In this document: piece by piece, positions 1 through 64,000 of the stretch
How positions within the stretch are numbered: the stretch's first letter is position 1
How the letters are laid out: each line of letters starts with the position of its first letter
DNA from: Streptomyces sp. NBC_00708
GTDB taxonomy: Bacteria > Actinomycetota > Actinomycetes > Streptomycetales > Streptomycetaceae
NCBI GenBank assembly: GCA_036226585.1
Contig: CP108997.1
Span: forward strand, 6,324,001 to 6,388,000
Direction of reading: 5' to 3'
Length of the DNA stretch: 64,000 bases
Notes under the pieces: model-generated
Seen by the model: only the letters and a program-made list of their open reading frames with translations
What the model was told of the DNA's origin: nothing
The model's database searches: none
Position numbers and translations under genes: made by a program

Positions 1-1870
1 GGGGAATGATGCCGCCGGCGATGACCGGGATGTCGCCGGCCCCGGTGCGGCGCAGCCGGGTCAGCACGTCCGGCACCAGCTCGGCGTGCGAGCCGGACAG
101 GATGGACAGGCCGACGCAGTGCACGTCCTCGGCGACGGCGGCCGAGACGATCTGCTCGGGCGTCAGACGGATGCCCTGGTAGACGACCTCGAAGCCGGCG
201 TCCCTGGCCCGCACCGCGATCTGCTCGGCGCCGTTGGAGTGCCCGTCCAGACCGGGCTTGCCGACGAGCAGCCGCAGCCGCCCGACCCCCAGGTCCTCGG
301 CGGTCCGCGCGGTCTTCTCGCGTACGACGGCGAGCGGCGAGCCCTCCTCGGCGGTCACCGCGACCGGGGCGGACGACACCCCGGTCGGCGCCCGGAACTC
401 GCCGAACACGTCCCGCAGCGCCCAGGACCACTCACCGGTGGTCACCCCGGCGCGGGCGCACTCGACGGTCGCCTCCATCAGGTTCTCGGTGCCCGCCGCG
501 GCCTTCTTCAGCGCGGCCAGCGCCTCGGTGGCGCGGGGCTCGTCGCGGTTGTCGCGCCACTCGTGGAGCGCGGCGACCACCCTCGCCTCGTTCGCCGGGT
601 CGACCGTCATGATCGCCCCGTCGAGGTCGGCGGTGAGCGGGTTGGGCTCGGTCGTCTCGTAGACGTTGACGCCGATGATCTTCTCGTCACCGGCCTCGAT
701 CCGGGCCCGCCGCTCGGCGTGCGAGGAGACCAGCTCGGACTTGAGGTAGCCCGACTCGACGGCCGCCATGGCGCCGCCCATCTGCTCGATCCGGTCCATC
801 TCGGCCAGCGAGTCGGTGACCAGCTCCTCGACCTTGGCCTCGATGACGTGCGAACCGGCGAAGATGTCCTCGTACTCCAGCAGGTCGCTCTCGTGGGCCA
901 GGACCTGCTGGATGCGCAGCGACCACTGCTGGTCCCAGGGCCGGGGGAGGCCCAGCGCCTCGTTCCAGGCGGGCAGCTGCACGGCGCGGGCGCGGGCGTC
1001 CTTGGAGAGGGTCACGGCCAGCATCTCCAGCACGATGCGCTGGACGTTGTTCTCCGGCTGCGCCTCGGTCAGGCCCAGCGAGTTGACCTGGACGCCGTAG
1101 CGGAACCGGCGCTGCTTGGCGTCCGTGATGCCGTAGCGCTCGCGGGTGACGCGGTCCCAGATGCGGCCGAAGGCGCGCATCTTGCACATCTCCTCGATGA
1201 AGCGGACGCCCGCGTTCACGAAGAACGAGATCCGCGCGACGACGGCCCCGAACTTCTCCTCGGGCACCTGCCCGGAGGCACGTACCGCGTCGAGGACCGC
1301 GACGGCCGTCGACATCGCGTACGCGATCTCCTGGACCGGGGTGGCCCCGGCCTCCTGGAGGTGGTAGCTGCAGATGTTGATCGGGTTCCACTTGGGGATG
1401 CGGTTGACCGTGTACGTGATCATGTCGGTGGTCAGCCGCAGCGAGGGGCCGGGCGGGAAGACGTGCGTCCCGCGCGAGAGGTACTCCTTGACGATGTCGT
1501 TCTGCGTGGTGCCCTGGAGCTTGCCCGGGTCGGCGCCCTGCTCCTCCGCGACGACCTGGTAGAGCGCCAGCAGCCACATGGCGGTGGCGTTGATCGTCAT
1601 CGAGGTGTTCATCTGCTCCAGGGGGATGTCCTGGAACAGCCGGCGCATGTCACCGAGGTGCGACACGGGCACACCGACCCGGCCGACCTCGCCGCGGGCC
1701 AGGATGTGATCGGGGTCGTACCCCGTCTGGGTCGGCAGGTCGAAGGCGACCGACAGACCCGTCTGGCCCTTGGCGAGGTTGCGCCGGTAGAGCTCGTTGG
1801 ACGCCTCGGCCGTGGAGTGGCCCGCGTACGTCCGCATGAGCCAGGGGCGGTCCTTCTGACGTTCGGTCAT
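1..1870 (-). CDS. meaA: Ethylmalonyl-CoA mutase MeaA (partial, 3' end outside window)
   Basis: Coenzyme B12-dependent acyl-CoA mutase. The ethylmalonyl-CoA pathway form converts ethylmalonyl-CoA to methylsuccinyl-CoA and helps supply extender units for polyketides. The visible 623 codons hold the TIM-barrel mutase domain (about residues 20-510, motifs [10 protein letters not shown] and FFVNAGVRF) and the start of the B12-binding domain. The cobalt-ligand motif DGHSNG has its His at residue 544, followed by GLSILSGSH. The gene runs off the left edge. The ATG follows a GAGG and lies 9 nt after the ccr stop, so the two genes form one operon. The neighbouring ccr favours ethylmalonyl-CoA mutase over methylmalonyl-CoA mutase; that is inference from context and length. 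Confidence 0.93.
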
Positions 1871-1879
1871 CTCTGAACC

Positions 1880-3241
1880 TCAGACGTTCCGGAAGCGGTT
1901 GATGGCGTCCAGGTGCTTCTCGCGCATCTCGTGGTCGCGCACGCCCATGCCCTCGCGCGGGGCCAGCGCCAGGACGCCGACCTTGCCCTGGTGGGCGTTG
2001 CGGTGCACGTCGTGGGCGGCCTGGCCGGTCTCCTCCAGCGAGTAGACCTTGGACAGCGTCGGGTGGATCTTGCCCTTGGCGATCAGACGGTTGGCCTCCC
2101 ACGCCTCGCGGTAGTTGGCGAAGTGGGAGCCGATGATGCGCTTGAGCGACATCCACAGGTAGCGGTTGTCGTACTCGTGGTTGTAGCCCGAGGTCGAGGC
2201 GCAGGTGACGATCGTGCCGCCCTTGCGGGTCACATAGACGCTCGCGCCGAACGTCTCGCGGCCGGGGTGCTCGAAGACGATGTCCACGTCCTCGCCGCCG
2301 GTCAGCTCACGGATGCGCTTGCCGAACCGCTTCCACTCGCGCGGGTCCTGGTTCTGCTCGTCCTTCCAGAACTTGTAGCCCTCGGCGTTGCGGTCGATGA
2401 TCGCCTCGGCGCCCATCTTCCGGCAGATCTCCGCCTTCTGGTCGCTGGAGACGACACAGATCGGGTTGGCGCCGCCGGCCAGCGCGAACTGCGTGGCGTA
2501 CGAGCCGAGGCCGCCGCTGGCGCCCCAGATCAGCACGTTGTCGCCCTGCTTCATGCCGGCGCCGTTGCGCGAGACGAGCTGGCGGTACGCGGTGGAGTTG
2601 ACGAGCCCGGGAGCCGCTGCCTCCTCCCAGCTGAGGTGGTCCGGCTTCGGCATCAGCTGGTTGGACTTGACGAGGGCGATCTCCGCCAGGCCGCCGAAGT
2701 TGGTCTCGAAGCCCCAGATGCGCTGCTCCGGGTCGAGCATCGTGTCGTTGTGGCCGTCCGAGGACTCCAGTTCGACCGAGAGGCAGTGCGCGACGACCTC
2801 GTCACCGGGCTTCCAGGCGTTGACGCCCGGCCCGGTGCGCAGGACGACACCCGCGAGGTCGGAGCCGATGATGTGGTACGGCAGGTCGTGGCGCTTGGTG
2901 AGCTCGCTGACCCGTCCGTAGCGCTCCAGGAAGCCGAAGGTGGAGACCGGCTCGAAGATGGAGGTCCAGACGGAGTTGTAGTTCACCGAGCTGGCCATGA
3001 CCGCGACCAGGGCCTCGCCCGGACCGAGCTCCGGCACCGGCACGTCCTCCACGTGGAGGGACTTGCGCGGGTCCTTGTCGCGGCTGTCCACTCCGGCGAA
3101 CATCTCCGCCTCGTCCTTGTGCACGGTGACCGCGCGGTACGACTCGGGGATCGACAGCGCCGCGAAGTCGGCGGCGGTGGGCGCGGCGGAGCCGCCCTTC
3201 GCTTCGGTCTGCGACTGGATCGCGTCCAGGATTTCCTTCAC
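1880..3241 (-). CDS. ccr: Crotonyl-CoA carboxylase/reductase
   Basis: NADPH-dependent reductive carboxylation of crotonyl-CoA to ethylmalonyl-CoA, a cytoplasmic step in acetate assimilation and in making ethylmalonyl units. The 453-residue protein is a medium-chain dehydrogenase/reductase: a GroES-like N-terminal half, then a Rossmann motif GASGGLGSYA from about residue 241, and the family-typical NTAYRQLVS and ASTSGYNHEYDNRYLW stretches. The open frame continues upstream to 3496. I chose the GTG at 3241 because GGAGG sits 5 nt before it and the sequence from KEILDAIQ onward is family-like, while the upstream part is Pro/Ala-rich nonsense. It is first in an operon with meaA. Confidence 0.95.
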   Translation of the reverse strand: MKEILDAIQSQTEAKGGSAAPTAADFAALSIPESYRAVTVHKDEAEMFAGVDSRDKDPRKSLHVEDVPVPELGPGEALVAVMASSVNYNSVWTSIFEPVSTFGFLERYGRVSELTKRHDLPYHIIGSDLAGVVLRTGPGVNAWKPGDEVVAHCLSVELESSDGHNDTMLDPEQRIWGFETNFGGLAEIALVKSNQLMPKPDHLSWEEAAAPGLVNSTAYRQLVSRNGAGMKQGDNVLIWGASGGLGSYATQFALAGGANPICVVSSDQKAEICRKMGAEAIIDRNAEGYKFWKDEQNQDPREWKRFGKRIRELTGGEDVDIVFEHPGRETFGASVYVTRKGGTIVTCASTSGYNHEYDNRYLWMSLKRIIGSHFANYREAWEANRLIAKGKIHPTLSKVYSLEETGQAAHDVHRNAHQGKVGVLALAPREGMGVRDHEMREKHLDAINRFRNV

Positions 3242-3605
3242 GGGTGCCTCCGGCGGTGCTGCGTCAGGGAACGCTGAGGGTCCCTGCGGACAGGGGGGGG
3301 ACGGGTCTGGAGGTGTGCCGTCGGTTCGGCGGGTGTTGCTCGGCTGCTTGCTCTGTGGAGCAGAAGGGTTGCCTGGTGACGCAGGCGTCCGGGCGCGCAG
3401 GCGCGGTGGCTTGCGGGGACAGCCGGCGTACGTGAGATCCCAGCACGCCGGCCGCCCGGATGCCTTCAACGTATGGCACTGCGTGACAGCTGACAAGGCA
3501 CTCGGTGCCAGTAATTTCCCTCAATTGTCAGTCGACTGCCACGCATGAGCAACACGGGCAGCGGTATGGGCCGAATCGCCCATGAGTGTCCGCTTGGAGG
3601 TCCGG
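3242..3605. other. Gap of 364 bp upstream of ccr
   Basis: No convincing gene. It should hold the promoter of ccr-meaA, but I cannot place a good -35/-10 pair. Two palindromes stand out in the less GC-rich half: GGCACTCGGTGCC at 3497-3509 and CAGTCGACTG at 3529-3538. Either could be a regulator site. The short open frames here lack ribosome sites and family character. Confidence 0.4.
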
Positions 3606-4418
3606 TCAGGAAGAGGCGCGGCGGTAGACGTACGGAGTCGTGGTGGTCAGGACCGTGAAGCCGAGCCGCTCCAGGATCGGGCGGCTGTCCTCGGTCGCGT
3701 CCACCTGGAGATACCGGAAGCCGCGCTCCGCCGCCACGCCCGCACGGAAGGCCACCAGGGCCCGGTAGATCCCCCGCCCGCGCCACTCCTCGGCCGTACC
3801 GCCGCCCCACAGCCCCGCGAATCCCGTGCCCGGGTACAGCTCCATCCGGGCGGAGCTGACCGGCTCGTCGCCCGCCATGGCCACGAGCGCCACGAAGTGC
3901 TCCGGATCCTCCCGCAGCCGGGCCGTGACCTGTTTGCGGAGCCACGACCCGTCCTTGCCGAACGCCCGCTCATTGGCGCGCGCCATCAGCTCGGCGCCCG
4001 CCTCGTCCCGCACCTCTTCCAGCCGGACGCCCTCCGGCAGCCGCACCGCCGTCGCCAGCTCCGCCACCCGCGCCACGAGCAGCGTCTCCGGCTCCTCGGC
4101 CTCGAAGCCGGCCGCCAGCAGCCGCGCCCCCAGGTCGCCGGGCCGGTCGTGCCCGTACAGCTTCCACTCGAACGCGTCGCAGCCGACCCGCTCGCAGTGC
4201 GCCACCTGCTCCGCGATCGCCGCGTCCGCCCGGACGCCGTCCAGGCCGGGGGAGGACCAGCACACCCCGTTCCAGTCGTGCGCGGCGCCCACCTGCCGTA
4301 CGACGTCACCCGCGCGCTCCACGCGGACGCCGGGGCCGTCGGGCGGCGCGTGCTCGCGCATCGCCCGGTCGAAGTCGGCGAGGAGGCGGGCCCGGTCCGA
4401 TGTCACATGATCGTTCAT
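3606..4418 (-). CDS. GNAT family N-acetyltransferase
   Basis: Acetyl-CoA-dependent acyltransferase of unknown substrate, 270 residues, longer than a single GNAT domain. The C-terminal GNAT fold (about residues 140-265) has the acetyl-CoA loop in EEWRGRGIYRALVA and the late GFRYLQVDAT strand. The first 130 residues look like a degenerate second GNAT-like half (VAHCERVGCDAFEWKLYGHD), common in Streptomyces acetyltransferases. It lies 47 bp after the TetR gene in the same direction and may share its transcript. The function is not deducible from context. Confidence 0.8.
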   Translation of the reverse strand: MNDHVTSDRARLLADFDRAMREHAPPDGPGVRVERAGDVVRQVGAAHDWNGVCWSSPGLDGVRADAAIAEQVAHCERVGCDAFEWKLYGHDRPGDLGARLLAAGFEAEEPETLLVARVAELATAVRLPEGVRLEEVRDEAGAELMARANERAFGKDGSWLRKQVTARLREDPEHFVALVAMAGDEPVSSARMELYPGTGFAGLWGGGTAEEWRGRGIYRALVAFRAGVAAERGFRYLQVDATEDSRPILERLGFTVLTTTTPYVYRRASS

Positions 4419-4465
4419 CGGGCCACCTCAGCACCGGGGAGCCCGCCCGGCAAACGGTTTCCGGC

Positions 4466-5281
4466 TCAGCGCTCCTTCAGCGCCTGCTGGATCGTCCGCA
4501 TCACTTCGTCCAGCGGTGCGTCCGTACGCGCCACCGCGACCAGCACCTCGCCCTGGGTCTCCACCGAGGCGGCCGGCGGCTTCGCGGGCTCCGCCCCGGC
4601 CGTGCGGCCCGCGCCGATCCCGGTGCCGAACGTGTCCCGCACGATGGCGAAGGCCTGGTCGAGCTGTGCCTCCACATCGCCCTGCCCGTCCGCCCGCAGC
4701 CAGCGGCGCAGCACATGGTTGTGCGCGGTGACGACGGCGGACGCGGCGACCTCGGCCAGCAACGGGTCGTCGTTGCCGGGGTGGTGGTCGCGCTCGTCGA
4801 AGTGGCCCAATAGATAGCGCGTGAACAGCCGCTCGTAGCGGGCCACCGAGGCGATCTCCGCCTGCCGCAGGGTCGGCACCTCACGGGTCAGCTTGTAACG
4901 GGCCACGGAGACCGCGGGCTTGGCCGCGTACATCCGCATGACTTCCTTGATGCCCCGGCACACCGTGTCGAGCGGGTGCTCGTGCGCCGGCGCGGCGTTG
5001 AGGACCGCCTCGGCCCGTACGAGGGTGTCGTCGTGGTCCGGGAAGATCGCCTCTTCCTTGGAGCGGAAGTGCCGGAAGAAGGTCCGCCGGGCCACGCCCG
5101 CCGCACCGGCGATCTCGTCGACCGTGGTGGCTTCGTACCCCTTCGTCGCGAAGAGTTCCATCGCCGCGGCGGCCAGCTCGCGGCGCATTTTGAGCCGCTG
5201 GGCCGCGGCTCGGGTGCCCGCGGCACTTTCCGGGACGTCGGGCGCGGCGGACACTCGGGAGGACCTGGCGGGCTGGGACAT
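4466..5281 (-). CDS. TetR family transcriptional regulator
   Basis: DNA-binding repressor of 271 residues. The helix-turn-helix lies at about residues 35-80 (ATTVDEIAGAAGVARRTFFRHF), a good match to the TetR_N consensus, followed by an all-helical ligand domain and a poorly conserved acidic tail. It sits between the duplicated 3-hydroxyacyl-CoA dehydrogenase and ccr-meaA, which suggests an acyl-CoA-responsive regulator of these genes; this is inference. The start is uncertain: ATG 5281 or ATG 5299, neither with a clear Shine-Dalgarno. A TGCA-N4-TGCA repeat at 5295-5306 overlaps the upper start and could be an autoregulatory site. Confidence 0.87.
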   Translation of the reverse strand: MSQPARSSRVSAAPDVPESAAGTRAAAQRLKMRRELAAAAMELFATKGYEATTVDEIAGAAGVARRTFFRHFRSKEEAIFPDHDDTLVRAEAVLNAAPAHEHPLDTVCRGIKEVMRMYAAKPAVSVARYKLTREVPTLRQAEIASVARYERLFTRYLLGHFDERDHHPGNDDPLLAEVAASAVVTAHNHVLRRWLRADGQGDVEAQLDQAFAIVRDTFGTGIGAGRTAGAEPAKPPAASVETQGEVLVAVARTDAPLDEVMRTIQQALKER

Positions 5282-5322
5282 GGTGTGAACGTACTGCATC
5301 GGTGCAGGAGAGCGCGCCTGCG

Positions 5323-5358
5323 GGGGCGGGCCGCCCGGAGGACCGAGCAGCCCGCCCC
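5323..5358 (-). terminator. Hairpin after the dehydrogenase gene
   Basis: GGGGCGGG (5323-5330) pairs with CCCGCCCC (5351-5358) across a 20-nt loop, just downstream of the stop of the dehydrogenase gene and before the TetR gene. It may partly separate the two transcription units. Confidence 0.4.
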
Positions 5359-5372
5359 AGCCGGCTCCCGCG

Positions 5373-7154
5373 TCAGCGCCGGGCATATTCGCGGAAGCCG
5401 CGTCCCGTCTTGCGGCCCAGGCAGCCCGCGGCGACCAGGTGCTCCAGGAGCGGGGCGGGCGCCAGGCCCGGGTCGCGGAACTCGCTGTGCAGCACCTTCT
5501 CGATGGCCAGCGAGACATCGAGGCCGACCACGTCCAGCAGCTCGAACGGGCCCATCGGGTAGCCGCCGCCCAGCTTCATCGCGGCGTCGATGTCGTCGAG
5601 GGAGGCGTAGTGCTCCTCGACCATCTTGATCGCGTTGTTGAGGTACGGGAACAGCAGCGCGTTCACGATGAACCCGGCCCGGTCCCCGCAGTCCACCGGG
5701 TGCTTGCGGACCTTCAGGCACACCTCGTGGACCGTGGCGTGCACATCGTCGGCGGTCAGCACCGTACGGACGACCTCGACGAGCTTCATCGCGGGCGCCG
5801 GGTTGAAGAAGTGCATCCCGACGACGTCCTCGGGCCGCCCGGTGGCCCGTGCGATCGCCACGACGGGCAGCGAGGAGGTGGTCGTGGCCAGCACCGCGCC
5901 GGGCCGGCACACCTTGTCGAGGGTGGCGAACAGCTGCTGCTTGACCGCCAGATCCTCGGCGACCGCCTCCACGGCCAGGTCCACCTCCGCGAACGCGTCC
6001 AGCGTGGCCGCGGCCGTGATCCGGGCCAGCGTCTCGTCCCGCGCCTGCTCGGTCAGCCGGCCCTTGGTGACCGACCGGTCCAGCGACTTGGCGATCCGGG
6101 CCTTGGCGAGGTCCGCCTTCTCCTGTCCGCGTGCGGCCAGCACCACGTCGTAACCCGCCTTGGCGAAGACCTCGGCGATGCCCGAGGCCATCGTCCCGGA
6201 GCCCGCGACGCCCACCGACCGCACGGTGCGCCCGGTGGCCTCCGCGCCGCGCGGGGCGGGCGTCAGCGCGTCCGGCACCACGGTCTGGCTGCCCGGCCCG
6301 GCGTACGTGTAGAAGCCGCGGCCCGCCTTGCGGCCGGTCAGCCCGGCGGCGGCGAGCTGGCCGAGGACGGGGGCGGGGGCGTGCAGGCGGTCGTGCGAGG
6401 CGGAGTACATCGCCTCCAGGACGGTACGGGCCGTGTCGATGCCGATCAGGTCCAGCAGGGCCAGCGGGCCCATCGGCAGACCGCAGCCCAGCTTCATCGC
6501 CGCGTCGATGTCCTCGCGGGTGGCGTAGTTCGCCTCGTACATCGCGGCGGCCTGGTTGAGGTAGCCGAACAGCAGGCCGTCGGCGACGAACCCGGGCCGG
6601 TCGCCGACGGACACCGGCTCCTTGCCCAGCAGGCGGGCCAGCTCCGTGACGGCCGCGACAGCCGGCGGGGCCGTCAGCACCGAGGAGACGACCTCGACCA
6701 GCTTCATCGCCGGCGCGGGGTTGAAGAAGTGCAGGCCGAGAACCCGCTCGGGGTGCTGCGACTCGGCGGCCAGCCGGGTCACGGACAGGGCGTTGGTGCC
6801 GGTGGCGAGGATGGCGGTGGGGGAGACGATCGCGTCGAGCTCCCGGAAGAGCTGCTGCTTGATCTCGTACGACTCCGGCACGACCTCGATGACCAGCTCG
6901 GCGTCGGCGGCGGCCTGGAGGTCGGAGAACGTACGGAACCGTGCCAGGGTGTCGCGGCGCTCCTCCTCGGTGATCCGCTCGCGCTCCACGGCGCGGGCGG
7001 TGGACGCCTCCAGGGAGGCGACGGCCTGGCGGGCGGCGGCTTCGTCGACGTCGATGCCGATGACCTCGCGGCCGGACCGGGCCAGGACCTCGGAGATACC
7101 GGTGCCCATCGTGCCGAGGCCGACGACGGCAATGGTGGAGAGAGGGGTGTCCAT
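5373..7154 (-). CDS. Tandem 3-hydroxyacyl-CoA (3-hydroxybutyryl-CoA) dehydrogenase
   Basis: NAD-dependent oxidation/reduction at C3 of hydroxyacyl-CoA, probably the acetoacetyl/3-hydroxybutyryl-CoA step feeding crotonyl-CoA to Ccr. The 593-residue protein is an internal duplication of the whole ~295-residue enzyme. Module 1 has its dinucleotide motif GLGTMGTG near residue 12, and module 2 has GSGTMASG near residue 318. Each has its own HFFNPAPAMKLVEVV and a C-terminal PMGP dimer domain. No enoyl-CoA hydratase domain is present, unlike FadB. The start ATG is preceded by TGGAG. Paralogues of this type lie next to ccr in other streptomycetes (recalled, not checked). Confidence 0.92.
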   Translation of the reverse strand: MDTPLSTIAVVGLGTMGTGISEVLARSGREVIGIDVDEAAARQAVASLEASTARAVERERITEEERRDTLARFRTFSDLQAAADAELVIEVVPESYEIKQQLFRELDAIVSPTAILATGTNALSVTRLAAESQHPERVLGLHFFNPAPAMKLVEVVSSVLTAPPAVAAVTELARLLGKEPVSVGDRPGFVADGLLFGYLNQAAAMYEANYATREDIDAAMKLGCGLPMGPLALLDLIGIDTARTVLEAMYSASHDRLHAPAPVLGQLAAAGLTGRKAGRGFYTYAGPGSQTVVPDALTPAPRGAEATGRTVRSVGVAGSGTMASGIAEVFAKAGYDVVLAARGQEKADLAKARIAKSLDRSVTKGRLTEQARDETLARITAAATLDAFAEVDLAVEAVAEDLAVKQQLFATLDKVCRPGAVLATTTSSLPVVAIARATGRPEDVVGMHFFNPAPAMKLVEVVRTVLTADDVHATVHEVCLKVRKHPVDCGDRAGFIVNALLFPYLNNAIKMVEEHYASLDDIDAAMKLGGGYPMGPFELLDVVGLDVSLAIEKVLHSEFRDPGLAPAPLLEHLVAAGCLGRKTGRGFREYARR

Positions 7155-7498
7155 CACGGGACTCCAGGGATGAGTGACGACTGAGGGGACGCACGGGGCG
7201 CGCGAGGCGCACGGCGTGCGGGAGGTGCCTGTCGTGGTGCTCGACCACCGGGCGTGATCCACGCACGGGAGGGGAAGGGAGCGACGGACTCTGTCCCGGA
7301 GCCACGTCTCGTACAGCTGCCGAACCGACAACACTCCGGGTGGCTGCGTCACCAGGCCACCGGAGCCGACGGGAGAATGTCCCGCTCACCTGAGCTTAAC
7401 CGGCGGGTAACGAGCGCGCCAGCCCTGCCGAGTTGTGGTCCGGGCCACATTTCCACCGCCTGCGGGCACGCAGCGTGTCCGCCATTACGCTGACAGTC
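7155..7498. other. Divergent intergenic region, dehydrogenase / HEAT protein
   Basis: 344 bp without a supported gene, between divergent starts. It contains an imperfect palindrome TTAACCGGCGGGTAA (7396-7410; TTA-CC arms mirrored) suited to a dimeric regulator such as the neighbouring TetR protein. It also contains the leaderless-type hexamer TACGCT at 7486-7491, seven nt before the HEAT gene ATG. Confidence 0.4.
7486..7491 (+). promoter_or_regulatory. Leaderless -10 hexamer TACGCT for the HEAT gene
   Basis: TACGCT ends 7 nt before the ATG at 7499. No ribosome site precedes that ATG, so transcription probably starts at or next to the A of the start codon, a common arrangement in Streptomyces. 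No -35 element is recognisable. Confidence 0.5.
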
Positions 7499-8074
7499 AT
7501 GGATGACGAGGAGTTGCGCTCGCTGACGCACCGACTGGCCGAAGAGACGGGGGAGTCGGCGGCCTGCCGTGCCCTGCTCGCCACCGAGGACACCGAGGAA
7601 CTGGCCCGGGTCCTCGTCGAGCACGAACGCCCGCTCTGGGCCCGCGAGATCGCCGCGTTCCGCCTGGGCTGCGCGGGAGACCGCCGCGCCTTCGAACCCC
7701 TGGTGCTCCTCCTCAACCACCGCGACCCCGAACGCTGCGTCAGCGCCGCCCACGCCCTGACCCGCCTCGCCGACCCCCGCACCCCGAGGGCCGCCGCCGC
7801 CCTCGCCACCAACTCCCTGCGCACGGCCTACGCCCTGCACCCGGTCCGCCTCCTCACCACCCTGCGCGCCCCGGAATCCGCCCCCGCCCTCATCGAGACC
7901 CTGTCCGGCCTGCTGACCCCGGACGAACCGCACTGGCGGGTCGCCCTGGCGTGCGTCGAGGGCCTGGGATCCCTGGGAGACGCCGCCGCCCGCCCGGTCC
8001 TGGAGGCGGCCCTGCCGAGGCCCCGGCTGGCGGAGGCGGCCCGGGAGGCGCTCAGCCGGCTGCCGGCGGGATGA
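7499..8074 (+). CDS. HEAT-repeat domain protein
   Basis: 191-residue, acidic, Ala/Leu/Arg-rich protein made of paired helices in the HEAT/PBS-lyase pattern (WAREIAAFRLGCAGDRRAFEP, then CVSAAHALTRLADPRTPRAA and WRVALACVEGLGSLGDAAARP). Such repeats usually form protein-binding scaffolds; no catalytic residues are visible. I chose ATG 7499 because it fits a leaderless start and the protein then begins with an acidic helix (DDEELRSLTHRL). The last 23 bp overlap the 3' end of the converging acetyltransferase gene. The partner is unknown. Confidence 0.82.
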   Translation: MDDEELRSLTHRLAEETGESAACRALLATEDTEELARVLVEHERPLWAREIAAFRLGCAGDRRAFEPLVLLLNHRDPERCVSAAHALTRLADPRTPRAAAALATNSLRTAYALHPVRLLTTLRAPESAPALIETLSGLLTPDEPHWRVALACVEGLGSLGDAAARPVLEAALPRPRLAEAAREALSRLPAG

Positions 8075-8615
8075 GTGTGCGGACGTACCGCACCTCCGGC
8101 ACCGCGACGCCGTCCACGTCGAAGGGTTCCTCGGCCCCGTCCGTGCGGAAGCCCGCGCGCTCGTAGAAGCGGCGGGCCGGGGCGTTCTCCTTCAGCACCC
8201 ACAGGGCGAGGTCCGGATACCCGGCCGCGGCGGCACGCGTGAGCACCTCGGTCATCAGGGCCCGGCCCACGCCCGTCCCGGTCTGTTCCGGGAGGACGTA
8301 GATCGCGTACAGCTCCCCGCGTGCGAGCCGGCGTCCGTCCTCGCGGTACGGGCCGAGGGCCGCCCAGCCGACGACGCCGGCGCCCGGCCGCTCGGCGACC
8401 ACGTTGACGACGCCGTTCCGCGAGGCCAGATGGCGGCGCCGGAGTGCCGCGTCCTCGGCGATGTCCATCGCGTCCAGGTGGGCCTGCGGCATCAGCCCCG
8501 CGTAGGCGCTCTGCCAGCCGCGTACCCGGACCGTCGCGACGGCCTCGCAGTCCGCGAGCGTCATGTCGCGGACATACGGAGCGGGGGCGTGCGCGGGGGC
8601 CGGCCGATCGGTCAC
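8052..8615 (-). CDS. GNAT family N-acetyltransferase
   Basis: Single-domain acetyl-CoA-dependent N-acetyltransferase of 187 residues. The GNAT core is complete: QTGTGVGRALMTEVL carries the pyrophosphate-binding loop, followed by LWVLKENAPARRFYERAGF, the classic strand/helix with the late Tyr. The start is a GTG (VTDRPAPAHAP); the next internal ATG would remove the first strand. The substrate is unknown. It is 44 bp after the stretch that ends the peptidase gene and faces the HEAT gene tail-to-tail with a 23-bp overlap. Confidence 0.83.
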   Translation of the reverse strand: MTDRPAPAHAPAPYVRDMTLADCEAVATVRVRGWQSAYAGLMPQAHLDAMDIAEDAALRRRHLASRNGVVNVVAERPGAGVVGWAALGPYREDGRRLARGELYAIYVLPEQTGTGVGRALMTEVLTRAAAAGYPDLALWVLKENAPARRFYERAGFRTDGAEEPFDVDGVAVPEVRYVRTLIPPAAG

Positions 8616-8659
8616 GCGGCCATCCTCGCGCACGCCCCCGGGAGAGGCACTGCCTTTTC

Positions 8660-10243
8660 TCAGCCCCGGAATCCCAGCAGTCCGTGCAGCACGCTGCCCC
8701 GGTCGCCGTCCGGACGCGCCGCCGGGCGGGCCGACTTGGCGGTTTCCGGTTTCGGGTCGGGGGTCTTCGCGCAGACCGCGTCCGCGTCGCCGCGGCCGGC
8801 GCGGGGGACGGTGCCCTTGGCGAGGTAGTCCGTCAGGTAGCGGTCCAGGCAGGCGTTGCCGCTCAGGGTGACGCCGTGGTTGGCGCCGCCCTGCTCGACG
8901 ACGAGGCGGGAGCCGCGCAGCTTGCGGTGGAGGGTCACTCCGCCCTCGTACGGGGTGGCCGCGTCGTCCGTCGCCTGGAAGAGGAGCACCGGGGGCAGGG
9001 CGTGGTTGGACACCCGTACCGGATTCAGCGGCTCCACCGGCCAGTCGGCGCACGGGGCGTTGTACCAGGTGTTGCCCCAGGCCATGAAGGGCGCCTTCGC
9101 GTGCACCCGCCAGGTGTCGTTGCGCCAGGTGTTCCAGTCGCGCGGCCAGGAGGCGTCCCGGCACTGCACGGCCGTGTAGACCGAGTAGCCGTTGTCGCCG
9201 TCCGCGTCCACCGCGCCGAACCGTTCGAAGGCCGCGACGAGCGGCTTCTCGTCCTTGTCGTTGACGTAGGCGGCGAACGCCTCGGCCAGGACCGGCCAGT
9301 AGCCGTTGTAGTAGCCGCCCGGCAGGAACGTGTCGTCCAGCTCGCCCGCGCCGACCTTCTTGCCCGCCGGACGCTTCTTCACCGCGTCCCGCATCCGGTA
9401 CCAGGCAGCCTCGACCTTCGCCGGGTCGCTGCCCAGGCGGTAGGTGGCGTCGTACTTGGCGACCCACGCGGCGAATGCCTTGTGCCGGGCGTCGAACGCG
9501 TAGTCCTGGGTCAGGTTGTCCTCGTACCAGACGCCCTCGGGGTCCACGTTCGAGTCGAGCACCAGGCGCCGGACGCGGTCCGGGAACAGCTTGGCGTACA
9601 CCGCGCCGAGGTAGGTGCCATAGGAGTAACCGAAGTAGTTGAGCTGCCGCGCGCCGGTCGCGCGCCGGATCACGTCCAGGTCCTTGGCCGCGCTCACCGT
9701 GTCCGTGTAAGGGAGCATGTCCGGGTACTTCTCGCCGCAGGCGGCCGCGAAGTCACGGGCGCGGTTGCGGTTGACCCGCTCGCCCCCGAGGGACTGCGGC
9801 ACCGGGTCGGGCCGGACCGGGTCGAAGTACCCGGGCACGCAGTCCAGGGCGGGCCGGCTCTTCCCGACGCCGCGCGGGTCAAAACCGATCACGTCGTACT
9901 GCGAGGCGACCGCCTTCGGCAGCGACGCGGCGACGAAGGCGGCCATCGAGAGGCCGCTGCCGCCGGGGCCGCCCGGGTTCACGAGCAGCGGACCCTGGAA
10001 GGTCTTCGAGGTGTGCGGCACGCGGGTCAGCGCCAGAGTGACCTGGCGGCCCGCCGGGTCGTCGTGGTCGAGGGGTGCGCGTACCGTCGCGCACTGGAGC
10101 GTCGGGGACGGCTTCGTCCCGCAGTCCTTCCAGGCGAGCGGAGCGGCACGCGGTGTCGCGGTGTCCGCCGCGGCCGGTGCGGCGGTCACCAGACCGGCGA
10201 CCGTCGCACCGGCGGCGAGCAGCATGACTGGACGGTTCGTCAT
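8660..10243 (-). CDS. Secreted alpha/beta-hydrolase, tripeptidyl-aminopeptidase (TAP) family
   Basis: Exported serine peptidase of 527 residues, likely releasing N-terminal tripeptides outside the cell. A signal peptide (TNRPVMLLAAGATVAG, cleavage near residue 27 after an Ala-rich stretch) precedes an alpha/beta-hydrolase fold. The oxyanion region is NPGGPGGSG, the nucleophile elbow GYSYG has Ser207, the acidic residue lies in FQATDDAATP and the His in GGANHGV. The C-terminal TAP extension with GNACLDRYLTDYL is present. A GGGAGG precedes the ATG. It is apparently monocistronic. Confidence 0.9.
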   Translation of the reverse strand: MTNRPVMLLAAGATVAGLVTAAPAAADTATPRAAPLAWKDCGTKPSPTLQCATVRAPLDHDDPAGRQVTLALTRVPHTSKTFQGPLLVNPGGPGGSGLSMAAFVAASLPKAVASQYDVIGFDPRGVGKSRPALDCVPGYFDPVRPDPVPQSLGGERVNRNRARDFAAACGEKYPDMLPYTDTVSAAKDLDVIRRATGARQLNYFGYSYGTYLGAVYAKLFPDRVRRLVLDSNVDPEGVWYEDNLTQDYAFDARHKAFAAWVAKYDATYRLGSDPAKVEAAWYRMRDAVKKRPAGKKVGAGELDDTFLPGGYYNGYWPVLAEAFAAYVNDKDEKPLVAAFERFGAVDADGDNGYSVYTAVQCRDASWPRDWNTWRNDTWRVHAKAPFMAWGNTWYNAPCADWPVEPLNPVRVSNHALPPVLLFQATDDAATPYEGGVTLHRKLRGSRLVVEQGGANHGVTLSGNACLDRYLTDYLAKGTVPRAGRGDADAVCAKTPDPKPETAKSARPAARPDGDRGSVLHGLLGFRG

Positions 10244-10258
10244 AGGGCCTCCCGTGAT

Positions 10259-10303
10259 GGGGAACACGGCTGCGGGTGACGCAGCCCCCGCCGCATGTTC
10301 CCC
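10259..10303 (-). terminator. Nested hairpin after the radical SAM gene
   Basis: Outer arms GGGGAACA (10259-10266) and TGTTCCCC (10296-10303) enclose an inner stem GGCTGCG/CGCAGCC (10268-10274 / 10280-10286). It lies between the stop of the radical SAM gene and the start of the TAP gene, both on the minus strand, so it may terminate the first and form part of the second gene's leader. Confidence 0.5.
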
Positions 10304-10359
10304 GCAATCGGCGCCGGAAGGACCCGTTGTGGTGAGAGATGACCCGTTTGCGCGACCGC

Positions 10360-11406
10360 TCAGAGCAGGGTCAGCTGGGTGGGCTCCGAACCGTCGAGCG
10401 GTGGATGCGTCTCGCGCCGGGGGAGCTTGCGCGCCGTGCCCCGGTGCGAGGGCCCGATGCCGTACTCGGCCGCCAGCTCGTGCACGTACCGGGTGATGCG
10501 CCGCTGGTACCAGGTCGGCGCGTAGGCGCCGTCCGCGTACAGCCGTTCGTAGCGCCGTACGAGGTGCGGGTGGTGGCGGCCCAGCCACTCCATGAACCAC
10601 TCGCGGGCGCCGGGGCGCAGATGCAGCACGAGCGGGGTCACCGAGGTGGCGCCGGCGGCGGCGATCGCGCGGACGGTGGCCCGCAGCTGCTCGGGGCTGT
10701 CGCCGAGGTGGGGGATGACGGGCGCCATCAGGACCCCGCAGCCGATGCCGGCCTCGCTCAGCTTCCGTACGGCGTCGAGCCGGCGCTCGGGCGAGGGTGT
10801 GCCCGGCTCCACGGTCCGCCACAGTTCGGGGTCGACGAAGCCCACCGAGACCGAGACGCCGACCTCGGTGACCTCGGCGGCCTGCCGCAGCAGCTCCAGG
10901 TCGCGCAGGATCAGCGTGCCCTTGGTCAGGATCGAGAACGGGTTCGCGTGGTCGCGCAGGGCGGTCAGGATGTCGGGCATCAGCCGGTAGCGGCCCTCCG
11001 CCCGCTGGTAGCAGTCGACGTTGGTGCCCATCGCGATGTGTGCCCCGTGCCAGCGCGGCGAGGCGATCTCGCGGCGGACCAGTTCGGGGGCGTTGACCTT
11101 GACGACGATCTGCGAGTCGAAGCCGTGCCCGGTGTCGAGGTCGAGATAGCTGTGGGTCTTGCGGGCGAAGCAGTACACGCACGCGTGCGAGCAGCCGCGG
11201 TACGGGTTCACCGTCCATTCGAACGGCATCCGGGAGGCCCCGGGCACCCGGTTCACGATCGAACGGGCCCGGACCTCGTGGAAGGTGATGCCGCGGAATT
11301 CAGGGGTGTCGAAGGTGCGTGTCGTCACCGCGTCCGCGGCGAAGAGCGCACCCGCACCGCTTGCGGGGGTGTTGGCGTTGTTCTCGGCCAGATTGTCCCA
11401 GCGCAT
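10360..11406 (-). CDS. Radical SAM protein, Rv2578c family (spore photoproduct lyase-like)
   Basis: 4Fe-4S/S-adenosylmethionine enzyme of 348 residues. The cluster ligands are Cys72, Cys76 and Cys79 in CSHACVYC (CX3CX2C). The typical family stretches NPYRGC and ILTKGT follow, and the TIM-barrel continues to about residue 290. Relatives are annotated as Rv2578c-like, and spore photoproduct lyase is the nearest named group; the substrate is unproven. The ATG has a strong GAGGAGG 5 nt upstream. A perfect SOS box (11440-11451) abuts the probable -10, so the gene is likely LexA-controlled and linked to DNA damage. It diverges from an SRPBCC gene. Confidence 0.88.
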   Translation of the reverse strand: MRWDNLAENNANTPASGAGALFAADAVTTRTFDTPEFRGITFHEVRARSIVNRVPGASRMPFEWTVNPYRGCSHACVYCFARKTHSYLDLDTGHGFDSQIVVKVNAPELVRREIASPRWHGAHIAMGTNVDCYQRAEGRYRLMPDILTALRDHANPFSILTKGTLILRDLELLRQAAEVTEVGVSVSVGFVDPELWRTVEPGTPSPERRLDAVRKLSEAGIGCGVLMAPVIPHLGDSPEQLRATVRAIAAAGATSVTPLVLHLRPGAREWFMEWLGRHHPHLVRRYERLYADGAYAPTWYQRRITRYVHELAAEYGIGPSHRGTARKLPRRETHPPLDGSEPTQLTLL

Positions 11407-11433
11407 GGACGCCTCCTCGGTAGTTCCGGACCG

Positions 11434-11451
11434 AGAATAGAACACTTGTTC
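11434..11451 (-). promoter_or_regulatory. SOS (LexA) box with adjacent -10 of the radical SAM gene
   Basis: On the minus strand GAACAAGTGTTC (11440-11451) is a perfect match to the Gram-positive/actinobacterial SOS consensus GAAC-N4-GTTC. It is immediately followed by TATTCT (11434-11439), a good -10. LexA bound here would cover the core promoter. The ATG at 11406 lies 27 nt past the hexamer. Confidence 0.8.
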
Positions 11452-11554
11452 CCATGATCGTTTTTTACCCTTCGTTCCGGCCCGGATTTTGAGCGGGACA
11501 CGCGAGGTGATTGGCTCAGCACACCCCGAACAACCGAGTGCTGGAGGAACAGGC

Positions 11555-11998
11555 ATGGCGCAGGTCGAAGCCACGACGGAGCGGACCATCGCGGCGGACG
11601 CGGAGGCGGTGTTCGACGCGCTGGCCGACTACAAGGACGTCCGGGGCAAGGTGCTGCCCGCCCACTTCAGCGAGTACGAGGTGCGCGAGGGCGGTGACGG
11701 CGAGGGCACCCTCGTCCACTGGAAGCTCCAGGCCACCAGCAAGCGGGTGCGCGACTGCCTCCTGGAGGTCACCGAGCCGACCGACGGGCAGCTCGTGGAG
11801 AAGGACCGCAACTCCTCGATGGTCACGACCTGGACCGTCACCCCCGCCGGCGAGGGCAGGTCCACGGCCGTCGTCACGACCGTCTGGGACGGCGCCGGAG
11901 GCATCGGCGGCTTCTTCGAGCGGACCTTCGCACCCAAGGGCCTCGGCCGTATCTACGACGAACTGCTGGCGAACCTCGCCGCCGAGGTCGAGAACTGA
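11555..11998 (+). CDS. SRPBCC family protein
   Basis: Small START/polyketide-cyclase-like hydrophobic-pocket protein, 147 residues, starting at the ATG with CTGGAGGAAC upstream. The pattern fits polyketide_cyc2: an N-terminal strand TERTIAADAEAVFDALADY, a central sheet (TLVHWKLQATSK, TTWTVTPAGEGRSTAVVTTVW) and a long C-terminal helix (YDELLANLAAEVE). Such proteins bind or transfer hydrophobic ligands; no specific ligand can be assigned. It shares the 148-bp divergent promoter region with the SOS-box radical SAM gene. Confidence 0.83.
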   Translation: MAQVEATTERTIAADAEAVFDALADYKDVRGKVLPAHFSEYEVREGGDGEGTLVHWKLQATSKRVRDCLLEVTEPTDGQLVEKDRNSSMVTTWTVTPAGEGRSTAVVTTVWDGAGGIGGFFERTFAPKGLGRIYDELLANLAAEVEN

Positions 11999-12011
11999 CC
12001 CTTCGTCCGCT

Positions 12012-12054
12012 CCGCCCGGCCTCACCGGTTCGGGTGGTCTTTGCGGCCGGGCGG
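12012..12054 (+). terminator. Hairpin after the SRPBCC gene
   Basis: CCGCCCGGCC (12012-12021) pairs with GGCCGGGCGG (12045-12054), a 10-bp perfect GC stem with a 23-nt loop that ends just past the stop of the SRPBCC gene. No T tract. Confidence 0.5.
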
Positions 12055-12183
12055 TTGTGCGCCGTAGTGCCTCCCACCGGGGGATACGCCCCCTGAGTGC
12101 GCCGTCAGCGCCCCCCGTCGCGTTTGCCCTCACTTGTCGCGCGATGCGAGAAATGTGCGGCAGCGCGACGAGGGGAGCGGCAC

Positions 12184-14637
12184 GTGGTGGGTGGCATCAC
12201 ACTGTTGGAGGACGAGCCGGGCGGCCCGGGGGACGCCGAGGCGATGCCCGCGACCGCCCCGCCCCCACCACCGCCCGCCGCGAAGGAGACGGCCGCCGGC
12301 GACCCGGACGGCGGGACCGCGACGGACCCCCGCCGCATCCGGCTGGTCTTCGTCGGGCTGATGCTCACGCTCCTGCTCGCGGCGCTCGACCAGATGATCG
12401 TGGCCACCGCGCTCCCGAAGATCGTCGGTGAGCTGCACGGCCTGGAGAAGATGTCCTGGGCGGTCACCGCCTATCTGCTCGCCTCCACCATCGGACTGCC
12501 GGTCTACGGCAAGCTCGGCGACCTCTTCGGGCGCAAGGGCGTCTTCCAGTTCGCGATCGTCGTCTTCGTCGTCGGCTCGGCACTGGCCGGCTGGTCCCGC
12601 ACCATGGACCAGCTGATCGCCTTCCGGGCGCTCCAGGGCGTCGGCGGCGGCGGGCTGATGATCGGGGTGCAGGCGATCATCGCGGACGTGGTCCCACCCC
12701 GTGAGCGCGGCCGGTTCATGGGACTCATCGGCGCCGCCTTCGGCCTCGCCTCGGTGGCCGGCCCGCTGCTCGGCGGCTTCTTCACCGACCACGCCTCCTG
12801 GCGCTGGTGCTTCTACATCAATGTGCCGTTCGGCCTGGTCACCCTCGCCGTGATCACCGTCGTGCTCAAGCTGCCCCGGCCCACGGTGCGGCCCCGGCTC
12901 GACATCCTCGGCGCGGCCCTCCTCGCCGCCGCCTCCACCTGCCTGGTACTGCTGACCAGCTGGGGCGGCACGGAGTACGCCTGGGGCTCGGGCACCATCC
13001 TGGGCCTCGGCGCCGGAGCTGCCGGAACGACTCTGCTGTTCGTCCTCGTCGAGCGCCGCGCCCCCGAGCCGATCATCCCGCTGCGGCTGTTCCGCGACTC
13101 GATCTTCAACGTGACCGCCCTGGTCGGCGCGGTCGTCGGCGTCGCGCTGTTCGGAGCGGCCAGCTATCTGCCGACCTTCCTCCAGATGGTCGACGGGGCC
13201 ACCGCCACCGAGTCCGGCCTGCTGATGCTCCCCATGATGGGCGGCATCGTCGGGGCCTCCGTCGTCTCGGGCCAGCTCATCTCCCGCACCGGGCGCTACC
13301 GCGTCTACCCGATCGCGGGCAGCGCGATCTCGGCGGTGGGCATGTGGCTGCTGTCCCGGCTGGAGACCGACACCCCGCGCTTCGAGTACAGCATCGCGCA
13401 GGCGGTCCTCGGCCTCGGGATCGGGCTGATCATGCCCGTGCTGGTCCTCGCCGTGCAGAACTCCGTACGACCGGCCGACCTCGGCACCGCCACCAGCGCC
13501 AACAACTACTTCCGGCAGATCGGCGGCAGCGTCGGCGCCGCCGTCTTCGGCACCCTGTTCGCCGGGCGGCTGGCCGACGCGCTCGTCGTCCGGCTGCCCT
13601 CCGGCGCGGACCTCCCCGACCCGGAGTCGATCACCCCGCAGCTGGTGCACGCGATGGAGCCCGCGCTGCGGGACGCCTACATCCAGGCGTACGCCGACGC
13701 GATGCCCCGGATCTTCCTCTACCTCGTGCCGGTCCTCGTGCTCGGCCTGTTCTTCGCCTTCTTCCTCAAGGAGAAACCGCTGGTGTCCCACAGCTCCGAA
13801 ACCACCGCAGGACCCGAGACCACCACCGAGTACACCCCGATCCCCTCCGCCCGCACCGACCCGTCCGCCGGATACCTCTCCGGCGTCCCGGTCTCCGGCA
13901 GCGTCCAGCACTCCGACGGTACGAAGGTCCCGCGCGCCGCCCTCACCCTCATCGACGTCCAGGGCCAGCAGGTCGGCCGGGGCGCCAGCGGCGAGGAGGG
14001 CCGGTACGCGCTCAGCGTGCCGGGCGCCGGTTCGTACGTCCTCATCGCCGCCGCCGGGGGCCACCAGCCGCAGGCCGTCAGCGTCACCGTCGGCGAACGC
14101 CCCGTCGAGCTGGACGTGGTGCTCGGCGGCGCGGGCCGGCTCGCGGGCACCGTCGTGACGGCGGACGGTGTGCCCGTACGGGACGCGGCCGTCACCCTGA
14201 CCGACGTACGCGGCGAGGTCGTCGCCTCCACGCGCAGCGGCCGCGAGGGCGGCTACGTGATCACGGAGCTGGTCGCCGGCGAGTACACCCTCGCCGCCTC
14301 GGCCCCGGCGTTCCGGCCCGCCGCACTCCCGGTCAGTGTGCAGGCGGCCAGGGAGACCCGGCAGGACATCGAGCTGGCCGGCGGCGCCGTGCTGCGCGGC
14401 ATCGTCCGGGCCACGGCCGGGCGGCCCGTCGAGGACGCCCGCGTCACGCTCCTGGACGCGGCGGGCAACGTGGTCGACACCGTGACCACCGGCCCCGACG
14501 GCGCGTTCCGGTTCGTCGACCTGTCCACCGGCGAGTACACCGTGATCGCGGCCGGTTACCCGCCCGTCGCCACCGTCCTCCAGGTCGCGGGCGGCGGACG
14601 CACCGAACGGGACCTCCAGCTCGGGCACGAGGACTGA
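12184..14637 (+). CDS. MFS drug:H+ antiporter (DHA2/14-TM) with three C-terminal CarboxypepD_reg-like domains
   Basis: Efflux permease of 817 residues. Residues ~55-555 are a 14-helix EmrB/QacA-type transporter with the family motif [14 protein letters not shown] in TM1, [10 protein letters not shown] in the 2-3 loop and a motif-C-like GPLLGGFF. After the last helix and a Thr/Pro linker come three tandem ~85-residue beta-sandwich repeats, each with the pattern V.G.V...G.PV..A.VTL.D..G.VV....G.EG.Y. and a GEYTL or GEYTV close. This tail would lie in the cytoplasm. I chose GTG 12184 because GGGGAG sits 6 nt before it; GTG 12187 is equally usable. No regulator is adjacent. Confidence 0.92.
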
Positions 14638-14651
14638 ACACCCGGGCCGCG

Positions 14652-14694
14652 CGGGGGTGGTGCGCCCTCCGGTGCGCCAGGCGCACCACCCCCG
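14652..14694 (+). terminator. Terminator after the MFS gene
   Basis: A 15-bp perfect inverted repeat (14652-14666 / 14680-14694, core GGGGGTGGTGCGCC) with a 13-nt loop, starting 14 nt past the stop codon. Confidence 0.75.
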
Positions 14695-14792
14695 GGGGCG
14701 ATTCCGCCGATGACCCGCGGACGCCGGTCGCGGCCCCGTACCGTGGAGTCACGCGCCGCGGAATGTCGCGGTGAGGAAGGAGCCTTCCCCTC

Positions 14793-17234
14793 ATGGACCT
14801 CGGTGTGCCGCCGCAGAGGGCACCACAGCAGCGTGACGCCGCGGCGGGCCGCGTGCCGCTCGCCGTGGCCGTCGTCGACACGGAGGGACGCGTCTCGCAC
14901 TGGTCGACAGGTGCGAGAAAGCTCTTCGGCGTCGCCCGTGAGGACGCGGTGGGCTGCCCGGCCGGTGAACTCCTGCCCGTATCGGGTGTGCTGGCCGGAG
15001 GAGGCGGTGCGTACGCCGAGCAGGGGCCGACGCTGGACGGCTCGCTCAGCGGGGGCTTCGACTACCCGGCGGCGGGCTGTGCCCGCGTCGACGAACCGGG
15101 GCGCGGCCGGATCGACGTGCTGTGGTGGGCCTACCCGCTCGTCGGCCCCGGACCGGAACGGCTGCTGGTGCTCGCCGCCGACCGCGCACACCTGCGGGAC
15201 GCGGCGGACGGCGAGGACGGCACGGCCCGTACGGTCGCCCCCGGCTTCGCCCGGCACACCGACTTTCCCGGCCACGTGGAGCTGTCCGCGCGGCTGCCGG
15301 AGATCCTGCCGAACATGAGCGTCCAGGAGGCCACCAGGATCGTCGGCCAGGTCCTCGAACTGGGCTACCCCATCCTGGAGTTCAGCCACCACGACCGCAT
15401 CCCCGTCACCCCGGACTGGGGCGTGCCCAAGCGCGCCGGAGGGCCGCCGGTGCGCGAGGAGCGGCACGGCGAGGACGCGAGGGTGGTCCCGCAGCGTGCC
15501 GCGCCCCGTCCCGAGCTGGACCTCGAGTACGCGGCGGTCCGCGAGCGGCTGGAATTCCTCAACGAGGTGAGCGGCCGCATCGGCACCTCCCTCGACCTCG
15601 AACGCACCATCCGCGAGGTCACCAGCGCCGCCGTGCCCCGCTTCACCGACTTCGCGGGTACGCATCTGCGCGCCGCCGTCCTCGCCGGTGAGGGCTTCCC
15701 CGACGGACCGCCCGACGTCACCACCGTCTGGCACCGCGTCTGGGTCGAGCACAACGACGAACCGGGCCGCTGGGACGACACCGTGCCCGTCGGCGAGGCC
15801 ATCGCCTTCCCGGAGCACACCCCGTTCTTCCAGTGCATGGTCACCGGCGAACCGGTCGTCGTCCCGTACGTCAGTGAGGAGTTGAGCAACCGGATCTCGG
15901 GCGAGTTCGAGAAGCGCGACCTGCGCCCCCTGATCACGCACCGCTCACTGCTCATCGTGCCGCTCAAGGCCCGCGACGTGGTCCTCGGCTTCATGGTCCT
16001 GATGCGCCGCCCCGGCCGTGAGCCCTTCGACGACATGGACCGCACCACCGGCGCCGAACTCGCCGCGCGGGCCGGGCTCGTCCTCGACAACGCCCGCATG
16101 TACACGTACCAGGAGAACGTCGCCGAGACGCTCCAGGACAGCATGCTGCCCAACGTCGAGCCCCGCATGGCCGGTTGTGACATCGCCACCCGCTACCTGC
16201 CGGGCACCCGGCTCGGCCGGATCGGCGGCGACTGGTTCGACTCGGTCAAGCTCCCCGGCTCGCGCACGGCGCTGGTCGTCGGCGATGTGATGGGGCACGG
16301 GCTCAACTCCGCAGCCATGATGGGGCAGTTGCGGACCGCCGTGCTGACCATGGCCACCATGGAGATGCCCCCGGCCCAGCTGCTGCGCAACCTCGACGAC
16401 CTGGCCCAGCGCCTCGGCGAGCAGTACCTCGCGACCTGCCTCTACGCGGTGTACGACCCCATCGCGGGCGAGCTCCAGATCGCCAACGCCGGCCACATCC
16501 CGCCGGTCCTGGTCCGTGCCGAGGACGGCCGGGCCGAACTGCTCGACCTGCCGACCGGGGCGCCCATCGGAGTCGGCGGCGTCGCCTTCGAGACCGCGAC
16601 CGTGCGGGTGCGCCCCGGCGACCGACTCGTCCTGTGCACGGACGGCCTGGTGGAGGTGCGCGGCCAGGACATCGGGGCAGGGCTCGCCGCGCTCTGCGCC
16701 TCCGCAGCCCACCCCGCCGCGTCGATGGACGACGCCTGCGACACCATCATCCGCGCCCTGAACACCGGGGGTGGCCGCAAGGACGATGTCGCCCTGCTGA
16801 TGGCCCGGCTCAACGGCATCGCGGACGAGGACGTCGCCGAGTGGCAGCTGGCCCTCGACCCGCGCGAGGTGTCCCGGGCCCGCCGGCTGGTGCGCGGCAA
16901 GCTGCTCGACTGGGAGCTGCCCGACGCCGTGGAGGCGGCCGAATTGATGGTCAGCGAGCTGGTGACCAACGCGTTCAAGCACGGGCGTACCCACCACATC
17001 GGGCTCCGTCTGGTCCGCACCGACGCGCTGCTGTGCGAGGTCAGCGACGACGAGCCCGCCCCTGCCTCGCTCCTCGGGGTCACCGGGAGCGACGAGTTCG
17101 GGCGCGGTCTCATGGTGGTGAGCAGCCTCGCCAAGCAGTGGGGCACCAGCGGCACCGCACGCGGCAAGACCGTCTGGTTCGAACTCGCCCTCTCCCGCGT
17201 TCCCCGTTCCCGGGCCAACAGCCGTCGTCGCTGA
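14793..17234 (+). CDS. PAS-GAF-SpoIIE phosphatase-HATPase regulatory protein
   Basis: Signalling protein of 813 residues, cytoplasmic. Order: PAS-like sensor (~20-130), linker, GAF domain (~255-435), PP2C/SpoIIE phosphatase (~440-665) and an RsbW-like anti-sigma ATPase (~685-805). Metal-binding Asp motifs of the phosphatase are present (GGDWFDS, GDVMGHG, CTDGLVEVR, DDVALL), as are the N box ELVTNAFKHG and a G box GRGLMVV of the kinase. In this family the phosphatase activates anti-anti-sigma factors and the ATPase can phosphorylate them or hold a sigma factor. No partner gene is adjacent. An exact GGAAGG-AG-CCTTCC repeat at 14775-14788 lies on the ribosome site. Confidence 0.92.
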   Translation: MDLGVPPQRAPQQRDAAAGRVPLAVAVVDTEGRVSHWSTGARKLFGVAREDAVGCPAGELLPVSGVLAGGGGAYAEQGPTLDGSLSGGFDYPAAGCARVDEPGRGRIDVLWWAYPLVGPGPERLLVLAADRAHLRDAADGEDGTARTVAPGFARHTDFPGHVELSARLPEILPNMSVQEATRIVGQVLELGYPILEFSHHDRIPVTPDWGVPKRAGGPPVREERHGEDARVVPQRAAPRPELDLEYAAVRERLEFLNEVSGRIGTSLDLERTIREVTSAAVPRFTDFAGTHLRAAVLAGEGFPDGPPDVTTVWHRVWVEHNDEPGRWDDTVPVGEAIAFPEHTPFFQCMVTGEPVVVPYVSEELSNRISGEFEKRDLRPLITHRSLLIVPLKARDVVLGFMVLMRRPGREPFDDMDRTTGAELAARAGLVLDNARMYTYQENVAETLQDSMLPNVEPRMAGCDIATRYLPGTRLGRIGGDWFDSVKLPGSRTALVVGDVMGHGLNSAAMMGQLRTAVLTMATMEMPPAQLLRNLDDLAQRLGEQYLATCLYAVYDPIAGELQIANAGHIPPVLVRAEDGRAELLDLPTGAPIGVGGVAFETATVRVRPGDRLVLCTDGLVEVRGQDIGAGLAALCASAAHPAASMDDACDTIIRALNTGGGRKDDVALLMARLNGIADEDVAEWQLALDPREVSRARRLVRGKLLDWELPDAVEAAELMVSELVTNAFKHGRTHHIGLRLVRTDALLCEVSDDEPAPASLLGVTGSDEFGRGLMVVSSLAKQWGTSGTARGKTVWFELALSRVPRSRANSRRR

Positions 17235-17328
17235 GGAGTTTGTGTCCGCACCCTTGCCCCGGGACACCTCTGGGCAGTAGTCCCTGGCTGAGCAAGAAGA
17301 GCCTGCACCACGGGACTTGGGAGTACGC

Positions 17329-18048
17329 ATGGGTGTGTCACAGCAATACCGCGAGGCGTGGGAAGGGTACTGGGCGGCCACGTCGGACGAACCCGGCGAG
17401 GCCATCTGGGACGCGGAGCCGGGGCTCAGCGCCGTGCCGCACAGCCGGCTGCTCCTGCCGTACGCCGATGCCACACTGCCCGTCGTCGACCTCGGCTGCG
17501 GCAACGGCACGCAGACCCGGCACCTCGCGACCCTCTTCCCCCGCGCGATCGGGGTGGACCTGTCCCACGCGGCGATCGAGCACGCCCGGAAGGCGGACAC
17601 CGGGCAGGTCGCCGAGTTCGAAAGGGTGGACCTCACCGACGCCGACGCCGTGCGCGCCCTGTGCGACCGCATCGGGGACACGAACGTCTACATGCGGGCC
17701 GTGATCCACCAGAGCGACCCCGAGGCCCGGCCGGCCGTCGCCGCCGCCGTGGCCACGCTGCTGGGCGCACGCGGCCGGGCCTTCGTCGCGGAGCTGACCC
17801 CCGCCTCCAAGGACGTGCTGCAACGCGCCTCGCAGGGGCCGGACGGGCCGGGGCCGAAGCTGCGCCGGGTCTTCGCACACGGGCTCAAGCCGGCGAGCGC
17901 CACCGACGAGGAGGTCCCCCAGCTGCTGAGGGCCGCCGGGCTGACCGTCCTGGACAGCGGTGACACGGTCCTGCCGCAGACCGAGAACCTGCCCGACGGC
18001 ACCCGGATCGACCTCCCGGCGAGGTGGTTCGTACTGGCCGCCGGCTGA
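17329..18048 (+). CDS. Class I SAM-dependent methyltransferase
   Basis: 239-residue Rossmann-fold methyltransferase. Motif I is VVDLGCGNGTQTRHLA, the acidic ribose-binding residue follows in GVDLSHAAIEHA, and motif IV is degenerate (YMRAVIHQ). The start ATG has GGAG 5 nt upstream; an in-frame TTG at 17317 is less likely. The substrate is unknown; proteins of this shape in Streptomyces are annotated only as methyltransferases. It stands alone, followed by a strong hairpin. Confidence 0.83.
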   Translation: MGVSQQYREAWEGYWAATSDEPGEAIWDAEPGLSAVPHSRLLLPYADATLPVVDLGCGNGTQTRHLATLFPRAIGVDLSHAAIEHARKADTGQVAEFERVDLTDADAVRALCDRIGDTNVYMRAVIHQSDPEARPAVAAAVATLLGARGRAFVAELTPASKDVLQRASQGPDGPGPKLRRVFAHGLKPASATDEEVPQLLRAAGLTVLDSGDTVLPQTENLPDGTRIDLPARWFVLAAG

Positions 18049-18056
18049 CCCGGCAC

Positions 18057-18087
18057 AGGCCGGGGGCTCTCGTGCGGCCCCCGGCCT
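18057..18087. terminator. Bidirectional hairpin between methyltransferase and LysR genes
   Basis: AGGCCGGGGGC (18057-18067) pairs perfectly with GCCCCCGGCCT (18077-18087), loop 9 nt. It lies 9 nt after the methyltransferase stop and 63 nt past the LysR gene's 3' end, so it can serve both converging units. Confidence 0.7.
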
Positions 18088-18133
18088 CGGCTCTCCGCCT
18101 CCTCGGCTCTCCGCCTCCTCGGTTCTCCGCCTC
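18086..18133. repeat. Three tandem 16-bp direct repeats
   Basis: The unit CTCGGCTCTCCGCCTC occurs at 18086-18101 and 18102-18117 exactly and at 18118-18133 with one change. It is non-coding and lies between two converging genes. No function is apparent; slippage expansion is the simplest origin. Confidence 0.8.
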
Positions 18134-18149
18134 CGCGGCCTGCCGGTCC

Positions 18150-19040
18150 TCAGCCCTCCGGTTCCTCCCGCATCAGCGCCATCAGGGCCCGCGCCCCCGG
18201 GCTCATCGCCCGCGCCTCGGGAAGCACCACGGCACTCTCGTAGTACGCCTCCCGCGCACCGGCGGGCCGCACCGCCGCCAGCCCCCGCGCCTCGGGCTTG
18301 CGTGAGAAGTGGTGCGGCACGAGCGCGATGCCCAGCTGCTCCTGGACCAGCTCCAGCAGGCTGTGGACGTCGGTCACCTCCAGGGCCACCGTGCGGCGCA
18401 CCCCGGCCGCCGTGAACGCCGCGTCGGCCGCGCGGCGCGGACCGAAGTCCGGGTGGAAGTCGATGAACGGCTCACCGGCCAGCTCCGCCCAGTCCGGCCG
18501 GTCCGCCGCCGCCAGCCGGTGGCCCGGTGCGCACAGCAGCACCATGGGCTCCCGGGCCAGCGGGACCAGCTCGCCGCGCCAGCCCGCCGGGTCCACCGTC
18601 GCGGCGAACGCGATGTCCAGCCGGCCGCCCGCCACCCCGTCCACCAGCTTCGCCGTGCCCTCCTGGCGCAGCCGGATCTCCATGTGCGGATGGGCGTGCC
18701 GGAAGGCGGCGAGCAGCCGCGGCAGCCGCAGCCCGGCCACGCACTGCTCCACCCCCACCGACAGGGTCCCGCGCAGCAGACCCCGTACCGCGTCGACGGC
18801 CTCCTTCGCGGCCCGCACCCCGGCCAGCGTGCGTTCCGCCTCGACCAGCAGGGCACGCCCCGCCTCGGTCAGCCGTACGCTGCGCGTGGTCCGGCTGAAC
18901 AGCGGGGTCCGCAGCTCCTGCTCCAGCGCCCGTACGGAGGCGGACAGGCCGGACTGCGAGACGGCGACCCGCTCCGCCGCCCGGGTGAAATGCCGTTCCT
19001 CGGCGACGGCCACGAAATGTTCCAGCTGACGCAACTCCAT
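18150..19040 (-). CDS. LysR family transcriptional regulator
   Basis: 296-residue LysR-type regulator. The winged helix occupies residues 1-60 (MELRQLEHFVAVAEERHFTRAAERV, with the recognition helix in SQSGLSASVRALEQEL). The effector domain runs from about 90 and is complete. It diverges from the aldo/keto reductase gene with a 154-bp intergenic region, the usual arrangement for a LysR protein and its target. It therefore probably regulates that reductase in response to an unknown co-inducer. Confidence 0.9.
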   Translation of the reverse strand: MELRQLEHFVAVAEERHFTRAAERVAVSQSGLSASVRALEQELRTPLFSRTTRSVRLTEAGRALLVEAERTLAGVRAAKEAVDAVRGLLRGTLSVGVEQCVAGLRLPRLLAAFRHAHPHMEIRLRQEGTAKLVDGVAGGRLDIAFAATVDPAGWRGELVPLAREPMVLLCAPGHRLAAADRPDWAELAGEPFIDFHPDFGPRRAADAAFTAAGVRRTVALEVTDVHSLLELVQEQLGIALVPHHFSRKPEARGLAAVRPAGAREAYYESAVVLPEARAMSPGARALMALMREEPEG

Positions 19041-19194
19041 GATTGAGAACTCTAGGCCCTGAATCCAAGCGGAATCTCCTGTTGGACTGCTGGATCGAAG
19101 TGAGCGAGCCTGGAGCGGTGCCCGGACCCCGTCCGGGCCGAGCCGGACCGGCACACCGTCCGGCGAACCGGAACGTCTCTCCCGTGGAGCCCGC

Positions 19195-20196
19195 ATGTAC
19201 ATCCCGTCCGCCGACCGCTACGAGAACATGCCCTACCGGCGCACCGGGCGCAGCGGCCTGAAGCTGCCGGCCCTCTCGCTGGGCCTGTGGCACAACTTCG
19301 GCGGGGACCGGACACCGCAGACCCAGGGCGAGATCCTGCGCCGCGCCTTCGACCTCGGGATCACCCACTTCGACCTGGCCAACAACTACGGCCCGCCGCC
19401 CGGCTCCGCCGAGACCGCGATGGGCCGGGCGCTCGCCACGGACTTCGCCGCCCACCGGGACGAGATCATCGTCTCCACCAAGGCCGGCTACCTGATGTGG
19501 GACGGCCCGTACGGCGAGTGGGGTTCGCGCAAGAACCTGCTGTCCTCGCTCGACCAGAGCCTCGGCCGGCTCGGCCTGGACTACGTCGACATCTTCTACT
19601 CCCACCGGCCGGACCCCGAGACCCCGCTCGAAGAGACCATGGGCGCGCTCGACGCGGCCGTACGGCAGGGCAAGGCGCTCTACGTGGGCGTCTCCAACTA
19701 CTCACCCGAGCAGACCCGCGAGGCCGCCCGCATCCTGAAGGACCTCGGCACCCCGCTCCTCATCCACCAGCCGCGCTACTCGATGCTCGACCGCCGGCCC
19801 GAGGACGGACTGCTCACCGCCCTGGACGAGCTGGGCGTCGGCTCCATCGCCTACTCCCCGCTGGAGCAGGGCATCCTCTCCGACCGCTACCTGGACGGCA
19901 TCCCGGAGGGCTCCCGCGCCGCGGGCAGCAGCCCCTTCCTGTCGGCCGAGGCGGTCACCCCGAACCTCGTCGCCCGGCTCCGCGAACTGAACGAACTCGC
20001 CGCCGCGCGCGGCCAGTCGCTCGCCCAGCTCGCCCTGGCCTGGGTGCTGCGCGGCGGGCGCGTCACCTCCGCCGTGGTCGGCGCGAGCAGCGTCGCCCAG
20101 CTGGAGAACAACGTCGAGACGGTCCGCAACCTGGACTTCACCGACAAGGAACTCGCCCGCATCGAGAAGCTGCTGAAGGGCGCCAAGCGCGGCTGA
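19195..20196 (+). CDS. mgrA: Aldo/keto reductase, L-glyceraldehyde-3-phosphate reductase type
   Basis: NADPH-dependent carbonyl reductase of 333 residues, AKR14/YghZ type. It shows the full family sequence: FDLANNYGPPPGSAE (catalytic Asp and Tyr), STKAGYLMWDGPYG (catalytic Lys), YVDIFYSHRPDP (His), and the cofactor-binding VVGASSVAQLENN near the C-terminus. E. coli YghZ reduces L-glyceraldehyde 3-phosphate and methylglyoxal, so detoxification of reactive aldehydes is the likely role. A GGAG precedes the ATG by 5 nt. It is likely controlled by the divergent LysR regulator. The symbol follows the family name only. Confidence 0.88.
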   Translation: MYIPSADRYENMPYRRTGRSGLKLPALSLGLWHNFGGDRTPQTQGEILRRAFDLGITHFDLANNYGPPPGSAETAMGRALATDFAAHRDEIIVSTKAGYLMWDGPYGEWGSRKNLLSSLDQSLGRLGLDYVDIFYSHRPDPETPLEETMGALDAAVRQGKALYVGVSNYSPEQTREAARILKDLGTPLLIHQPRYSMLDRRPEDGLLTALDELGVGSIAYSPLEQGILSDRYLDGIPEGSRAAGSSPFLSAEAVTPNLVARLRELNELAAARGQSLAQLALAWVLRGGRVTSAVVGASSVAQLENNVETVRNLDFTDKELARIEKLLKGAKRG

Positions 20197-20205
20197 CGGC
20201 CGGTG

Positions 20206-20235
20206 CCCCCGGCGGCCCGCACCGGCCGCCGGGGG
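20206..20235 (+). terminator. Terminator after the aldo/keto reductase gene
   Basis: A 12-bp perfect stem CCCCCGGCGGCC / GGCCGCCGGGGG (20206-20217 / 20224-20235) with a 6-nt loop, 10 nt after the stop codon. Confidence 0.8.
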
Positions 20236-20309
20236 TGTCATTGGAATGGACCTGTGGCGTGTCCGGCACCCCTGGCCTGCGCGTTCATCGACGCGTACCG
20301 TGTGGCCGC

Positions 20310-21143
20310 ATGAAGATCCTCGTCAGCGCCGACATGGAAGGCGCCACCGGCGTGACCTGGCCGGCCGACGTGCTCCCCGGCACGCCGCAGTGGGAGCGGT
20401 GCCGCTCCCTGTTCACCTCCGACGTCAACGCCGCCGCCCTCGGCTTCTTCGACGGGGGAGCGGACGAGGTGCTGATCAACGAGGCCCACTGGACCATGCG
20501 CAACCTGCTGCTGGAGAAGATGGACGAGCGCGTCCAGATGCTCACCGGCAAGCACAAGTCGCTCAGCATGGTCGAGGGCATCCAGCACGGCGACGTCGAC
20601 GCGGTCGCCTTCGTCGGCTACCACACCGGCGCCGGCACGGAAGGCGTCCTCGCCCACACCTACCTCGCCAACTCCATCACCGGCGTCTGGCTGAACGGGG
20701 TACGGGCGAGCGAGGGCCTGCTCAACGCCCATGTCGCCGCCGAGTACGGCGTGCCCGTCGTCCTCGTCACCGGGGACGACCTGACCTGCGTGGACGCCGA
20801 GGGGTACGCCCCCGACGCGCGGAAGGTCGCCGTCAAGGACTACGTGTCGCGCTACGCCGCCGTCTGCCGCACCCCCGCCCGTACCGCCGCCGACATCCGG
20901 GCCGCCGCGGCCGGGGCCGTCCCGCTGGCCGGCCGGTACCCACCGGTGGAGGGCGGGCCCTTCACCGTGGAGCTGGAGTTCGACGCCGAACACCTGGCCG
21001 CGGCGGCCACCGTCGTCCCCGGGGCCGCGCCGAGCGGCGAGAGGCGGGTCTCCTACACCAGCGCGACGATGTACGAAGGTATCCGCACGTTCAAGGCGGT
21101 GACGACGATCGTCTCGTCCGCCGTGGAGGAGCAGTATGGCTGA
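20310..21143 (+). CDS. D-aminopeptidase, M55 (DppA) family
   Basis: Zinc peptidase of 277 residues cleaving D-amino acids from the N-terminus of short peptides. The DppA metal residues are at the expected places: Asp8 and Glu10 in SADMEG, His60 in NEAHW, His105 in VGYHTGAG and Glu135 in ASEGLLNAH. His116 matches the proposed catalytic His. There is no signal peptide, so it acts in the cytoplasm. It is the first of four coupled peptidase genes. A hexamer TACCGT at 20296-20301 and the lack of a ribosome site suggest a leaderless start. The gene overlaps the next by 8 bp. Confidence 0.92.
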   Translation: MKILVSADMEGATGVTWPADVLPGTPQWERCRSLFTSDVNAAALGFFDGGADEVLINEAHWTMRNLLLEKMDERVQMLTGKHKSLSMVEGIQHGDVDAVAFVGYHTGAGTEGVLAHTYLANSITGVWLNGVRASEGLLNAHVAAEYGVPVVLVTGDDLTCVDAEGYAPDARKVAVKDYVSRYAAVCRTPARTAADIRAAAAGAVPLAGRYPPVEGGPFTVELEFDAEHLAAAATVVPGAAPSGERRVSYTSATMYEGIRTFKAVTTIVSSAVEEQYG

Positions 21144-22479
21144 GACGACCGCCCCCCAGGACTCCGTCGACGCCCTCGCGCTCGACGAATCGGTGACGTT
21201 CACCTCCGAACTGATCCGCATCGACACCACCAACCGGGGCGGCGGCGACTGCCGCGAACGGCCCGCCGCCGAGTACGTCGCCGAGCGCCTCGCCGCCACC
21301 GGCCTCGAACCCGCGCTCCTGGAGCGCACCCCCGGCCGTACCAACGTGGTCGCCCGGATTCCCGGCACCGACCCGGCCGCGCCCGCACTCCTGGTCCACG
21401 GCCACCTGGACGTCGTGCCCGCCGAGGCCGCCGACTGGACCGTGCACCCCTTCTCCGGCGAGGTGCGCGACGGCACCGTCTGGGGGCGCGGCGCCATCGA
21501 CATGAAGAACATGGACGCGATGGTCCTCGCCGTCGTCCGGTTCTGGGCCCGCGCCGGCATCCGCCCCCGCCGCGACATCGTCATCGCGTACACCGCCGAC
21601 GAGGAGGCCAGCGCCGAGGACGGCTCCGGCTTCCTCGCCGACCGGCACGCCGGCCTCTTCGACGGCTGTACGGAGGGCATCAGCGAGTCCGGCGCCTTCA
21701 CCTTCCACGCCGGGCCGAACCTGCCGCTCTACCCCATCGGCGCCGGCGAGCGGGGCACCGGCTGGCTGAAGCTCACCGCCCACGGCAAGGCCGGCCACGG
21801 CTCCAAGGTCAACCGCGCCAACGCCGTCAGCGCGCTCTCCGCGGCCGTCGCCCGCATCGGTGAGTACGAGTGGCCCATCCGGCTCACCCCGACGGTCCGT
21901 GCCGCGCTGATCGAGATCGCCGCACTCCACGGCATCCACCCCGACCTCGACGCCCCCGGCTTCGACGTCGACGAACTCCTCGGCAAGATGGGACCGGCCG
22001 CCGACCTCGTCGCCCCGACCGTCCGCAACAGCTCCAACCCGACGATGCTGGAGGCCGGTTACAAGGTCAACGTCATCCCGGGCCACGCCACCGCCCACAT
22101 CGACGGCCGGACCGTCCCCGGCGGCGACGAGGAGTTCCGCGCCACCCTCGACCGGCTCACCGGCCCCGCGGTCGACTGGGAGTTCGTCCACCGCGAGGTC
22201 GCCCTCCAGGCTCCCGTCGACTCGCCCACGTACGGCAAACTCCGCGCCGCCATCGAGCGGTTCGACCCGGACGGGCACGTCGTGCCGTACTGCATGTCCG
22301 GCGGCACCGACGCCAAGCAGTTCTCCCGGCTCGGTATCACCGGATACGGTTTCTCGCCGCTGAAGCTGCCCGTCGGCTTCGACTACCAGGCCCTCTTCCA
22401 CGGCGTGGACGAGCGCGTCCCCGTCGACGCGCTGCACTTTGGCGTCCGGGTCCTGGACCACTACCTGCGCACCGCCTGA
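21136..22479 (+). CDS. M20 family metallopeptidase
   Basis: Di-zinc peptidase/deacylase of 447 residues. The M20 signature is intact: VHGHLDVVPA (His90, Asp92), RGAIDMKN (bridging Asp), YTADEEAS (catalytic Glu, Glu ligand) and a C-terminal ligand region around YCMSGGTDAKQF. The dimerisation lid (KVNVIPGHATAHIDGR) is typical of dipeptidase/ArgE-like members. It starts inside the D-aminopeptidase gene (8-bp overlap, ATGGCTGA), so translation is coupled. The substrate is probably the dipeptides or N-acyl peptides made by its neighbours; this is inference. Confidence 0.92.
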   Translation: MAETTAPQDSVDALALDESVTFTSELIRIDTTNRGGGDCRERPAAEYVAERLAATGLEPALLERTPGRTNVVARIPGTDPAAPALLVHGHLDVVPAEAADWTVHPFSGEVRDGTVWGRGAIDMKNMDAMVLAVVRFWARAGIRPRRDIVIAYTADEEASAEDGSGFLADRHAGLFDGCTEGISESGAFTFHAGPNLPLYPIGAGERGTGWLKLTAHGKAGHGSKVNRANAVSALSAAVARIGEYEWPIRLTPTVRAALIEIAALHGIHPDLDAPGFDVDELLGKMGPAADLVAPTVRNSSNPTMLEAGYKVNVIPGHATAHIDGRTVPGGDEEFRATLDRLTGPAVDWEFVHREVALQAPVDSPTYGKLRAAIERFDPDGHVVPYCMSGGTDAKQFSRLGITGYGFSPLKLPVGFDYQALFHGVDERVPVDALHFGVRVLDHYLRTA

Positions 22480-22503
22480 ACCACTCGGGGGAGACCGACA
22501 CCC

Positions 22504-24492
22504 ATGCCATCCACACAGTCCTACGGCAGCTGGCCCTCGCCCATCGACGCGGCCCTGGCCGCCTCCCACGACGGCCGCCCCGAGTACGCGGGCGCGGTCG
22601 GCGACGAACTGTGGTGGACCGAACCGCGCCCCGCCGAGGGCGGCCGGCGCGCCCTCGTCCGCCGGGCCGCCGACGGCACCACCACCGAACTGCCCGCACC
22701 CTGGAACGCCCGCAGCCGCGTCATCGAGTACGGCGGACAGCCCTGGGCCGGCACCGCACGCACGCGGGGCGGCCCGCTGATCGTCTTCGTCCACTTCGAC
22801 GACCAGCGGCTGTACGCGTACGAACCCGACGGCGACCGTGCACCGTGGCCGCTCACCCCCGTCTCCTCCGTCGGCGGCGGACTGCGCTGGGCCGACCCGC
22901 GCCCGCACCCCGGCCGGGGTGCGGCGGGTGAGGTCTGGTGCGTCCTGGAGGAGTTCACCGGTGAGGCGCCCACCGAACTGCGCCGCGTCCTCGCCGCCGT
23001 ACCGCTGGACGGATCGGCGGCCGAGGACCGCACCGCCGTACGTGAACTCACCGACGAGCGGCACCGGTTCGTCACCGCGCCCGAGGTCTCTCCCGACGGG
23101 CGCCGCGCCGCCTGGATCGGCTGGGACCACCCGCGCATGCCCTGGGACGGCACCGAGGTACTGGTCGCCGCGATCGGGGACGACGGCACCTTCCACGACG
23201 TCCGCACCCTCGCAGGAGGCCCGGACGAATCCGTACCGCAGATCCAGTGGGCCCCCGACGGGCGGCTGCTCCTCGCGAGCGACCGCAGCGGCTGGTGGAA
23301 CCTGTACCGCCTGGACCCGGACAGCGGCGCCACCGAGGAACTCTGCCCCAGGGAGGAGGAGTTCGCCGGACCGCTGTGGAAGATCGGGCTCGCCTGGTTC
23401 CGGCCGCTGGAGAACGGGCTGATCGCCACCGTCCACGGCAAGGGCACCACCACCCTCGGCATCCTCGACCCGGAGACCGGCGACCTCGTCGACGTCGCCG
23501 GACCCTGGACCGAGTGGGCCGCCACACTCACCGTGCGCGGCAGCCAGGTCATCGGCGTCGCCGCGAGCCCGCACAGCGCGTACGAGATCGTGGAGCTGGA
23601 CACCGCGACCGGACACACCCGGATCATCGGCGCCCCGCACGAGGACGCGGTCGACCCCGCGTACTACCCGAACCCCGTCGTCCGCACCTTCACGGGACCC
23701 GGCGGGCGCGCGATCCACGCCCAGCTCTACCCGCCGCGCAACCCCGGACACACCGGCCCCGACGGCGAGTTGCCCCCCTACGTGGTGTGGGCGCACGGCG
23801 GGCCCACCGGCCATGCCGCACTCGTCCTGGACCTGGAGATCGCCTACTTCACCTCACGCGGCATCGGCGTCGCCGAGGTCAACTACGGTGGCTCCGCCGG
23901 ATACGGCCGCGACTACCGCAACCGGCTGCGCGAGCAGTGGGGCGTCGTCGACGTGGAGGACTGCGCCGCCGTCGCCGGGGCGCTCGCCGCCGAGGGCACC
24001 GCCGATCCCGAACGGCTGGCCATCCGGGGCGGCAGCGCCGGCGGCTGGACCAGCGCAGCGTCCCTGACCGGCACCGACGTCTACGCCTGCGGCACCGTCA
24101 TCTACCCCATCCTCGACCTCGCCGGCTGGGGCACCGACGAGACCCACGACTTCGAGTCCCAGTACCTGGAGTCGCTGGTCGGCCCCCTCGCCGAGGTCCC
24201 CGAGCGCTACCGCGAACGCTCCCCGGTCACCCGCACCGACCGGCTCACCGTGCCGTTCCTGCTGCTCCAGGGCGAGGACGACCCCATCTGCCCGCCGGTG
24301 CAGTGCGAACGCTTCCTCGCGGCCGTCGAGGGGCGCGGAATCCCGCACGCCTACCGCACCTACCCGGGCGAGGGCCATGGCTTCCGCCGCGCCGACACCA
24401 TGATCGACGCGGTCGAGTCCGAACTCTCCCTGTACGCCCAGGTGTTCGGCTTCGAACGGTCCGACGTGCCGCCGCTGGAGCTGAAGAAATGA
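22504..24492 (+). CDS. S9 family prolyl oligopeptidase-type peptidase
   Basis: Cytoplasmic serine peptidase of 662 residues. The N-terminal ~400 residues form a beta-propeller (repeated blades with PDGR and SDRSGWWNLY), and the rest is an alpha/beta-hydrolase with nucleophile Ser511 in RGGSAGGW, Asp in QGEDDPICPP and His in GEGHGF. The usual HGGPTGH oxyanion loop and the GSAGYGRDYR stretch are present. It acts on oligopeptides that fit the propeller. It lies 24 bp after the M20 gene with GGGGGAG upstream, and its stop overlaps the next start (ATGA). Confidence 0.93.
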   Translation: MPSTQSYGSWPSPIDAALAASHDGRPEYAGAVGDELWWTEPRPAEGGRRALVRRAADGTTTELPAPWNARSRVIEYGGQPWAGTARTRGGPLIVFVHFDDQRLYAYEPDGDRAPWPLTPVSSVGGGLRWADPRPHPGRGAAGEVWCVLEEFTGEAPTELRRVLAAVPLDGSAAEDRTAVRELTDERHRFVTAPEVSPDGRRAAWIGWDHPRMPWDGTEVLVAAIGDDGTFHDVRTLAGGPDESVPQIQWAPDGRLLLASDRSGWWNLYRLDPDSGATEELCPREEEFAGPLWKIGLAWFRPLENGLIATVHGKGTTTLGILDPETGDLVDVAGPWTEWAATLTVRGSQVIGVAASPHSAYEIVELDTATGHTRIIGAPHEDAVDPAYYPNPVVRTFTGPGGRAIHAQLYPPRNPGHTGPDGELPPYVVWAHGGPTGHAALVLDLEIAYFTSRGIGVAEVNYGGSAGYGRDYRNRLREQWGVVDVEDCAAVAGALAAEGTADPERLAIRGGSAGGWTSAASLTGTDVYACGTVIYPILDLAGWGTDETHDFESQYLESLVGPLAEVPERYRERSPVTRTDRLTVPFLLLQGEDDPICPPVQCERFLAAVEGRGIPHAYRTYPGEGHGFRRADTMIDAVESELSLYAQVFGFERSDVPPLELKK

Positions 24493-25463
24493 CCCTCCCC
24501 CCGTCGACCCCCGCCCCGTCGACCCTCGGCCCGCTGACCCGTCCCGCACGGCTGCGCCCCGGGGCCAGGGTCGCCGTCGTCTCCCCGAGCGGACCTGTGC
24601 CCGCCGACCGGCTGGAACCCGGCCTCGATATCCTGCGCGGCTGGGGTCTCGACCCCGTACCGATGCCCCATGTGCTCGATGTACACAGGCAGTTGGACTA
24701 CCTCGCCGGTACGGACGAGGGCCGGGCCCGGGACATCCGGGACGCCTGGTGCGACCCGTCCGTGGACGCGGTGATCTGCGCGCGCGGCGGCTACGGGGCA
24801 CACCGCATGGTGGACCTGGTGGACTGGGCGGCGGTGCGGGCGGCCGGCCCCAAGGCGTTCGTCGGCTACAGCGATGTCACCGTGCTCCACGAGGCGTTCG
24901 CGCTGCGGACCGGGTTCGCCACCCTGCACGGGCCCATGGTGGGGACCGAGACCTTCCTCAAGGACCCGCGCACCCAGGAGTCGCTGCGCGCCACCCTCTT
25001 CGAGCCGGAGACCCGGCTGACCCTGGGCCTGGAGGAGGCGCGGGCGCTGGTGCCGGGCCGGGCACGCGGCATCACCTACGGCGGCTGTGTCAGCCTGCTC
25101 GCCGCCGACCTGGGCACCCCGCACGGCCGCGCCTCGGCCCGGGGCGGGCTGCTCGTCATCGAGGACACCACCGAGGACCCGTACAGCCTCGACCGCATCC
25201 TCACCCAGCTGCTGCGGGCCGGGGCGCTGGACGGCGTCGCCGGGGTGGCCTGCGGGTCCTGGGCGGGGTGCGGACCGTACGAGAAGGTGCGGGCGGTCCT
25301 GGCGGACCGGCTCGGCGGGCTGGGCGTCCCGGTCGTCGAGGAACTGGGCTTCGGGCACGGGCCCACCGCGCTCACGATCCCCCTCGGCGTCCCGGCGGTG
25401 CTCGACGCCCCGGCGGACGGCGGCCCGGCCACCCTCACGGTCGAGGTGCCCGCGCTGATCTGA
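24489..25463 (+). CDS. L,D-carboxypeptidase, S66 (LdcA) family
   Basis: Serine peptidase of 324 residues that removes the terminal D-Ala from L,D bonds of wall tetrapeptides. The catalytic triad is visible: Ser128 in GYSDVT, Glu225 in VIEDTTEDPY and His290 in GFGHGPTA. There is no signal peptide, so it acts on imported muropeptides as in wall recycling. It overlaps the S9 peptidase gene by 4 bp (ATGA) and is the last gene of the four-peptidase operon. LdcA, DppA and M20 activities together fit breakdown of peptides containing D-amino acids. Confidence 0.92.
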   Translation: MTLPPSTPAPSTLGPLTRPARLRPGARVAVVSPSGPVPADRLEPGLDILRGWGLDPVPMPHVLDVHRQLDYLAGTDEGRARDIRDAWCDPSVDAVICARGGYGAHRMVDLVDWAAVRAAGPKAFVGYSDVTVLHEAFALRTGFATLHGPMVGTETFLKDPRTQESLRATLFEPETRLTLGLEEARALVPGRARGITYGGCVSLLAADLGTPHGRASARGGLLVIEDTTEDPYSLDRILTQLLRAGALDGVAGVACGSWAGCGPYEKVRAVLADRLGGLGVPVVEELGFGHGPTALTIPLGVPAVLDAPADGGPATLTVEVPALI

Positions 25464-25478
25464 CCTGCCCCCGACCCG

Positions 25479-25527
25479 GCCCCCGTCACCCGAACGGCCG
25501 TACATCTGTGCGGCCGGGGACGGGGGC
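25479..25527 (+). terminator. Terminator of the peptidase operon
   Basis: Outer stem GCCCCCGTC / GACGGGGGC (25479-25487 / 25519-25527) with an inner CGGCCG / CGGCCG pair. It begins 16 nt after the S66 stop. Confidence 0.6.
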
Positions 25528-25583
25528 TGCGCCATCCTGGAGCCCGGGGCGACGGCCGTACAGGGCCGGGAAAGGGGCTGCTC

Positions 25584-25823
25584 ATGAGCCCGAAGGACGT
25601 GTCGAGCAGCGGGAAGAGCGGCAGCGGGGCCTTCACCCCGGGCCGCATCCTGGTCCTCGTCATCGCGGTGCTCTCGGTCGTGTTCATCGCCGAGAACACC
25701 CAGGACGTCAAGGTCCGCCTCATCGTCCCGCTGGTCACTGCGCCGCTCTACGTGTGGCTGGTCGTGATGTTCGTGGCGGGCATGGCCTGCGGCGCGTACG
25801 TCTTCCGCAGGCGGCCCAAGTAG
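25584..25823 (+). CDS. LapA (DUF1049) domain membrane protein
   Basis: Small inner-membrane protein of 79 residues with two hydrophobic segments (ILVLVIAVLSVVFIAEN, then YVWLVVMFVAGMACGAYVF) separated by TQDVKVRLIVPL, the pattern of the LapA domain, and a basic C-terminus RRRPK. In enterobacteria LapA works in lipopolysaccharide control, which cannot apply in an actinomycete, so the role here is unknown. AAAGGGG precedes the ATG. It is flanked by terminators on both sides and is probably monocistronic. Confidence 0.85.
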   Translation: MSPKDVSSSGKSGSGAFTPGRILVLVIAVLSVVFIAENTQDVKVRLIVPLVTAPLYVWLVVMFVAGMACGAYVFRRRPK

Positions 25824-25835
25824 GAACGGCGCCCG

Positions 25836-25879
25836 ACGGCCGTGCGGGCAGGGCCGACAAGCCCTGCCCGCACGGCCGT
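25836..25879 (+). terminator. Very strong terminator after lapA-like gene
   Basis: A 19-bp perfect inverted repeat (25836-25854 / 25861-25879) with the loop CGACAA, 12 nt after the stop. Its right arm ends 2 nt before the -10 hexamer of the next gene. Confidence 0.88.
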
Positions 25880-25881
25880 TC

Positions 25882-25887
25882 TACGCT
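25882..25887 (+). promoter_or_regulatory. Leaderless -10 hexamer TACGCT for the RimJ/RimL-type gene
   Basis: TACGCT, then six nt GGTGCG, then the ATG at 25894. No ribosome site is present. The -35 region would lie inside the right arm of the preceding terminator. Confidence 0.6.
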
Positions 25888-25893
25888 GGTGCG

Positions 25894-26448
25894 ATGTCCG
25901 ACACCCGCTATCCGGCCGAGGGGCCGCGCACCGCGATCCGCCCCTTCACCCTCGGCGACGCCGACGAGTTCACCACCCGGGCCCGGGAGAGCGGCACGCT
26001 GCACCGGCCCTGGCTGTTCCCGCCCACCACCCCCGACACGTACGCCGCCTACGCGGGCGCACTCATCGACGACCCGACGCGGGCGGGTTTCCTCGTGTGC
26101 GAGCGAGGCCCGGCGGACGGACCCGGCGACGGCGCGATCGCCGGGTTCATCACCATCAACAACATCGTCGCCGGTGCCTTCCGCTGCGGCGCGCTCGGCT
26201 ACGGCGTCTTCGCCCACGCGGCCGGGCGCGGCCTCATGAGCGAGGGGCTCGCCCTAGTCCTGGACCACGCCTTCGGCCCGCTCCGGCTGCACCGTCTGGA
26301 GGCCAACATCCAGCCGGACAACGAGGGTTCGATCGCGCTCGTGCGCCGGGCGGGCTTCCGTCTCGAAGGCTATTCGCCGGACTTCCTCCACATCGACGGA
26401 GCGTGGCGGGACCACGAACGCTGGGCGATCACCGCCGAGATGCGCTGA
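25894..26448 (+). CDS. GNAT acetyltransferase, RimJ/RimL type
   Basis: 184-residue acetyl-CoA-dependent N-acetyltransferase of the group that modifies ribosomal-protein N-termini or small amines. It has the RimJ/RimL hallmarks: IRPFTLGDADEF at the N-terminus, an acetyl-CoA loop AAGRGLMSEGLALVLDHAF and RLEANIQPDNEGSIALVRRAGF, ending in the family-typical DHERWAI. The target is unknown. Its stop is 2 bp from the stop of the converging transketolase gene. Confidence 0.85.
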   Translation: MSDTRYPAEGPRTAIRPFTLGDADEFTTRARESGTLHRPWLFPPTTPDTYAAYAGALIDDPTRAGFLVCERGPADGPGDGAIAGFITINNIVAGAFRCGALGYGVFAHAAGRGLMSEGLALVLDHAFGPLRLHRLEANIQPDNEGSIALVRRAGFRLEGYSPDFLHIDGAWRDHERWAITAEMR

Positions 26449-26450
26449 CG

Positions 26451-28319
26451 CTACTTGACCAGCCGCTGTGCCGCCTCCGCGATGTGCGTGCGGGAGATCC
26501 CGGCGGCGTCGAGCAGCTCGCTCGTGGTGCCGGAACCGGGGAGGTCGCTCCCGGCGAGGTGGACGAAGGCCGGGTGGCTGCCGGACTCCGCGAGCGAGGA
26601 CAGCACCGCCTCGCCGATCCCGCCCTCGGGGTGGTGGTCCTCGACCACGACCAGGGCCCCGGTCTCCCGCGCCGCGAGCGCCAGCGCCTCGGCGTCGAGC
26701 GGCTTGACGGAGTAGAGGTCGATGACCCGGGCCCGTACGCCCCGTTCGGCCAGCAGGCCGGCCGCGGCCAGGCACTCGTGCAGCGTGACACCGGCGCCGA
26801 CCAGGGTGACCTGGTCGTCGTCGCCGTGGCGCAGGGTCTTGGAGCCGCCGACGGGGAACGTCTCCTCGTTCCCGTACAGCACCGGGTAGGCGCCGCGCGT
26901 GGTGCGCAGGTACGAGATGCCGTCGATGTCGGCCATCGCCACGGTCAGGGCCGCCGCCGAGGTGGCGTCGCTCGGGTAGAGCACGGTCGAGCCGCGCACC
27001 GCGCGCATCATGGCCAGGTCCTCGACGCCCATCTGGGAGGGGCCGTCCGCGCCGATCTCCACCCCGCTGTGGGTGCCGCACAGCGCCATCGTGATGTCCG
27101 AGACGGCGGCCATGCGGATGAAGTCGTGCGCCCGGGTGAGGAACGCGGCGAACGTGGTGGCGTACGGACGGAAGCCGCGCACGGCCATGCCGACGGCCTC
27201 GGCGATCATCTGCTGTTCGGCGATGTACGTCTGGAAGAAGCGGTCGGGGTACGCCTTCTTGAAGTCCTCGGAGTGCGTGGAGTTGCCGACCTCCGCGTCC
27301 AGCGCGACGACGTCGGGCCGCACGCCCAGGGCGACCAGCGCCTTGCCGAAGGCGACCCGGGTGGCGATCTCGTCGCCCTTCTCGAAGCGCGGCAGCTCCA
27401 CGGTGGCGCCGGTGCGCGCGGGAGCGGGCGCGGCCTTCGGGGGCCTGGGGCCCTCCACCCGCAGATCGCGGACGCCGCCCAGCTCCTCCACCGCGCGCCC
27501 GGCCAGGTCCTCGGGCAGCGGCTTGCCGTGCCAGCCCTCCTTGTCGGCGACCTCGCTCACCCCGCGCCCCTTGACGGTCTTCGCCACGATCACGGTGGGT
27601 GCGGTGCCGTCGGCGGCGGTCTTCAGCGCGCGGTCGATCGCGGTCAGGTCGTGGCCGTCGATGACGAGGGCACGGCAGCCGAACGCCTCGACGCGGCGCG
27701 CGTAGGTGTCGGTGTCCCACTGCAGCTCGGTGGGGCCGGACTGCCCGAGGCGGTTGACGTCGATGATCGCGGTGAAGTTGCCCAGCTTGTGCTGGCCGGC
27801 CTTGTCCAGGGCCTCCCACACGGATCCCTCGGCCATCTCGCTGTCGCCGCACAGCACCCACACCCGGTACGGCTGCTTCTCCAGGTCCCGCCCGGCGAGC
27901 GCGATGCCGACGCCGTAGGCGATGCCCTGCCCCAGTGAGCCGGTGGCCACGTCCACCCAGGGCAGCTCGGGTGTCGGGTGGCCCTGAAGGCGGTGCCCGA
28001 AGCGGCGGTACGTGGTCATCAGCTCCTCGTCGCTGATGGCACCGGCCGCCTTGAACATGGCGTAGAGGAGGGGGGAGGCGTGGCCCTTGGAGAAGATGAG
28101 GTGGTCGCCGGCCGGATGGTCGGGGGCGTTCCAGTCGTAGCGCAGATGGCGGGTCATGAGGACGGCCATCAGATCGGCCGCGGACAGGCTGGAGGTGGGG
28201 TGCCCGGAGCCGGCCGAGGTACTGGCGCGCACCGAGTCCACCCGCAGCTGCTGGGCGAGCTCGAAGACCTCGGTGAGGTCGCTGTCGGGGCCGAGCGTGG
28301 TGGCCTGTTCGGTGGTCAT
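26451..28319 (-). CDS. Transketolase (short, animal/archaeal-like type)
   Basis: Thiamine-diphosphate enzyme of the pentose phosphate pathway, 622 residues, shorter than the usual ~690 of bacterial TktA. Visible motifs: SAGSGHPTSSLSAAD, the ThDP motif GDSEMAEGSVWEALDKAGQHKLGNF, WHGKPLP, the catalytic-Glu region TYIAEQQM, and GTHSGVEIGADGPSQMGVEDLAMMR in the pyrimidine domain. These features and the length resemble animal transketolase. It has no transaldolase or glucose-6-phosphate dehydrogenase neighbour, so it is probably a second, specialised copy. I chose ATG 28319 (GAAAGG upstream) over an upstream ATG. Confidence 0.9.
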   Translation of the reverse strand: MTTEQATTLGPDSDLTEVFELAQQLRVDSVRASTSAGSGHPTSSLSAADLMAVLMTRHLRYDWNAPDHPAGDHLIFSKGHASPLLYAMFKAAGAISDEELMTTYRRFGHRLQGHPTPELPWVDVATGSLGQGIAYGVGIALAGRDLEKQPYRVWVLCGDSEMAEGSVWEALDKAGQHKLGNFTAIIDVNRLGQSGPTELQWDTDTYARRVEAFGCRALVIDGHDLTAIDRALKTAADGTAPTVIVAKTVKGRGVSEVADKEGWHGKPLPEDLAGRAVEELGGVRDLRVEGPRPPKAAPAPARTGATVELPRFEKGDEIATRVAFGKALVALGVRPDVVALDAEVGNSTHSEDFKKAYPDRFFQTYIAEQQMIAEAVGMAVRGFRPYATTFAAFLTRAHDFIRMAAVSDITMALCGTHSGVEIGADGPSQMGVEDLAMMRAVRGSTVLYPSDATSAAALTVAMADIDGISYLRTTRGAYPVLYGNEETFPVGGSKTLRHGDDDQVTLVGAGVTLHECLAAAGLLAERGVRARVIDLYSVKPLDAEALALAARETGALVVVEDHHPEGGIGEAVLSSLAESGSHPAFVHLAGSDLPGSGTTSELLDAAGISRTHIAEAAQRLVK

Positions 28320-28492
28320 GGGGGCCGGACCTTTCGTAGGGAGTCGGACGACGGAACGGGTTCCCGAATCCGTCCGGTCCATCACCTTCCGGGCGCAGGT
28401 TGCCCCCTTTGCGCCGGGGAGGCGGTCCTCGTGGACACGCGTTCCCGGGGAAGCGTCACGGTGTGTGACCGGGCCGGCGAGCCGGCAGGAGC

Positions 28493-28529
28493 CCTTCCGT
28501 CCGGCGCGTGCGGCACGCCGGACGGAAGG
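28493..28529 (-). terminator. Terminator after the mannanase gene
   Basis: A 14-bp perfect stem CCTTCCGTCCGGCG / CGCCGGACGGAAGG (28493-28506 / 28516-28529), loop 9 nt, 17 nt downstream of the mannanase stop on the minus strand. Confidence 0.8.
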
Positions 28530-28545
28530 ACTCCAGCGGTACGGG

Positions 28546-29697
28546 TCAGCGGTCGGCCGGGCCGCCCCGTACGACGCAGGAGCGGCTGTTCTCCCAGCCC
28601 CAGCCGTCGCCGTCGGGGTCGGACGAGGCGCTGGCGCAGTACGGGTAGCCGTTCGGGGCGGTGCCCGTGCCGCCGGTCGAACCGCCGCCGTAGACCGTGG
28701 CGCGCACGGAGGTGGCGACGATGCCGTTGCTGCCGTTGAACAGGCGGTCGCCCCAGCTGGTCAGCGAGTTCGGGTCGAAGCCGTTGACCAGGTCGAGGTA
28801 TTCGACCCCGCTGCCGTTGCCGCTCCAGGACCAGCCGAGATAGCCGACCCGCAGGGACTGGGCCGTGGCCATGATCGCGTCCTCGTCGGGGTTCCCGTCG
28901 CTGTGCATGTTCCCGAACTCGCCGACCACGATGGGCAGTTTGTTGCTCACGAAGTGGTTCAGGTAGTCCTGGACCTCGGTGGCCGTGTCGTAGACCCCGT
29001 ACATGTGGATGGAGAAGACGGTGTTCCGGTCGGGGTCGGCGGCGAACACCGAAGCGGCGTTGTCCCGCATCGTGCCGGACCAGTCCTGGCCCCAGTTCGG
29101 GGCGTCCACCATCAGGGCGTGCCGCAGCCCGGCGCCCCGGAGCTTGCCGATGGCGCTCTTGGTCGCCGAAGTCCAGCCATCGTAGCCGGTGTTGCCGAAG
29201 GGCTCGTTGCCGATGTTGACGACGACGTAGTCCTCCTGGCCCTCCAGCGCACTCTTGACGCCGATCCAGTAGTCGGCCGCCTTGTCCAGGGTGGTGGCGG
29301 CGGAGTCCTCGCCGTAGCCGGTGGTGTCGTGCACCTCCAGGACGCAGATGACCTTGGCGGCCTTGCACTGGGCGACGATCGAGGAGACCTCGGACGCGCT
29401 GGTCCTCGTCCACCGGTCGCCGCTGCCCAGGACGACCCGGACGGTGTTGGCGCCCTTGGCGGCGATGTCGGAGATGGCGCTGGTCCGCTCCGGGTACCAG
29501 GCGTGCGCGTGGTTGACGCCGCGCATCACGAACTCGGTTCCGTTGGCCTCGTACAGACGGCCGTCGCTGACATGGAGGCCGGTGTCCGCGGCCTGGGCCG
29601 GGGACACGGGGCCGAGGACGGACAGCAGGGCACCCGCCATACCGGTGACCAGTGCGGCCACGGCGGCGAGCAGGGACCTTCGGGGTGGTTGCTTCAT
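28546..29697 (-). CDS. Secreted GH5 endo-beta-1,4-mannanase with CBM10-like module
   Basis: Extracellular beta-mannan hydrolase of 383 residues. A signal peptide (PRRSLLAAVAALVTGMAG, cleavage after AQA near residue 36) precedes a GH5 barrel with acid/base Glu165 in NIGNEPFG and nucleophile Glu260 in VVGEFGN. A Gly/Thr linker leads to a C-terminal CBM10-like module (YPYCASASSDPDGDGWGWEN, closing Cys). GH5 subfamily 8 mannanases have this shape; cellulase is the alternative. The GH2 mannosidase, sugar transporter and LacI gene nearby support mannan. A perfect GACAACGTTGTC operator lies 75 bp upstream. A GAGGAG precedes the ATG. Confidence 0.9.
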   Translation of the reverse strand: MKQPPRRSLLAAVAALVTGMAGALLSVLGPVSPAQAADTGLHVSDGRLYEANGTEFVMRGVNHAHAWYPERTSAISDIAAKGANTVRVVLGSGDRWTRTSASEVSSIVAQCKAAKVICVLEVHDTTGYGEDSAATTLDKAADYWIGVKSALEGQEDYVVVNIGNEPFGNTGYDGWTSATKSAIGKLRGAGLRHALMVDAPNWGQDWSGTMRDNAASVFAADPDRNTVFSIHMYGVYDTATEVQDYLNHFVSNKLPIVVGEFGNMHSDGNPDEDAIMATAQSLRVGYLGWSWSGNGSGVEYLDLVNGFDPNSLTSWGDRLFNGSNGIVATSVRATVYGGGSTGGTGTAPNGYPYCASASSDPDGDGWGWENSRSCVVRGGPADR

Positions 29698-29771
29698 GGC
29701 TCTCCTCGATTCAAGGGGGTGGTGGGGCACGGGGCTCGACGGCCGTTCCGCCCCTCCGGCCGCTCGCACGG

Positions 29772-29783
29772 GACAACGTTGTC
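29772..29783. promoter_or_regulatory. Operator GACAACGTTGTC (site A, mannanase)
   Basis: A perfect 12-bp palindrome with a central CG, the type LacI-family repressors bind, 75 bp before the mannanase ATG. The same 12-mer recurs at 30044 and 36034. Confidence 0.75.
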
Positions 29784-30043
29784 AGCCCGGATGGGGCCGG
29801 GTGACGGGGCGAGATGCTGGGGCGCCGGGCCGTGGTGCGTGTTTCCGCTCCGGCCCCCATATGAGGCATCGGGTGTTCCGGTCATGTCAATAGATGTGTC
29901 ACCCGCATTTCGTTCCCCGCTCACGGTCGGGCGGAATGCGTCGGGCTTTCCGGCCTGCTCGGAGTGCCTTTCGCGAGATTCGACGACGCTCCGAAGAAAG
30001 TGAGGCATTGCTAAAACATTACTGAACTAAACCAGGACTACTA

Positions 30044-30055
30044 GACAACGTTGTC
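30044..30055. promoter_or_regulatory. Operator GACAACGTTGTC (site B, ROK kinase)
   Basis: Exact second copy of the palindrome, 61 bp before the ROK gene ATG, directly downstream of an AT-rich stretch likely to be its promoter. Confidence 0.75.
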
Positions 30056-30115
30056 ACCGCCCGGCAGAGTACGGCTGGGGGCGAGGTGCGCTCCCTCGTG
30101 AAAGGGCGGGACGTG

Positions 30116-31075
30116 ATGGTGTACGGAGCACTTGACATCGGCGGGACCAAGATCGCCGGAGCGCTCGTCGACGAGAGCGGGACCGTGATCGCGCGGGCGC
30201 GCCGTCCCACCCCGGCCCGGCGGCCGGCGCACGAGCCGGCCGCGGCCGTCACCGCTGTGCTGGACGAGCTGGCGGCACATCCGGCCTGGGCGGAGCTCAC
30301 CTGCCTCGGCATAGCCAGCGCGGGCCCGGTCGACGCGGCCGGAGGCACCGTGAGCCCCGTGAACATTCCTGCCTGGCGCCGATTCCCGCTGGTCGAGCTG
30401 GTGCGCACGCATCCGGCGACGCCGGCGGGCATCGGGCCCGTGCTCGTCGGCGACGCGGTGGCGATGACCGCCGCCGAACACTGGCTCGGTGCCGCACGCG
30501 GCGTCGCCAACGCCCTGTGCATGGTGGTCTCCACGGGAGTGGGCGGCGGGCTGGTCCTGGACGGACGGGTACACGGCGGCCGGACGGGCAACGCCGGTCA
30601 CATCGGCCACATCACGGTCGACCTCAACGGTCCCCGCTGCCCCTGCGGCGCGCCCGGGTGTGTGGAGACCTTCGCCAGCGGGACGGCCATAGCGGCGCAT
30701 GCCCGCGCCCTGGGGTGGACGGCTCCGCGCGGTGGGGTGTCCGACGCCGCGGCGGTCGCCGAAGCGGCCCGGGGCGGCGACGAGCGGGCGCGTGCGGCCT
30801 TTGGGCGTGCCGCGCAGGCCCTGGCCGCCGCGATCGCCGCGACGGCGGCGCTCGTGGAGCTGGAGCGCGTGGTCGTCGGGGGCGGTGTCGCCCAGGCGGG
30901 GGAAGTCCTGTTCGCCCCGCTGCGACGGCGGCTGGCCGACTACGCCGTGCTCGACTTCGTCCGGGACCTTCCCGTCGTCCCCGCCGCCCTGGCGCTGGAC
31001 GCCGGGCTCGTCGGCGCGGCTGCCGCGGCAGCGGGCGCGCGGGCCGCCGGCCCCGTACCCGCCCTTCGCCTCTGA
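30116..31075 (+). CDS. ROK family sugar kinase
   Basis: ATP-dependent hexokinase of 319 residues, probably acting on mannose or glucose released by the mannosidase. The phosphate-1 motif is ALDIGGTKIAGALVD, the catalytic region has the STGVGGG and GNAGHIGHI signatures, and the ROK zinc motif CPCGAPGCVE is intact. No N-terminal helix-turn-helix is present, so it is a kinase and not a ROK repressor. I chose ATG 30116 (GALDIGG begins 3 residues later); the frame opens at 30086 with weaker support. It is divergent from the mannanase and preceded by operator B. Confidence 0.88.
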   Translation: MVYGALDIGGTKIAGALVDESGTVIARARRPTPARRPAHEPAAAVTAVLDELAAHPAWAELTCLGIASAGPVDAAGGTVSPVNIPAWRRFPLVELVRTHPATPAGIGPVLVGDAVAMTAAEHWLGAARGVANALCMVVSTGVGGGLVLDGRVHGGRTGNAGHIGHITVDLNGPRCPCGAPGCVETFASGTAIAAHARALGWTAPRGGVSDAAAVAEAARGGDERARAAFGRAAQALAAAIAATAALVELERVVVGGGVAQAGEVLFAPLRRRLADYAVLDFVRDLPVVPAALALDAGLVGAAAAAAGARAAGPVPALRL

Positions 31076-31246
31076 TCCCCGCCGGATCGCCGTGTGCGGT
31101 GAGCCCCTGGAGCTGAACCGGTTTTGTGAAGTCGAGCCGCCTTCTTCCGCCCATTCTTCTCCGTCACCGTGATGGTGTCGGACAGGGCGTGAGGAGGCGG
31201 TTTTCTCATTTCCTTCGCGCGCTCGGCCGGTTTCCGGAACACCGGT

Positions 31247-31274
31247 GCACCGGCCCGCGAGCGAGGGCCGGTGC
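31247..31274. terminator. Hairpin between ROK kinase and ABC transporter operon
   Basis: GCACCGGCCC (31247-31256) pairs with GGGCCGGTGC (31265-31274), loop GCGAGCGA. It lies 26 bp past the 3' end of the permease gene and between converging units, so it may act both ways. The rest of the 225-bp gap shows nothing coding. Confidence 0.6.
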
Positions 31275-31300
31275 CGGCGGACGGCGTGCGCGCGGGAGCG

Positions 31301-32218
31301 CTACTTCGTGGCTCCCTGGGCGAAGCCGTTGTAGATGTAGCGCTGGAGGAACAGGAAGGCGATCAGGGTGGGCACGATGACGAGCACGGCCCCCGCGGAG
31401 ATGTTCTCCCAGTGCGCTCCGAAGGGTCCCTTGAAGCGGAACAGGGCGGTGGAGACCGTGCCGAGTTCCTGGGACGGCATGTAGAGGAAGGGGATGTAGA
31501 AGTCGTTGTAGACGGTGATCCCCTTGATGATCACCACGGTCGCGACCGCCGGCTTGAGCAGCGGGAAAATGATCTTGCGGTAGATGGTGAACGAGTTCGC
31601 CCCGTCCAGCCGTGCGGCCTCGTCCAGGGACACCGGGATGCCCCGGATGAACTGCAGGAAGATGTAGATCGAGACGATGTCCGTCCCCATGTACAGCAGA
31701 ATCGGGGCCCAGCGGGTGTCGAACAGGCCGAAGCTGTTCACGACCTGGAAGGTGGCGACCTGCGTGGTGACCCCGGGCACGAGGGTGGCGACGAGGAAGA
31801 GGGCCATCACGAGCTTCCTGGCCCGGAAGTGGAACCGGTCGATGGCATAGGCGGTCATCGAGCCGATGAGCACGGTGCCCGTGATCGAGAAGAGCAGGAT
31901 GAACAGGGTGTTGCCGAAGGCCGTGAGCATCTGGCCGTCGGAGAACGCGGTCGCGTAGTTGTCGAAGTTCAGCCAGTTGCCCGGGAGCGACAGAGCGCCG
32001 CCGTCGGTCGCCTCCGAGGAGGTCTTGAGCGAGGTGAGGAGGACGACCGCGAGCGGGAGTACCACCACCAGCGAGGCGACGACGAGCGACACGTAGACCA
32101 GCGTCCGCCCGATGCGGCCACGCAGCCGGACGCGTCGCGGGCCGGGCGCGGTGCGGGACCGGCCCGCGGTCTTCATGGCCGTGGTCTGCGGAGTCGTGGT
32201 CTGCGGAGCCGTGGTCAT
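31301..32218 (-). CDS. Carbohydrate ABC transporter permease (MalG-like)
   Basis: Inner-membrane subunit of 305 residues with six predicted helices. The EAA loop that docks the ATPase reads DEAARLDGANSFTIYRKIIFPLLKP, and the family end RYIYNGFAQGATK is complete. The N-terminus is an unusual Thr/Ala-rich cytoplasmic stretch with repeated TTAPQTT-like units. It overlaps the upstream permease gene by 4 bp (ATGA). It should import mannose oligosaccharides together with its neighbours. No ATPase gene is nearby; in Streptomyces the shared MsiK protein usually supplies this. Confidence 0.9.
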   Translation of the reverse strand: MTTAPQTTTPQTTAMKTAGRSRTAPGPRRVRLRGRIGRTLVYVSLVVASLVVVLPLAVVLLTSLKTSSEATDGGALSLPGNWLNFDNYATAFSDGQMLTAFGNTLFILLFSITGTVLIGSMTAYAIDRFHFRARKLVMALFLVATLVPGVTTQVATFQVVNSFGLFDTRWAPILLYMGTDIVSIYIFLQFIRGIPVSLDEAARLDGANSFTIYRKIIFPLLKPAVATVVIIKGITVYNDFYIPFLYMPSQELGTVSTALFRFKGPFGAHWENISAGAVLVIVPTLIAFLFLQRYIYNGFAQGATK

Positions 32219-33186
32219 ACGAGGTCCACCTTTTCGTCGGGCACGAGCCGGCGCTGGATCCAGGTGATCAGCAGAATGATCAGCAGCAGCACCACGGCGG
32301 CCGCCGATGCCAGCCCGGTCTTGTTGAACTGGAACGCGAGCTTCACGGTCTGGATGACGAACGTCGAGGTGCCCGTCGCACCGCCGGTCATGATCCAGGG
32401 AATCTCGAACACCGCGAGCGACCCGGAGATCGCGAGGATGACGCTCAGGCTCAGCACGGGCCTGATGCTCGGGGCGATGATGTGCCGGAACTGCTGCCAC
32501 CTGGTCGCGCCGTCCAGCTGGGCCGCCTCGTACAGCTCGCCCGGAATGGACTGGATCGCGCCGAGGAACAGTACGAAGTTGAGGCCCGTGTAACGCCACA
32601 CCGAGACGCCGGCGAGTGAGGTGTTGGCAGAGCCGGGGTCGCCCAGCCAGGCGTGACCGGGGTTCTGGCCGAACCAGGACAGCACCGTGTCCAGGGTGCC
32701 GCCGTCCTGGAAGAAGTACAGGAAGACGAATCCGATGGCCACGCCGTTGATGAGGTAGGGGAAGAAGAGCAGCCCCTTGAACAGGTTGCGGAACCGCAGG
32801 TCGAAGCTGAGCACCGTGGCGAAGTAGAGCGCGATCACGATCTGGACCGCGGACGCCGCCAGGTAGTAGACGCTGACGAAGAACACCCGGAAGAGCTCGG
32901 GCCGGGTGAAGATCTGGACGTAGTTGTCCAGGCCGGTGAAGTTCCGGTCGGGGCTGATCCCGTCCCAGTCGGTGAAGCTGTAATAGATCATGTTGCCCAC
33001 CGGCACGTAGGTGAACGTGATCAGGAGGGCCAGCGGCGCCGCCAGGAACAGCCAGGGCGTCGCACGGCGGAGCGTCCGGCCCCGGGACCCGGGTACGCGT
33101 GGGCTGTCGCCGGTGGGGGAGGGGCCGCGCCGCGAAGGCGTCGCACGGTGCGTCTTCACGCTCACCGCCTCGGTCGTCTCGGTCAT
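32215..33186 (-). CDS. Carbohydrate ABC transporter permease (MalF-like)
   Basis: Inner-membrane subunit of 323 residues, six helices after a basic Ser/Pro-rich cytoplasmic tail (ATPSRRGPSPTG). The EAA motif is YEAAQLDGATRWQQFRHIIAPSI. Family stretches YSFTDWDG and NFTGLDNY are present. I chose ATG 33186, with GAAAGG upstream; an in-frame extension to 33309 runs across the ribosome site and hairpin and is rejected. It is translationally coupled to the second permease and separated from the binding protein by a stem-loop. Confidence 0.9.
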   Translation of the reverse strand: MTETTEAVSVKTHRATPSRRGPSPTGDSPRVPGSRGRTLRRATPWLFLAAPLALLITFTYVPVGNMIYYSFTDWDGISPDRNFTGLDNYVQIFTRPELFRVFFVSVYYLAASAVQIVIALYFATVLSFDLRFRNLFKGLLFFPYLINGVAIGFVFLYFFQDGGTLDTVLSWFGQNPGHAWLGDPGSANTSLAGVSVWRYTGLNFVLFLGAIQSIPGELYEAAQLDGATRWQQFRHIIAPSIRPVLSLSVILAISGSLAVFEIPWIMTGGATGTSTFVIQTVKLAFQFNKTGLASAAAVVLLLIILLITWIQRRLVPDEKVDLV

Positions 33187-33235
33187 GTCGGGCCTTTCGT
33201 CATCCGCGTCGGGCTCGCGGTGTACGCGGGAGGGC

Positions 33236-33267
33236 GGGGCCCCGCCGGTGTCGTGCGGCCGGGCCCC
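33236..33267 (-). terminator. Intra-operon stem-loop between binding-protein and permease genes
   Basis: Arms 33236-33247 and 33256-33267 pair at 11 of 12 positions with an 8-nt loop. Such hairpins between a binding-protein gene and its permease genes commonly attenuate downstream expression or protect the upstream mRNA. Confidence 0.55.
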
Positions 33268-33275
33268 GTACCGGT

Positions 33276-34595
33276 TCAGGAGCCGATGGTCTTCGCGGCC
33301 TCGTCCCACTTCTTGTTGAGCTCGGCGAAGTAACTCTCGGCGGTGCCCTTCTGCGCGCCCCGGGCGATGTCGACCAGCTTCTGGCGGTAGTCGGGCGTGT
33401 TGAGACCGATCTCCGCGGCCTTGTCGATGTCGTTCACCGCACCCGTCTTGCTCTCCGAGCGCTCGACGAATGTGACATCGTTGTCAACGAACTCCTTCAG
33501 CGTGTCGGGCATGGGGGCCGACTTCAGGGTGGGCACGGCGCCCTCCTTGGCGGAGTAGCCGGACTTGTCCGTGAACCAGTCGATCCAGGCCCGCGCCGCT
33601 TCCTTGTGGTCCGAGTGGATGTTGACGGCCTGCTGGTAGTCCGACACGAGGGTGGCGCACTGCCCCTCCTCGCGCTGGACGGGGACCGGCATGTAGCCGA
33701 TGTCGTCGGGGTTCTTCCCGGCCTTCTCGGCGGCGTCCCGCATCTGGCTGATCGCCCAGGAGCCGACCATCATGGAGCCGATCTCACCCTTGGCGAGCTT
33801 GCTCTTGGACGCCTCCCAGTTGGTGGTGCTGGGGTCCTTCTCGGAGAGGCCGTCCTTGACGATGTCGAAGAGCAGGCTGTCGATCACGGCGAGTTCGCTG
33901 CCGGACTTCCATGGCGAGACGGGGCCGGCCAGCTTGTTGTTCGCCTCCTCGCTGCAGGTGACGGAGCCGATGTTGGCGGACCACTGCACCAGCGGCCAGC
34001 CGTCCTTGAAGTTGGTGTAGTACGGGGTCGATCCGGTCTTCGACTTGATGGCCCGCAGGTCGGCGATGAACTCCTCCGGGGTGCGCGGCCAGGCGGTGAC
34101 GCCGGCCCTCTTCCAGAGGGCCTTGTTGTAGACGAAGCCGTTGGCGGTGCCGAACTGGGCGATGCCGTAGGTCTTGCCGTTGACCTCCGACTTGTCGCTG
34201 AAGCGGTACTTGTCCGACATCTCGATGGACGAGCCGAGCGGCGCGAAGAACTTGGGGTAGTCGTTCTTGGCCACCGCCCCCGGGATCATGAGGACGTCGC
34301 CGTACTTGTCCGTGTTCATTCGGATCTTGACCTCACCCTCGTAGTCGGTGAGGCCCTCGAACTTCACCTCGATCTTGGGGTAGACCTTGTTGAACTCCGC
34401 CGCGTAGGCCTTCATGGCCCCGCTCTTGATCAGGTCCGTCCGCTGTGTCAGGACCGTGATGGTGCCGCTCGCCGTGCTCGCGTCGGCGGGCGCGGAGGCC
34501 GTCTCGGCCGACGGCGCACCGCTGCCGCTGCAGCCCGTGACGGTCAGTGTCGCGATGGTCAGGAACGCACCTGTGAGTGTCCTGGTCTTCCCCAT
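33276..34595 (-). CDS. ABC transporter sugar-binding lipoprotein
   Basis: Extracellular solute-binding protein, family 1, of 439 residues. The lipoprotein signal ends in LTVTGC with Cys22 as the lipidation site, then a Ser/Ala-rich tether and a two-lobed binding fold (TQRTDLIKSGAMKAYAAEFNKVYP, then GSMMVGSWAISQM). It is the first gene of the transporter operon, with AAGGAG before the ATG. Its ligand is probably manno-oligosaccharide, given the adjacent mannanase and mannosidase. Rare codons GTT, GAT and ACA cluster at 33468-33487, where a near-perfect copy of the mannan operator occurs. Confidence 0.92.
   Translation of the reverse strand: MGKTRTLTGAFLTIATLTVTGCSGSGAPSAETASAPADASTASGTITVLTQRTDLIKSGAMKAYAAEFNKVYPKIEVKFEGLTDYEGEVKIRMNTDKYGDVLMIPGAVAKNDYPKFFAPLGSSIEMSDKYRFSDKSEVNGKTYGIAQFGTANGFVYNKALWKRAGVTAWPRTPEEFIADLRAIKSKTGSTPYYTNFKDGWPLVQWSANIGSVTCSEEANNKLAGPVSPWKSGSELAVIDSLLFDIVKDGLSEKDPSTTNWEASKSKLAKGEIGSMMVGSWAISQMRDAAEKAGKNPDDIGYMPVPVQREEGQCATLVSDYQQAVNIHSDHKEAARAWIDWFTDKSGYSAKEGAVPTLKSAPMPDTLKEFVDNDVTFVERSESKTGAVNDIDKAAEIGLNTPDYRQKLVDIARGAQKGTAESYFAELNKKWDEAAKTIGS
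33474..33485. promoter_or_regulatory. Degenerate operator copy inside the binding-protein gene (site D)
   Basis: GACATCGTTGTC differs from the mannan-locus palindrome by one base. It is encoded through codons that are rare in this genome type, which argues weakly for selection on the DNA. It could also be chance. Confidence 0.35.
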
Positions 34596-34863
34596 GTGCC
34601 CAACTCCTTCGGACGGCGGCTCAGGTCTGCGCCGGATGTCGGCACTATGGCAGGACGGAAGTGAACCGGTAAAGCTCTTGTTTCCCCTGCGATGCCGAAT
34701 CGTTACCTCTGCTCACGTTCTTGCAGGTAAAAGGCGTGCGCCTTGTCGCACACGTTGCCGCAGCGTGACTAGACCGGTTTATGGACAGTGATCGATCGGC
34801 GGGCTAAGTTGTGCCGCGTCGTACATCTGTCAGCGTGCGCACTGGGCCGATTGGAGCCGCACC
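34596..34863. other. Divergent control region, transporter / mannosidase
   Basis: 268 bp without a gene. No exact copy of GACAACGTTGTC is present. It has two ACCGGTT elements, one in each orientation, at about 34663-34670 and 34772-34778, and an inverted repeat TTACCT-N16-AGGTAA (34703-34730). The GH2 promoter is at 34782-34810. Confidence 0.5.
34782..34810 (+). promoter_or_regulatory. Promoter of the beta-mannosidase operon
   Basis: TGGACA (34782-34787), a 17-bp spacer and TAAGTT (34805-34810), a good fit to the main sigma factor consensus, giving a ~45-nt leader to the ATG at 34864. An ACCGGTTTA element lies directly upstream of the -35. Confidence 0.6.
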
Positions 34864-37272
34864 ATGAAGGACATCACCCCGCTCACCGAAGGCTGGAACC
34901 TGCGCTACGACCAAGCGCTGCTCCCCGCCGAGGTCCCCGGCTGTGTCCACACCGACCTGCTCGCCGCGGGCGTCATCCCGGACCCGTTCCTCGACCGGAA
35001 CGAGACCGAGGTGGCCTGGATCGGCCGCCGCGCGTGGACGTATCTCACCGAGGTCTCCCACGAGAGCGCGCACGAGCGCACCGACCTCGTCTTCGAAGGC
35101 CTGGACACCGCCGCGCGGATCACGTTCGACGGCCGGGAACTCGGAACCACCCGGAACATGCACCGCACCCACCGGTTCGACGCCACCGGGCTGACCGGCC
35201 GGCTGGAGGTGCGCTTCACCTCCGCCTACGACGAGGCCGAGGCGGTCCGCGCCCTCACCGGTGACCGGCCCAACGTCTATCCCGAACCCTTCCAGTACAT
35301 CCGCAAGATGGCGTGCGGCTTCGGCTGGGACTGGGGGCCGACGCTCGTCACCGCCGGTATCTGGCGCCCCGTACGCCTGGAGCACTGGTCGACCGCCCGC
35401 CTCGCCTCCGTCCGCCCCCTCGTCACCGTCGACGACGGCCGGGGAAGCGTCGAGGTGCGGATCCGGGTGGAGCGCACGGAGTCCGGGGCGACGGCCGCCC
35501 TCCGGGCGCGGGCCACCGTGGCCGGCCAGGAGGCGGAGGCCGTCTTCGAGGGCGACGAAGCCGTGCTGCGGCTGACCGTGGACGCCCCCCGGCTCTGGTG
35601 GCCGCGCGGATACGGGGACCAGCCCCTCCACGACCTCGACGTCACCCTGCTCGACCACGCCGGTCCGCTCGACACCTGGCACCGCCGCATCGGCTTCCGC
35701 ACCGTCGAACTGGACCGCACCCCCGACGAGCACGGCACGGGCTTCACCCTCGTCGTCAACGGCGAGCGCGTCTTCGCCCGGGGCGTCAACTGGATCCCCG
35801 ACGACGTCTTCCCCTCGCGCATCACCCCCGAGCGCTACCGCACCCGGCTGCGCCAGGCGGCCGACGCCAACGTCGACCTCGTTCGCATATGGGGCGGCGG
35901 CATCTACGAGGACGAGGCGTTCTACGACGCGTGCGACGAGCTGGGACTGATGGTCTGGCAGGACTTCCTCTTCGCCTGCGCCGCGTACCCCGAGGAGCAG
36001 CCCCTGCGCGGCGAGGTCGAGGCCGAAGCCCGCGACAACGTTGTCCGGCTCATGCCGCACGCCAGTCTGGTCCTCTGGAACGGCAACAACGAGAACCTCT
36101 GGGGCTTCCGCGACTGGGACTGGGAGCCCGGCCTCGCCGGTGACTCCTGGGGCGAGGGCTACTACCTCGGCGTGCTGCCCCGCATCGTCGCCGAACTCGA
36201 CCCCACCCGCGCCTACAGCGCGGGCAGCCCCTGGTCCGGATCGTGGGACCACCACCCCAACGACCCGGACCACGGCACCTATCACTCCTGGGAGGTGTGG
36301 AACCGCCAGGACTACGCGGAGTACCGCGCGAACGTCCCCCGGTTCGTCTCCGAGTTCGGCTGGCAGGCACCGCCCGCGATGGCCACGCTCCGGCGCGCCC
36401 TGCCCGGCGAGGACCTGGCCCCCGACTCGCCCGGCATGCTCCACCACCAGAAGGCCGAGGACGGCAACGGCAAGCTCGACCGCGGCGTCGCCCGCCACTT
36501 CGCCCCGCCCGTCGGCGACTTCGACCGCTGGCACTACCTGACGCAGGTCGTCCAGGCCCGCGCCGTCGCCGCCGGCATCGAGCACTGGCGCTCCCACTGG
36601 CCGGTCTGCGCGGGCACCGTCGTCTGGCAGCTGAACGACTGCTGGCCGGTCAGTTCCTGGGCCGCCGTCGACGGGGACGGCCGCCTCAAGCCGCTCCACC
36701 ACGAGCTGCGGCGGGTGTACGCGGACCGGCTGCTGACCCTGCAGCCCGCGGGCGAGGGCGACGAGGGACCCGTGCTCGCCGTGATCAACCAGTCCGCGAC
36801 GCCCTGGCACACCGAGGTGACCCTGCGCCGCGTCGAGGCCGGCGGGGCCGTCACCGGCCACGGCGTGCAGGAGGTGACGGTCGCCGCCCGCTCCGCCGTA
36901 CGTCTCCCGGTGCCCGCCGGGCTCGCGCCGGACGGGGGCACCACCACGGAGTTCCTGGTCGCCGACGCGGACGGGCTGCGGGCGACCTGGTTCCCGGTCC
37001 CCGACAAGGAGTTCGGCTACGAGCGGCCGGCCTTCGACGTGAGCGTGGAACCCGTCCCGGACGGCGGTGGTAACGTCCACGTGGTGGTCAACGCGCACAC
37101 CCTCGTCAGGGACCTCCTCCTCCAGGCAGACCGGCTCGGCCCCGCGGCCACGGCCGACCGGGGTCTCGTCACCCTGCTGGCCGGCGAGCAGGTCCGCATC
37201 CGGGTCGACGGCTGCGGCGACGTGACCGCCGACGACGCGCGAGCCGCCCTGTTCTGCGTAGGTACGAAGTGA
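34864..37272 (+). CDS. GH2 family beta-mannosidase
   Basis: Intracellular exo-glycosidase of 802 residues that releases mannose from the non-reducing ends of imported manno-oligosaccharides. Order: sugar-binding jelly roll (1-~190), immunoglobulin-like domain, TIM barrel (~290-600) and C-terminal sandwich domains. Acid/base Glu410 is in WNGNNENLWG and nucleophile Glu497 in FVSEFGWQ. MACGFGWDWGP and NWIPDDVFPSR are typical of mannosidases rather than GH2 galactosidases. There is no signal peptide. It overlaps the LacI gene by 4 bp (GTGA). An exact GACAACGTTGTC lies inside the gene at 36034. Confidence 0.93.
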   Translation: MKDITPLTEGWNLRYDQALLPAEVPGCVHTDLLAAGVIPDPFLDRNETEVAWIGRRAWTYLTEVSHESAHERTDLVFEGLDTAARITFDGRELGTTRNMHRTHRFDATGLTGRLEVRFTSAYDEAEAVRALTGDRPNVYPEPFQYIRKMACGFGWDWGPTLVTAGIWRPVRLEHWSTARLASVRPLVTVDDGRGSVEVRIRVERTESGATAALRARATVAGQEAEAVFEGDEAVLRLTVDAPRLWWPRGYGDQPLHDLDVTLLDHAGPLDTWHRRIGFRTVELDRTPDEHGTGFTLVVNGERVFARGVNWIPDDVFPSRITPERYRTRLRQAADANVDLVRIWGGGIYEDEAFYDACDELGLMVWQDFLFACAAYPEEQPLRGEVEAEARDNVVRLMPHASLVLWNGNNENLWGFRDWDWEPGLAGDSWGEGYYLGVLPRIVAELDPTRAYSAGSPWSGSWDHHPNDPDHGTYHSWEVWNRQDYAEYRANVPRFVSEFGWQAPPAMATLRRALPGEDLAPDSPGMLHHQKAEDGNGKLDRGVARHFAPPVGDFDRWHYLTQVVQARAVAAGIEHWRSHWPVCAGTVVWQLNDCWPVSSWAAVDGDGRLKPLHHELRRVYADRLLTLQPAGEGDEGPVLAVINQSATPWHTEVTLRRVEAGGAVTGHGVQEVTVAARSAVRLPVPAGLAPDGGTTTEFLVADADGLRATWFPVPDKEFGYERPAFDVSVEPVPDGGGNVHVVVNAHTLVRDLLLQADRLGPAATADRGLVTLLAGEQVRIRVDGCGDVTADDARAALFCVGTK
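36034..36045. promoter_or_regulatory. Operator GACAACGTTGTC inside the mannosidase gene (site C)
   Basis: A perfect copy of the palindrome in codons GAC AAC GTT GTC (Asp-Asn-Val-Val). GTT is a rare Val codon in Streptomyces; a common one would break the palindrome. It may be a roadblock or looping site for the LacI protein encoded just downstream. Confidence 0.5.
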
Positions 37273-38294
37273 CCGCTCCGGCCCGCGTCACCATCAAGGA
37301 CGTCGCCGCACGGGCCGGCGTGTCCAAGGGCGCCGTCTCGCTCGCCTTCAACGGCAAACCGGGTGTCTCCGACGCGACCAGGGAGCGCATCTTCGAGGCC
37401 GCCCGGGTGCTGGGCTGGGCACCGAACCAGACGGCGCGCAGCCTCTCCGGCCGACGCGTCGACATCGTCGGCCTCGTCCTGTGCCGCCCGGCGCGCCTGC
37501 TCGGCCTGGAGCCCTTCTACATGGACTTCATCTCGGGCATCGAGGGCGTCCTGGCCGAGCGGTCCTGCTCCCTGCTGCTGCGGCTGGTCCGTGATGTGGA
37601 CGAGGAGATCGAGCTCTACCGGACGTGGTGGCGCAGCCAGACCATCGCGGGTGCCGTTCTCGTCGACTTCCGGGTGGACGATCCGCGGGTGCCGGCGCTG
37701 GAATCCATCGGGCTGCCCGCGGTTGCCGTCGGCCATCCGTCCCTGACGGGCGCCTTCCCCGCGGTGTGGACCGACGACGCCACGGCGACGGCGGAGGCCG
37801 TCCGCTATCTGGCCGCCCTCGGCCACCGGCGCCTGGCGCGGGTCGGCGGCCCGGCCGGTTTCGGCCACAGCGCGATCAGGACCCGGGCCTTCGACGCCAC
37901 GGTGCGTGAACTCGGCCTGGAGCAGGGGACCCAGATCGCGACCGGCTTCGACGAACGGGAAGGGGCACGCGCGACGCGCTCCCTGCTCCTGGCGAAGAAC
38001 CGGCCGACCGCGATCGTCTACGACAACGACATCATGGCGGTGGCCGGCGCCGGCGTCGCCGCCGAGATGGGGTTCGTGGTCCCGGACGACGTCTCGCTGC
38101 TCGCGTGGGACGACTCCCAGCTGTGCCGGATCACCCATCCCACCCTCTCCGCGATGAGCCACGACATCCACCACTTCGGCGCCGAGGTGGCCCGCACCCT
38201 GTTCTCCCTGCTGGAGGGCACCGACACCGGCCCCCTCCAGGTGCCGACCCCCTCGCTCACCCCGCGGGGCTCCACGGCACCCGCGCCCCAGTAG
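37269..38294 (+). CDS. LacI family regulator of the mannan locus
   Basis: 341-residue repressor. The helix-turn-helix and hinge helix are at residues 5-60 (VTIKDVAARAGVSKGAVSLAFN, then ARSLSGRR), followed by a periplasmic-binding-like sugar domain. The GTG start overlaps the mannosidase stop by 4 bp, so it is co-transcribed and translationally coupled. It is the natural candidate to bind the GACAACGTTGTC palindromes and to be released by mannobiose or mannose; both points are inference. A strong terminator follows. Confidence 0.92.
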   Translation: MTAPARVTIKDVAARAGVSKGAVSLAFNGKPGVSDATRERIFEAARVLGWAPNQTARSLSGRRVDIVGLVLCRPARLLGLEPFYMDFISGIEGVLAERSCSLLLRLVRDVDEEIELYRTWWRSQTIAGAVLVDFRVDDPRVPALESIGLPAVAVGHPSLTGAFPAVWTDDATATAEAVRYLAALGHRRLARVGGPAGFGHSAIRTRAFDATVRELGLEQGTQIATGFDEREGARATRSLLLAKNRPTAIVYDNDIMAVAGAGVAAEMGFVVPDDVSLLAWDDSQLCRITHPTLSAMSHDIHHFGAEVARTLFSLLEGTDTGPLQVPTPSLTPRGSTAPAPQ

Positions 38295-38301
38295 CGGAGC
38301 G

Positions 38302-38334
38302 CGCCGCGCGACCGGGCCGCCCGGTCGCGCGGCG
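38302..38334. terminator. Terminator of the mannosidase-LacI operon
   Basis: A 15-bp perfect stem CGCCGCGCGACCGGG and its complement (38302-38316 / 38320-38334) with a 3-nt loop, 7 nt after the LacI stop and 4 nt before the 3' end of the converging DUF6204 gene. Confidence 0.85.
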
Positions 38335-38338
38335 GGGT

Positions 38339-38674
38339 TCAGCGGCGCTTGCGGTTGATCTTCATCGTGTCCATGTCCGTCGCCGTGGACCGCAGTTCGC
38401 CGTGGCCGTAACCCGCCTCGCGCAGCGCCGTCAGCGCCCGGTCCTCGGCGATCACGGACGCCATCTCCTCGCCGTCCCCGGCGTCCGAGACGACCACGTA
38501 GCGGAAGCTGAAGTGCTTGAGGACCCGGTCGTAGGTGAGCGACCCCTCCTCGGTGAACTGCATCGCGGCGAGGCCGTGCTCCTCCACCTCGGCCAGCAGC
38601 CGCCCGCGCGCCGCGTCCGTCAGATCCTGGAACGTGCCGCGCACGATCACCCGGTACGTGTGCTGCGTGCTCAT
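38339..38674 (-). CDS. DUF6204 family protein
   Basis: Small cytoplasmic protein of 111 residues, beginning TYRVIVRGTFQDLTDAARGRL and containing LKHFSFRYVVVSDAGDGEE. The pattern suggests a compact alpha/beta, ferredoxin-like fold. The sequence matches what is annotated in Streptomyces as DUF6204; no function is known. It is monocistronic, facing the mannan operon's terminator. Confidence 0.75.
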   Translation of the reverse strand: MSTQHTYRVIVRGTFQDLTDAARGRLLAEVEEHGLAAMQFTEEGSLTYDRVLKHFSFRYVVVSDAGDGEEMASVIAEDRALTALREAGYGHGELRSTATDMDTMKINRKRR

Positions 38675-38892
38675 CTGTCGCGCTGTTCCTCTCGCCTGCC
38701 GCGTTCCGTGTCCGGGGCGAGCGTACGGGGGTCCGGAGCGGGACGGAAACGGAATTCCGGGCGGGCGGCGGGCCCACGCGCTTTGCCGAAGAGTGACGCC
38801 GGAGCCCCTGGCCGGGAGCCCGGGGGCCGTGTTCCATGGTCATCGGGGGGCGCCCGGACCTGTGGCGGCCCGCGCGAGGGAGCGAGGTTGCC

Positions 38893-40863
38893 TTGGCCAC
38901 CACCGTACGACGTGCCGTACTGACCCTGCCCGCCGCGGCGACGGGGCCGCAGAACCCGCTGCCCGCACTGCGGCCACTGGACGAGACGCACGTCATCGAC
39001 GACCGGGACCGGTCGGGACTTCCGCGCGACATGGCCCGGCAGCTGGGCCACGCCCCGCTGTCGACCGTTCTGCCCGTCCGCCTCCTCGACGGCTACGGGC
39101 GCGAGCGCGTCACCATGGACCTCGACGCGATCGTCATCGAGAACGACCATCTGCGCGCCACCGTGCTGCCCGGCCTCGGCGGCCGTATCCACTCCCTCGT
39201 CCACAAGCCGTCCGGCCGCGACCTCGTCTACGCCAACCCGGTGCTCCAGCCCGCCGACTTCGCGCTCAACGGCGCCTGGTTCTCCGGCGGCATCGAGTGG
39301 AACATCGGCGCGACCGGCCACACCACCCTCTCCTGCGCCCCGGTGCACGCGGCCCTCGTCCCGGCGCCCGACGGCGGTGACATGGTCCGGCTCTGGGAGT
39401 GGGAAAGGCTGCGCGACCTGCCGTTCCAGGTCGATCTGTGGCTGCCCGCCGACTCCGCGTTCCTGCACGTCGGCGTACGGATACGCAATCCGCACGAGCA
39501 GCCCGCGCCCGTCTACTGGTGGTCCAACATCGCCGTCCCCGAGGACGCGCGCACCCGGGTGATCGCACCCGCCGACGAGGCCTGGCACTTCGGGTACGAG
39601 CGGACGCTGACCCGCGTCCCGGTCCCCCGGAGCGGCGGCACCGACCGCACCTACCCACTGCGCAGCGAGTACCCCGCCGACTACTTCTACGAGGTGCCCG
39701 ACGGCACCCGCCGCTGGATCGCCTCCCTGGACGAGCACGGCCACGGACTCGTCCAGACCTCCACCGACCTGCTGCGCGGTCGCAAGCTGTTCCTCTGGGG
39801 CAGCGGGTCCGGCGGGCGGCGCTGGCAGGAATGGCTCACCGAACCCGGCACCGGCGGCTACGCGGAGATCCAGGCGGGACTGGCCCGCACCCAGCTGGAG
39901 CACGTACCGCTGGAGCCGGGGGCCGAGTTCAGCTGGCTGGAGTCCTACGGTCCGCTCGCGGCCGACCCCGCCACCGTGCACGGCGACGACTGGGCGGCGG
40001 CCCGCGCCGAGACGGAGCGGTGCCTCGCGGACGCCCTGCCGCGCGCCGACGTGGAGGCCGCCCACACCGCCTGGCGCGCCCACGCCGACACCGAACCGGG
40101 CGAACGCCTCGCCACCGGCTCCGGCTGGGGCGCCCTGGAGGTGCGGCGCGGGCGGTACGAGCTGCCGGGCACACCGTTCACCGACGACACCCTGGGCGAG
40201 GAGCAGGCGCCCTGGCTGGAACTGCTGGACCAGGGCACGTTCCCCGGCCTCGCGGGGGCGGTCCCGCCCGGACCCACGCTGGTCTCCTGGCACTGGCGCG
40301 ACATGCTGGAGACGGCCCCCGCCGAACCGCTCACCGAGTACCACCTCGGCATCGCGCAGTGGCACGCCGACGACCGCGCCCAGGCGGTGCGCAGCTGGGA
40401 ACGCGGCCTGGGCAGGGCCGCCTCCCGCTGGCCGCTGCTGCGCTGCCTGGCCGTCGCCGCCCGGGTGAGCGGCCAGCGCGAACTGGCCGCCGAGTACTAC
40501 GCGGAGGCGTTCGACGGGCTGTGCGCCGAGCGGAGCGCCGGCGACGAGACGTGGACCGCCGCCACGGCCGCGCTGGGCCGGGAAGCGATCGAGGCGCTGC
40601 TCGCGGCGGGGCGGACCGAGGCCGCCCGTACGGTGTGGGCGGGGCTGCCGCCGGAGATCCACGAGCGGGGCCGGTTCCGGTTGCTGGACGCCCGGTTGCT
40701 GATCGCGGAGGGCCGGACCGACGCCGCGAAGGCCGTGTTCGACGCGGGCTTCGAGGTCGCCGACCTGCGCGAAGGGGCGGAGATCCTGGAGGAGGTGTGG
40801 AACCGGATCACCGACGAACCGCTGCCGGACCGGTACAACTACCGGATGCGCCCCCGCGTCTGA
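38893..40863 (+). CDS. DUF5107 domain protein with TPR-like C-terminus
   Basis: 656-residue cytoplasmic protein. Residues ~75-380 match DUF5107, a galactose-mutarotase-like beta-sandwich with LPGLGGRIHSLVHK, FSGGIEWNIGATGH and ENPHEQ-like strands. The remainder is helical, with TPR-like repeats (AVRSWERGLGRAASRWPLLRC, REAIEALLAAGRTEAARTVW). The TTG start at 38893 is supported by GAGG 5 nt before it and by the conserved ATTVRRAVLTLPAA opening; an upstream ATG has no ribosome site. The fold and the location beside a mannan locus suggest carbohydrate recognition, but no enzyme activity has been assigned. Confidence 0.8.
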   Translation: MATTVRRAVLTLPAAATGPQNPLPALRPLDETHVIDDRDRSGLPRDMARQLGHAPLSTVLPVRLLDGYGRERVTMDLDAIVIENDHLRATVLPGLGGRIHSLVHKPSGRDLVYANPVLQPADFALNGAWFSGGIEWNIGATGHTTLSCAPVHAALVPAPDGGDMVRLWEWERLRDLPFQVDLWLPADSAFLHVGVRIRNPHEQPAPVYWWSNIAVPEDARTRVIAPADEAWHFGYERTLTRVPVPRSGGTDRTYPLRSEYPADYFYEVPDGTRRWIASLDEHGHGLVQTSTDLLRGRKLFLWGSGSGGRRWQEWLTEPGTGGYAEIQAGLARTQLEHVPLEPGAEFSWLESYGPLAADPATVHGDDWAAARAETERCLADALPRADVEAAHTAWRAHADTEPGERLATGSGWGALEVRRGRYELPGTPFTDDTLGEEQAPWLELLDQGTFPGLAGAVPPGPTLVSWHWRDMLETAPAEPLTEYHLGIAQWHADDRAQAVRSWERGLGRAASRWPLLRCLAVAARVSGQRELAAEYYAEAFDGLCAERSAGDETWTAATAALGREAIEALLAAGRTEAARTVWAGLPPEIHERGRFRLLDARLLIAEGRTDAAKAVFDAGFEVADLREGAEILEEVWNRITDEPLPDRYNYRMRPRV

Positions 40864-40914
40864 CGGAGCGACGGCATGACGGCACGACGGCACAAGGAAC
40901 GGGAGCGGCACGAC

Positions 40915-41496
40915 ATGATCATCTGGATCAACGGGGCCTTCGGCAGCGGCAAGACCACCCTGGTCACCGAACTGCACCGCAGACTGCCGGACGCCCTGCT
41001 CTTCGACCCGGAGGACGTCGGCTTCGTACTGCGCGGGATCGTCGAGGTGCCGGAGGGCGACTTCCAGAACATCCCGCTGTGGCGCACGCAGGTGGCGTCC
41101 CTGGCCCAGGGGCTCGTGGAGGAGTACGGCCGGCCGGTCCTGGCGCCCATGACCCTGGTCCGCCGGGACTACGCCGACGAGATCTTCGGCGCCCTGGAGA
41201 AGGCGGCCGTGCCGGTGCACCACTTCTTTCTCGATGTGCCGGCCGCGGTGCTCGAACACCGCCTGGACCACCGGGTGGTGGCGCCCGGCGACCCGGAGCG
41301 CGACGAGGCGGCACGGCGCTGGACGAAGGAGCGGATCCCCGAGTGCGTGGCGGCGGTGGCCGCCCTGCGCGAGGACACGGTGGTGCTGGACGGTGAACTG
41401 CCCACCGACGAGCTGGCCGGCCTGGTCCTGGAGCGGACCGGCCTGGCCCAGGGGCCTGTCGTCGAACTCCCCTCTGCCACGCGACGCCTGGCCTAG
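40915..41496 (+). CDS. P-loop AAA family protein, TmrB-like
   Basis: Nucleotide-binding protein of 193 residues. Walker A is GAFGSGKTT at residues 6-14. FDPEDVGFVLR and PMTLVRRDYADEIFGAL follow as in TmrB/adenylate-kinase-like proteins. Bacillus TmrB gives tunicamycin resistance by binding the drug, but most relatives are uncharacterised, so resistance is not claimed. An ATG at 40876 with GGAG upstream is an alternative start. The gene is 51 bp after the DUF5107 gene and may be co-transcribed. Its TAG shares the bases CTAG with the stop of the converging gene. Confidence 0.8.
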   Translation: MIIWINGAFGSGKTTLVTELHRRLPDALLFDPEDVGFVLRGIVEVPEGDFQNIPLWRTQVASLAQGLVEEYGRPVLAPMTLVRRDYADEIFGALEKAAVPVHHFFLDVPAAVLEHRLDHRVVAPGDPERDEAARRWTKERIPECVAAVAALREDTVVLDGELPTDELAGLVLERTGLAQGPVVELPSATRRLA

Positions 41497-41846
41497 ACGG
41501 GCGCGTTGCGGTCGACGTACTCGAAGACCGAGCCGTCCGGGTGCACGGCGATCAGGTTGCGGCCCACCGGGGTCGGGACGGGGCCCGCGATGACGCGGGC
41601 GCCGACCCGGGTCAGGGCCTCATGGGCCTCGCCGACGTCCTTCACAGCGATGGTCGCGGTGACCTTGCGCAGGATCTCCAGCTCCGATTCGGGGCCGCTC
41701 ATCAGCAGGAAACAGCTGATCGCGGCGACGGACACCCCGCCGCGCTCGAAGCGGAGTGCGGGAGCGCCCGTGAGCTCCTCGTAGAAGGCCACCGCGGCCT
41801 CCAGGTCGTCGACGCAGATACGCAGCGTGGTTCCCAGGATCTCCAT
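41493..41846 (-). CDS. VOC (glyoxalase/bleomycin resistance) family protein
   Basis: 117-residue single VOC module pair. The first betaalphabetabetabeta unit (TTLRICVDDLEAAVAFYEELTG) and the second (TIAVKDVGEAHEALTRVGAR, closing HPDGSVFEYVDR) are both present, enough for one metal site per dimer. The Glu in SVFEYVD is the usual ligand. The substrate is unknown. It converges with the TmrB-like gene with a 4-bp stop overlap. Confidence 0.82.
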   Translation of the reverse strand: MEILGTTLRICVDDLEAAVAFYEELTGAPALRFERGGVSVAAISCFLLMSGPESELEILRKVTATIAVKDVGEAHEALTRVGARVIAGPVPTPVGRNLIAVHPDGSVFEYVDRNAPV

Positions 41847-41901
41847 GGCGGCCAGGTTAGTTGGCCGCCCGCAGCCATGTGATCCATTCGGTCCCGGCCG
41901 T

Positions 41902-42711
41902 TCAGGCGCGGCAGAGCACCTCGCCGTGCGGGACCATGAACCAGCCGTCGCCCTCCTCGCCCCAGGCACGCCACGCCTCCGCGATTTCCGCCAGCTCCCC
42001 GGCCGTGGCGTGCCCGCCGTCCACCGCGCGGTTCGCGTACGCGGAGGCGACGGTACGGTCCGCCCACAGGCCGCTCCACCACGCACGGCTCTCCGGGGTG
42101 GCGTAGCACCAGGAACCGGCTGTGGGCGTGATGTCGGTGAACCCGGCCCGCCGGGCCCAGGACAGCAGCCGGCGCCCGGCGTCCGGTTCGCCGCCGTTGG
42201 CGCGGGCGACGCGGCCGTACAGCTCCTGCCAGCGGTCCAGGCCCGGCGACTCGGGGAACCAGGTCATCGCCGCGTAGTCGCTGTCGCGCGCCGCGACGAT
42301 GCCCCCGGGGCGGCACACCCGGCGCATCTCGCGCAGCGCCTGCACCGGGTCGCCCACGTGCTGGAGGACCTGATGGGCGTGGACCACGTCGAAGGAGTCG
42401 TCCGGGTAGTCCAGGGCGTGGACGTCCGCGACGGCGAACTCCACGTTTTCCAGGCCGCGTTCGGCGGCGGCCTCGGCCGCCTGGGCCAGGATCTCGTCAG
42501 TGGTGTCCAGGCCCGTCACCCGGCCCGGGGCGACCAGCGCGGCCAGGTCGGCGGTGATGGTGCCGGGCCCGCAGCCGACGTCCAGCACGGACAGGCCCGG
42601 CCGCAGTTCGCCGATGAGGTAGGCCGCGGAGTTGGCGGCGGTGCGCCACCGGTGCGAGCGCAGCACCGACTCGTGGTGGCCGTGGGTGTAGACGGCGGTC
42701 TCCTTCGGCAT
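41902..42711 (-). CDS. SAM-dependent methyltransferase, UbiE/Methyltransf_11 type
   Basis: 269-residue methyltransferase. Motif I is VLDVGCGPGTITADLA, then the acidic GLDTTDEILAQA, DVHALDYPDDSFDVVHAHQVLQHV (motif IV) and a RRVCRPGG motif. The N-terminal TAVYTHGHHESVLRSHRWRT is characteristic of a family widely annotated only as methyltransferase. The start ATG has GAGG 10 nt upstream. It is probably monocistronic, preceded by the hairpin at 42828-42870. Confidence 0.85.
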   Translation of the reverse strand: MPKETAVYTHGHHESVLRSHRWRTAANSAAYLIGELRPGLSVLDVGCGPGTITADLAALVAPGRVTGLDTTDEILAQAAEAAAERGLENVEFAVADVHALDYPDDSFDVVHAHQVLQHVGDPVQALREMRRVCRPGGIVAARDSDYAAMTWFPESPGLDRWQELYGRVARANGGEPDAGRRLLSWARRAGFTDITPTAGSWCYATPESRAWWSGLWADRTVASAYANRAVDGGHATAGELAEIAEAWRAWGEEGDGWFMVPHGEVLCRA

Positions 42712-42827
42712 GGCCGTGCATCCTCTCTCGAAACGCGAACCGCGAAAGCGCTGATCGGTAGGACCACCGTAGGGCCTGTCGCCGAGTAATGAGATGGATA
42801 TCTTGCGATGTGGACAGGTGTGAGGTG

Positions 42828-42870
42828 CCGAAAAGGGGCGGCCGACTGTGCGTCGACCGCCCCTTTTCGG
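42828..42870 (-). terminator. Terminator after the PAP2-DGK gene
   Basis: An 18-bp stem with one mismatch (42828-42845 / 42853-42870), core CCGAAAAGGGGCGG, loop CTGTGCG, starting 17 nt past the stop of the fusion gene. The CTTTT/AAAAG ends give it a short U run, unusual in this GC-rich genome. Confidence 0.85.
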
Positions 42871-42887
42871 CCTCTCGGACCTGTTCC

Positions 42888-44393
42888 CTACACCGGCCTC
42901 GGGCAGTACACCGTCAGCGCCTCCGGCAGCTTGTCGATCATCAGCTCGCTGCCGCTGCGGGCCACTTCGCCGTCGTACGCGTACGGCGTCCCGGGCTTCA
43001 GTCCGGAGATCCGCACCCGCTGCCGGCGCACCGCCGCGTGCATGGGGGAGCGGGTCAGCGGGCCCGCGACCGCCGCCGCCAGCAGTCGCAGGGCAGGGGT
43101 CCGGCCGCCGTGCACGACCCGTACGTCCAGCAGTCCGTCCGCGAGGTTGTGCCGGCGGCCCGGGGCCGGACCGACCCGCTGGAACAGGCCGTTGCCGACG
43201 AACAGCAGCCACAACGGGCGGCGCCTGCCCTGGAGTTCGGCCTCCAGCGGGCGCTCGCCCCGCAGTACGCGCAGGGCCGCCAGGACTCCGGCGGGCCAGC
43301 CGCCGATCCGGGGCGACCAGTGCTCCCGCATCCGCACGAGCTCCGGATACACGCCCAGGCTGAAGGCGTTCAGGAAGTACCCGTGCGCGCCGCCCGGCCC
43401 GTCCGGGCCCGGCCGGAAGCGGCCGAGGTCCACCCGCACCGCGCTTCCGGCGGCGAGCGCGGAGGACACATCGGCGACGGTCTCGATGCCCAGGTCGTAC
43501 GCGAAGTGGTTGAGGGTGCCGCCGGGGAACACCGCGAGCGGCAGCCCGTGCACCGCCGCCACGGCCGCCGCCTGGTTGACCGTGCCGTCCCCGCCGCACA
43601 CGCCGAGAGCCCGGCCCCGGCCCGCCGCCTTCTCCAGCTCGTCGGAGAGCAGGCCGGGCGAGCACTCGATGATCTCCGCCTGCGGCAGCGCGTCCCGCAC
43701 CAGCGAGGCCGTCGCCGTCGCCGTCCCCGACCGTTGGTTGACGACGACCACCAGGCCCTCCCCGTCGGGCAGGACGGGTGCGTCGGCCGGAGGTCTGCCC
43801 GGTGCGGGCAGCTGGTTCCTCGTCGGTATCACGCCGCGCAGGGCGAACGCCGCCCCCACGCCCAGGGCCACGCCGGCCACCACATCGCTCGGGTAGTGCA
43901 CCCCGGTGTAGACGCGGGACGCCGCGACGGACAGCGCGATGGGTGCGACGACGGCCCCCCAGCCCTTCGACTCCAGCGCCACCCCGGTGGCGAACGCGGC
44001 GGCCGACGCCGCGTGCCCCGAGGGGAACGACGTGGTCACCGGCTGCCGCTTCAGCTGCCGTATCACCGGCACGGCGTCCAGGATCGGCCGCTGCCTGCGG
44101 ACCGCCCCCTTGCCCACCGTGTTGATCGCGGCCGAGGCCACCGCGAGCGAGGCGATACCCCTCAGCGCGGCCCGCCGGGCCCGCGCACTGCCCCCGAAAG
44201 CGGCCATACCGGCCGCCGCGCCGACCCACAGGAGCCCGTGGTTGGCGCTGCGGCTCAGCCGGGGCAGCACCGGACCCGCGGCGGGCCAGTGCCGCTGGGC
44301 CAGATTCTGGAACACGGCGACATCGCGCCGGTGGAACCGGTCGCGCAGCCCGGCGATCCGGGACGGGACGGAAACATTGCTCGCTGACGACAT
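42888..44393 (-). CDS. Fusion of PAP2 phosphatase and diacylglycerol kinase
   Basis: Lipid-phosphate enzyme of 501 residues with two opposing domains. The N-terminal PAP2 domain (~1-210) has all three motifs (KGAVRRQRP, FPSGHAAS, SRVYTGVHYPSD) between hydrophobic helices. The C-terminal lipid kinase domain (from ~218) has VVVNQRSGT, CGGDGTVNQ and FPGGTLNHFA. One half dephosphorylates phosphatidate-like lipids and the other phosphorylates diacylglycerol-like lipids or sphingoid bases. Such fusions are known in actinobacteria. It diverges from an IclR regulator and is followed by a clear terminator. Confidence 0.92.
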   Translation of the reverse strand: MSSASNVSVPSRIAGLRDRFHRRDVAVFQNLAQRHWPAAGPVLPRLSRSANHGLLWVGAAAGMAAFGGSARARRAALRGIASLAVASAAINTVGKGAVRRQRPILDAVPVIRQLKRQPVTTSFPSGHAASAAAFATGVALESKGWGAVVAPIALSVAASRVYTGVHYPSDVVAGVALGVGAAFALRGVIPTRNQLPAPGRPPADAPVLPDGEGLVVVVNQRSGTATATASLVRDALPQAEIIECSPGLLSDELEKAAGRGRALGVCGGDGTVNQAAAVAAVHGLPLAVFPGGTLNHFAYDLGIETVADVSSALAAGSAVRVDLGRFRPGPDGPGGAHGYFLNAFSLGVYPELVRMREHWSPRIGGWPAGVLAALRVLRGERPLEAELQGRRRPLWLLFVGNGLFQRVGPAPGRRHNLADGLLDVRVVHGGRTPALRLLAAAVAGPLTRSPMHAAVRRQRVRISGLKPGTPYAYDGEVARSGSELMIDKLPEALTVYCPRPV

Positions 44394-44520
44394 GCGACAG
44401 CGGATACCCCGCCTCACCTCTCCGAACCAGCAGCCACGCCGCGGGTAGCCTGAGGTTCGTCACACCGGCCGCCGGCCGGCACACCGGACACAAGACCGAA
44501 CATGAGGGGGACGCGGGGCC

Positions 44521-45297
44521 ATGGGGCGACTCGTGCCGGCGGTGAGCAGGGCGTTCGACGTGCTCGAACTCTTCCTCCACGGCGACGGCACACTCTCCGC
44601 GCCCGAGGTCACCCGCAAGCTCCAGCTGCCCCGGACCACCGTCCACGAGCTGCTCACCACGCTCGCCGCCCGGTCGTACCTGGTCACGGACCCGGACCGC
44701 CCCGGGCGGTACCGGCTGGGCGTGCGCACCTACCAGCTCGGCAGCCGGTACGCGGAACAGCTCGACCTCGCCGCCGAGGGCCGGCAGGTGGCCCGGCGCG
44801 TGGCCGCCGACTGCGGCGAGAGCGTGCATGTGGCGATCCTCGACGGCACCGACGCCGTCTGCGTCGCCCAGGCCGACTCCACCCACGCCGTGCGCACGGT
44901 GTCGTCGGCCGGGCACCGGCTGCCCGCCCACTGCACATCCGCCGGCAAGATGCTCCTCGCCTCGCTGCCCGCCCCGGAACTCGACGCCCGGCTCGACGGC
45001 CTGCGACTGACCGCCCTGACCCCGCACACCCTCACCGGTGAACGGGAACTGCGGGCCGCGCTCGACGCCGTACGGGAACGGGGCGTCGCGGCGGAGCACC
45101 AGGAGTCCGACCCGGGCGTCAGCTGTGTCGCCGCACCCGTGCACGACCGGTCGGGGCGGGTCGTCGCCGCGCTCTCCGTCTCGGTCCCCATGATCCGCTG
45201 GAGCGAGGAGCGCGAGCGGGAACTCACCGCCCTCGCCGTCGAGGGCGCCGACGAGCTGTCGGGCCGCCTGGGGCACGACCGGAGCATCGCCGGCTGA
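44521..45297 (+). CDS. IclR family transcriptional regulator
   Basis: 258-residue regulator: a winged helix at residues 1-65 (RAFDVLELFLHGDGTLSAPEVTRKL, recognition helix near RTTVHELLTTLAAR), then the IclR effector domain (GESVHVAILDGTDAVCVAQADS, LPAHCTSAGKMLLASL, CVAAPVHDRSGRVVAALSV). It lies 106 bp upstream of the lysine-free aminotransferase-like gene on the same strand and diverges from the PAP2-DGK gene; either could be a target. GAGGGGGA precedes the ATG. Confidence 0.9.
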   Translation: MGRLVPAVSRAFDVLELFLHGDGTLSAPEVTRKLQLPRTTVHELLTTLAARSYLVTDPDRPGRYRLGVRTYQLGSRYAEQLDLAAEGRQVARRVAADCGESVHVAILDGTDAVCVAQADSTHAVRTVSSAGHRLPAHCTSAGKMLLASLPAPELDARLDGLRLTALTPHTLTGERELRAALDAVRERGVAAEHQESDPGVSCVAAPVHDRSGRVVAALSVSVPMIRWSEERERELTALAVEGADELSGRLGHDRSIAG

Positions 45298-45403
45298 CCG
45301 GCCGGCCCGCCCGTCCCGCTCCAGGGCGGGCGCGCCGCCCCGTTCCCTCGTATAAAGGTCCGGAGGGCGAACGGCGGGTCGGATCGGCGGCGAAGGAGGC
45401 CCG

Positions 45404-46654
45404 ATGGGCCGGGAGCGGACCGGGCGTCAGGAGCGGGCCACGCACACGGTGCGGGAGGACCGCGGGCCCGTACGGTACGGACCGCCGGCCCCCTGGCCGG
45501 GGCTGCCCGTGCTGCCGGAGCTGGCCGAGGTACTGGCCTCCGCCGCCGGCCGCGCCGCCCCCGAACCCGCCGGCGGATCGGCCGCCCTGCGCGAGGCCGC
45601 CTGCGGTTACTGGGAGCGGCGAGGACTGCGCTGCGGTCCCGAACACGTCGCCGCCGCTCCCGGCACCGCACCGCTGCTGCTCGCGCTGATCGCCGCGCAC
45701 GGGGGCGACGTGCTGCTGCCGCGCCCCTGCCCCGCCTCCTGGATCCCGCAGGCCCGGCTGCTCGGCCGGCCCGCCTACCAGGTGCCGACGCCCGCCGAGT
45801 GCGGCGGTGTGCCCGACCCGTACGCGCTCCTCGAAACCGTACGCAGAGTGCGCGCCGAGGGCGGCCGGCCGCGGCTCCTGCTGCTCTCGGTGGCCGACGA
45901 CCCCACCGCCACGGTCGCCCCGCCGGAACTCCTGCGCGAGGCCTGCGAGGCCGCCGTGGACGAGGGGCTGCACATCGTCAGCGACGAGACCTGGCGGGAC
46001 ACCCTGCACCGGCCGCACGACACGGTGCTGGTCAGCCCCGCCGAGATGTGCCCGGACGACGTCACCGTGGTCTGCGGCCTGTACGGGGCGCTGACCCCGG
46101 CCGCCTGGCCCGTCGCCGTCGCCCGCTTCCCCGGCACCGCGCGCTCCGCCGTACGCCACGCCCGCACGCTCGACGTCCTCACCGCGCTCGGCGCCTCGAT
46201 CGCGGGCCCGGTCGCCGCCGCCGCGGCCCACGCGCTGCGCGAGCCGCCCGCCGTCACCGAACGCGCCCGGCGCGCCGCCGCCCTGCACGCCCGGCTCGCC
46301 ACCGAGGCCCACCGCGCCGTCCTCGGCTGGGGCGCCGTCGCCCGCCCCCCGCAGGCCGGCCGCCACCTCTACGCGGACCTCGGCCCGCTGCGCTCCCGGC
46401 TCGCCGCCCGGGGAGTCACCGACTCCCTGGAGCTGGAGGAGTACCTCTCCGAACGGCTCGGCGCCCCCACCCCCGGCGGCCATCGCTTCGGCGACGAACT
46501 CGGCGCGCTCCGGGTGCGGCTGGGCACCGGCTCGCTCCTCGGAACGACCCCGGAGCAGCAGACCGGGGCCCTCACCGCCGCGGACCCCCTCGAATTGCCG
46601 CACATCGCGGCAGCGCTGAGCATTTTCCGAGCAGCCCTCGACACACCGCGCTGA
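45404..46654 (+). CDS. Aminotransferase class I/II-fold protein lacking every lysine (probable pseudoenzyme)
   Basis: 416-residue protein with the fold-type I aminotransferase layout: a GGSAALREAACGYWERRGL N-terminal helix, IVSDETWRDTL (the SDE that contacts the pyridine nitrogen, Asp194) and a VTVVCGLYGALTPAAWPVAVARF strand. In normal enzymes this strand carries SK, the Schiff-base lysine; here Gly228 occupies the place. No lysine occurs anywhere in the chain, so a PLP aldimine cannot form. The NPTG motif is also changed (DPTATV). AAGGAGG precedes the ATG, and a TATAAA hexamer lies at 45351-45356. It may be a regulatory or binding protein. The MBL gene follows 34 bp later. Confidence 0.85.
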   Translation: MGRERTGRQERATHTVREDRGPVRYGPPAPWPGLPVLPELAEVLASAAGRAAPEPAGGSAALREAACGYWERRGLRCGPEHVAAAPGTAPLLLALIAAHGGDVLLPRPCPASWIPQARLLGRPAYQVPTPAECGGVPDPYALLETVRRVRAEGGRPRLLLLSVADDPTATVAPPELLREACEAAVDEGLHIVSDETWRDTLHRPHDTVLVSPAEMCPDDVTVVCGLYGALTPAAWPVAVARFPGTARSAVRHARTLDVLTALGASIAGPVAAAAAHALREPPAVTERARRAAALHARLATEAHRAVLGWGAVARPPQAGRHLYADLGPLRSRLAARGVTDSLELEEYLSERLGAPTPGGHRFGDELGALRVRLGTGSLLGTTPEQQTGALTAADPLELPHIAAALSIFRAALDTPR

Positions 46655-46688
46655 CCCACCGCCGGCGCACTCCTGGACGGGAGCCCCG

Positions 46689-47825
46689 ATGACGGACCAG
46701 ACCGAGCGTCCCCCGGTGCCTGTCCGGCAGACCTCCGCCGGACAGGCCCTCACCCGGGACGCACCCCCCGTGGCCTGCGGCGAGGTCGTCGCACCGCGTC
46801 CCCTCGGCGAGGTGCGCACCTGGCCCAGGAGCTTCGCGGACCGGCTCACCGCCCCGCTCCCCGGCGTCAGGGGCGTGTCACGACTGGCCCGCGAGCACGC
46901 CATCCGGCCCAACGCGGAGGGCCTGCGGCACATCCACCGTCTGCCGTACGCCCCCGAGCCCCTGCCGCCCGTCCCGGCCGGGGCCGGCTGCGTCACCTGG
47001 GCCGGACACGCCAGCTGGATCATCCGCACCGGCGGCCTCACGATCCTCGCCGACCCCGTCTGGTCCCGCCGCATCCTCGGCACCCCGGCCAGGATCACCC
47101 CCGTCGGCGTCCGCTGGGAGGACCTGCCGCCCGTCGACGCCGTCGTCATCAGCCACAACCACTACGACCACCTCGACGCCCCCACTCTGCGCAGACTGCC
47201 CCGGCACACCCCGCTGTTCGTCCCGGCGGGCCTCGGCCAGTGGTGCCGCCGCCGCGGCTTCGGCACCGTCACGGAACTCGACTGGTGGGAGTCGGCGCGG
47301 CTGGGAGGCGTCCGCTTCGACTTCGTCCCGTCCCACCACTGGTCCAAGCGCACCCTGACCGACACCTGCCGCTCGCTGTGGGGCGGCTGGGTCATCCAGG
47401 ACACCACCGGGGAGGGGCACGGCGGACGGATCTACTTCGCCGGCGACACCGGATACGGCCACTGGTTCACCGAGATCGGCCGCCGCCACCCCGGCATCGA
47501 CCTCGCCCTGCTGCCGATCGGCGCGTACGAGCCCCGCTGGTGGCTCGGCGACGTCCACACCGACCCCGAGGAGGCGGTCCAGGCGTACGAGGATCTCGGC
47601 GCCCGCGCCATGGCCCCGATGCACTGGGCGACCTTCCTGCTCTCCGCCGAACCGGTCCTCGAACCGCTCACCCGGCTCCGTACCGCCTGGCAGCGCGCCG
47701 GCCACCCCCGCGACCGTCTCTGGGACCTGCCCATCGGCGGCTCACGCCTGCTGGAACCCCGGCCGGCCGACGTCACCGCGCCCACCGCGCCCGCGTCCGG
47801 CGCCACACCGCGGGCGCCCCGCTGA
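46689..47825 (+). CDS. MBL-fold metallo-hydrolase, NAPE-PLD-like
   Basis: 378-residue metallo-beta-lactamase-fold hydrolase. The metal motif SHNHYDHLD has His156, His158, Asp160 and His161, with further ligands in YFAGDTGYG and APMHWATFLLS. The long N-terminal part and WAGHASWIIRTGG with WSRRILGT match the N-acylphosphatidylethanolamine phospholipase D/RomA-like group rather than true lactamases, so a lipid phosphodiester is a possible substrate. There is no signal peptide. It lies 34 bp after the lysine-free aminotransferase-like gene, probably the same operon. Its last 53 bp overlap the converging DedA gene. Confidence 0.87.
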   Translation: MTDQTERPPVPVRQTSAGQALTRDAPPVACGEVVAPRPLGEVRTWPRSFADRLTAPLPGVRGVSRLAREHAIRPNAEGLRHIHRLPYAPEPLPPVPAGAGCVTWAGHASWIIRTGGLTILADPVWSRRILGTPARITPVGVRWEDLPPVDAVVISHNHYDHLDAPTLRRLPRHTPLFVPAGLGQWCRRRGFGTVTELDWWESARLGGVRFDFVPSHHWSKRTLTDTCRSLWGGWVIQDTTGEGHGGRIYFAGDTGYGHWFTEIGRRHPGIDLALLPIGAYEPRWWLGDVHTDPEEAVQAYEDLGARAMAPMHWATFLLSAEPVLEPLTRLRTAWQRAGHPRDRLWDLPIGGSRLLEPRPADVTAPTAPASGATPRAPR

Positions 47826-48399
47826 TCAGCAGCGTCAGACCCACCGCCGCGACCACCCCCTGCCACGGCTCCGGGAACAGCGAACCGCCCAGGATGCCGA
47901 TCAGCTGATACGTCGCCGCCCACGCCAGACACGCCGGTACGTCGCCCCGGGCGAACCGCCGCAGTTCCATCCGGCCCAGCAGGCACGCCAGCATCACCGG
48001 AATCCGCCCGGCCGGCACCAGCCGCGACAGCACCAGCACCGTCGCCCCGTGCTCGTCCAGCTTCTGCTGCGCCTGCGCGAGCCGTTCCGGCGCCGCCCGG
48101 TCCCGGATCGTCCGCAGCCACCGCGAGCCGTTCTTCGACCGGACCCCCCGCTGCCCCAGCCAGTACAGGGATATGTCCCCCAGGAACGCCGCCGACGACG
48201 CCACCGCGAACACCACCAGCAAGGAGAACGGCGACGACTGGTGGAACGCCACCACGGCCGCCGAACTCACCAGCGCGCCCGTCGGCACCACCGGCACCAG
48301 GGCACCCAGCGCCACCAGCAGGAACAACGACGGATAACCGACCGCCTGCTGCGTCGACTCCGCGGGGAGCCGCGCCGTCTCCCGCAGGAACTCGATCAC
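47773..48399 (-). CDS. DedA family membrane protein
   Basis: Inner-membrane protein of 208 residues with about five hydrophobic segments. The DedA/SNARE-associated core is clear: PVVPTGALVSSAAVVAF, FLGDISLYWLGQRGV and LSRLVPAGRIPVMLACLLG with the conserved Arg and Pro. DedA proteins move polyprenyl or other phospholipids across the membrane and support proton-motive force. The GTG start is fixed by a 4-bp overlap (GTGA) with the stop of the upstream MBL gene, so the two are coupled. Tail-to-tail overlap of 53 bp with the other MBL gene. Confidence 0.88.
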   Translation of the reverse strand: MIEFLRETARLPAESTQQAVGYPSLFLLVALGALVPVVPTGALVSSAAVVAFHQSSPFSLLVVFAVASSAAFLGDISLYWLGQRGVRSKNGSRWLRTIRDRAAPERLAQAQQKLDEHGATVLVLSRLVPAGRIPVMLACLLGRMELRRFARGDVPACLAWAATYQLIGILGGSLFPEPWQGVVAAVGLTLLISGAPAVWRRTRARWAR

Positions 48400-49178
48400 C
48401 CGGAGCACCCCGGCCGCACCCGCTCGCCGTGCGCCAGCCGGTGCACCACGACCTCCGGCGCCGCCATCGCCGCCTTCCGCACGAACTCCTCGCCCGGCGC
48501 GTGGAACTCGTGCGGCCGGACCCCGTCCATCCCGATCGGCCAGTACGTGCCGTAGTGCACCGGCACCGCCGCGCGCGGCCGCAGCCGGGTCAGCGCCTGC
48601 GCCGCCCGCCCCGCGTCGAGGTGCCCGTGGCCCAGATAGGGCCCCCAGCCGCCGACCGGCAGCAGCGCCACGTCCACCGGGCCCACCGCCCGCGCCATGT
48701 CGTCGAAGAGCCCGGTGTCCCCCGCGAAGTACGTACGCGCCGCGCCCTCCACCACGTACCCCAGGGCGGGGGAGCGGTGCGGGCCCAGCGGCAGCCGCCG
48801 GCCGTCGTGCAGCGCGGGGACGGCCCGGACCCGCACATCGCCGACGCACACCTCGTCGCCCGCCACCACCTCGGTGATCCGCAGCCCGCGCGCCCGGCGC
48901 AGCAGCCGCAGCCCGGGAACCGAGCGCACCGAGCCACGCGGCACGAGCACCCGGGCCCCCGGGGCGACGCGCGCCAGCGACGGCAGATGCAGATGGTCGG
49001 AGTGCAGATGGGAGATCAGGACCACATCGGCCACGGCCGCGTCCGGACCGGGCAGCGCACCCCGGCGGCGCCGCAGATGCGCGAAGCGCCGTACGAACAG
49101 CGGATCGGTCAGGAAGCGGACCCCGGAGTCCTCGATCGTGCACGTGGCATGACCCCACCAGGTGATCTCCACCGGCAC
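48396..49178 (-). CDS. MBL-fold metal-dependent hydrolase, UlaG-like
   Basis: 260-residue metallo-beta-lactamase-fold protein: ITWWGHATCTIEDSG at the start, metal motif ISHLHSDHLHL, then YFAGDTGLFDDMARAVGPVDVALLPVGGWGP and AVPVHYGTYWP. It is shorter than its neighbour across the DedA gene and of the UlaG/YtnP-like group; the substrate is unknown. GTG 49178 is chosen because AAGGAGG lies 8 nt upstream. The ATG at 49199 would place that ribosome site inside the gene. It overlaps the DedA gene by 4 bp. Confidence 0.85.
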   Translation of the reverse strand: MPVEITWWGHATCTIEDSGVRFLTDPLFVRRFAHLRRRRGALPGPDAAVADVVLISHLHSDHLHLPSLARVAPGARVLVPRGSVRSVPGLRLLRRARGLRITEVVAGDEVCVGDVRVRAVPALHDGRRLPLGPHRSPALGYVVEGAARTYFAGDTGLFDDMARAVGPVDVALLPVGGWGPYLGHGHLDAGRAAQALTRLRPRAAVPVHYGTYWPIGMDGVRPHEFHAPGEEFVRKAAMAAPEVVVHRLAHGERVRPGCSG

Positions 49179-49398
49179 GCCACCGCCTCCTTCGCTCATG
49201 GACCTCCGCGACCCCACCACACCTGCCCCGACGAGCCTACGACCAGTCCTGTCCGGGCGGCCCGCCCACCCCGGCGCACCCGTGGATCACGCTTCCGGTC
49301 CCGTGCCCCCGTGCGCCCCCTCACCGCCCCGGAACGCGCCCTCGGCCACGGTGTGCGGCCGCATAGGGTCGGGGAACGCCGAGCACGGGAGAAGGGCC

Positions 49399-49803
49399 AT
49401 GGGGGACGTACGCGTGGCGGCCATCGCCAGCCTGACGCCGCTGGAGGAACTCGACAGCGATCCGTTCCTCGTGGACACCCGGGGCCAGCACGCCATGTGC
49501 GCCCGCTGGGCCGCCGACCGGGGCTACGTCGTCACCCGGCAGCTGCGCCTCTACGCGCTGCGCCCCGACCACCCCGCGCTCTGGGCCGACATCGACAGCG
49601 GTGAGGTCGAGCTGTTCGTCGCCCCCAGCGACCGGGTCCTCGCCCGCGCCCTGGCCTCGGTGCCGCGCTTCACCGCCGAGTGCGAGCGGCGCGGCGTACG
49701 CCTGGAGATCGCCGGGTTCGACGAGCCGTCCTACACCGCCGACGGCAAGGCCGGCGTCCACCGCAGGCTCTCCATGCCGACCGCCGGATACGACGGCTGC
49801 TGA
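49399..49803 (+). CDS. Hypothetical protein, weak serine-recombinase-like pattern
   Basis: 134-residue soluble protein. The stretch ARWAADRGYVVTRQLRLYAL, the repeated acidic strands and the late FTAECERRGVRLEIAG helix-strand recall the N-terminal catalytic fold of serine recombinases. No catalytic Ser or DNA-binding part is present, so it is not a recombinase. GGAGAAGGG precedes the ATG; the frame open to 49162 upstream is Pro-rich and unconvincing. It is divergent from the MBL/DedA pair. Function unknown. Confidence 0.65.
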   Translation: MGDVRVAAIASLTPLEELDSDPFLVDTRGQHAMCARWAADRGYVVTRQLRLYALRPDHPALWADIDSGEVELFVAPSDRVLARALASVPRFTAECERRGVRLEIAGFDEPSYTADGKAGVHRRLSMPTAGYDGC

Positions 49804-49888
49804 CCGGCCGGGGGGACCGCCCGTACCGCTGTGAAAGGCTGGGGCGGGGCCCGGAACGGCAGGGCCCGGACGTGAGGTGACGAACGGC

Positions 49889-51979
49889 GTGGGCGACAGG
49901 CGATGGCGGCGAGCCGGCAGCGCCCTGATGCGCGTGATCGCGGTCTGGGCCGTCTCGACGCTCACCATGCTGGCGCTCGCGGGCATCCTCCCCGACTTCC
50001 GGCTCCAGTCGCCCGACGGCGACAGCATCACCAGGACCGCCTTCGCCGCGGCCTGGGGCGCGGGCGCCTTCGGACTGCTCTCCGCCCTGGTCTGGCCCGT
50101 GCTCGTACGGGCGCTGCTCATCGTGCCGGCCTTCGTCCTCGGCCTGCTCGTCTTCTTCCTCAACGGCTCGCTGCTGCTGATCGCGCTCCGGCTCATCCCG
50201 GACGGCCGGGGCGCCGCCGCCCCGGAGACCGCCGTCGCCGTCGCGGCCGTGATGTCCGCCGTCGCCTCCGCCACCTCCACCGCCCTCGCCGTGCGCGACG
50301 ACAACGCCTACCGCCGCCGCCTCTCCCGCCTGGCCGACCGGCGCCGCCGCCGCACCGGCACGGGCGACGCGCGCGGCGGCCCGCCGGGCACCGTCTTCAT
50401 CCAGCTGGACGGGGTCGGCCACGACGCCCTCGTGGCGGCCGCCGCCGGGGGCGTGATGCCGACCGTCGCCCACTGGCTGGCGGAAGCCGGAGGACACCGG
50501 CTCACGCCCTGGCGCACCGACTGGTCCAGCCAGACCGGCGCCAGCCAGCTCGGCATCCTGCACGGCAGCAACCACGACGTCCCCGCCTTCCGCTGGTACG
50601 AGAAGGAGACCGGCGTCGTCATGGTCTCCAGCAAGCCCGCGAGCGCCCTGGAGCTCCAGCGCCGGGCCATCACCCGCACCCGGGACGGCGGACTCCTCAC
50701 ACTCGACGGCGCCAGCCGCGGCAACCTCTTCAGCGGCGGCGCGAACCAGCTCGCGCTCGTCCTGTCCATGGCCGCCAGGCTCGGCAAGGGCCGCCGGTCG
50801 CGGGCCGGGTACTTCGCCTACTTCTCCGACCCCGCCAACGCCGTCCGCACCGCCGGCTCCTTCGCCGCGGAGGTCTGCCGCGAGATCGCCCAGTCCACCC
50901 GCTCCCGCCTCCGCAAGGAGACGCCCCGCATCAAGCGCGGCGGCCTGTACCCCTTCATCCGCGCCTTCGCGACCGTCGTCGAACGCGATGTGGTGGTCGC
51001 CGCCGTGATCGGCGACATGTTCGCCGGACGGACCGCGGTCTACGCCGACCTCGTCGCGTACGACGAGGTCGCCCACCACTCGGGACCGCGCAGCCGGGAC
51101 GCCGAGAAGGTGCTCGCCCGCCTCGACCGGGCGCTCGCCCTGATCACCGAGGTCGCCGAACAGGCCCCGCGCACCTACCGGATCGTGCTCCTGTCCGACC
51201 ACGGCCAGAGCCCGGGGGACACCTTCGCCGGCGTGTACGGGCTGACCCTCAAGGACCTCGTGCGGGCGGGCAGCGGACTGCCCGTGCCCCGGCGCGCGCA
51301 GCGCTCCCGCAGCGCATCCGAGGCACGCGACGCGGTCCGGATCGCCCTCCACCGGCCCGTCACCGAAGGCCGGGAGGAGCAGGTCGCGACCCCCTCCGAC
51401 CCGGTCGTCCTCGCCTCCGGGAACCTCGGCCTGATCTCGTTCCCCGACATCGAGGGCCGCGCGACCCTGGAGCAGCTGGAGCACCGCCACCCCGCACTGC
51501 TCTCCACCCTCGCCAACCACCCGGGCATCGGCTTCCTGCTCGTCCGCGGCGAGCGGGACGGCTCGGTGGTGCTGGCCCGCGACGGGGTCCGGGTGCCGGT
51601 GGCGGACCTGGCGGACGGAGAGGGGCCGCTGACCCCGTACGGTCCGGGCGCGGCGGACGCGATCCGGCGCACGGACACCTTCCCGCACGTCGCCGACGTC
51701 ATGGTCAACTCCATGTACGACCCCGCCACCGGCACCGTGCACGCCTTCGAGGAACAGATCGGCTCGCACGGCGGCCTGGGCGGCGACCAGTCCCGGCCGT
51801 TCCTGCTGTGGCCGCGCGAGCTGACGGACCCGCTGGACGCCGTCACCGACGAGGACGGGAAGCGCCCGGACGAACTCGTCGGGGCCGAGGCCGTGCACCG
51901 CGTCCTCCGCCACTGGCTCCAGGAGGCGTCCGGCCCCCAGGTGCCGGTGCCCCCGGACGGGGAGGCCGGCCGCGCGTGA
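49889..51979 (+). CDS. Membrane protein: phage-holin-like domain fused to alkaline-phosphatase-superfamily domain
   Basis: About 696 residues. The first ~135 residues hold four hydrophobic segments of the phage_holin_4_2 (YvlD/DUF360-like) kind (IAVWAVSTLTMLALAGILPDF, ALIVPAFVLGLLVFFLNG-like). The rest is a type I phosphodiesterase/alkaline-phosphatase fold: metal residues in FIQLDGVGHDAL, catalytic Thr/Ser region SQTGASQLGILHG, AYDEVAHHSG, LLSDHGQSPG and a late His in IGSHGGLGG. It probably cleaves phosphate esters at the membrane. The GTG at 49889 has GAGGTGA 8 nt upstream; GTG 49877 is an alternative. Its stop abuts that of the converging LacI gene. Confidence 0.85.
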   Translation: MGDRRWRRAGSALMRVIAVWAVSTLTMLALAGILPDFRLQSPDGDSITRTAFAAAWGAGAFGLLSALVWPVLVRALLIVPAFVLGLLVFFLNGSLLLIALRLIPDGRGAAAPETAVAVAAVMSAVASATSTALAVRDDNAYRRRLSRLADRRRRRTGTGDARGGPPGTVFIQLDGVGHDALVAAAAGGVMPTVAHWLAEAGGHRLTPWRTDWSSQTGASQLGILHGSNHDVPAFRWYEKETGVVMVSSKPASALELQRRAITRTRDGGLLTLDGASRGNLFSGGANQLALVLSMAARLGKGRRSRAGYFAYFSDPANAVRTAGSFAAEVCREIAQSTRSRLRKETPRIKRGGLYPFIRAFATVVERDVVVAAVIGDMFAGRTAVYADLVAYDEVAHHSGPRSRDAEKVLARLDRALALITEVAEQAPRTYRIVLLSDHGQSPGDTFAGVYGLTLKDLVRAGSGLPVPRRAQRSRSASEARDAVRIALHRPVTEGREEQVATPSDPVVLASGNLGLISFPDIEGRATLEQLEHRHPALLSTLANHPGIGFLLVRGERDGSVVLARDGVRVPVADLADGEGPLTPYGPGAADAIRRTDTFPHVADVMVNSMYDPATGTVHAFEEQIGSHGGLGGDQSRPFLLWPRELTDPLDAVTDEDGKRPDELVGAEAVHRVLRHWLQEASGPQVPVPPDGEAGRA

Positions 51980-53032
51980 TCAGGCCGACTGCCGCCGTAC
52001 GAGTGTCGGGTGGAAGATCACGGAGGGCGGGGGGTCCGCCGGCTTGCCGATCTGCCTGAGCAGCAGCCGGGCCATCTCCGCCGACATCTCCTCCACCGGC
52101 TGGCGGACCGTCGTCAGCGGCGGATCGCAGGCCAGCGCCGCACTGCTGTCGTCGAACCCGACGAGCGCGACATCGTCCGGGACCTCCTTCCCGGCCCGCA
52201 GCAGCACCGGTACGGCCCCGAGCGCCATCAGGTCCGACGCGATGAACACCGCGTCCAGGTCCGGACGCTCCGCCAGCAGCCGCCGCATCGCCGCCGCGCC
52301 CCCGGCATGGGTGAAGTCGCCCTCGGCGGTCGCCACGTCCCGGATGCCGTGCGCCGCGAGCGCGTCCAGGAATCCGTCGAGGCGCGCCTGACCGGCGGGC
52401 ATGTCCTGCGGGCCCGACACCGTGCCGATCCGGCGGCGGCCCAGCGCGGCGAGATGGTCGGCGGCCAGCCGCGCCCCGGCCCGCTGGTCCGCCTCGACAT
52501 AGGTGAGCGGGGTCGGCCTGCGGGGCTGCCCCGCGAGGACGGCGGGCAGCCGGGTTCCGTGCAGCAGCCCGGGGAGCGGATCCTCCGCGTGCGACGAGAT
52601 CAGCACCACCCCGTCGACGTGCCCGTGACGCAGGTACGAGAGGAGCTGGTCCCGCGACTCCCGGTCGTCGGCCAGCATCAGGACCAGCTGGATGCCCGCG
52701 GGGCGCAGTACCTCCAGGAGCCCGGCGACCACGCGTCCGAAGTACGGATCGGAGAACATCCGGCCGACGAACGGCTCGGGCACGGTGCGCCGTTCCCGCT
52801 CCGAGACGACCAGCGCGATCGAGTCGGTCCGCCGGGTCACCAGCGAACGGGCGGCGCGGTTGGGAACGTAACCGGTGGCGTCCACCGCGGCCTCCACGGT
52901 CCGCCGCAGCGCCGGGTCCACCGTGGTCGCCCCGTTGATCACCCGCGACACCGTGGCCCGTGACACCCCGGCCACTCCGGCGACGTCCTCCAAGGTCACG
53001 GGGCGGGCGGGCGGCGGTGCGTCGGCAGACAT
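51980..53032 (-). CDS. LacI family transcriptional regulator
   Basis: 350-residue repressor: helix-turn-helix VTLEDVAGVAGVSRATVSRVIN and hinge NRAARSLVTRR at the N-terminus, then a complete sugar-binding-protein-like effector domain. ATG 53032 follows TATAAA and six nt, a leaderless start. No sugar genes sit beside it. The nearest LacI-type palindromes are the three GAGAGCGCTCTC sites 1.75-1.93 kb away, in front of the DUF1996 gene, so that gene is a candidate target. Confidence 0.9.
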   Translation of the reverse strand: MSADAPPPARPVTLEDVAGVAGVSRATVSRVINGATTVDPALRRTVEAAVDATGYVPNRAARSLVTRRTDSIALVVSERERRTVPEPFVGRMFSDPYFGRVVAGLLEVLRPAGIQLVLMLADDRESRDQLLSYLRHGHVDGVVLISSHAEDPLPGLLHGTRLPAVLAGQPRRPTPLTYVEADQRAGARLAADHLAALGRRRIGTVSGPQDMPAGQARLDGFLDALAAHGIRDVATAEGDFTHAGGAAAMRRLLAERPDLDAVFIASDLMALGAVPVLLRAGKEVPDDVALVGFDDSSAALACDPPLTTVRQPVEEMSAEMARLLLRQIGKPADPPPSVIFHPTLVRRQSA

Positions 53033-53038
53033 GCAGTC

Positions 53039-53044
53039 TTTATA
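53039..53044 (-). promoter_or_regulatory. Leaderless -10 hexamer TATAAA of the LacI gene
   Basis: On the minus strand TATAAA, then GACTGC, then the ATG at 53032. No ribosome site is seen. The upstream 60 bp has an imperfect repeat around TACCACCCGGTA that could be an autoregulatory site. Confidence 0.6.
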
Positions 53045-53106
53045 CCGGGTGGTACGACCGGTGCGGTAACGGCCGCCGGGGCCTTGGGATTACGTTGACC
53101 CGGAGG

Positions 53107-53700
53107 TCAGCCGGAACCTTCGGACAGGGCGGGCAGCCGGGCGATTTCGGACGTGCGGGCCGCGACCAGGGAGGCGGCGAGCCGCTTGGCGTCCTGCCGG
53201 GTACCGGCCCCGGTCTCGGAACGCGACACCTGGGCGGTCTGGCGCAGATGGCCCCCGATCCGTTCCACCAGGAACCGGTCGAAGGCCGCGCCCTTCAGCG
53301 TGCGGGCCCGTTCGATGTCGTCCTCCGTCACCATGCCCGGCATGTGGTGGCCCTCGTGCACATTGGTGTCCGGAAGCCCCATCCGGGCCAGCAGCGGGCG
53401 CATCCGGGCCAGTTCACCGTCCTGCGAGGTCCGCAGGCCGGCCGCCCAGCGCCGTACGCCGGCGTCGGCGCAGCGGTCGGCGGCGAGCGAGAGGAGCGCC
53501 ACGGCCGACTCGTTCATGGGGGTCATCAGCTGTACCCAGGCGGCGTCGGTGGGATCGGCGGGGGCGCCGGTGGCCGGCGGGGGAGTGCTTTGCGTCTCGG
53601 CCGCCGGAGGAGTGCGCTCCGGCTCGGCCGCCGGGGAGCCGCAGCCGGCCAGGAGGAGCAGCAGCAGGGTGAGCGTCGCCGCGCTGCGGGTCGCTTTCAT
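53107..53700 (-). CDS. DUF305 lipoprotein
   Basis: Exported lipoprotein of 197 residues. The signal ends LLLLLLAGC with Cys20 lipidated. A Pro/Thr/Ala-rich tether leads to a DUF305 four-helix (ferritin-like) domain: WVQLMTPMNESAVALLSLA and LARMRPLLARMGLPDTNVHEGHHMPGM, with the His/Met-rich motif that often binds copper or other metal. GGGAG precedes the ATG. It is downstream of the DUF1996 gene on the same strand but separated from it by a strong hairpin. Confidence 0.85.
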   Translation of the reverse strand: MKATRSAATLTLLLLLLAGCGSPAAEPERTPPAAETQSTPPPATGAPADPTDAAWVQLMTPMNESAVALLSLAADRCADAGVRRWAAGLRTSQDGELARMRPLLARMGLPDTNVHEGHHMPGMVTEDDIERARTLKGAAFDRFLVERIGGHLRQTAQVSRSETGAGTRQDAKRLAASLVAARTSEIARLPALSEGSG

Positions 53701-53721
53701 CAGGGGCTCCCTGGGGGGAAG

Positions 53722-53750
53722 CCCGTCCGGGGCGCACGGCCCCGGACGGG
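53722..53750 (-). terminator. Terminator after the DUF1996 gene
   Basis: A 12-bp perfect stem CCCGTCCGGGGC / GCCCCGGACGGG (53722-53733 / 53739-53750) with a 5-nt loop, between the DUF1996 stop and the DUF305 start. Confidence 0.75.
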
Positions 53751-53776
53751 CGGGTGGGGACGGGGGTGCGGAGGGG

Positions 53777-54721
53777 TCAGGGAGTGCCGTCGGCCCCGCA
53801 CTTGATGATGGCGTTGATGCAGTCGCGGACGCGCTGCGCCAGCTGGTCGTCGGGCCACACGTTGAAGAAGTCGCCGTGCATCGTGTAGCCGGGACCGGAC
53901 GCCAGCCGGAACCGGGACGGGTCGCCGTTGACCGGGTACCGCAGCACCTGACGGAGCTTGGGCACCGGCACCGGGTGGGTGGCCGGGCACTCGCCGTTGA
54001 CCGGGTAGGACATGTGGCTCTTGTGGTCGGCCGAGTCGAGGTCCTTGCCGTTCCAGCACTGCGGGAAGTCGAGGTACGACTCCAGCATCGCGTCCGCCGG
54101 GCAGTTGACGAAGTCGTGCGACGGGTTGACCTCGCCGTGGTGCAGGCACGACCACCGCGAGATGGTGTTGTCGTTCGGCCCGGTCGCCTTCGCGTTGCCC
54201 GCGACGATCCGCAGGCCCCGGGGGAAGGGCTTGATCTGCCGGATGACGTCGTCGCGGACGCCCTCGCCGAGGTAGTAGAACGTGGTGCCGGTGGGCTCCA
54301 CCTCCTTGTCACCGTCGTACAGGGTCGGCACCCAGTACGACGACAGGTCGATGTCGGGTGAACAGGTGCTCCGGGCCTTCTCCAGCGAGGCGAGGTCGGA
54401 GTGGCCGTTCGTGGAGTCGTTGCCGAAGAAGCTGTGCATGTGCGAGGCGCCGGGCAGGCCCGGGAAGACGATCGGGTCGTCGGGCGCCCGGTGGGTGTAG
54501 GGGCACTCGGCCAGGAACTCGGCGACCCGGACGACATCGGCGGCCGCCTTGGGGGCGGGGGCCGCGGCGTCGGCGGGGCCGGCGGATGCGCTGTTGGTGG
54601 TGGCCTGGAGGAAAGTCAGGGCGAGCGCGGCGGCGGCGAGCGCCGCCGTGCGGTACCGCCGGCGCGGTGGGGTTCCGCGGTGGCTGTCTTCGCCGCTGCG
54701 TCGTTGACGGAAGAAGAGCAC
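53777..54721 (-). CDS. Secreted DUF1996 protein
   Basis: 314-residue exported protein. A long basic N-terminus ([20 protein letters not shown]) forms a signal peptide with cleavage near SASA, residue 48. The DUF1996 body shows the family sequence: [57 protein letters not shown] and [15 protein letters not shown], with conserved His and Cys pairs. The family occurs in fungi and actinobacteria and its function is unknown. The GTG start has GGAG 4 nt upstream. It has a near-consensus promoter with an operator on the start site, so it is tightly regulated. Confidence 0.88.
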
Positions 54722-54785
54722 GGCACTCCTGTTCGGGGAAGCGGTGGGGGGGATGTGCCCTGATCATGGGCGGCCTGATCAGGCG

Positions 54786-54799
54786 AGAGAGCGCTCTCT
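54786..54799. promoter_or_regulatory. Operator AGAGAGCGCTCTCT (site 1)
   Basis: A 14-bp perfect palindrome with a central GC, resembling LacI-family operators such as the cellobiose site TGGGAGCGCTCCCA. It begins about 7 nt downstream of the -10 of the DUF1996 promoter, over the transcription start. Confidence 0.8.
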
Positions 54800-54806
54800 G
54801 TGGTGG

Positions 54807-54835
54807 AACGTAAGAGCATGGCGAGGGCATGTCAA
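54807..54835 (-). promoter_or_regulatory. Promoter of the DUF1996 gene
   Basis: On the minus strand: TTGACA (54830-54835), exactly 17 bp, then TACGTT (54807-54812). The -35 is perfect and the -10 fits TAnnnT, one of the best promoter matches in the window. The predicted start falls at the edge of operator site 1. Confidence 0.75.
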
Positions 54836-54895
54836 TGAACATGACAGGACTTCAATTACGTGCGCATCAAGGCCGGTTGAGGGTCGCTTGCGGCG

Positions 54896-54909
54896 GGAGA
54901 GCGCTCTCT
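54896..54909. promoter_or_regulatory. Operator GGAGAGCGCTCTCT (site 2)
   Basis: The same core GAGAGCGCTCTC (54897-54908), 110 bp from site 1 centre to centre, upstream of the DUF1996 -35. Confidence 0.75.
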
Positions 54910-54947
54910 CGCGGATTTCGCGACCGAATCCCCGGCGTTCCTGGGTG

Positions 54948-54961
54948 AGAGAGCGCTCTCC
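54948..54961. promoter_or_regulatory. Operator AGAGAGCGCTCTCC (site 3)
   Basis: Third copy of the core, 52 bp from site 2 (about five helical turns) and 83 bp before the ligase ATG, so it could also affect that gene. Confidence 0.75.
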
Positions 54962-55043
54962 GACGTTCTCCGGCGTCCTTCGGCCTTCGGCGGCCGAAGT
55001 GTGGTCGGAGGCGTTGTCAGTGGTGGACGGCAGGATGGAGGGC

Positions 55044-57134
55044 ATGACGAACTCAGCAGTCGTGCTCGCCGACCATGCCTCCTACGCCGCAGCCGTCGAC
55101 GAGGCCGCGCAGGCCGCCGCCGCGTACTACGCCACGGGCGAGAGCACGCTCGACGACGACGCCTACGACCGGCTGGCGCGCGGCATCGCCGCGTACGAGG
55201 AGGAGCACCCGCAGGAGGTGCTGCCCGCCTCGCCGACCGGCAAGGTGGCCGGCGGCGCGGCCGTGGGGGACGTGCCGCACACCGTGCCGATGCTCTCCCT
55301 CGACAACGTCTTCTCGGCCGAGCAGTTCGCCACCTGGACCGCCTCGCTGGAGCGCCGGATCGGACGGCCCGTCACCGCGTGGAGCGTCGAGCCGAAGCTC
55401 GACGGCCTCGCGGTCGCCGCCCGGTACCGCGAGGGCCGGCTGGAACGGCTGATCACCCGGGGCGACGGCACCGCCGGTGAGGACGTGTCCCACGCCGTCG
55501 GGACCGTCGTCGGCCTCCCCGCCCGGCTCGTGGAGCCCGTCACGATCGAGATACGCGGCGAGATCCTGATGACCACCGAGCAGTTCGAGCAGGCCAATAC
55601 CGTCCGCACCGAGCACGGCGGCGCCCCCTTCGCCAACGCGCGCAACGGCGCCGCGGGCACCCTGCGCGCCAAGGACCGCGCGTACACGGTGGAGATGACG
55701 TTCTTCGCGTACGGGGCCCTGCCGCTGCCCGAATCCGGTGAACTGGCCGCCGACCTGGCCGAGCTGCCGCACAGCCGGGTCCTCGGCCGCGTCGCGGACC
55801 TCGGCGTGCACACCGCCGGGGACACCGAGGTCGCACCGCGCACCGTCGCCACCGTCGAGGAGGTCCAGGCACGGGTCGAGGAAGTCGCCGCGCTGCGTGC
55901 CGCGTTGCCCTTCGGGATCGACGGCATCGTCATCAAGGCGGACCTGGCGGCCGACCAGCGCGACGCCGGCACCGGCACCCGGGCGCCGCGCTGGGCCATC
56001 GCCTACAAGCTGCCGGCCGTCGAGAAGGTCACCCGTCTCCTCGGCGTCGAGTGGAACGTGGGCCGTACCGGCATCATCGCGCCGCGCGCGGTGCTGGAGC
56101 CCGTCGAGATCGACGGCTCGACCGTCAGCTATGCCACGCTGCACAACCCCGCCGACATCACCCGACGGGACCTGCGCGTCGGGGACCACGTGATGGTCTA
56201 CAAGGCGGGCGACATCATTCCCCGCATCGAGGCGCCCGTCGCCCATCTGCGCACCGGCGACGAACAGCCCGTCGTCTTCCCCGAGGTGTGCCCGCAGTGC
56301 GGTTCGGAGATCGACACCAGCGAGCAGCGCTGGCGCTGTGTGCGGGGCCGCGACTGCCGCCTCGTCGCCTCCGTCTCGTACGCGGCCGGGCGCGACCAGC
56401 TCGACATCGAAGGGCTCGGCACGACCCGGGTGGTCCAGCTCGTCGACGCGGGCCTGGTCGCCGACTTCGCCGACCTGTTCACCCTGGAGCGCGAACAGCT
56501 GCTGTCCCTCGACCGGATGGGGGAGACCAGCACCGACAATCTGCTGGCCGCGATCGATGCCGCCCGCGCCCAGCCGCTCTCCCGGGTCTTCTGCGCCCTC
56601 GGCGTGCGCGGCACCGGCCGCTCCATGTCGCGCCGCATCGCCCGCTACTTCGCGGAGATGGACCGCATCAGGGCCGCCGGTGCGGAGGAGCTCCAGCGGG
56701 TCGACGGCATAGGCAAGGAGAAGGCGGCGGCCGTCGTCGCCGAGCTGGCCGAGCTGGCCCCGCTGATCGAGAAGCTGATCGCCGCCGGGCTCACCATGAC
56801 GGAGCCGGGCGCGACCCCGCCGCCGCCCCCGGGCGAGGAGGCCGACGAGGAGGCCGCGGGCAGCACCGAGGGCGCGCCGCTGTCCGGGATGACCGTGGTG
56901 GTCACCGGGGCCATGACGGGCGCGCTGGAGAAGCTGTCGCGCAACCAGATGAACGAGCTGATCGAGCGGGCCGGCGGCAAGTCCTCCTCCAGCGTCTCCA
57001 AGCGCACGGCGCTGCTGGTGGCCGGTGAGAAGGCGGGCTCCAAGCGGACGAAGGCGGAGGACCTGGGGGTGCGGATCGCGACACCGGAGGAGTTCGCGGA
57101 GCTGATCGGGGAGTTCCTGCCGGTGGACGCGTAG
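55044..57134 (+). CDS. ligA: NAD+-dependent DNA ligase LigA
   Basis: Seals DNA nicks using NAD+. The 696-residue chain has all domains: Ia (~10-60, with [18 protein letters not shown]), adenylation domain with nucleophile Lys118 in EPKLDG, OB fold, a four-Cys zinc finger (CPQCG and CVRGRDC), helix-hairpin-helix repeats and a C-terminal BRCT domain ([20 protein letters not shown]). Domain Ia and the ~20-residue acidic Pro-rich linker before BRCT look divergent. Streptomycetes often carry two ligA genes; this may be the second one, which the sequence alone cannot decide. GGAGG is close to the ATG; ATG 55035 is an alternative. Confidence 0.92.
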
Positions 57135-57359
57135 CGCGTGCGCGAGGCGCCTGGGGGGTGCGGTCGTCCGGGGCGTCCGGCGCCCTGATGCCGCGTGGCC
57201 GGCGGGGCGGGGCGGTGGTGCCCCGGTCCGGTCCTTCGATTCGCGAGGGAGTGGCTTTCTTTGCCTCCCTATTGCATAGTGAGGGCTCGGCCATGCCTCG
57301 CGATCAGCGGGTCACTGGGTGGGTGTACGGCCGCGGCTGCGCGCCGGGGGTGAGGGGCG

Positions 57360-58172
57360 ATGCGTTCTTTGCGCGACGTACGGCGGCACGACCGCTCCGT
57401 CCACCGGCACCACCGGAGCGCCACCCGGGGCCTCGCCCTCGACCTCGGCAGCTCCCGGACCCGCGCCTGGGTCCCGGGCCAGGGCGTCGTCACGGACACC
57501 GGCGACGAACACGGTGAGTACGGCCGGAGCCGGCCCGTCCGGCGCGGCCGCATCGTCGACCCGGACTCCTGCGGGCGCATGCTGGCCCGCATCGCGGACC
57601 GGGCACTGGGCGACCACCGCGAGGACGCGGTCATCGTCCTCAGCCACCCCGTCCTCGCCGGCCCCGGACACCGCGACGCCGCCCGGGACCTGCTCCGCGC
57701 ACTCGGCGCATCGGACATCATCGCCCTGGACAGCGCCAGGGCCGCCGCGGCGTGTGCCGGGCCAGGAGACGGCGGCCCGCTCCTCGTCGTCGACGTCGGC
57801 GCCGAGCTGACCGAGGCGACCCTGCTCGTCGACGGCATGGTGCGCGACGCGCGTCTCGCCGAGACCGGGCTCGGCGACCTGGAACCGGGCGAGCCGCCCA
57901 CCGTCGTCGTCCGCGCCGTCCTGGACATGGTCATGGCCATGTGGCGCCAGGACCGGCACGGTGCGCTGCTCGGCGCCCTGCGCCGGGGGCCGTTGCTCGC
58001 CGGCGGCGGTGCGCTGCGCCCCGACGTCACCCACCGGATAGCGGTCCGCCTCGGCGTCCCGGTCCGGCTCACGGACGACCCGGCGACCACGGTCGTACGC
58101 GGGGCGGGGCTGATCCTCGGCTCCGTCCTGCGCCACGCCGCGGCGCCCGCGCTCCCGGGCCGGTCCGGGTGA
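57360..58172 (+). CDS. Short MreB/Mbl-like actin-family protein
   Basis: 270-residue member of the actin/Hsp70 ATPase fold, about 70 residues shorter than normal MreB. Nucleotide motifs remain: phosphate 1 LALDLGSSRTRAWVP, phosphate 2 VVDVGAELTEATLL and adenosine LLAGGGALRPDV. The length suggests that subdomains IB and IIB are reduced, as reported for the third S. coelicolor homologue (SCO6166, from memory). True MreB/Mbl direct spore-wall growth; this type may not polymerise alike. The basic N-terminus is His/Arg-rich. GAGGGG precedes the ATG. Its stop overlaps the next gene's GTG (GTGA). Confidence 0.85.
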   Translation: MRSLRDVRRHDRSVHRHHRSATRGLALDLGSSRTRAWVPGQGVVTDTGDEHGEYGRSRPVRRGRIVDPDSCGRMLARIADRALGDHREDAVIVLSHPVLAGPGHRDAARDLLRALGASDIIALDSARAAAACAGPGDGGPLLVVDVGAELTEATLLVDGMVRDARLAETGLGDLEPGEPPTVVVRAVLDMVMAMWRQDRHGALLGALRRGPLLAGGGALRPDVTHRIAVRLGVPVRLTDDPATTVVRGAGLILGSVLRHAAAPALPGRSG

Positions 58173-58972
58173 CGCCCCACCCGGGGCCGCCTCCGGGGAA
58201 CGCGGAGCCCGGAACCCGTCCGGACGAGCGGGTACGCGGCCCGCGGCCGCTGTTCGCCGTGACGCGCGTCGCCCGGTCGCATCCGGAACGCGCCCCCGCC
58301 GAGCGGGCGTCGCTTGCGACCACGCGTGCCTGGCCGCGCTCGGAGCCCGCCCCCGCCGTGTCGGCGTCGCCTGCAACAACGCGTGTCCGGCCGCGCCTCG
58401 AACGCGCCCCCGCCTCGCCGGCGTCGCCCATGACGACGCGCCCCCGGTCGCACCCCGAACCCGCCCGAGCCGCGCGGTGCTTCCTCGTCGCGCTGCTCCT
58501 CGCCGTGCTCGCCCTCGTCGGTGCCGCACCCGCCGCGACGGGTGCGGCCCTCCCCGTAAGCGCCGCTGTGGCGCTCCCCGGGACGGCCGCGACGACGGCC
58601 CCCGGCCTCCCCGTACGCACCCCGAACTCACGCGGGTCCGCCGTACCCGATACCGCACCCGCTCCGGCCCCCGAACCCCCCGCCACCGCCGAGCGCGGCC
58701 CGCACACCACTCCGTGGGCCGCCGCCGAGCACCCCCGTACCGCACACCAACTGCCGCCGCCGGGACCGGGCGGACTTGTCCCGTGCCCGGCCGGCGTCCC
58801 GCTGCCGTACCCCGTCCCGGGGTCCGTCGGCGTCGCCCCCGCCTCCGCCGTCCAGCGCCTGCGCGTGGCGCTGCCCGGCGTGCGCGGGCCTCCGAGTGCC
58901 GGTGTCCACCGGCCCAGGGACCGCTTCCCGGTCCCGTACACCATCAACGCCGTGCCTCTCCCGCTGCCCTAG
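58169..58972 (+). CDS. Hypothetical Pro/Ala-rich membrane-anchored or secreted protein
   Basis: 267 residues if started at GTG 58169, which overlaps the mreB-like stop by 4 bp. An ATG at 58430 would give 180 residues beginning with a plausible signal peptide (basic TTRPRSHPEPARAARC, then FLVALLLAVLALVGAAPAATG). The region before that ATG encodes degenerate 19-residue repeats (pattern R..P...RAPA..ASPATT). The exported part is low-complexity Ala/Pro with a short conserved-looking end (GGLVPCPAGVPLPYP, then PYTINAVPLPLP). I do not recognise a family. It lies between the actin-like and secDF genes and may be transcribed with them. Confidence 0.6.
   Translation: MTPHPGPPPGNAEPGTRPDERVRGPRPLFAVTRVARSHPERAPAERASLATTRAWPRSEPAPAVSASPATTRVRPRLERAPASPASPMTTRPRSHPEPARAARCFLVALLLAVLALVGAAPAATGAALPVSAAVALPGTAATTAPGLPVRTPNSRGSAVPDTAPAPAPEPPATAERGPHTTPWAAAEHPRTAHQLPPPGPGGLVPCPAGVPLPYPVPGSVGVAPASAVQRLRVALPGVRGPPSAGVHRPRDRFPVPYTINAVPLPLP
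58264..58477 (+). repeat. Degenerate 57-bp tandem repeats
   Basis: Units at 58264-58323 (60 bp), 58324-58380, 58381-58437 (57 bp each) and a partial one from 58438. The start GCGTGYC and the middle CGCCCCCGCC plus GGCGTCGCC are shared. The period is a multiple of three, so it reads as 19-residue protein repeats in the frame that continues into the hypothetical membrane protein. Confidence 0.75.
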
Positions 58973-59014
58973 CCGGGGCGGGGGGCGCCCGGCGCCCCTC
59001 GGAGGGAACCCGCA

Positions 59015-61306
59015 ATGACGCGCGCCACCACGGTGCGGGCGGTTCTGGCTGCGGCCGTACTGCTCGTCTCCGTGCTCATCACGCTGACCATGTCCCCCAG
59101 ACTCGGCCTCGATCTCCAGGGCGGCACCCGCATGGTGCTCCAGGCCGAGGACTCCGACACCGCGAAGGCCGACCGCGAGAGCACCGACCGCACCCTGGAG
59201 GTGCTGCGCCGGCGCATCGACTCGCTCGGGGTGACGGAACCGGTCCTCACCCGGTCCGGCGAGGACCGGATCATCGTCGAACTCCCGGACGTCCAGGACC
59301 CCCGCAAGGCCGCCGAGGTCATCGGCAAGACCGCCCAGCTGACCTTCCACGCGGTCCAGGGCCCGGGTGAGGCAGACAAGGACGGCAAGGGGCTGACCCT
59401 GCCCGACGAGCAGGGCCGCCAACTGGCCCTCGGCCCCGCCGCGCTGTCCGGCGCCGGGGTCAAGGAGGCGTCCGCGTCGTTCGACGCCCAGCAGGGCGCG
59501 GGCTGGACCGTCTCGCTCGACTTCCACAAGGACGCCGGCCGGGACTGGACCCGGCTGACCGGCGAGGCTGCCTGCCACCCGGTCCAGGACGAGCGGCGCC
59601 GCGTCGCCATCGTGCTCGACAACAAGGTGATCTCCTCGCCGCAGGTCTCGCCGACCGTCTCCTGCGGTGCGGGCCTGCCCTCGGGCTCCACACAGATCAC
59701 CGGTTCGTTCAGCGCGGACGAGGCCCGTGAACTCGCCCTCCTGATCGAGGGCGGCGCCCTGCCCGTGCCCGTCGAGATCGTCGAGCAGCGGACGGTGGGG
59801 CCGACGCTCGGTGCCGCCGCGATCGACGCCAGCGCGCGGGCCGCCCTGATCGGCGCGGCGGCCACCGCCCTGTTCATCACCATCGTCTACCGCCTGTTCG
59901 GCGCGCTCGCCGCCGTCGCGCTCGGCGCCTACGGCGTCATCTCGTACGCGGCCCTCGTCGGCCTCGGCGTGACACTCACCCTGCCGGGGCTCGCCGGATT
60001 CGTCCTGGCCATCGGCATGGCCGTCGACGCGAACGTGCTGGTCTTCGAACGGGCCAGGGAGGAGTACGCGGGGCGCCCCGGCAAGAGCCTGCGGTCCTCG
60101 CTCACCGCGGGGTTCAAGGGTGCCTGGACCGCCGTCGCGGACTCCAACGTGACGACGCTCATCGCGGCCGGGCTGCTCTTCTTCCTCGGCTCCGGACCGG
60201 TCAAGGGCTTCGGTGTCACGCTCGCCATCGGTGTCCTGGCGTCGATGTTCTCCGCGCTCGTCATCGCCCGCGCCCTCACCGAGATCGCGGCCCGCTCCCG
60301 GTTCGTCGCCGACTACCGGGGCGTCAACGGCATCGCGATCCCGGGCCGGGTGCGGACCTGGCTCACCCGGCGCGAGCCGCAGGTGATGCGTTTCCCGCGC
60401 CGCTGGCTGACGGTCTCCGCCGTTCTGATCGCGGTGGCCGTCGCGGGCATCGTGGTGCGCGGGGTGAACTTCGGCGTCGAGTTCACCGGCGGACGTCTCG
60501 TCGAGTACTCCACCAGCCGCCCCGTGGACGTCGAGACCGCCCGCACGGCGCTGGCGGGCGCCGGGTTCGGCGACGCGGAGGTGACCACGGCCGGTGCGGG
60601 CGACATCTCCGTACGCACCGGGGAACTCGACAACGACGACGAACACGCCCTGCGGGCCGCGCTGGCCGCCGAGGGCGGCGAGACCACCAAGGTCCGCGAC
60701 GAGCTGATCGGCCCCAGCCTCGGCGACGAGCTGCGGCGCAACGCCCTGATCGCCCTGGCCATCGCCGTACTCGTCCAGCTGGGCTATCTGGCGATCCGGT
60801 TCCGCTGGACGTTCGCCGTCGCCTCGGTCGGGGCGCTGGTGCACGACGTGATCATTCTGATCGGGGCGTTCGCCTGGCTGGGACGCACCGTCGACGGCAT
60901 CTTCCTGGCGGCGCTGCTCACCGTCATCGGGTACTCCGTCAACGACTCGGTCGTGGTCTTCGACCGGGTGCGCGAGCTGTGGGCGAAGGCCCGCAGGAAA
61001 CCCCTCGCGGAGGTGGCGAACCGGGCCGTCCTGCAGACCGTGCCCCGGACGGTGAACACCGGGATGGGCGCCCTGTTCATCCTCACCGCCCTCGCCGTGC
61101 TCGGCGGTGACTCGCTGGAGGACTTCGCGCTGGCCCTGCTGATCGGCATCGTCGTCGGTACGTACTCCTCGGTGATGATCGCCGTACCGGCCGCGCTGCT
61201 GCTGGAGCGCACCAGCAAGGTCCCGCCTCCCGCCCGCACCCGGGCCCCGCGCGCCGGGCGGGGCGCCGGACGCCGCGACCCGCACGACAACGGCGCACGG
61301 GTGTGA
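59015..61306 (+). CDS. secDF: Fused protein translocase subunit SecDF
   Basis: 763-residue membrane protein in which SecD and SecF are joined. It helps SecYEG complete preprotein export using the proton gradient. The SecD half has TMSPRLGLDLQGGTRMVL (conserved LGLDLQGG), a periplasmic P1 domain and six helices including AIGMAVDANVLVFERAREE. The SecF half begins near residue 465 with VNFGVEFTGGRLVE and includes VIGYSVNDSVVVFDRVRE, both proton-channel Asp motifs. Many actinobacteria have separate secD and secF plus a fused paralogue like this one. GGAGG precedes the ATG. Confidence 0.94.
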   Translation: MTRATTVRAVLAAAVLLVSVLITLTMSPRLGLDLQGGTRMVLQAEDSDTAKADRESTDRTLEVLRRRIDSLGVTEPVLTRSGEDRIIVELPDVQDPRKAAEVIGKTAQLTFHAVQGPGEADKDGKGLTLPDEQGRQLALGPAALSGAGVKEASASFDAQQGAGWTVSLDFHKDAGRDWTRLTGEAACHPVQDERRRVAIVLDNKVISSPQVSPTVSCGAGLPSGSTQITGSFSADEARELALLIEGGALPVPVEIVEQRTVGPTLGAAAIDASARAALIGAAATALFITIVYRLFGALAAVALGAYGVISYAALVGLGVTLTLPGLAGFVLAIGMAVDANVLVFERAREEYAGRPGKSLRSSLTAGFKGAWTAVADSNVTTLIAAGLLFFLGSGPVKGFGVTLAIGVLASMFSALVIARALTEIAARSRFVADYRGVNGIAIPGRVRTWLTRREPQVMRFPRRWLTVSAVLIAVAVAGIVVRGVNFGVEFTGGRLVEYSTSRPVDVETARTALAGAGFGDAEVTTAGAGDISVRTGELDNDDEHALRAALAAEGGETTKVRDELIGPSLGDELRRNALIALAIAVLVQLGYLAIRFRWTFAVASVGALVHDVIILIGAFAWLGRTVDGIFLAALLTVIGYSVNDSVVVFDRVRELWAKARRKPLAEVANRAVLQTVPRTVNTGMGALFILTALAVLGGDSLEDFALALLIGIVVGTYSSVMIAVPAALLLERTSKVPPPARTRAPRAGRGAGRRDPHDNGARV

Positions 61307-61309
61307 CGC

Positions 61310-61349
61310 GCGGGGCCCGTGTCTCCCGTACCGGGGGCACGGGCCCCGC
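61310..61349. terminator. Terminator between secDF and the XRE gene
   Basis: A 12-bp perfect stem GCGGGGCCCGTG / CACGGGCCCCGC (61310-61321 / 61338-61349), loop 16 nt, 4 nt after the secDF stop and 6 nt before the 3' end of the converging regulator gene. Confidence 0.8.
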
Positions 61350-61355
61350 ACGCCG

Positions 61356-62165
61356 TCAGGGCATCAGTGAGCGCAGATACGCGGCGGTGTCCGGATCGGC
61401 CGGCAGCAGCGTCTCGATGGCCAGCTCCGCCACCGTCACGTCCATCGGCGTGTTGAACGTGGCGATCGAGGCGACGAACGACAGCACCCTCCCGTCGTGC
61501 TCGATGACCAGCGGCAGCGCGAACGGTACGGAGGCCGAGGGCGGCTGTCCGTCCCGCTCCCCGTCCGGGGCCGCCGGCAGCGGGTAGCCCGCCACCTCCT
61601 CGTACAGCGCGCGCAGCTCCGCCGAACGGACCAGTGCGATCTGGCGCTCCATCTGTGCGAGGAGGTCCGCCCGCCACGCGCGCAGGTTCCGGATGCGCGG
61701 GGCCAGGCCCTCCGGATGCAGGGTGAGGCGCATCGCGTTCAGCGGCGGGGCGAGCAGGTGGTCCGGCACGCCCTCCAGCAGCCGGGTCATCCCCTGATTG
61801 GCCGCCACCACCGTGTACGTCCCGTCCACGACGAACGCCGGATACGGTTCGTAGCCCCGCAGCAGCCGGTCGAGGCCGTCGCGCAGCGCCCCCATCGCCG
61901 GGTCGTCGAGCGCGGTCTCCGCGTAGTGCGGGGCGTAACCCGCCACCACCAGCAGGGCGTTGCGCTCCCGGACCGGCACCTCCAGATGCTCGGCCAGCCG
62001 CAGCACCATCTCCTCGCTGGGGCGGGAGCGCCCCGTCTCGACGAACGAGATGTGCCGGGCCGAGGAGCGGGCCCGCAGCGCCAGCTCCAGCTGACTGATC
62101 CGGCGCCGCTCCCGCCAGCTGCGCAGCAGCGGCCCTACCCCCGTGTCGAGCGCGACAGTTGTCAT
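61356..62165 (-). CDS. XRE family regulator with MmyB-like ligand domain
   Basis: 269-residue DNA-binding protein: a Cro/C1-type helix-turn-helix at ~10-65 (RISQLELALRARSSARHISFVETGR) and a C-terminal PAS-like MmyB domain (AFVVDGTYTVVAANQGMTRLL, LRAWRADLLAQMERQ). MmyB-type regulators control antibiotic or stress genes and may bind fatty acids; the ligand here is unknown. The start looks leaderless (TACGGT then CTCCGT then ATG). It is divergent from the small dehydratase gene, with 63 bp between. Confidence 0.87.
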   Translation of the reverse strand: MTTVALDTGVGPLLRSWRERRRISQLELALRARSSARHISFVETGRSRPSEEMVLRLAEHLEVPVRERNALLVVAGYAPHYAETALDDPAMGALRDGLDRLLRGYEPYPAFVVDGTYTVVAANQGMTRLLEGVPDHLLAPPLNAMRLTLHPEGLAPRIRNLRAWRADLLAQMERQIALVRSAELRALYEEVAGYPLPAAPDGERDGQPPSASVPFALPLVIEHDGRVLSFVASIATFNTPMDVTVAELAIETLLPADPDTAAYLRSLMP

Positions 62166-62171
62166 ACGGAG

Positions 62172-62177
62172 ACCGTA
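62172..62177 (-). promoter_or_regulatory. Leaderless -10 hexamer TACGGT of the XRE gene
   Basis: On the minus strand TACGGT ends six nt before the ATG at 62165; no ribosome site is visible. Confidence 0.5.
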
Positions 62178-62228
62178 ACGTCACCGGCACCGCCGACCGG
62201 TATCGACCACCAGTGAGGGAGCCGCCCC

Positions 62229-62534
62229 ATGCCCGCCGCACCGCTGCCGCAGAACGAGATCGAGGACCGGCTGCGCGACCTGCCCGGCTGGTCGCTGGAG
62301 GGCGACCGGATCGGCCGCACCTACCGCCTGCCCTCGCACGTCGCCGCCGCCGCGTTCACGATGCACATCGCCGCGATCCAGGACGAGCTGGACCACCACA
62401 GCGACCTGACGCTCGGCTACAACATCGTCGCCCTGTCGGTGAACTCCCACGACGCGGGCGGCAAGGTCACCGAGAAGGACCTCGGCCTGGCCGCCCGCGT
62501 CACCGCGGTGGCGCCGGGCCACGGGGCGAAGTAG
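62229..62534 (+). CDS. Pterin-4a-carbinolamine dehydratase
   Basis: 101-residue enzyme that dehydrates 4a-hydroxytetrahydropterin and recycles the cofactor of aromatic amino acid hydroxylases. The family pattern is visible: LPGWSLEGDRIGRTYRL, then the helix HIAAIQDELDHHSDLTLGYNIVALSVNSHDAGG with the active His pair, and TEKDLGLAARV at the end. No phenylalanine hydroxylase gene is adjacent, so its partner is unknown. Its stop lies 10 bp from the 3' end of the converging LysR gene. Confidence 0.88.
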   Translation: MPAAPLPQNEIEDRLRDLPGWSLEGDRIGRTYRLPSHVAAAAFTMHIAAIQDELDHHSDLTLGYNIVALSVNSHDAGGKVTEKDLGLAARVTAVAPGHGAK

Positions 62535-62544
62535 CGCCCGCCTC

Positions 62545-63507
62545 TCAGGGCGCGGCGCCGAAGCCGGGGTGCGCGGCGAGCCAGCGCGTATAGCTCTCGC
62601 TGCGCTCCACCGCCTGGGTGTACGCCGCCCGGGTGTGCCCGCTCACGGCTCCGGCCGCCGCAGACGCGGCGGCCGAGCGCGGGTGCCGCCCCAGCAGATG
62701 GCGCCAGCTGAGCGGCGCCCCGCCGATCGGACGGGTGACCACGCCCGGGGTCGGCGGGAAGGTCGCCCGGCACAGCCCGACCGCCCGCCCCACCTGGACG
62801 AGATGGACGACGGACGTGGTGTCCGTCTCGTACACCGACGCCGGGCTGAAACCGGCACGGGCGCACGCCGCCACGAAACAGTCCGCGAAGCAGCCGTCAC
62901 CCGGCACGTCCGCCCAGCACTCCTCCGCCAGCTCGGACAGCTCCAACTCGTCCCGGCCCGCCAGTGGATGGGTCTCCGGCAGCATCACGAAGACCGGATC
63001 GATCCCGATGAGCTGCCACTCCAGCCGGTCCGCGTCCGGCGGCGCGCTCTCTCCGCAGGTCCCGATGAGCGCGAAGTCCAGCCGCCCGTCGACCAGTTGC
63101 GAGGCCAGCTCGGCCACCGACCAGGAGGTGTACGTGGACACCGGCGCGGCCGGGTACGCGGCGGCCAGCCGGTCGACGAGCCCGCCGAGCAGCGGGCCGT
63201 GCGTGCCGCCCAGCCGGAACCGCTCCACGGTCCCCCTCGCGTTGGCGAACCGCACCGCCTCCTCCTGGAGTTCGCTGACGGCGGGCAGCACCACCCGGGC
63301 TCGCTCCAGCACCAGTTCGCCCAGCGGGGTCGCCCGCGCGCCCGTGTGGTCCCGGACGAACAGCGGGCCGCCGAGCGCCCTCTCGATCCGGCGCAGCTGT
63401 GCGCTGAGCGCGGGCTGCGCGAGGCCCAGCACGGTGGCGGCCTTGGTCAGGCTGCCGGTGTCGGCGATGGCACGTACCGTTCGCAGATGCCGCAACTCCA
63501 GCTCCAT
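62545..63507 (-). CDS. LysR family transcriptional regulator
   Basis: 320-residue LysR protein with the winged helix at residues 1-62 (LRHLRTVRAIADTGSLTKAATVLGLAQPALSAQLRRIERAL region) and a full effector domain (GTHGPLLGGLVDRLAAAYPAA). It diverges from the methyltransferase gene at the right edge with 102 bp between, making that gene the likely target. The C-terminus after residue 280 is Ala-rich and unusual. Confidence 0.9.
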   Translation of the reverse strand: MELELRHLRTVRAIADTGSLTKAATVLGLAQPALSAQLRRIERALGGPLFVRDHTGARATPLGELVLERARVVLPAVSELQEEAVRFANARGTVERFRLGGTHGPLLGGLVDRLAAAYPAAPVSTYTSWSVAELASQLVDGRLDFALIGTCGESAPPDADRLEWQLIGIDPVFVMLPETHPLAGRDELELSELAEECWADVPGDGCFADCFVAACARAGFSPASVYETDTTSVVHLVQVGRAVGLCRATFPPTPGVVTRPIGGAPLSWRHLLGRHPRSAAASAAAGAVSGHTRAAYTQAVERSESYTRWLAAHPGFGAAP

Positions 63508-63609
63508 CAGCGCACGTTATGGTGCCCGTGGCCCCACGGCAATACGTTGGTGGTTTAGACCTGTAGTTCGGACACCCGCACGCCCGACCATGGCCTGGAG
63601 TCGCCCCCG

Positions 63610-64000
63610 ATGATCCTGGACTACGACCAAGAGGCCGCCGTCTACGACGCCACGCGCGGCGGGCTGCCGCGTGCCGAGGCGGCGGCCGCCGCCGTGCTCG
63701 GCCTGGTGCCGGACACGGCCCGCTCCCTGCTGGACATCGGCTGCGGCACGGGCCTGGTCACCGGGCGGATCGCCGCCGGCCGCCCCGGACTCCGGGTGAC
63801 CGGGTCGGACGCCTCGCGCGGCATGGCCCGCGTCGCCCGGGACCGCGTCGGCGCCGTCGTGCTCGCCGACGCCCGCCGGCTGCCCCTGCCCGGCGCCGCT
63901 GTGGACGCGGTCTGTGCCGTCTGGCTGCTGCATTTGCTGCGCGAGGAGGGCGCGGTACGGGCGGTGGTGGCCGAGGCGGCGCGGGTGCTGAGGCCGGGCG
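63610..64000 (+). CDS. SAM-dependent methyltransferase (partial, 3' end outside window)
   Basis: The first 130 residues of a class I methyltransferase. Motif I is LLDIGCGTGLVTGRIA, then VTGSDASRGMARVA, DARRLPLPGAAVDAVCAVWLLHLL (motif IV) and RVLRPG at the edge. YDQEAAVYDATRGGLPR is the usual N-terminal signature of Methyltransf_11/25 proteins. The gene continues beyond the window. The substrate is unknown. Confidence 0.88.
   Translation, partial: MILDYDQEAAVYDATRGGLPRAEAAAAAVLGLVPDTARSLLDIGCGTGLVTGRIAAGRPGLRVTGSDASRGMARVARDRVGAVVLADARRLPLPGAAVDAVCAVWLLHLLREEGAVRAVVAEAARVLRPG

Follow-up and report, generated by a model that had tools for sequence, protein, structure and literature searches.

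The window analysed here, a stretch of 64,000 nucleotides from Streptomyces sp. NBC_00708, harbors a gene for a protein of the fold-type I aminotransferase fold, followed on the same strand by a gene for a metallo-hydrolase (Table 1). The Pfam family PF00155 (Aminotran_1_2) matches the former protein with an E value of 1.1e-11, and the best NCBIfam models score far below their own cut-offs. The closest named proteins among the matches listed are from Streptomyces, and most named members among these matches are labeled 'aminotransferase class I/II-fold pyridoxal phosphate-dependent enzyme'. The fold, compared by the VIA-align second look of Foldseek, is predicted to be intact. The protein contains 44 arginines and no lysine. 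GLYG is at 225-228, SDE at 193-195, and DDPTA at 165-169, where the Lys-bearing relatives described below have DNPTG.

These features (416 residues without lysine, Gly228 in GLYG, the retained Asp194 of SDE, and the altered NPTG loop) had been given in a preliminary description of the locus, and all were re-read in the window. The gene had also been called intact and well expressed by its ribosome site. The frame is whole and AAGGAGG is present, but good expression goes beyond what this motif gives.

Table 1. Positions of the genes, the ribosome-binding motif, and the cofactor-site codons in the window
Feature	Position	Strand	Remark
PAP2 phosphatase fused to a diacylglycerol-kinase domain	42888-44417	-	upstream, on the strand opposite to the pseudoenzyme
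AAGGAGG, Shine-Dalgarno-like	45393..45399	+	4 bases 5' of ATG
Lys-less aminotransferase-fold pseudoenzyme, 416 aa	45404..46654	+	intact frame
Codon 166, Asp for the Asn of NPTG	45899..45901	+	Asp in 96/96 Lys-less, Asn in 22/22 Lys-bearing relatives
Codon 194, Asp of SDE kept	45983..45985	+	96/96 Lys-less, 21/22 Lys-bearing
Codon 228, Gly where Lys-bearing relatives have the presumed aldimine Lys	46085..46087	+	in register with 1b5o/1bjw/5wmh
Codon 236, Pro for the presumed PLP-phosphate Arg of GWR	46109..46111	+	Pro in 95/96 and Asn in 1/96 Lys-less, Arg in 22/22 Lys-bearing
Codon 370, Arg in register with the presumed substrate-carboxylate Arg	46511..46513	+	register with 5wmh
NAPE-PLD-like metallo-hydrolase (MBL)	46689..47825	+	34 bases downstream of the pseudoenzyme; PF12706; PDB 4qn9, E 3e-59
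Second MBL protein	48396-49220	-	PF12706
Fusion of a holin-like 4-TM domain (PF04020) and a type I phosphodiesterase domain (PF01663)	49877-51979	+	part of the conserved neighborhood

Residues of the cofactor site

The residue comparison comprised 118 distinct relatives from whole genomes, of which 22 have a lysine at column 228 and 96 do not; identical rows and both pieces of a broken copy in genome G005 were dropped before these counts. Lysine at this column (0/96 and 22/22) defines the two groups, and only the other columns are independent. The register was taken from the solved aminotransferases 1b5o, 1bjw, and 5wmh. We take column 228 to be the aldimine lysine, column 236 the arginine at the PLP phosphate, column 53 the tyrosine from the neighbor subunit (Tyr70-type), column 110 the ring-stacking aromatic residue, columns 166 and 197 the two residues at O3', Asp194 the aspartate at the pyridine nitrogen, and Arg370 the arginine for the substrate carboxylate. 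Arg372 was considered for the last role, which the alignment with 5wmh places at Arg370.

The two groups exhibit distinct patterns. Tyr53, Lys89, Trp110, Asn166, Tyr197, Arg236, and Arg370 are each present in 22/22 of the Lys-bearing relatives, while Tyr53, Lys89, Trp110, Asn166, and the phosphate arginine are each found in 0/96 of the Lys-less ones. In the latter group, column 197 is Trp in 73 and Tyr in 12 sequences, and column 225 is Asp in 92 of the 96, yet Gly in the window protein. Asp194 and Arg370 are retained, the latter in 91/96 with His in the other 5/96. As read from the sequences, the loss extends over the cofactor site and is more than that of one residue.

The aldimine lysine is absent (0/121) from the window protein and the 120 best homologues listed, and Gly228, Pro236, and Asp194 are each present in 121/121 of the same set. 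A sequencing error is therefore ruled out, and recent decay was rejected on the same counts. Since none of these 120 homologues carries the catalytic lysine, the preliminary view of an intact and conserved pseudoenzyme is upheld. A catalytic lysine shifted to another column was considered and rejected, the commonest lysine column among the 96 being 409, in 20 sequences. Replacement of the lysine by His was likewise rejected (0/96), and neither a new invariant His nor a new invariant Cys is found at column 228 in the 96 Lys-less sequences.

A Lys-bearing paralogue is encoded in the same genome at L035:5534-6766, within the locus L035:4137-11779 (G000:C1 about 3650136-3657778). Its neighbors are KamA-like radical SAM, adenylation-domain, PQQ-like, and FabD-like proteins, all below the NCBIfam cut-offs, and the locus looks like a biosynthetic cluster. 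Over the Lys-bearing loci, a KamA-like radical SAM neighbor is found in 8 and a LysR-like neighbor in 10.

Lysine content of the family

The lysine content was compared over the window and 33 same-genus neighborhoods, in which the gene calls are crude and GC3-based. Lysine is entirely absent from 20/32 of the called family members and from 0/75 of the called non-family proteins of 350-480 aa, 11/75 of which have at most one; the lysine share is 0.12% in the family versus 1.33% over all called ORFs. Shorter proteins there are often Lys-free (24/145 at 200-300 aa), as are 12/30 of the neighboring MBL48396 family.

Among the best 120 homologues listed, the lysine number is zero in 41, one in 66, two in 8, and three in 5. 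Among the 96 Lys-less relatives it is zero in 55 and 1-3 in 41, with a mean of 0.52, at which about 59% would be expected by chance to have none. The 22 Lys-bearing sisters have 2-5 lysines with a mean of 3.5, of which two are invariant (K89 and K228) and 1.5 lie elsewhere. In the core columns outside K89 and K228, lysine falls from 1.05 in the sisters to 0.21 in the Lys-less group. This further drop is real but small, and in a family so poor in lysine the zero count of the window protein is nothing out of the ordinary. The missing catalytic lysine is a family trait, and the absence of every lysine is not.

The complete absence of lysine had initially been taken to suggest selection. Selection on Lys-freeness itself, for example to escape pupylation, would fit the low lysine share of the family relative to its surroundings, and would also fit the frequency of lysine deserts in proteasome-bearing actinobacteria (35.4% of the filtered S. 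coelicolor proteins, according to PMC10665810). Nevertheless, it is very unlikely, because the sister group is already Lys-poor, 41/96 of the Lys-less relatives have 1-3 lysines, and the 55/96 with none agree with the chance expectation. As to whether orthologues share the two traits, the catalytic lysine is absent in all of the 120 best homologues listed, while global freedom from lysine holds in 55/96 of the Lys-less relatives only.

Distribution, selection, and the neighboring hydrolase

A match is found in 36/37 same-genus genomes (own included), counting a contig-end piece (G001), a partly masked copy (G010), and the copy broken in frame (G005); in the remaining genome, G028, the match is weak (E 6e-5). 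A tree built from 64 rows (22/22 Lys-bearing and 42/96 Lys-less) has one branch with 100/100 support that parts the two groups. The tree is unrooted, and one origin of the Lys-less clade would be its simplest reading, short of proof. All 96 Lys-less rows belong to family f1. Among 296 genomes sampled from the class, 40 outside f1 carry a match, and the 16 that were read are all Lys-bearing (16/16). The source names of the Lys-less proteins include Streptomyces, Streptantibioticus, and Actinacidiphila, and the clade is therefore taken to be that of the Streptomycetaceae.

The omega values, estimated by NG86 and rough in such GC-rich genes, range over 0.14-0.33 for the 12 Lys-less pairs that are closest; over 108 pairs with dS of 0.05-0.35 the median is 0.25 and the highest value 0.51. 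The medians over all pairs are higher, at 0.45 (Lys-less) and 0.52 (Lys-bearing). In the Lys-less group 91/401 columns are at least 95% conserved, and 27 of these are less than 60% conserved in the Lys-bearing group. Several of the 27 are charged and, in the predicted model, lie on two helices (139-151 and 174-186); such positions may form an interface.

A hydrolase gene lies downstream on the same strand in 87/96 of the Lys-less loci (86 nearly complete, 1 fragment) versus 0/22 of the Lys-bearing loci; an earlier count by motif (84/96) missed some and is replaced by this one. The proposed link with the MBL gene is thus borne out. A start codon overlaps the stop by 4 bases in 41/84 of the junctions read. 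By contrast, the pairing with an IclR regulator that had also been proposed does not hold, an IclR gene being present at 1/33 other loci, and this gene was rejected as part of the unit.

Among 297 genomes of the family, the hydrolase is present in 150/177 with a clear match (E below 1e-126, without a residue check), in 21/43 with a weak or partial match, and in 3/77 with no match. Of the last three, two (G272 and G305) are at contig ends. In 16 of the 21 weak-match genomes, what lies beside the hydrolase is a Lys-less sequence in 14, a contig end in one (G304), and none in one (G155). Ten further lower-scoring matches were read, and 10/10 are Lys-less and adjoin the hydrolase. G290 and G155 have the hydrolase with no adjoining pseudoenzyme. 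Outside f1, a hydrolase of 56-61% identity occurs in 8 genomes; in the four with both places known (G355, G418, G471, and G569), it is apart from the aminotransferase relative.

The hydrolase is absent downstream in 9/96 of the Lys-less loci, and pseudoenzymes lacking it occur at several places in the tree (L064, L116, L121, L118/L119, and L122). Pairs from genomes lacking the hydrolase have omega values of 0.15-0.30. Within the family, the hydrolase is thus rare without the pseudoenzyme, while the latter persists without the hydrolase, still under purifying selection. A strict hydrolase-subunit model was rejected on these grounds: because the pseudoenzyme survives in the 9/96 loci, it is more than a subunit of the hydrolase.

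One same-genus locus (L070, G005:C1:6470000-6489900, about 9899-11087) has lost both genes together: the copy of the pseudoenzyme is broken in frame, and the hydrolase neighbor is missing. In L159-L165 and L172, from genomes many of which fall below 7 Mb, the pseudoenzyme has diverged strongly round the lost lysine or is split over separate matches, still beside the hydrolase.

The order PAP2-DAGK fusion, aminotransferase relative, MBL, VTT (DedA-type), and second MBL is likewise preserved in genus g20 (L174-L183, 10/10), and hints, purely by association, at membrane-lipid metabolism. The PAP2-diacylglycerol-kinase fusion is near the pseudoenzyme in many of the loci, though not in every one. 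The second MBL is convergent with the first across the VTT/DedA-type gene, is conserved, and is about 33-36% identical to it in neighboring genomes.

Interpretation and comparison with known systems

Taken as a whole, it is reasonably probable that the gene encodes a non-catalytic protein kept by selection in a conserved gene pair, with the hydrolase as its probable partner. The loss of PLP chemistry appears nearly certain and a selected function highly probable, while physical partnership with the hydrolase is tentative. The basis, read from sequence, consists of the loss of the aldimine lysine and of most PLP-holding residues, the predicted fold, the roughly 90 conserved columns, the 27 newly conserved ones, and the gene pair. 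A fold-type I aminotransferase gene would have given rise, probably once and before the Streptomycetaceae diversified, to a protein that has lost PLP binding and works as a binding protein, most likely a regulatory or scaffolding partner. This binding may take place through the newly conserved charged positions of helices 139-151 and 174-186 and loop 359-364, and the old pocket (Asp166, Asp194, and Arg370) would be either structural or a holder of another small ligand. The usual partner would probably be the adjoining hydrolase; because the gene is also kept in loci that lack the hydrolase, there must be another role as well.

Two classic active-site residues, Asp194 and Arg370, are still in place, so that a ligand or a reaction is conceivable. 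A new PLP-free enzyme, with a pocket rebuilt from Asp166 and Asp194 (each 96/96) and Arg370 and perhaps acting on a substrate or product of the hydrolase, would also account for the coupling of the two genes. It is unlikely, considering that column 228 has gained no invariant His or Cys and that the former lysine stretch, 224-236, is strongly variable in L143, L144, and L159-L163, which fits a dead site better. A related speculation, rather improbable, is that the pocket was rebuilt as an acidic site, made up of Asp166 and Asp194 and, in the majority of members, also Asp225 (which the window protein lacks), that binds an amine or another cation and gates the coupled hydrolase as a sensor for membrane-lipid turnover. 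The suggestion that the protein may bind PLP or PMP, the cofactor being held without a covalent bond, has in its favor that Asp194, which usually pairs with the pyridine nitrogen, is kept; it is weakened by the clade-wide disappearance, together with the lysine, of the phosphate arginine, Tyr53, Trp110, and Asn166, and appears highly improbable.

Active sites are shared across fold-type I dimers, and with its predicted fold intact the protein might pair with an active aminotransferase and form the silent subunit of a heterodimer, in the manner of the SPTLC1/SPTLC2 pair. This is distinctly unlikely, because the tyrosine that would reach the PLP of the partner is at 0/96, the fetched Lys-less neighborhoods hold no second match to the family, and Lys-bearing paralogues occur in 4/37 same-genus genomes only. 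Least probable of all is a slowly decaying pseudogene. The broken copy in G005 that has also lost its hydrolase, the absence beside the hydrolase in G290 and G155, and the variability in some lineages are what decay would produce, but the matches in 36/37 same-genus genomes, the omega values well under 1 in close pairs, and the 91 columns at least 95% conserved speak for a maintained gene.

Among the open-licence papers listed, no title or abstract start describes the Lys-less clade, and those on NAPE-PLD with Streptomyces gave no lead. Nor did the papers listed on pseudoenzyme aminotransferases, or PMC9309667 and PMC6522883, yield one.

By sequence criteria, this pseudoenzyme clade is real and conserved, and its gene partner is conserved as well. 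Its members, having lost the required lysine, would need proof before they are counted as transaminases. The clade also provides a natural experiment, offering apparently one loss of PLP chemistry, a predicted intact fold, a Lys-bearing sister group, and a conserved gene partner together with the repeated absence of that partner.

The hydrolase matches NAPE-PLD (4qn9) over residues 98-355, with the HxHxDH motif (SHNHYDHLD) and the later metal motifs present and aligned; it is bacterial, and the likeness is one of sequence. SPTLC1 is a non-catalytic fold-type I subunit, likewise Lys-less and kept by selection; unlike SPTLC1, the pseudoenzyme is not accompanied by a gene for a Lys-bearing partner in the neighborhoods fetched. 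Yeast ALT2, likewise a paralogue of an active alanine aminotransferase and reportedly inactive, belongs to a single-species pair, unlike the Lys-less clade. With the class I/II fold-type I aminotransferases (Thermus AspAT 1bjw; Arabidopsis prephenate aminotransferase 5wmh/5wml) the pseudoenzyme has its fold in common, but it is without their aldimine lysine, phosphate arginine, Tyr70-type tyrosine, stacking Trp, and NPTG Asn. The Lys-bearing sister group, e.g. L035, has no MBL downstream and, unlike the pseudoenzyme, keeps the PLP residues, while the two share about 40% full-length identity and common descent.
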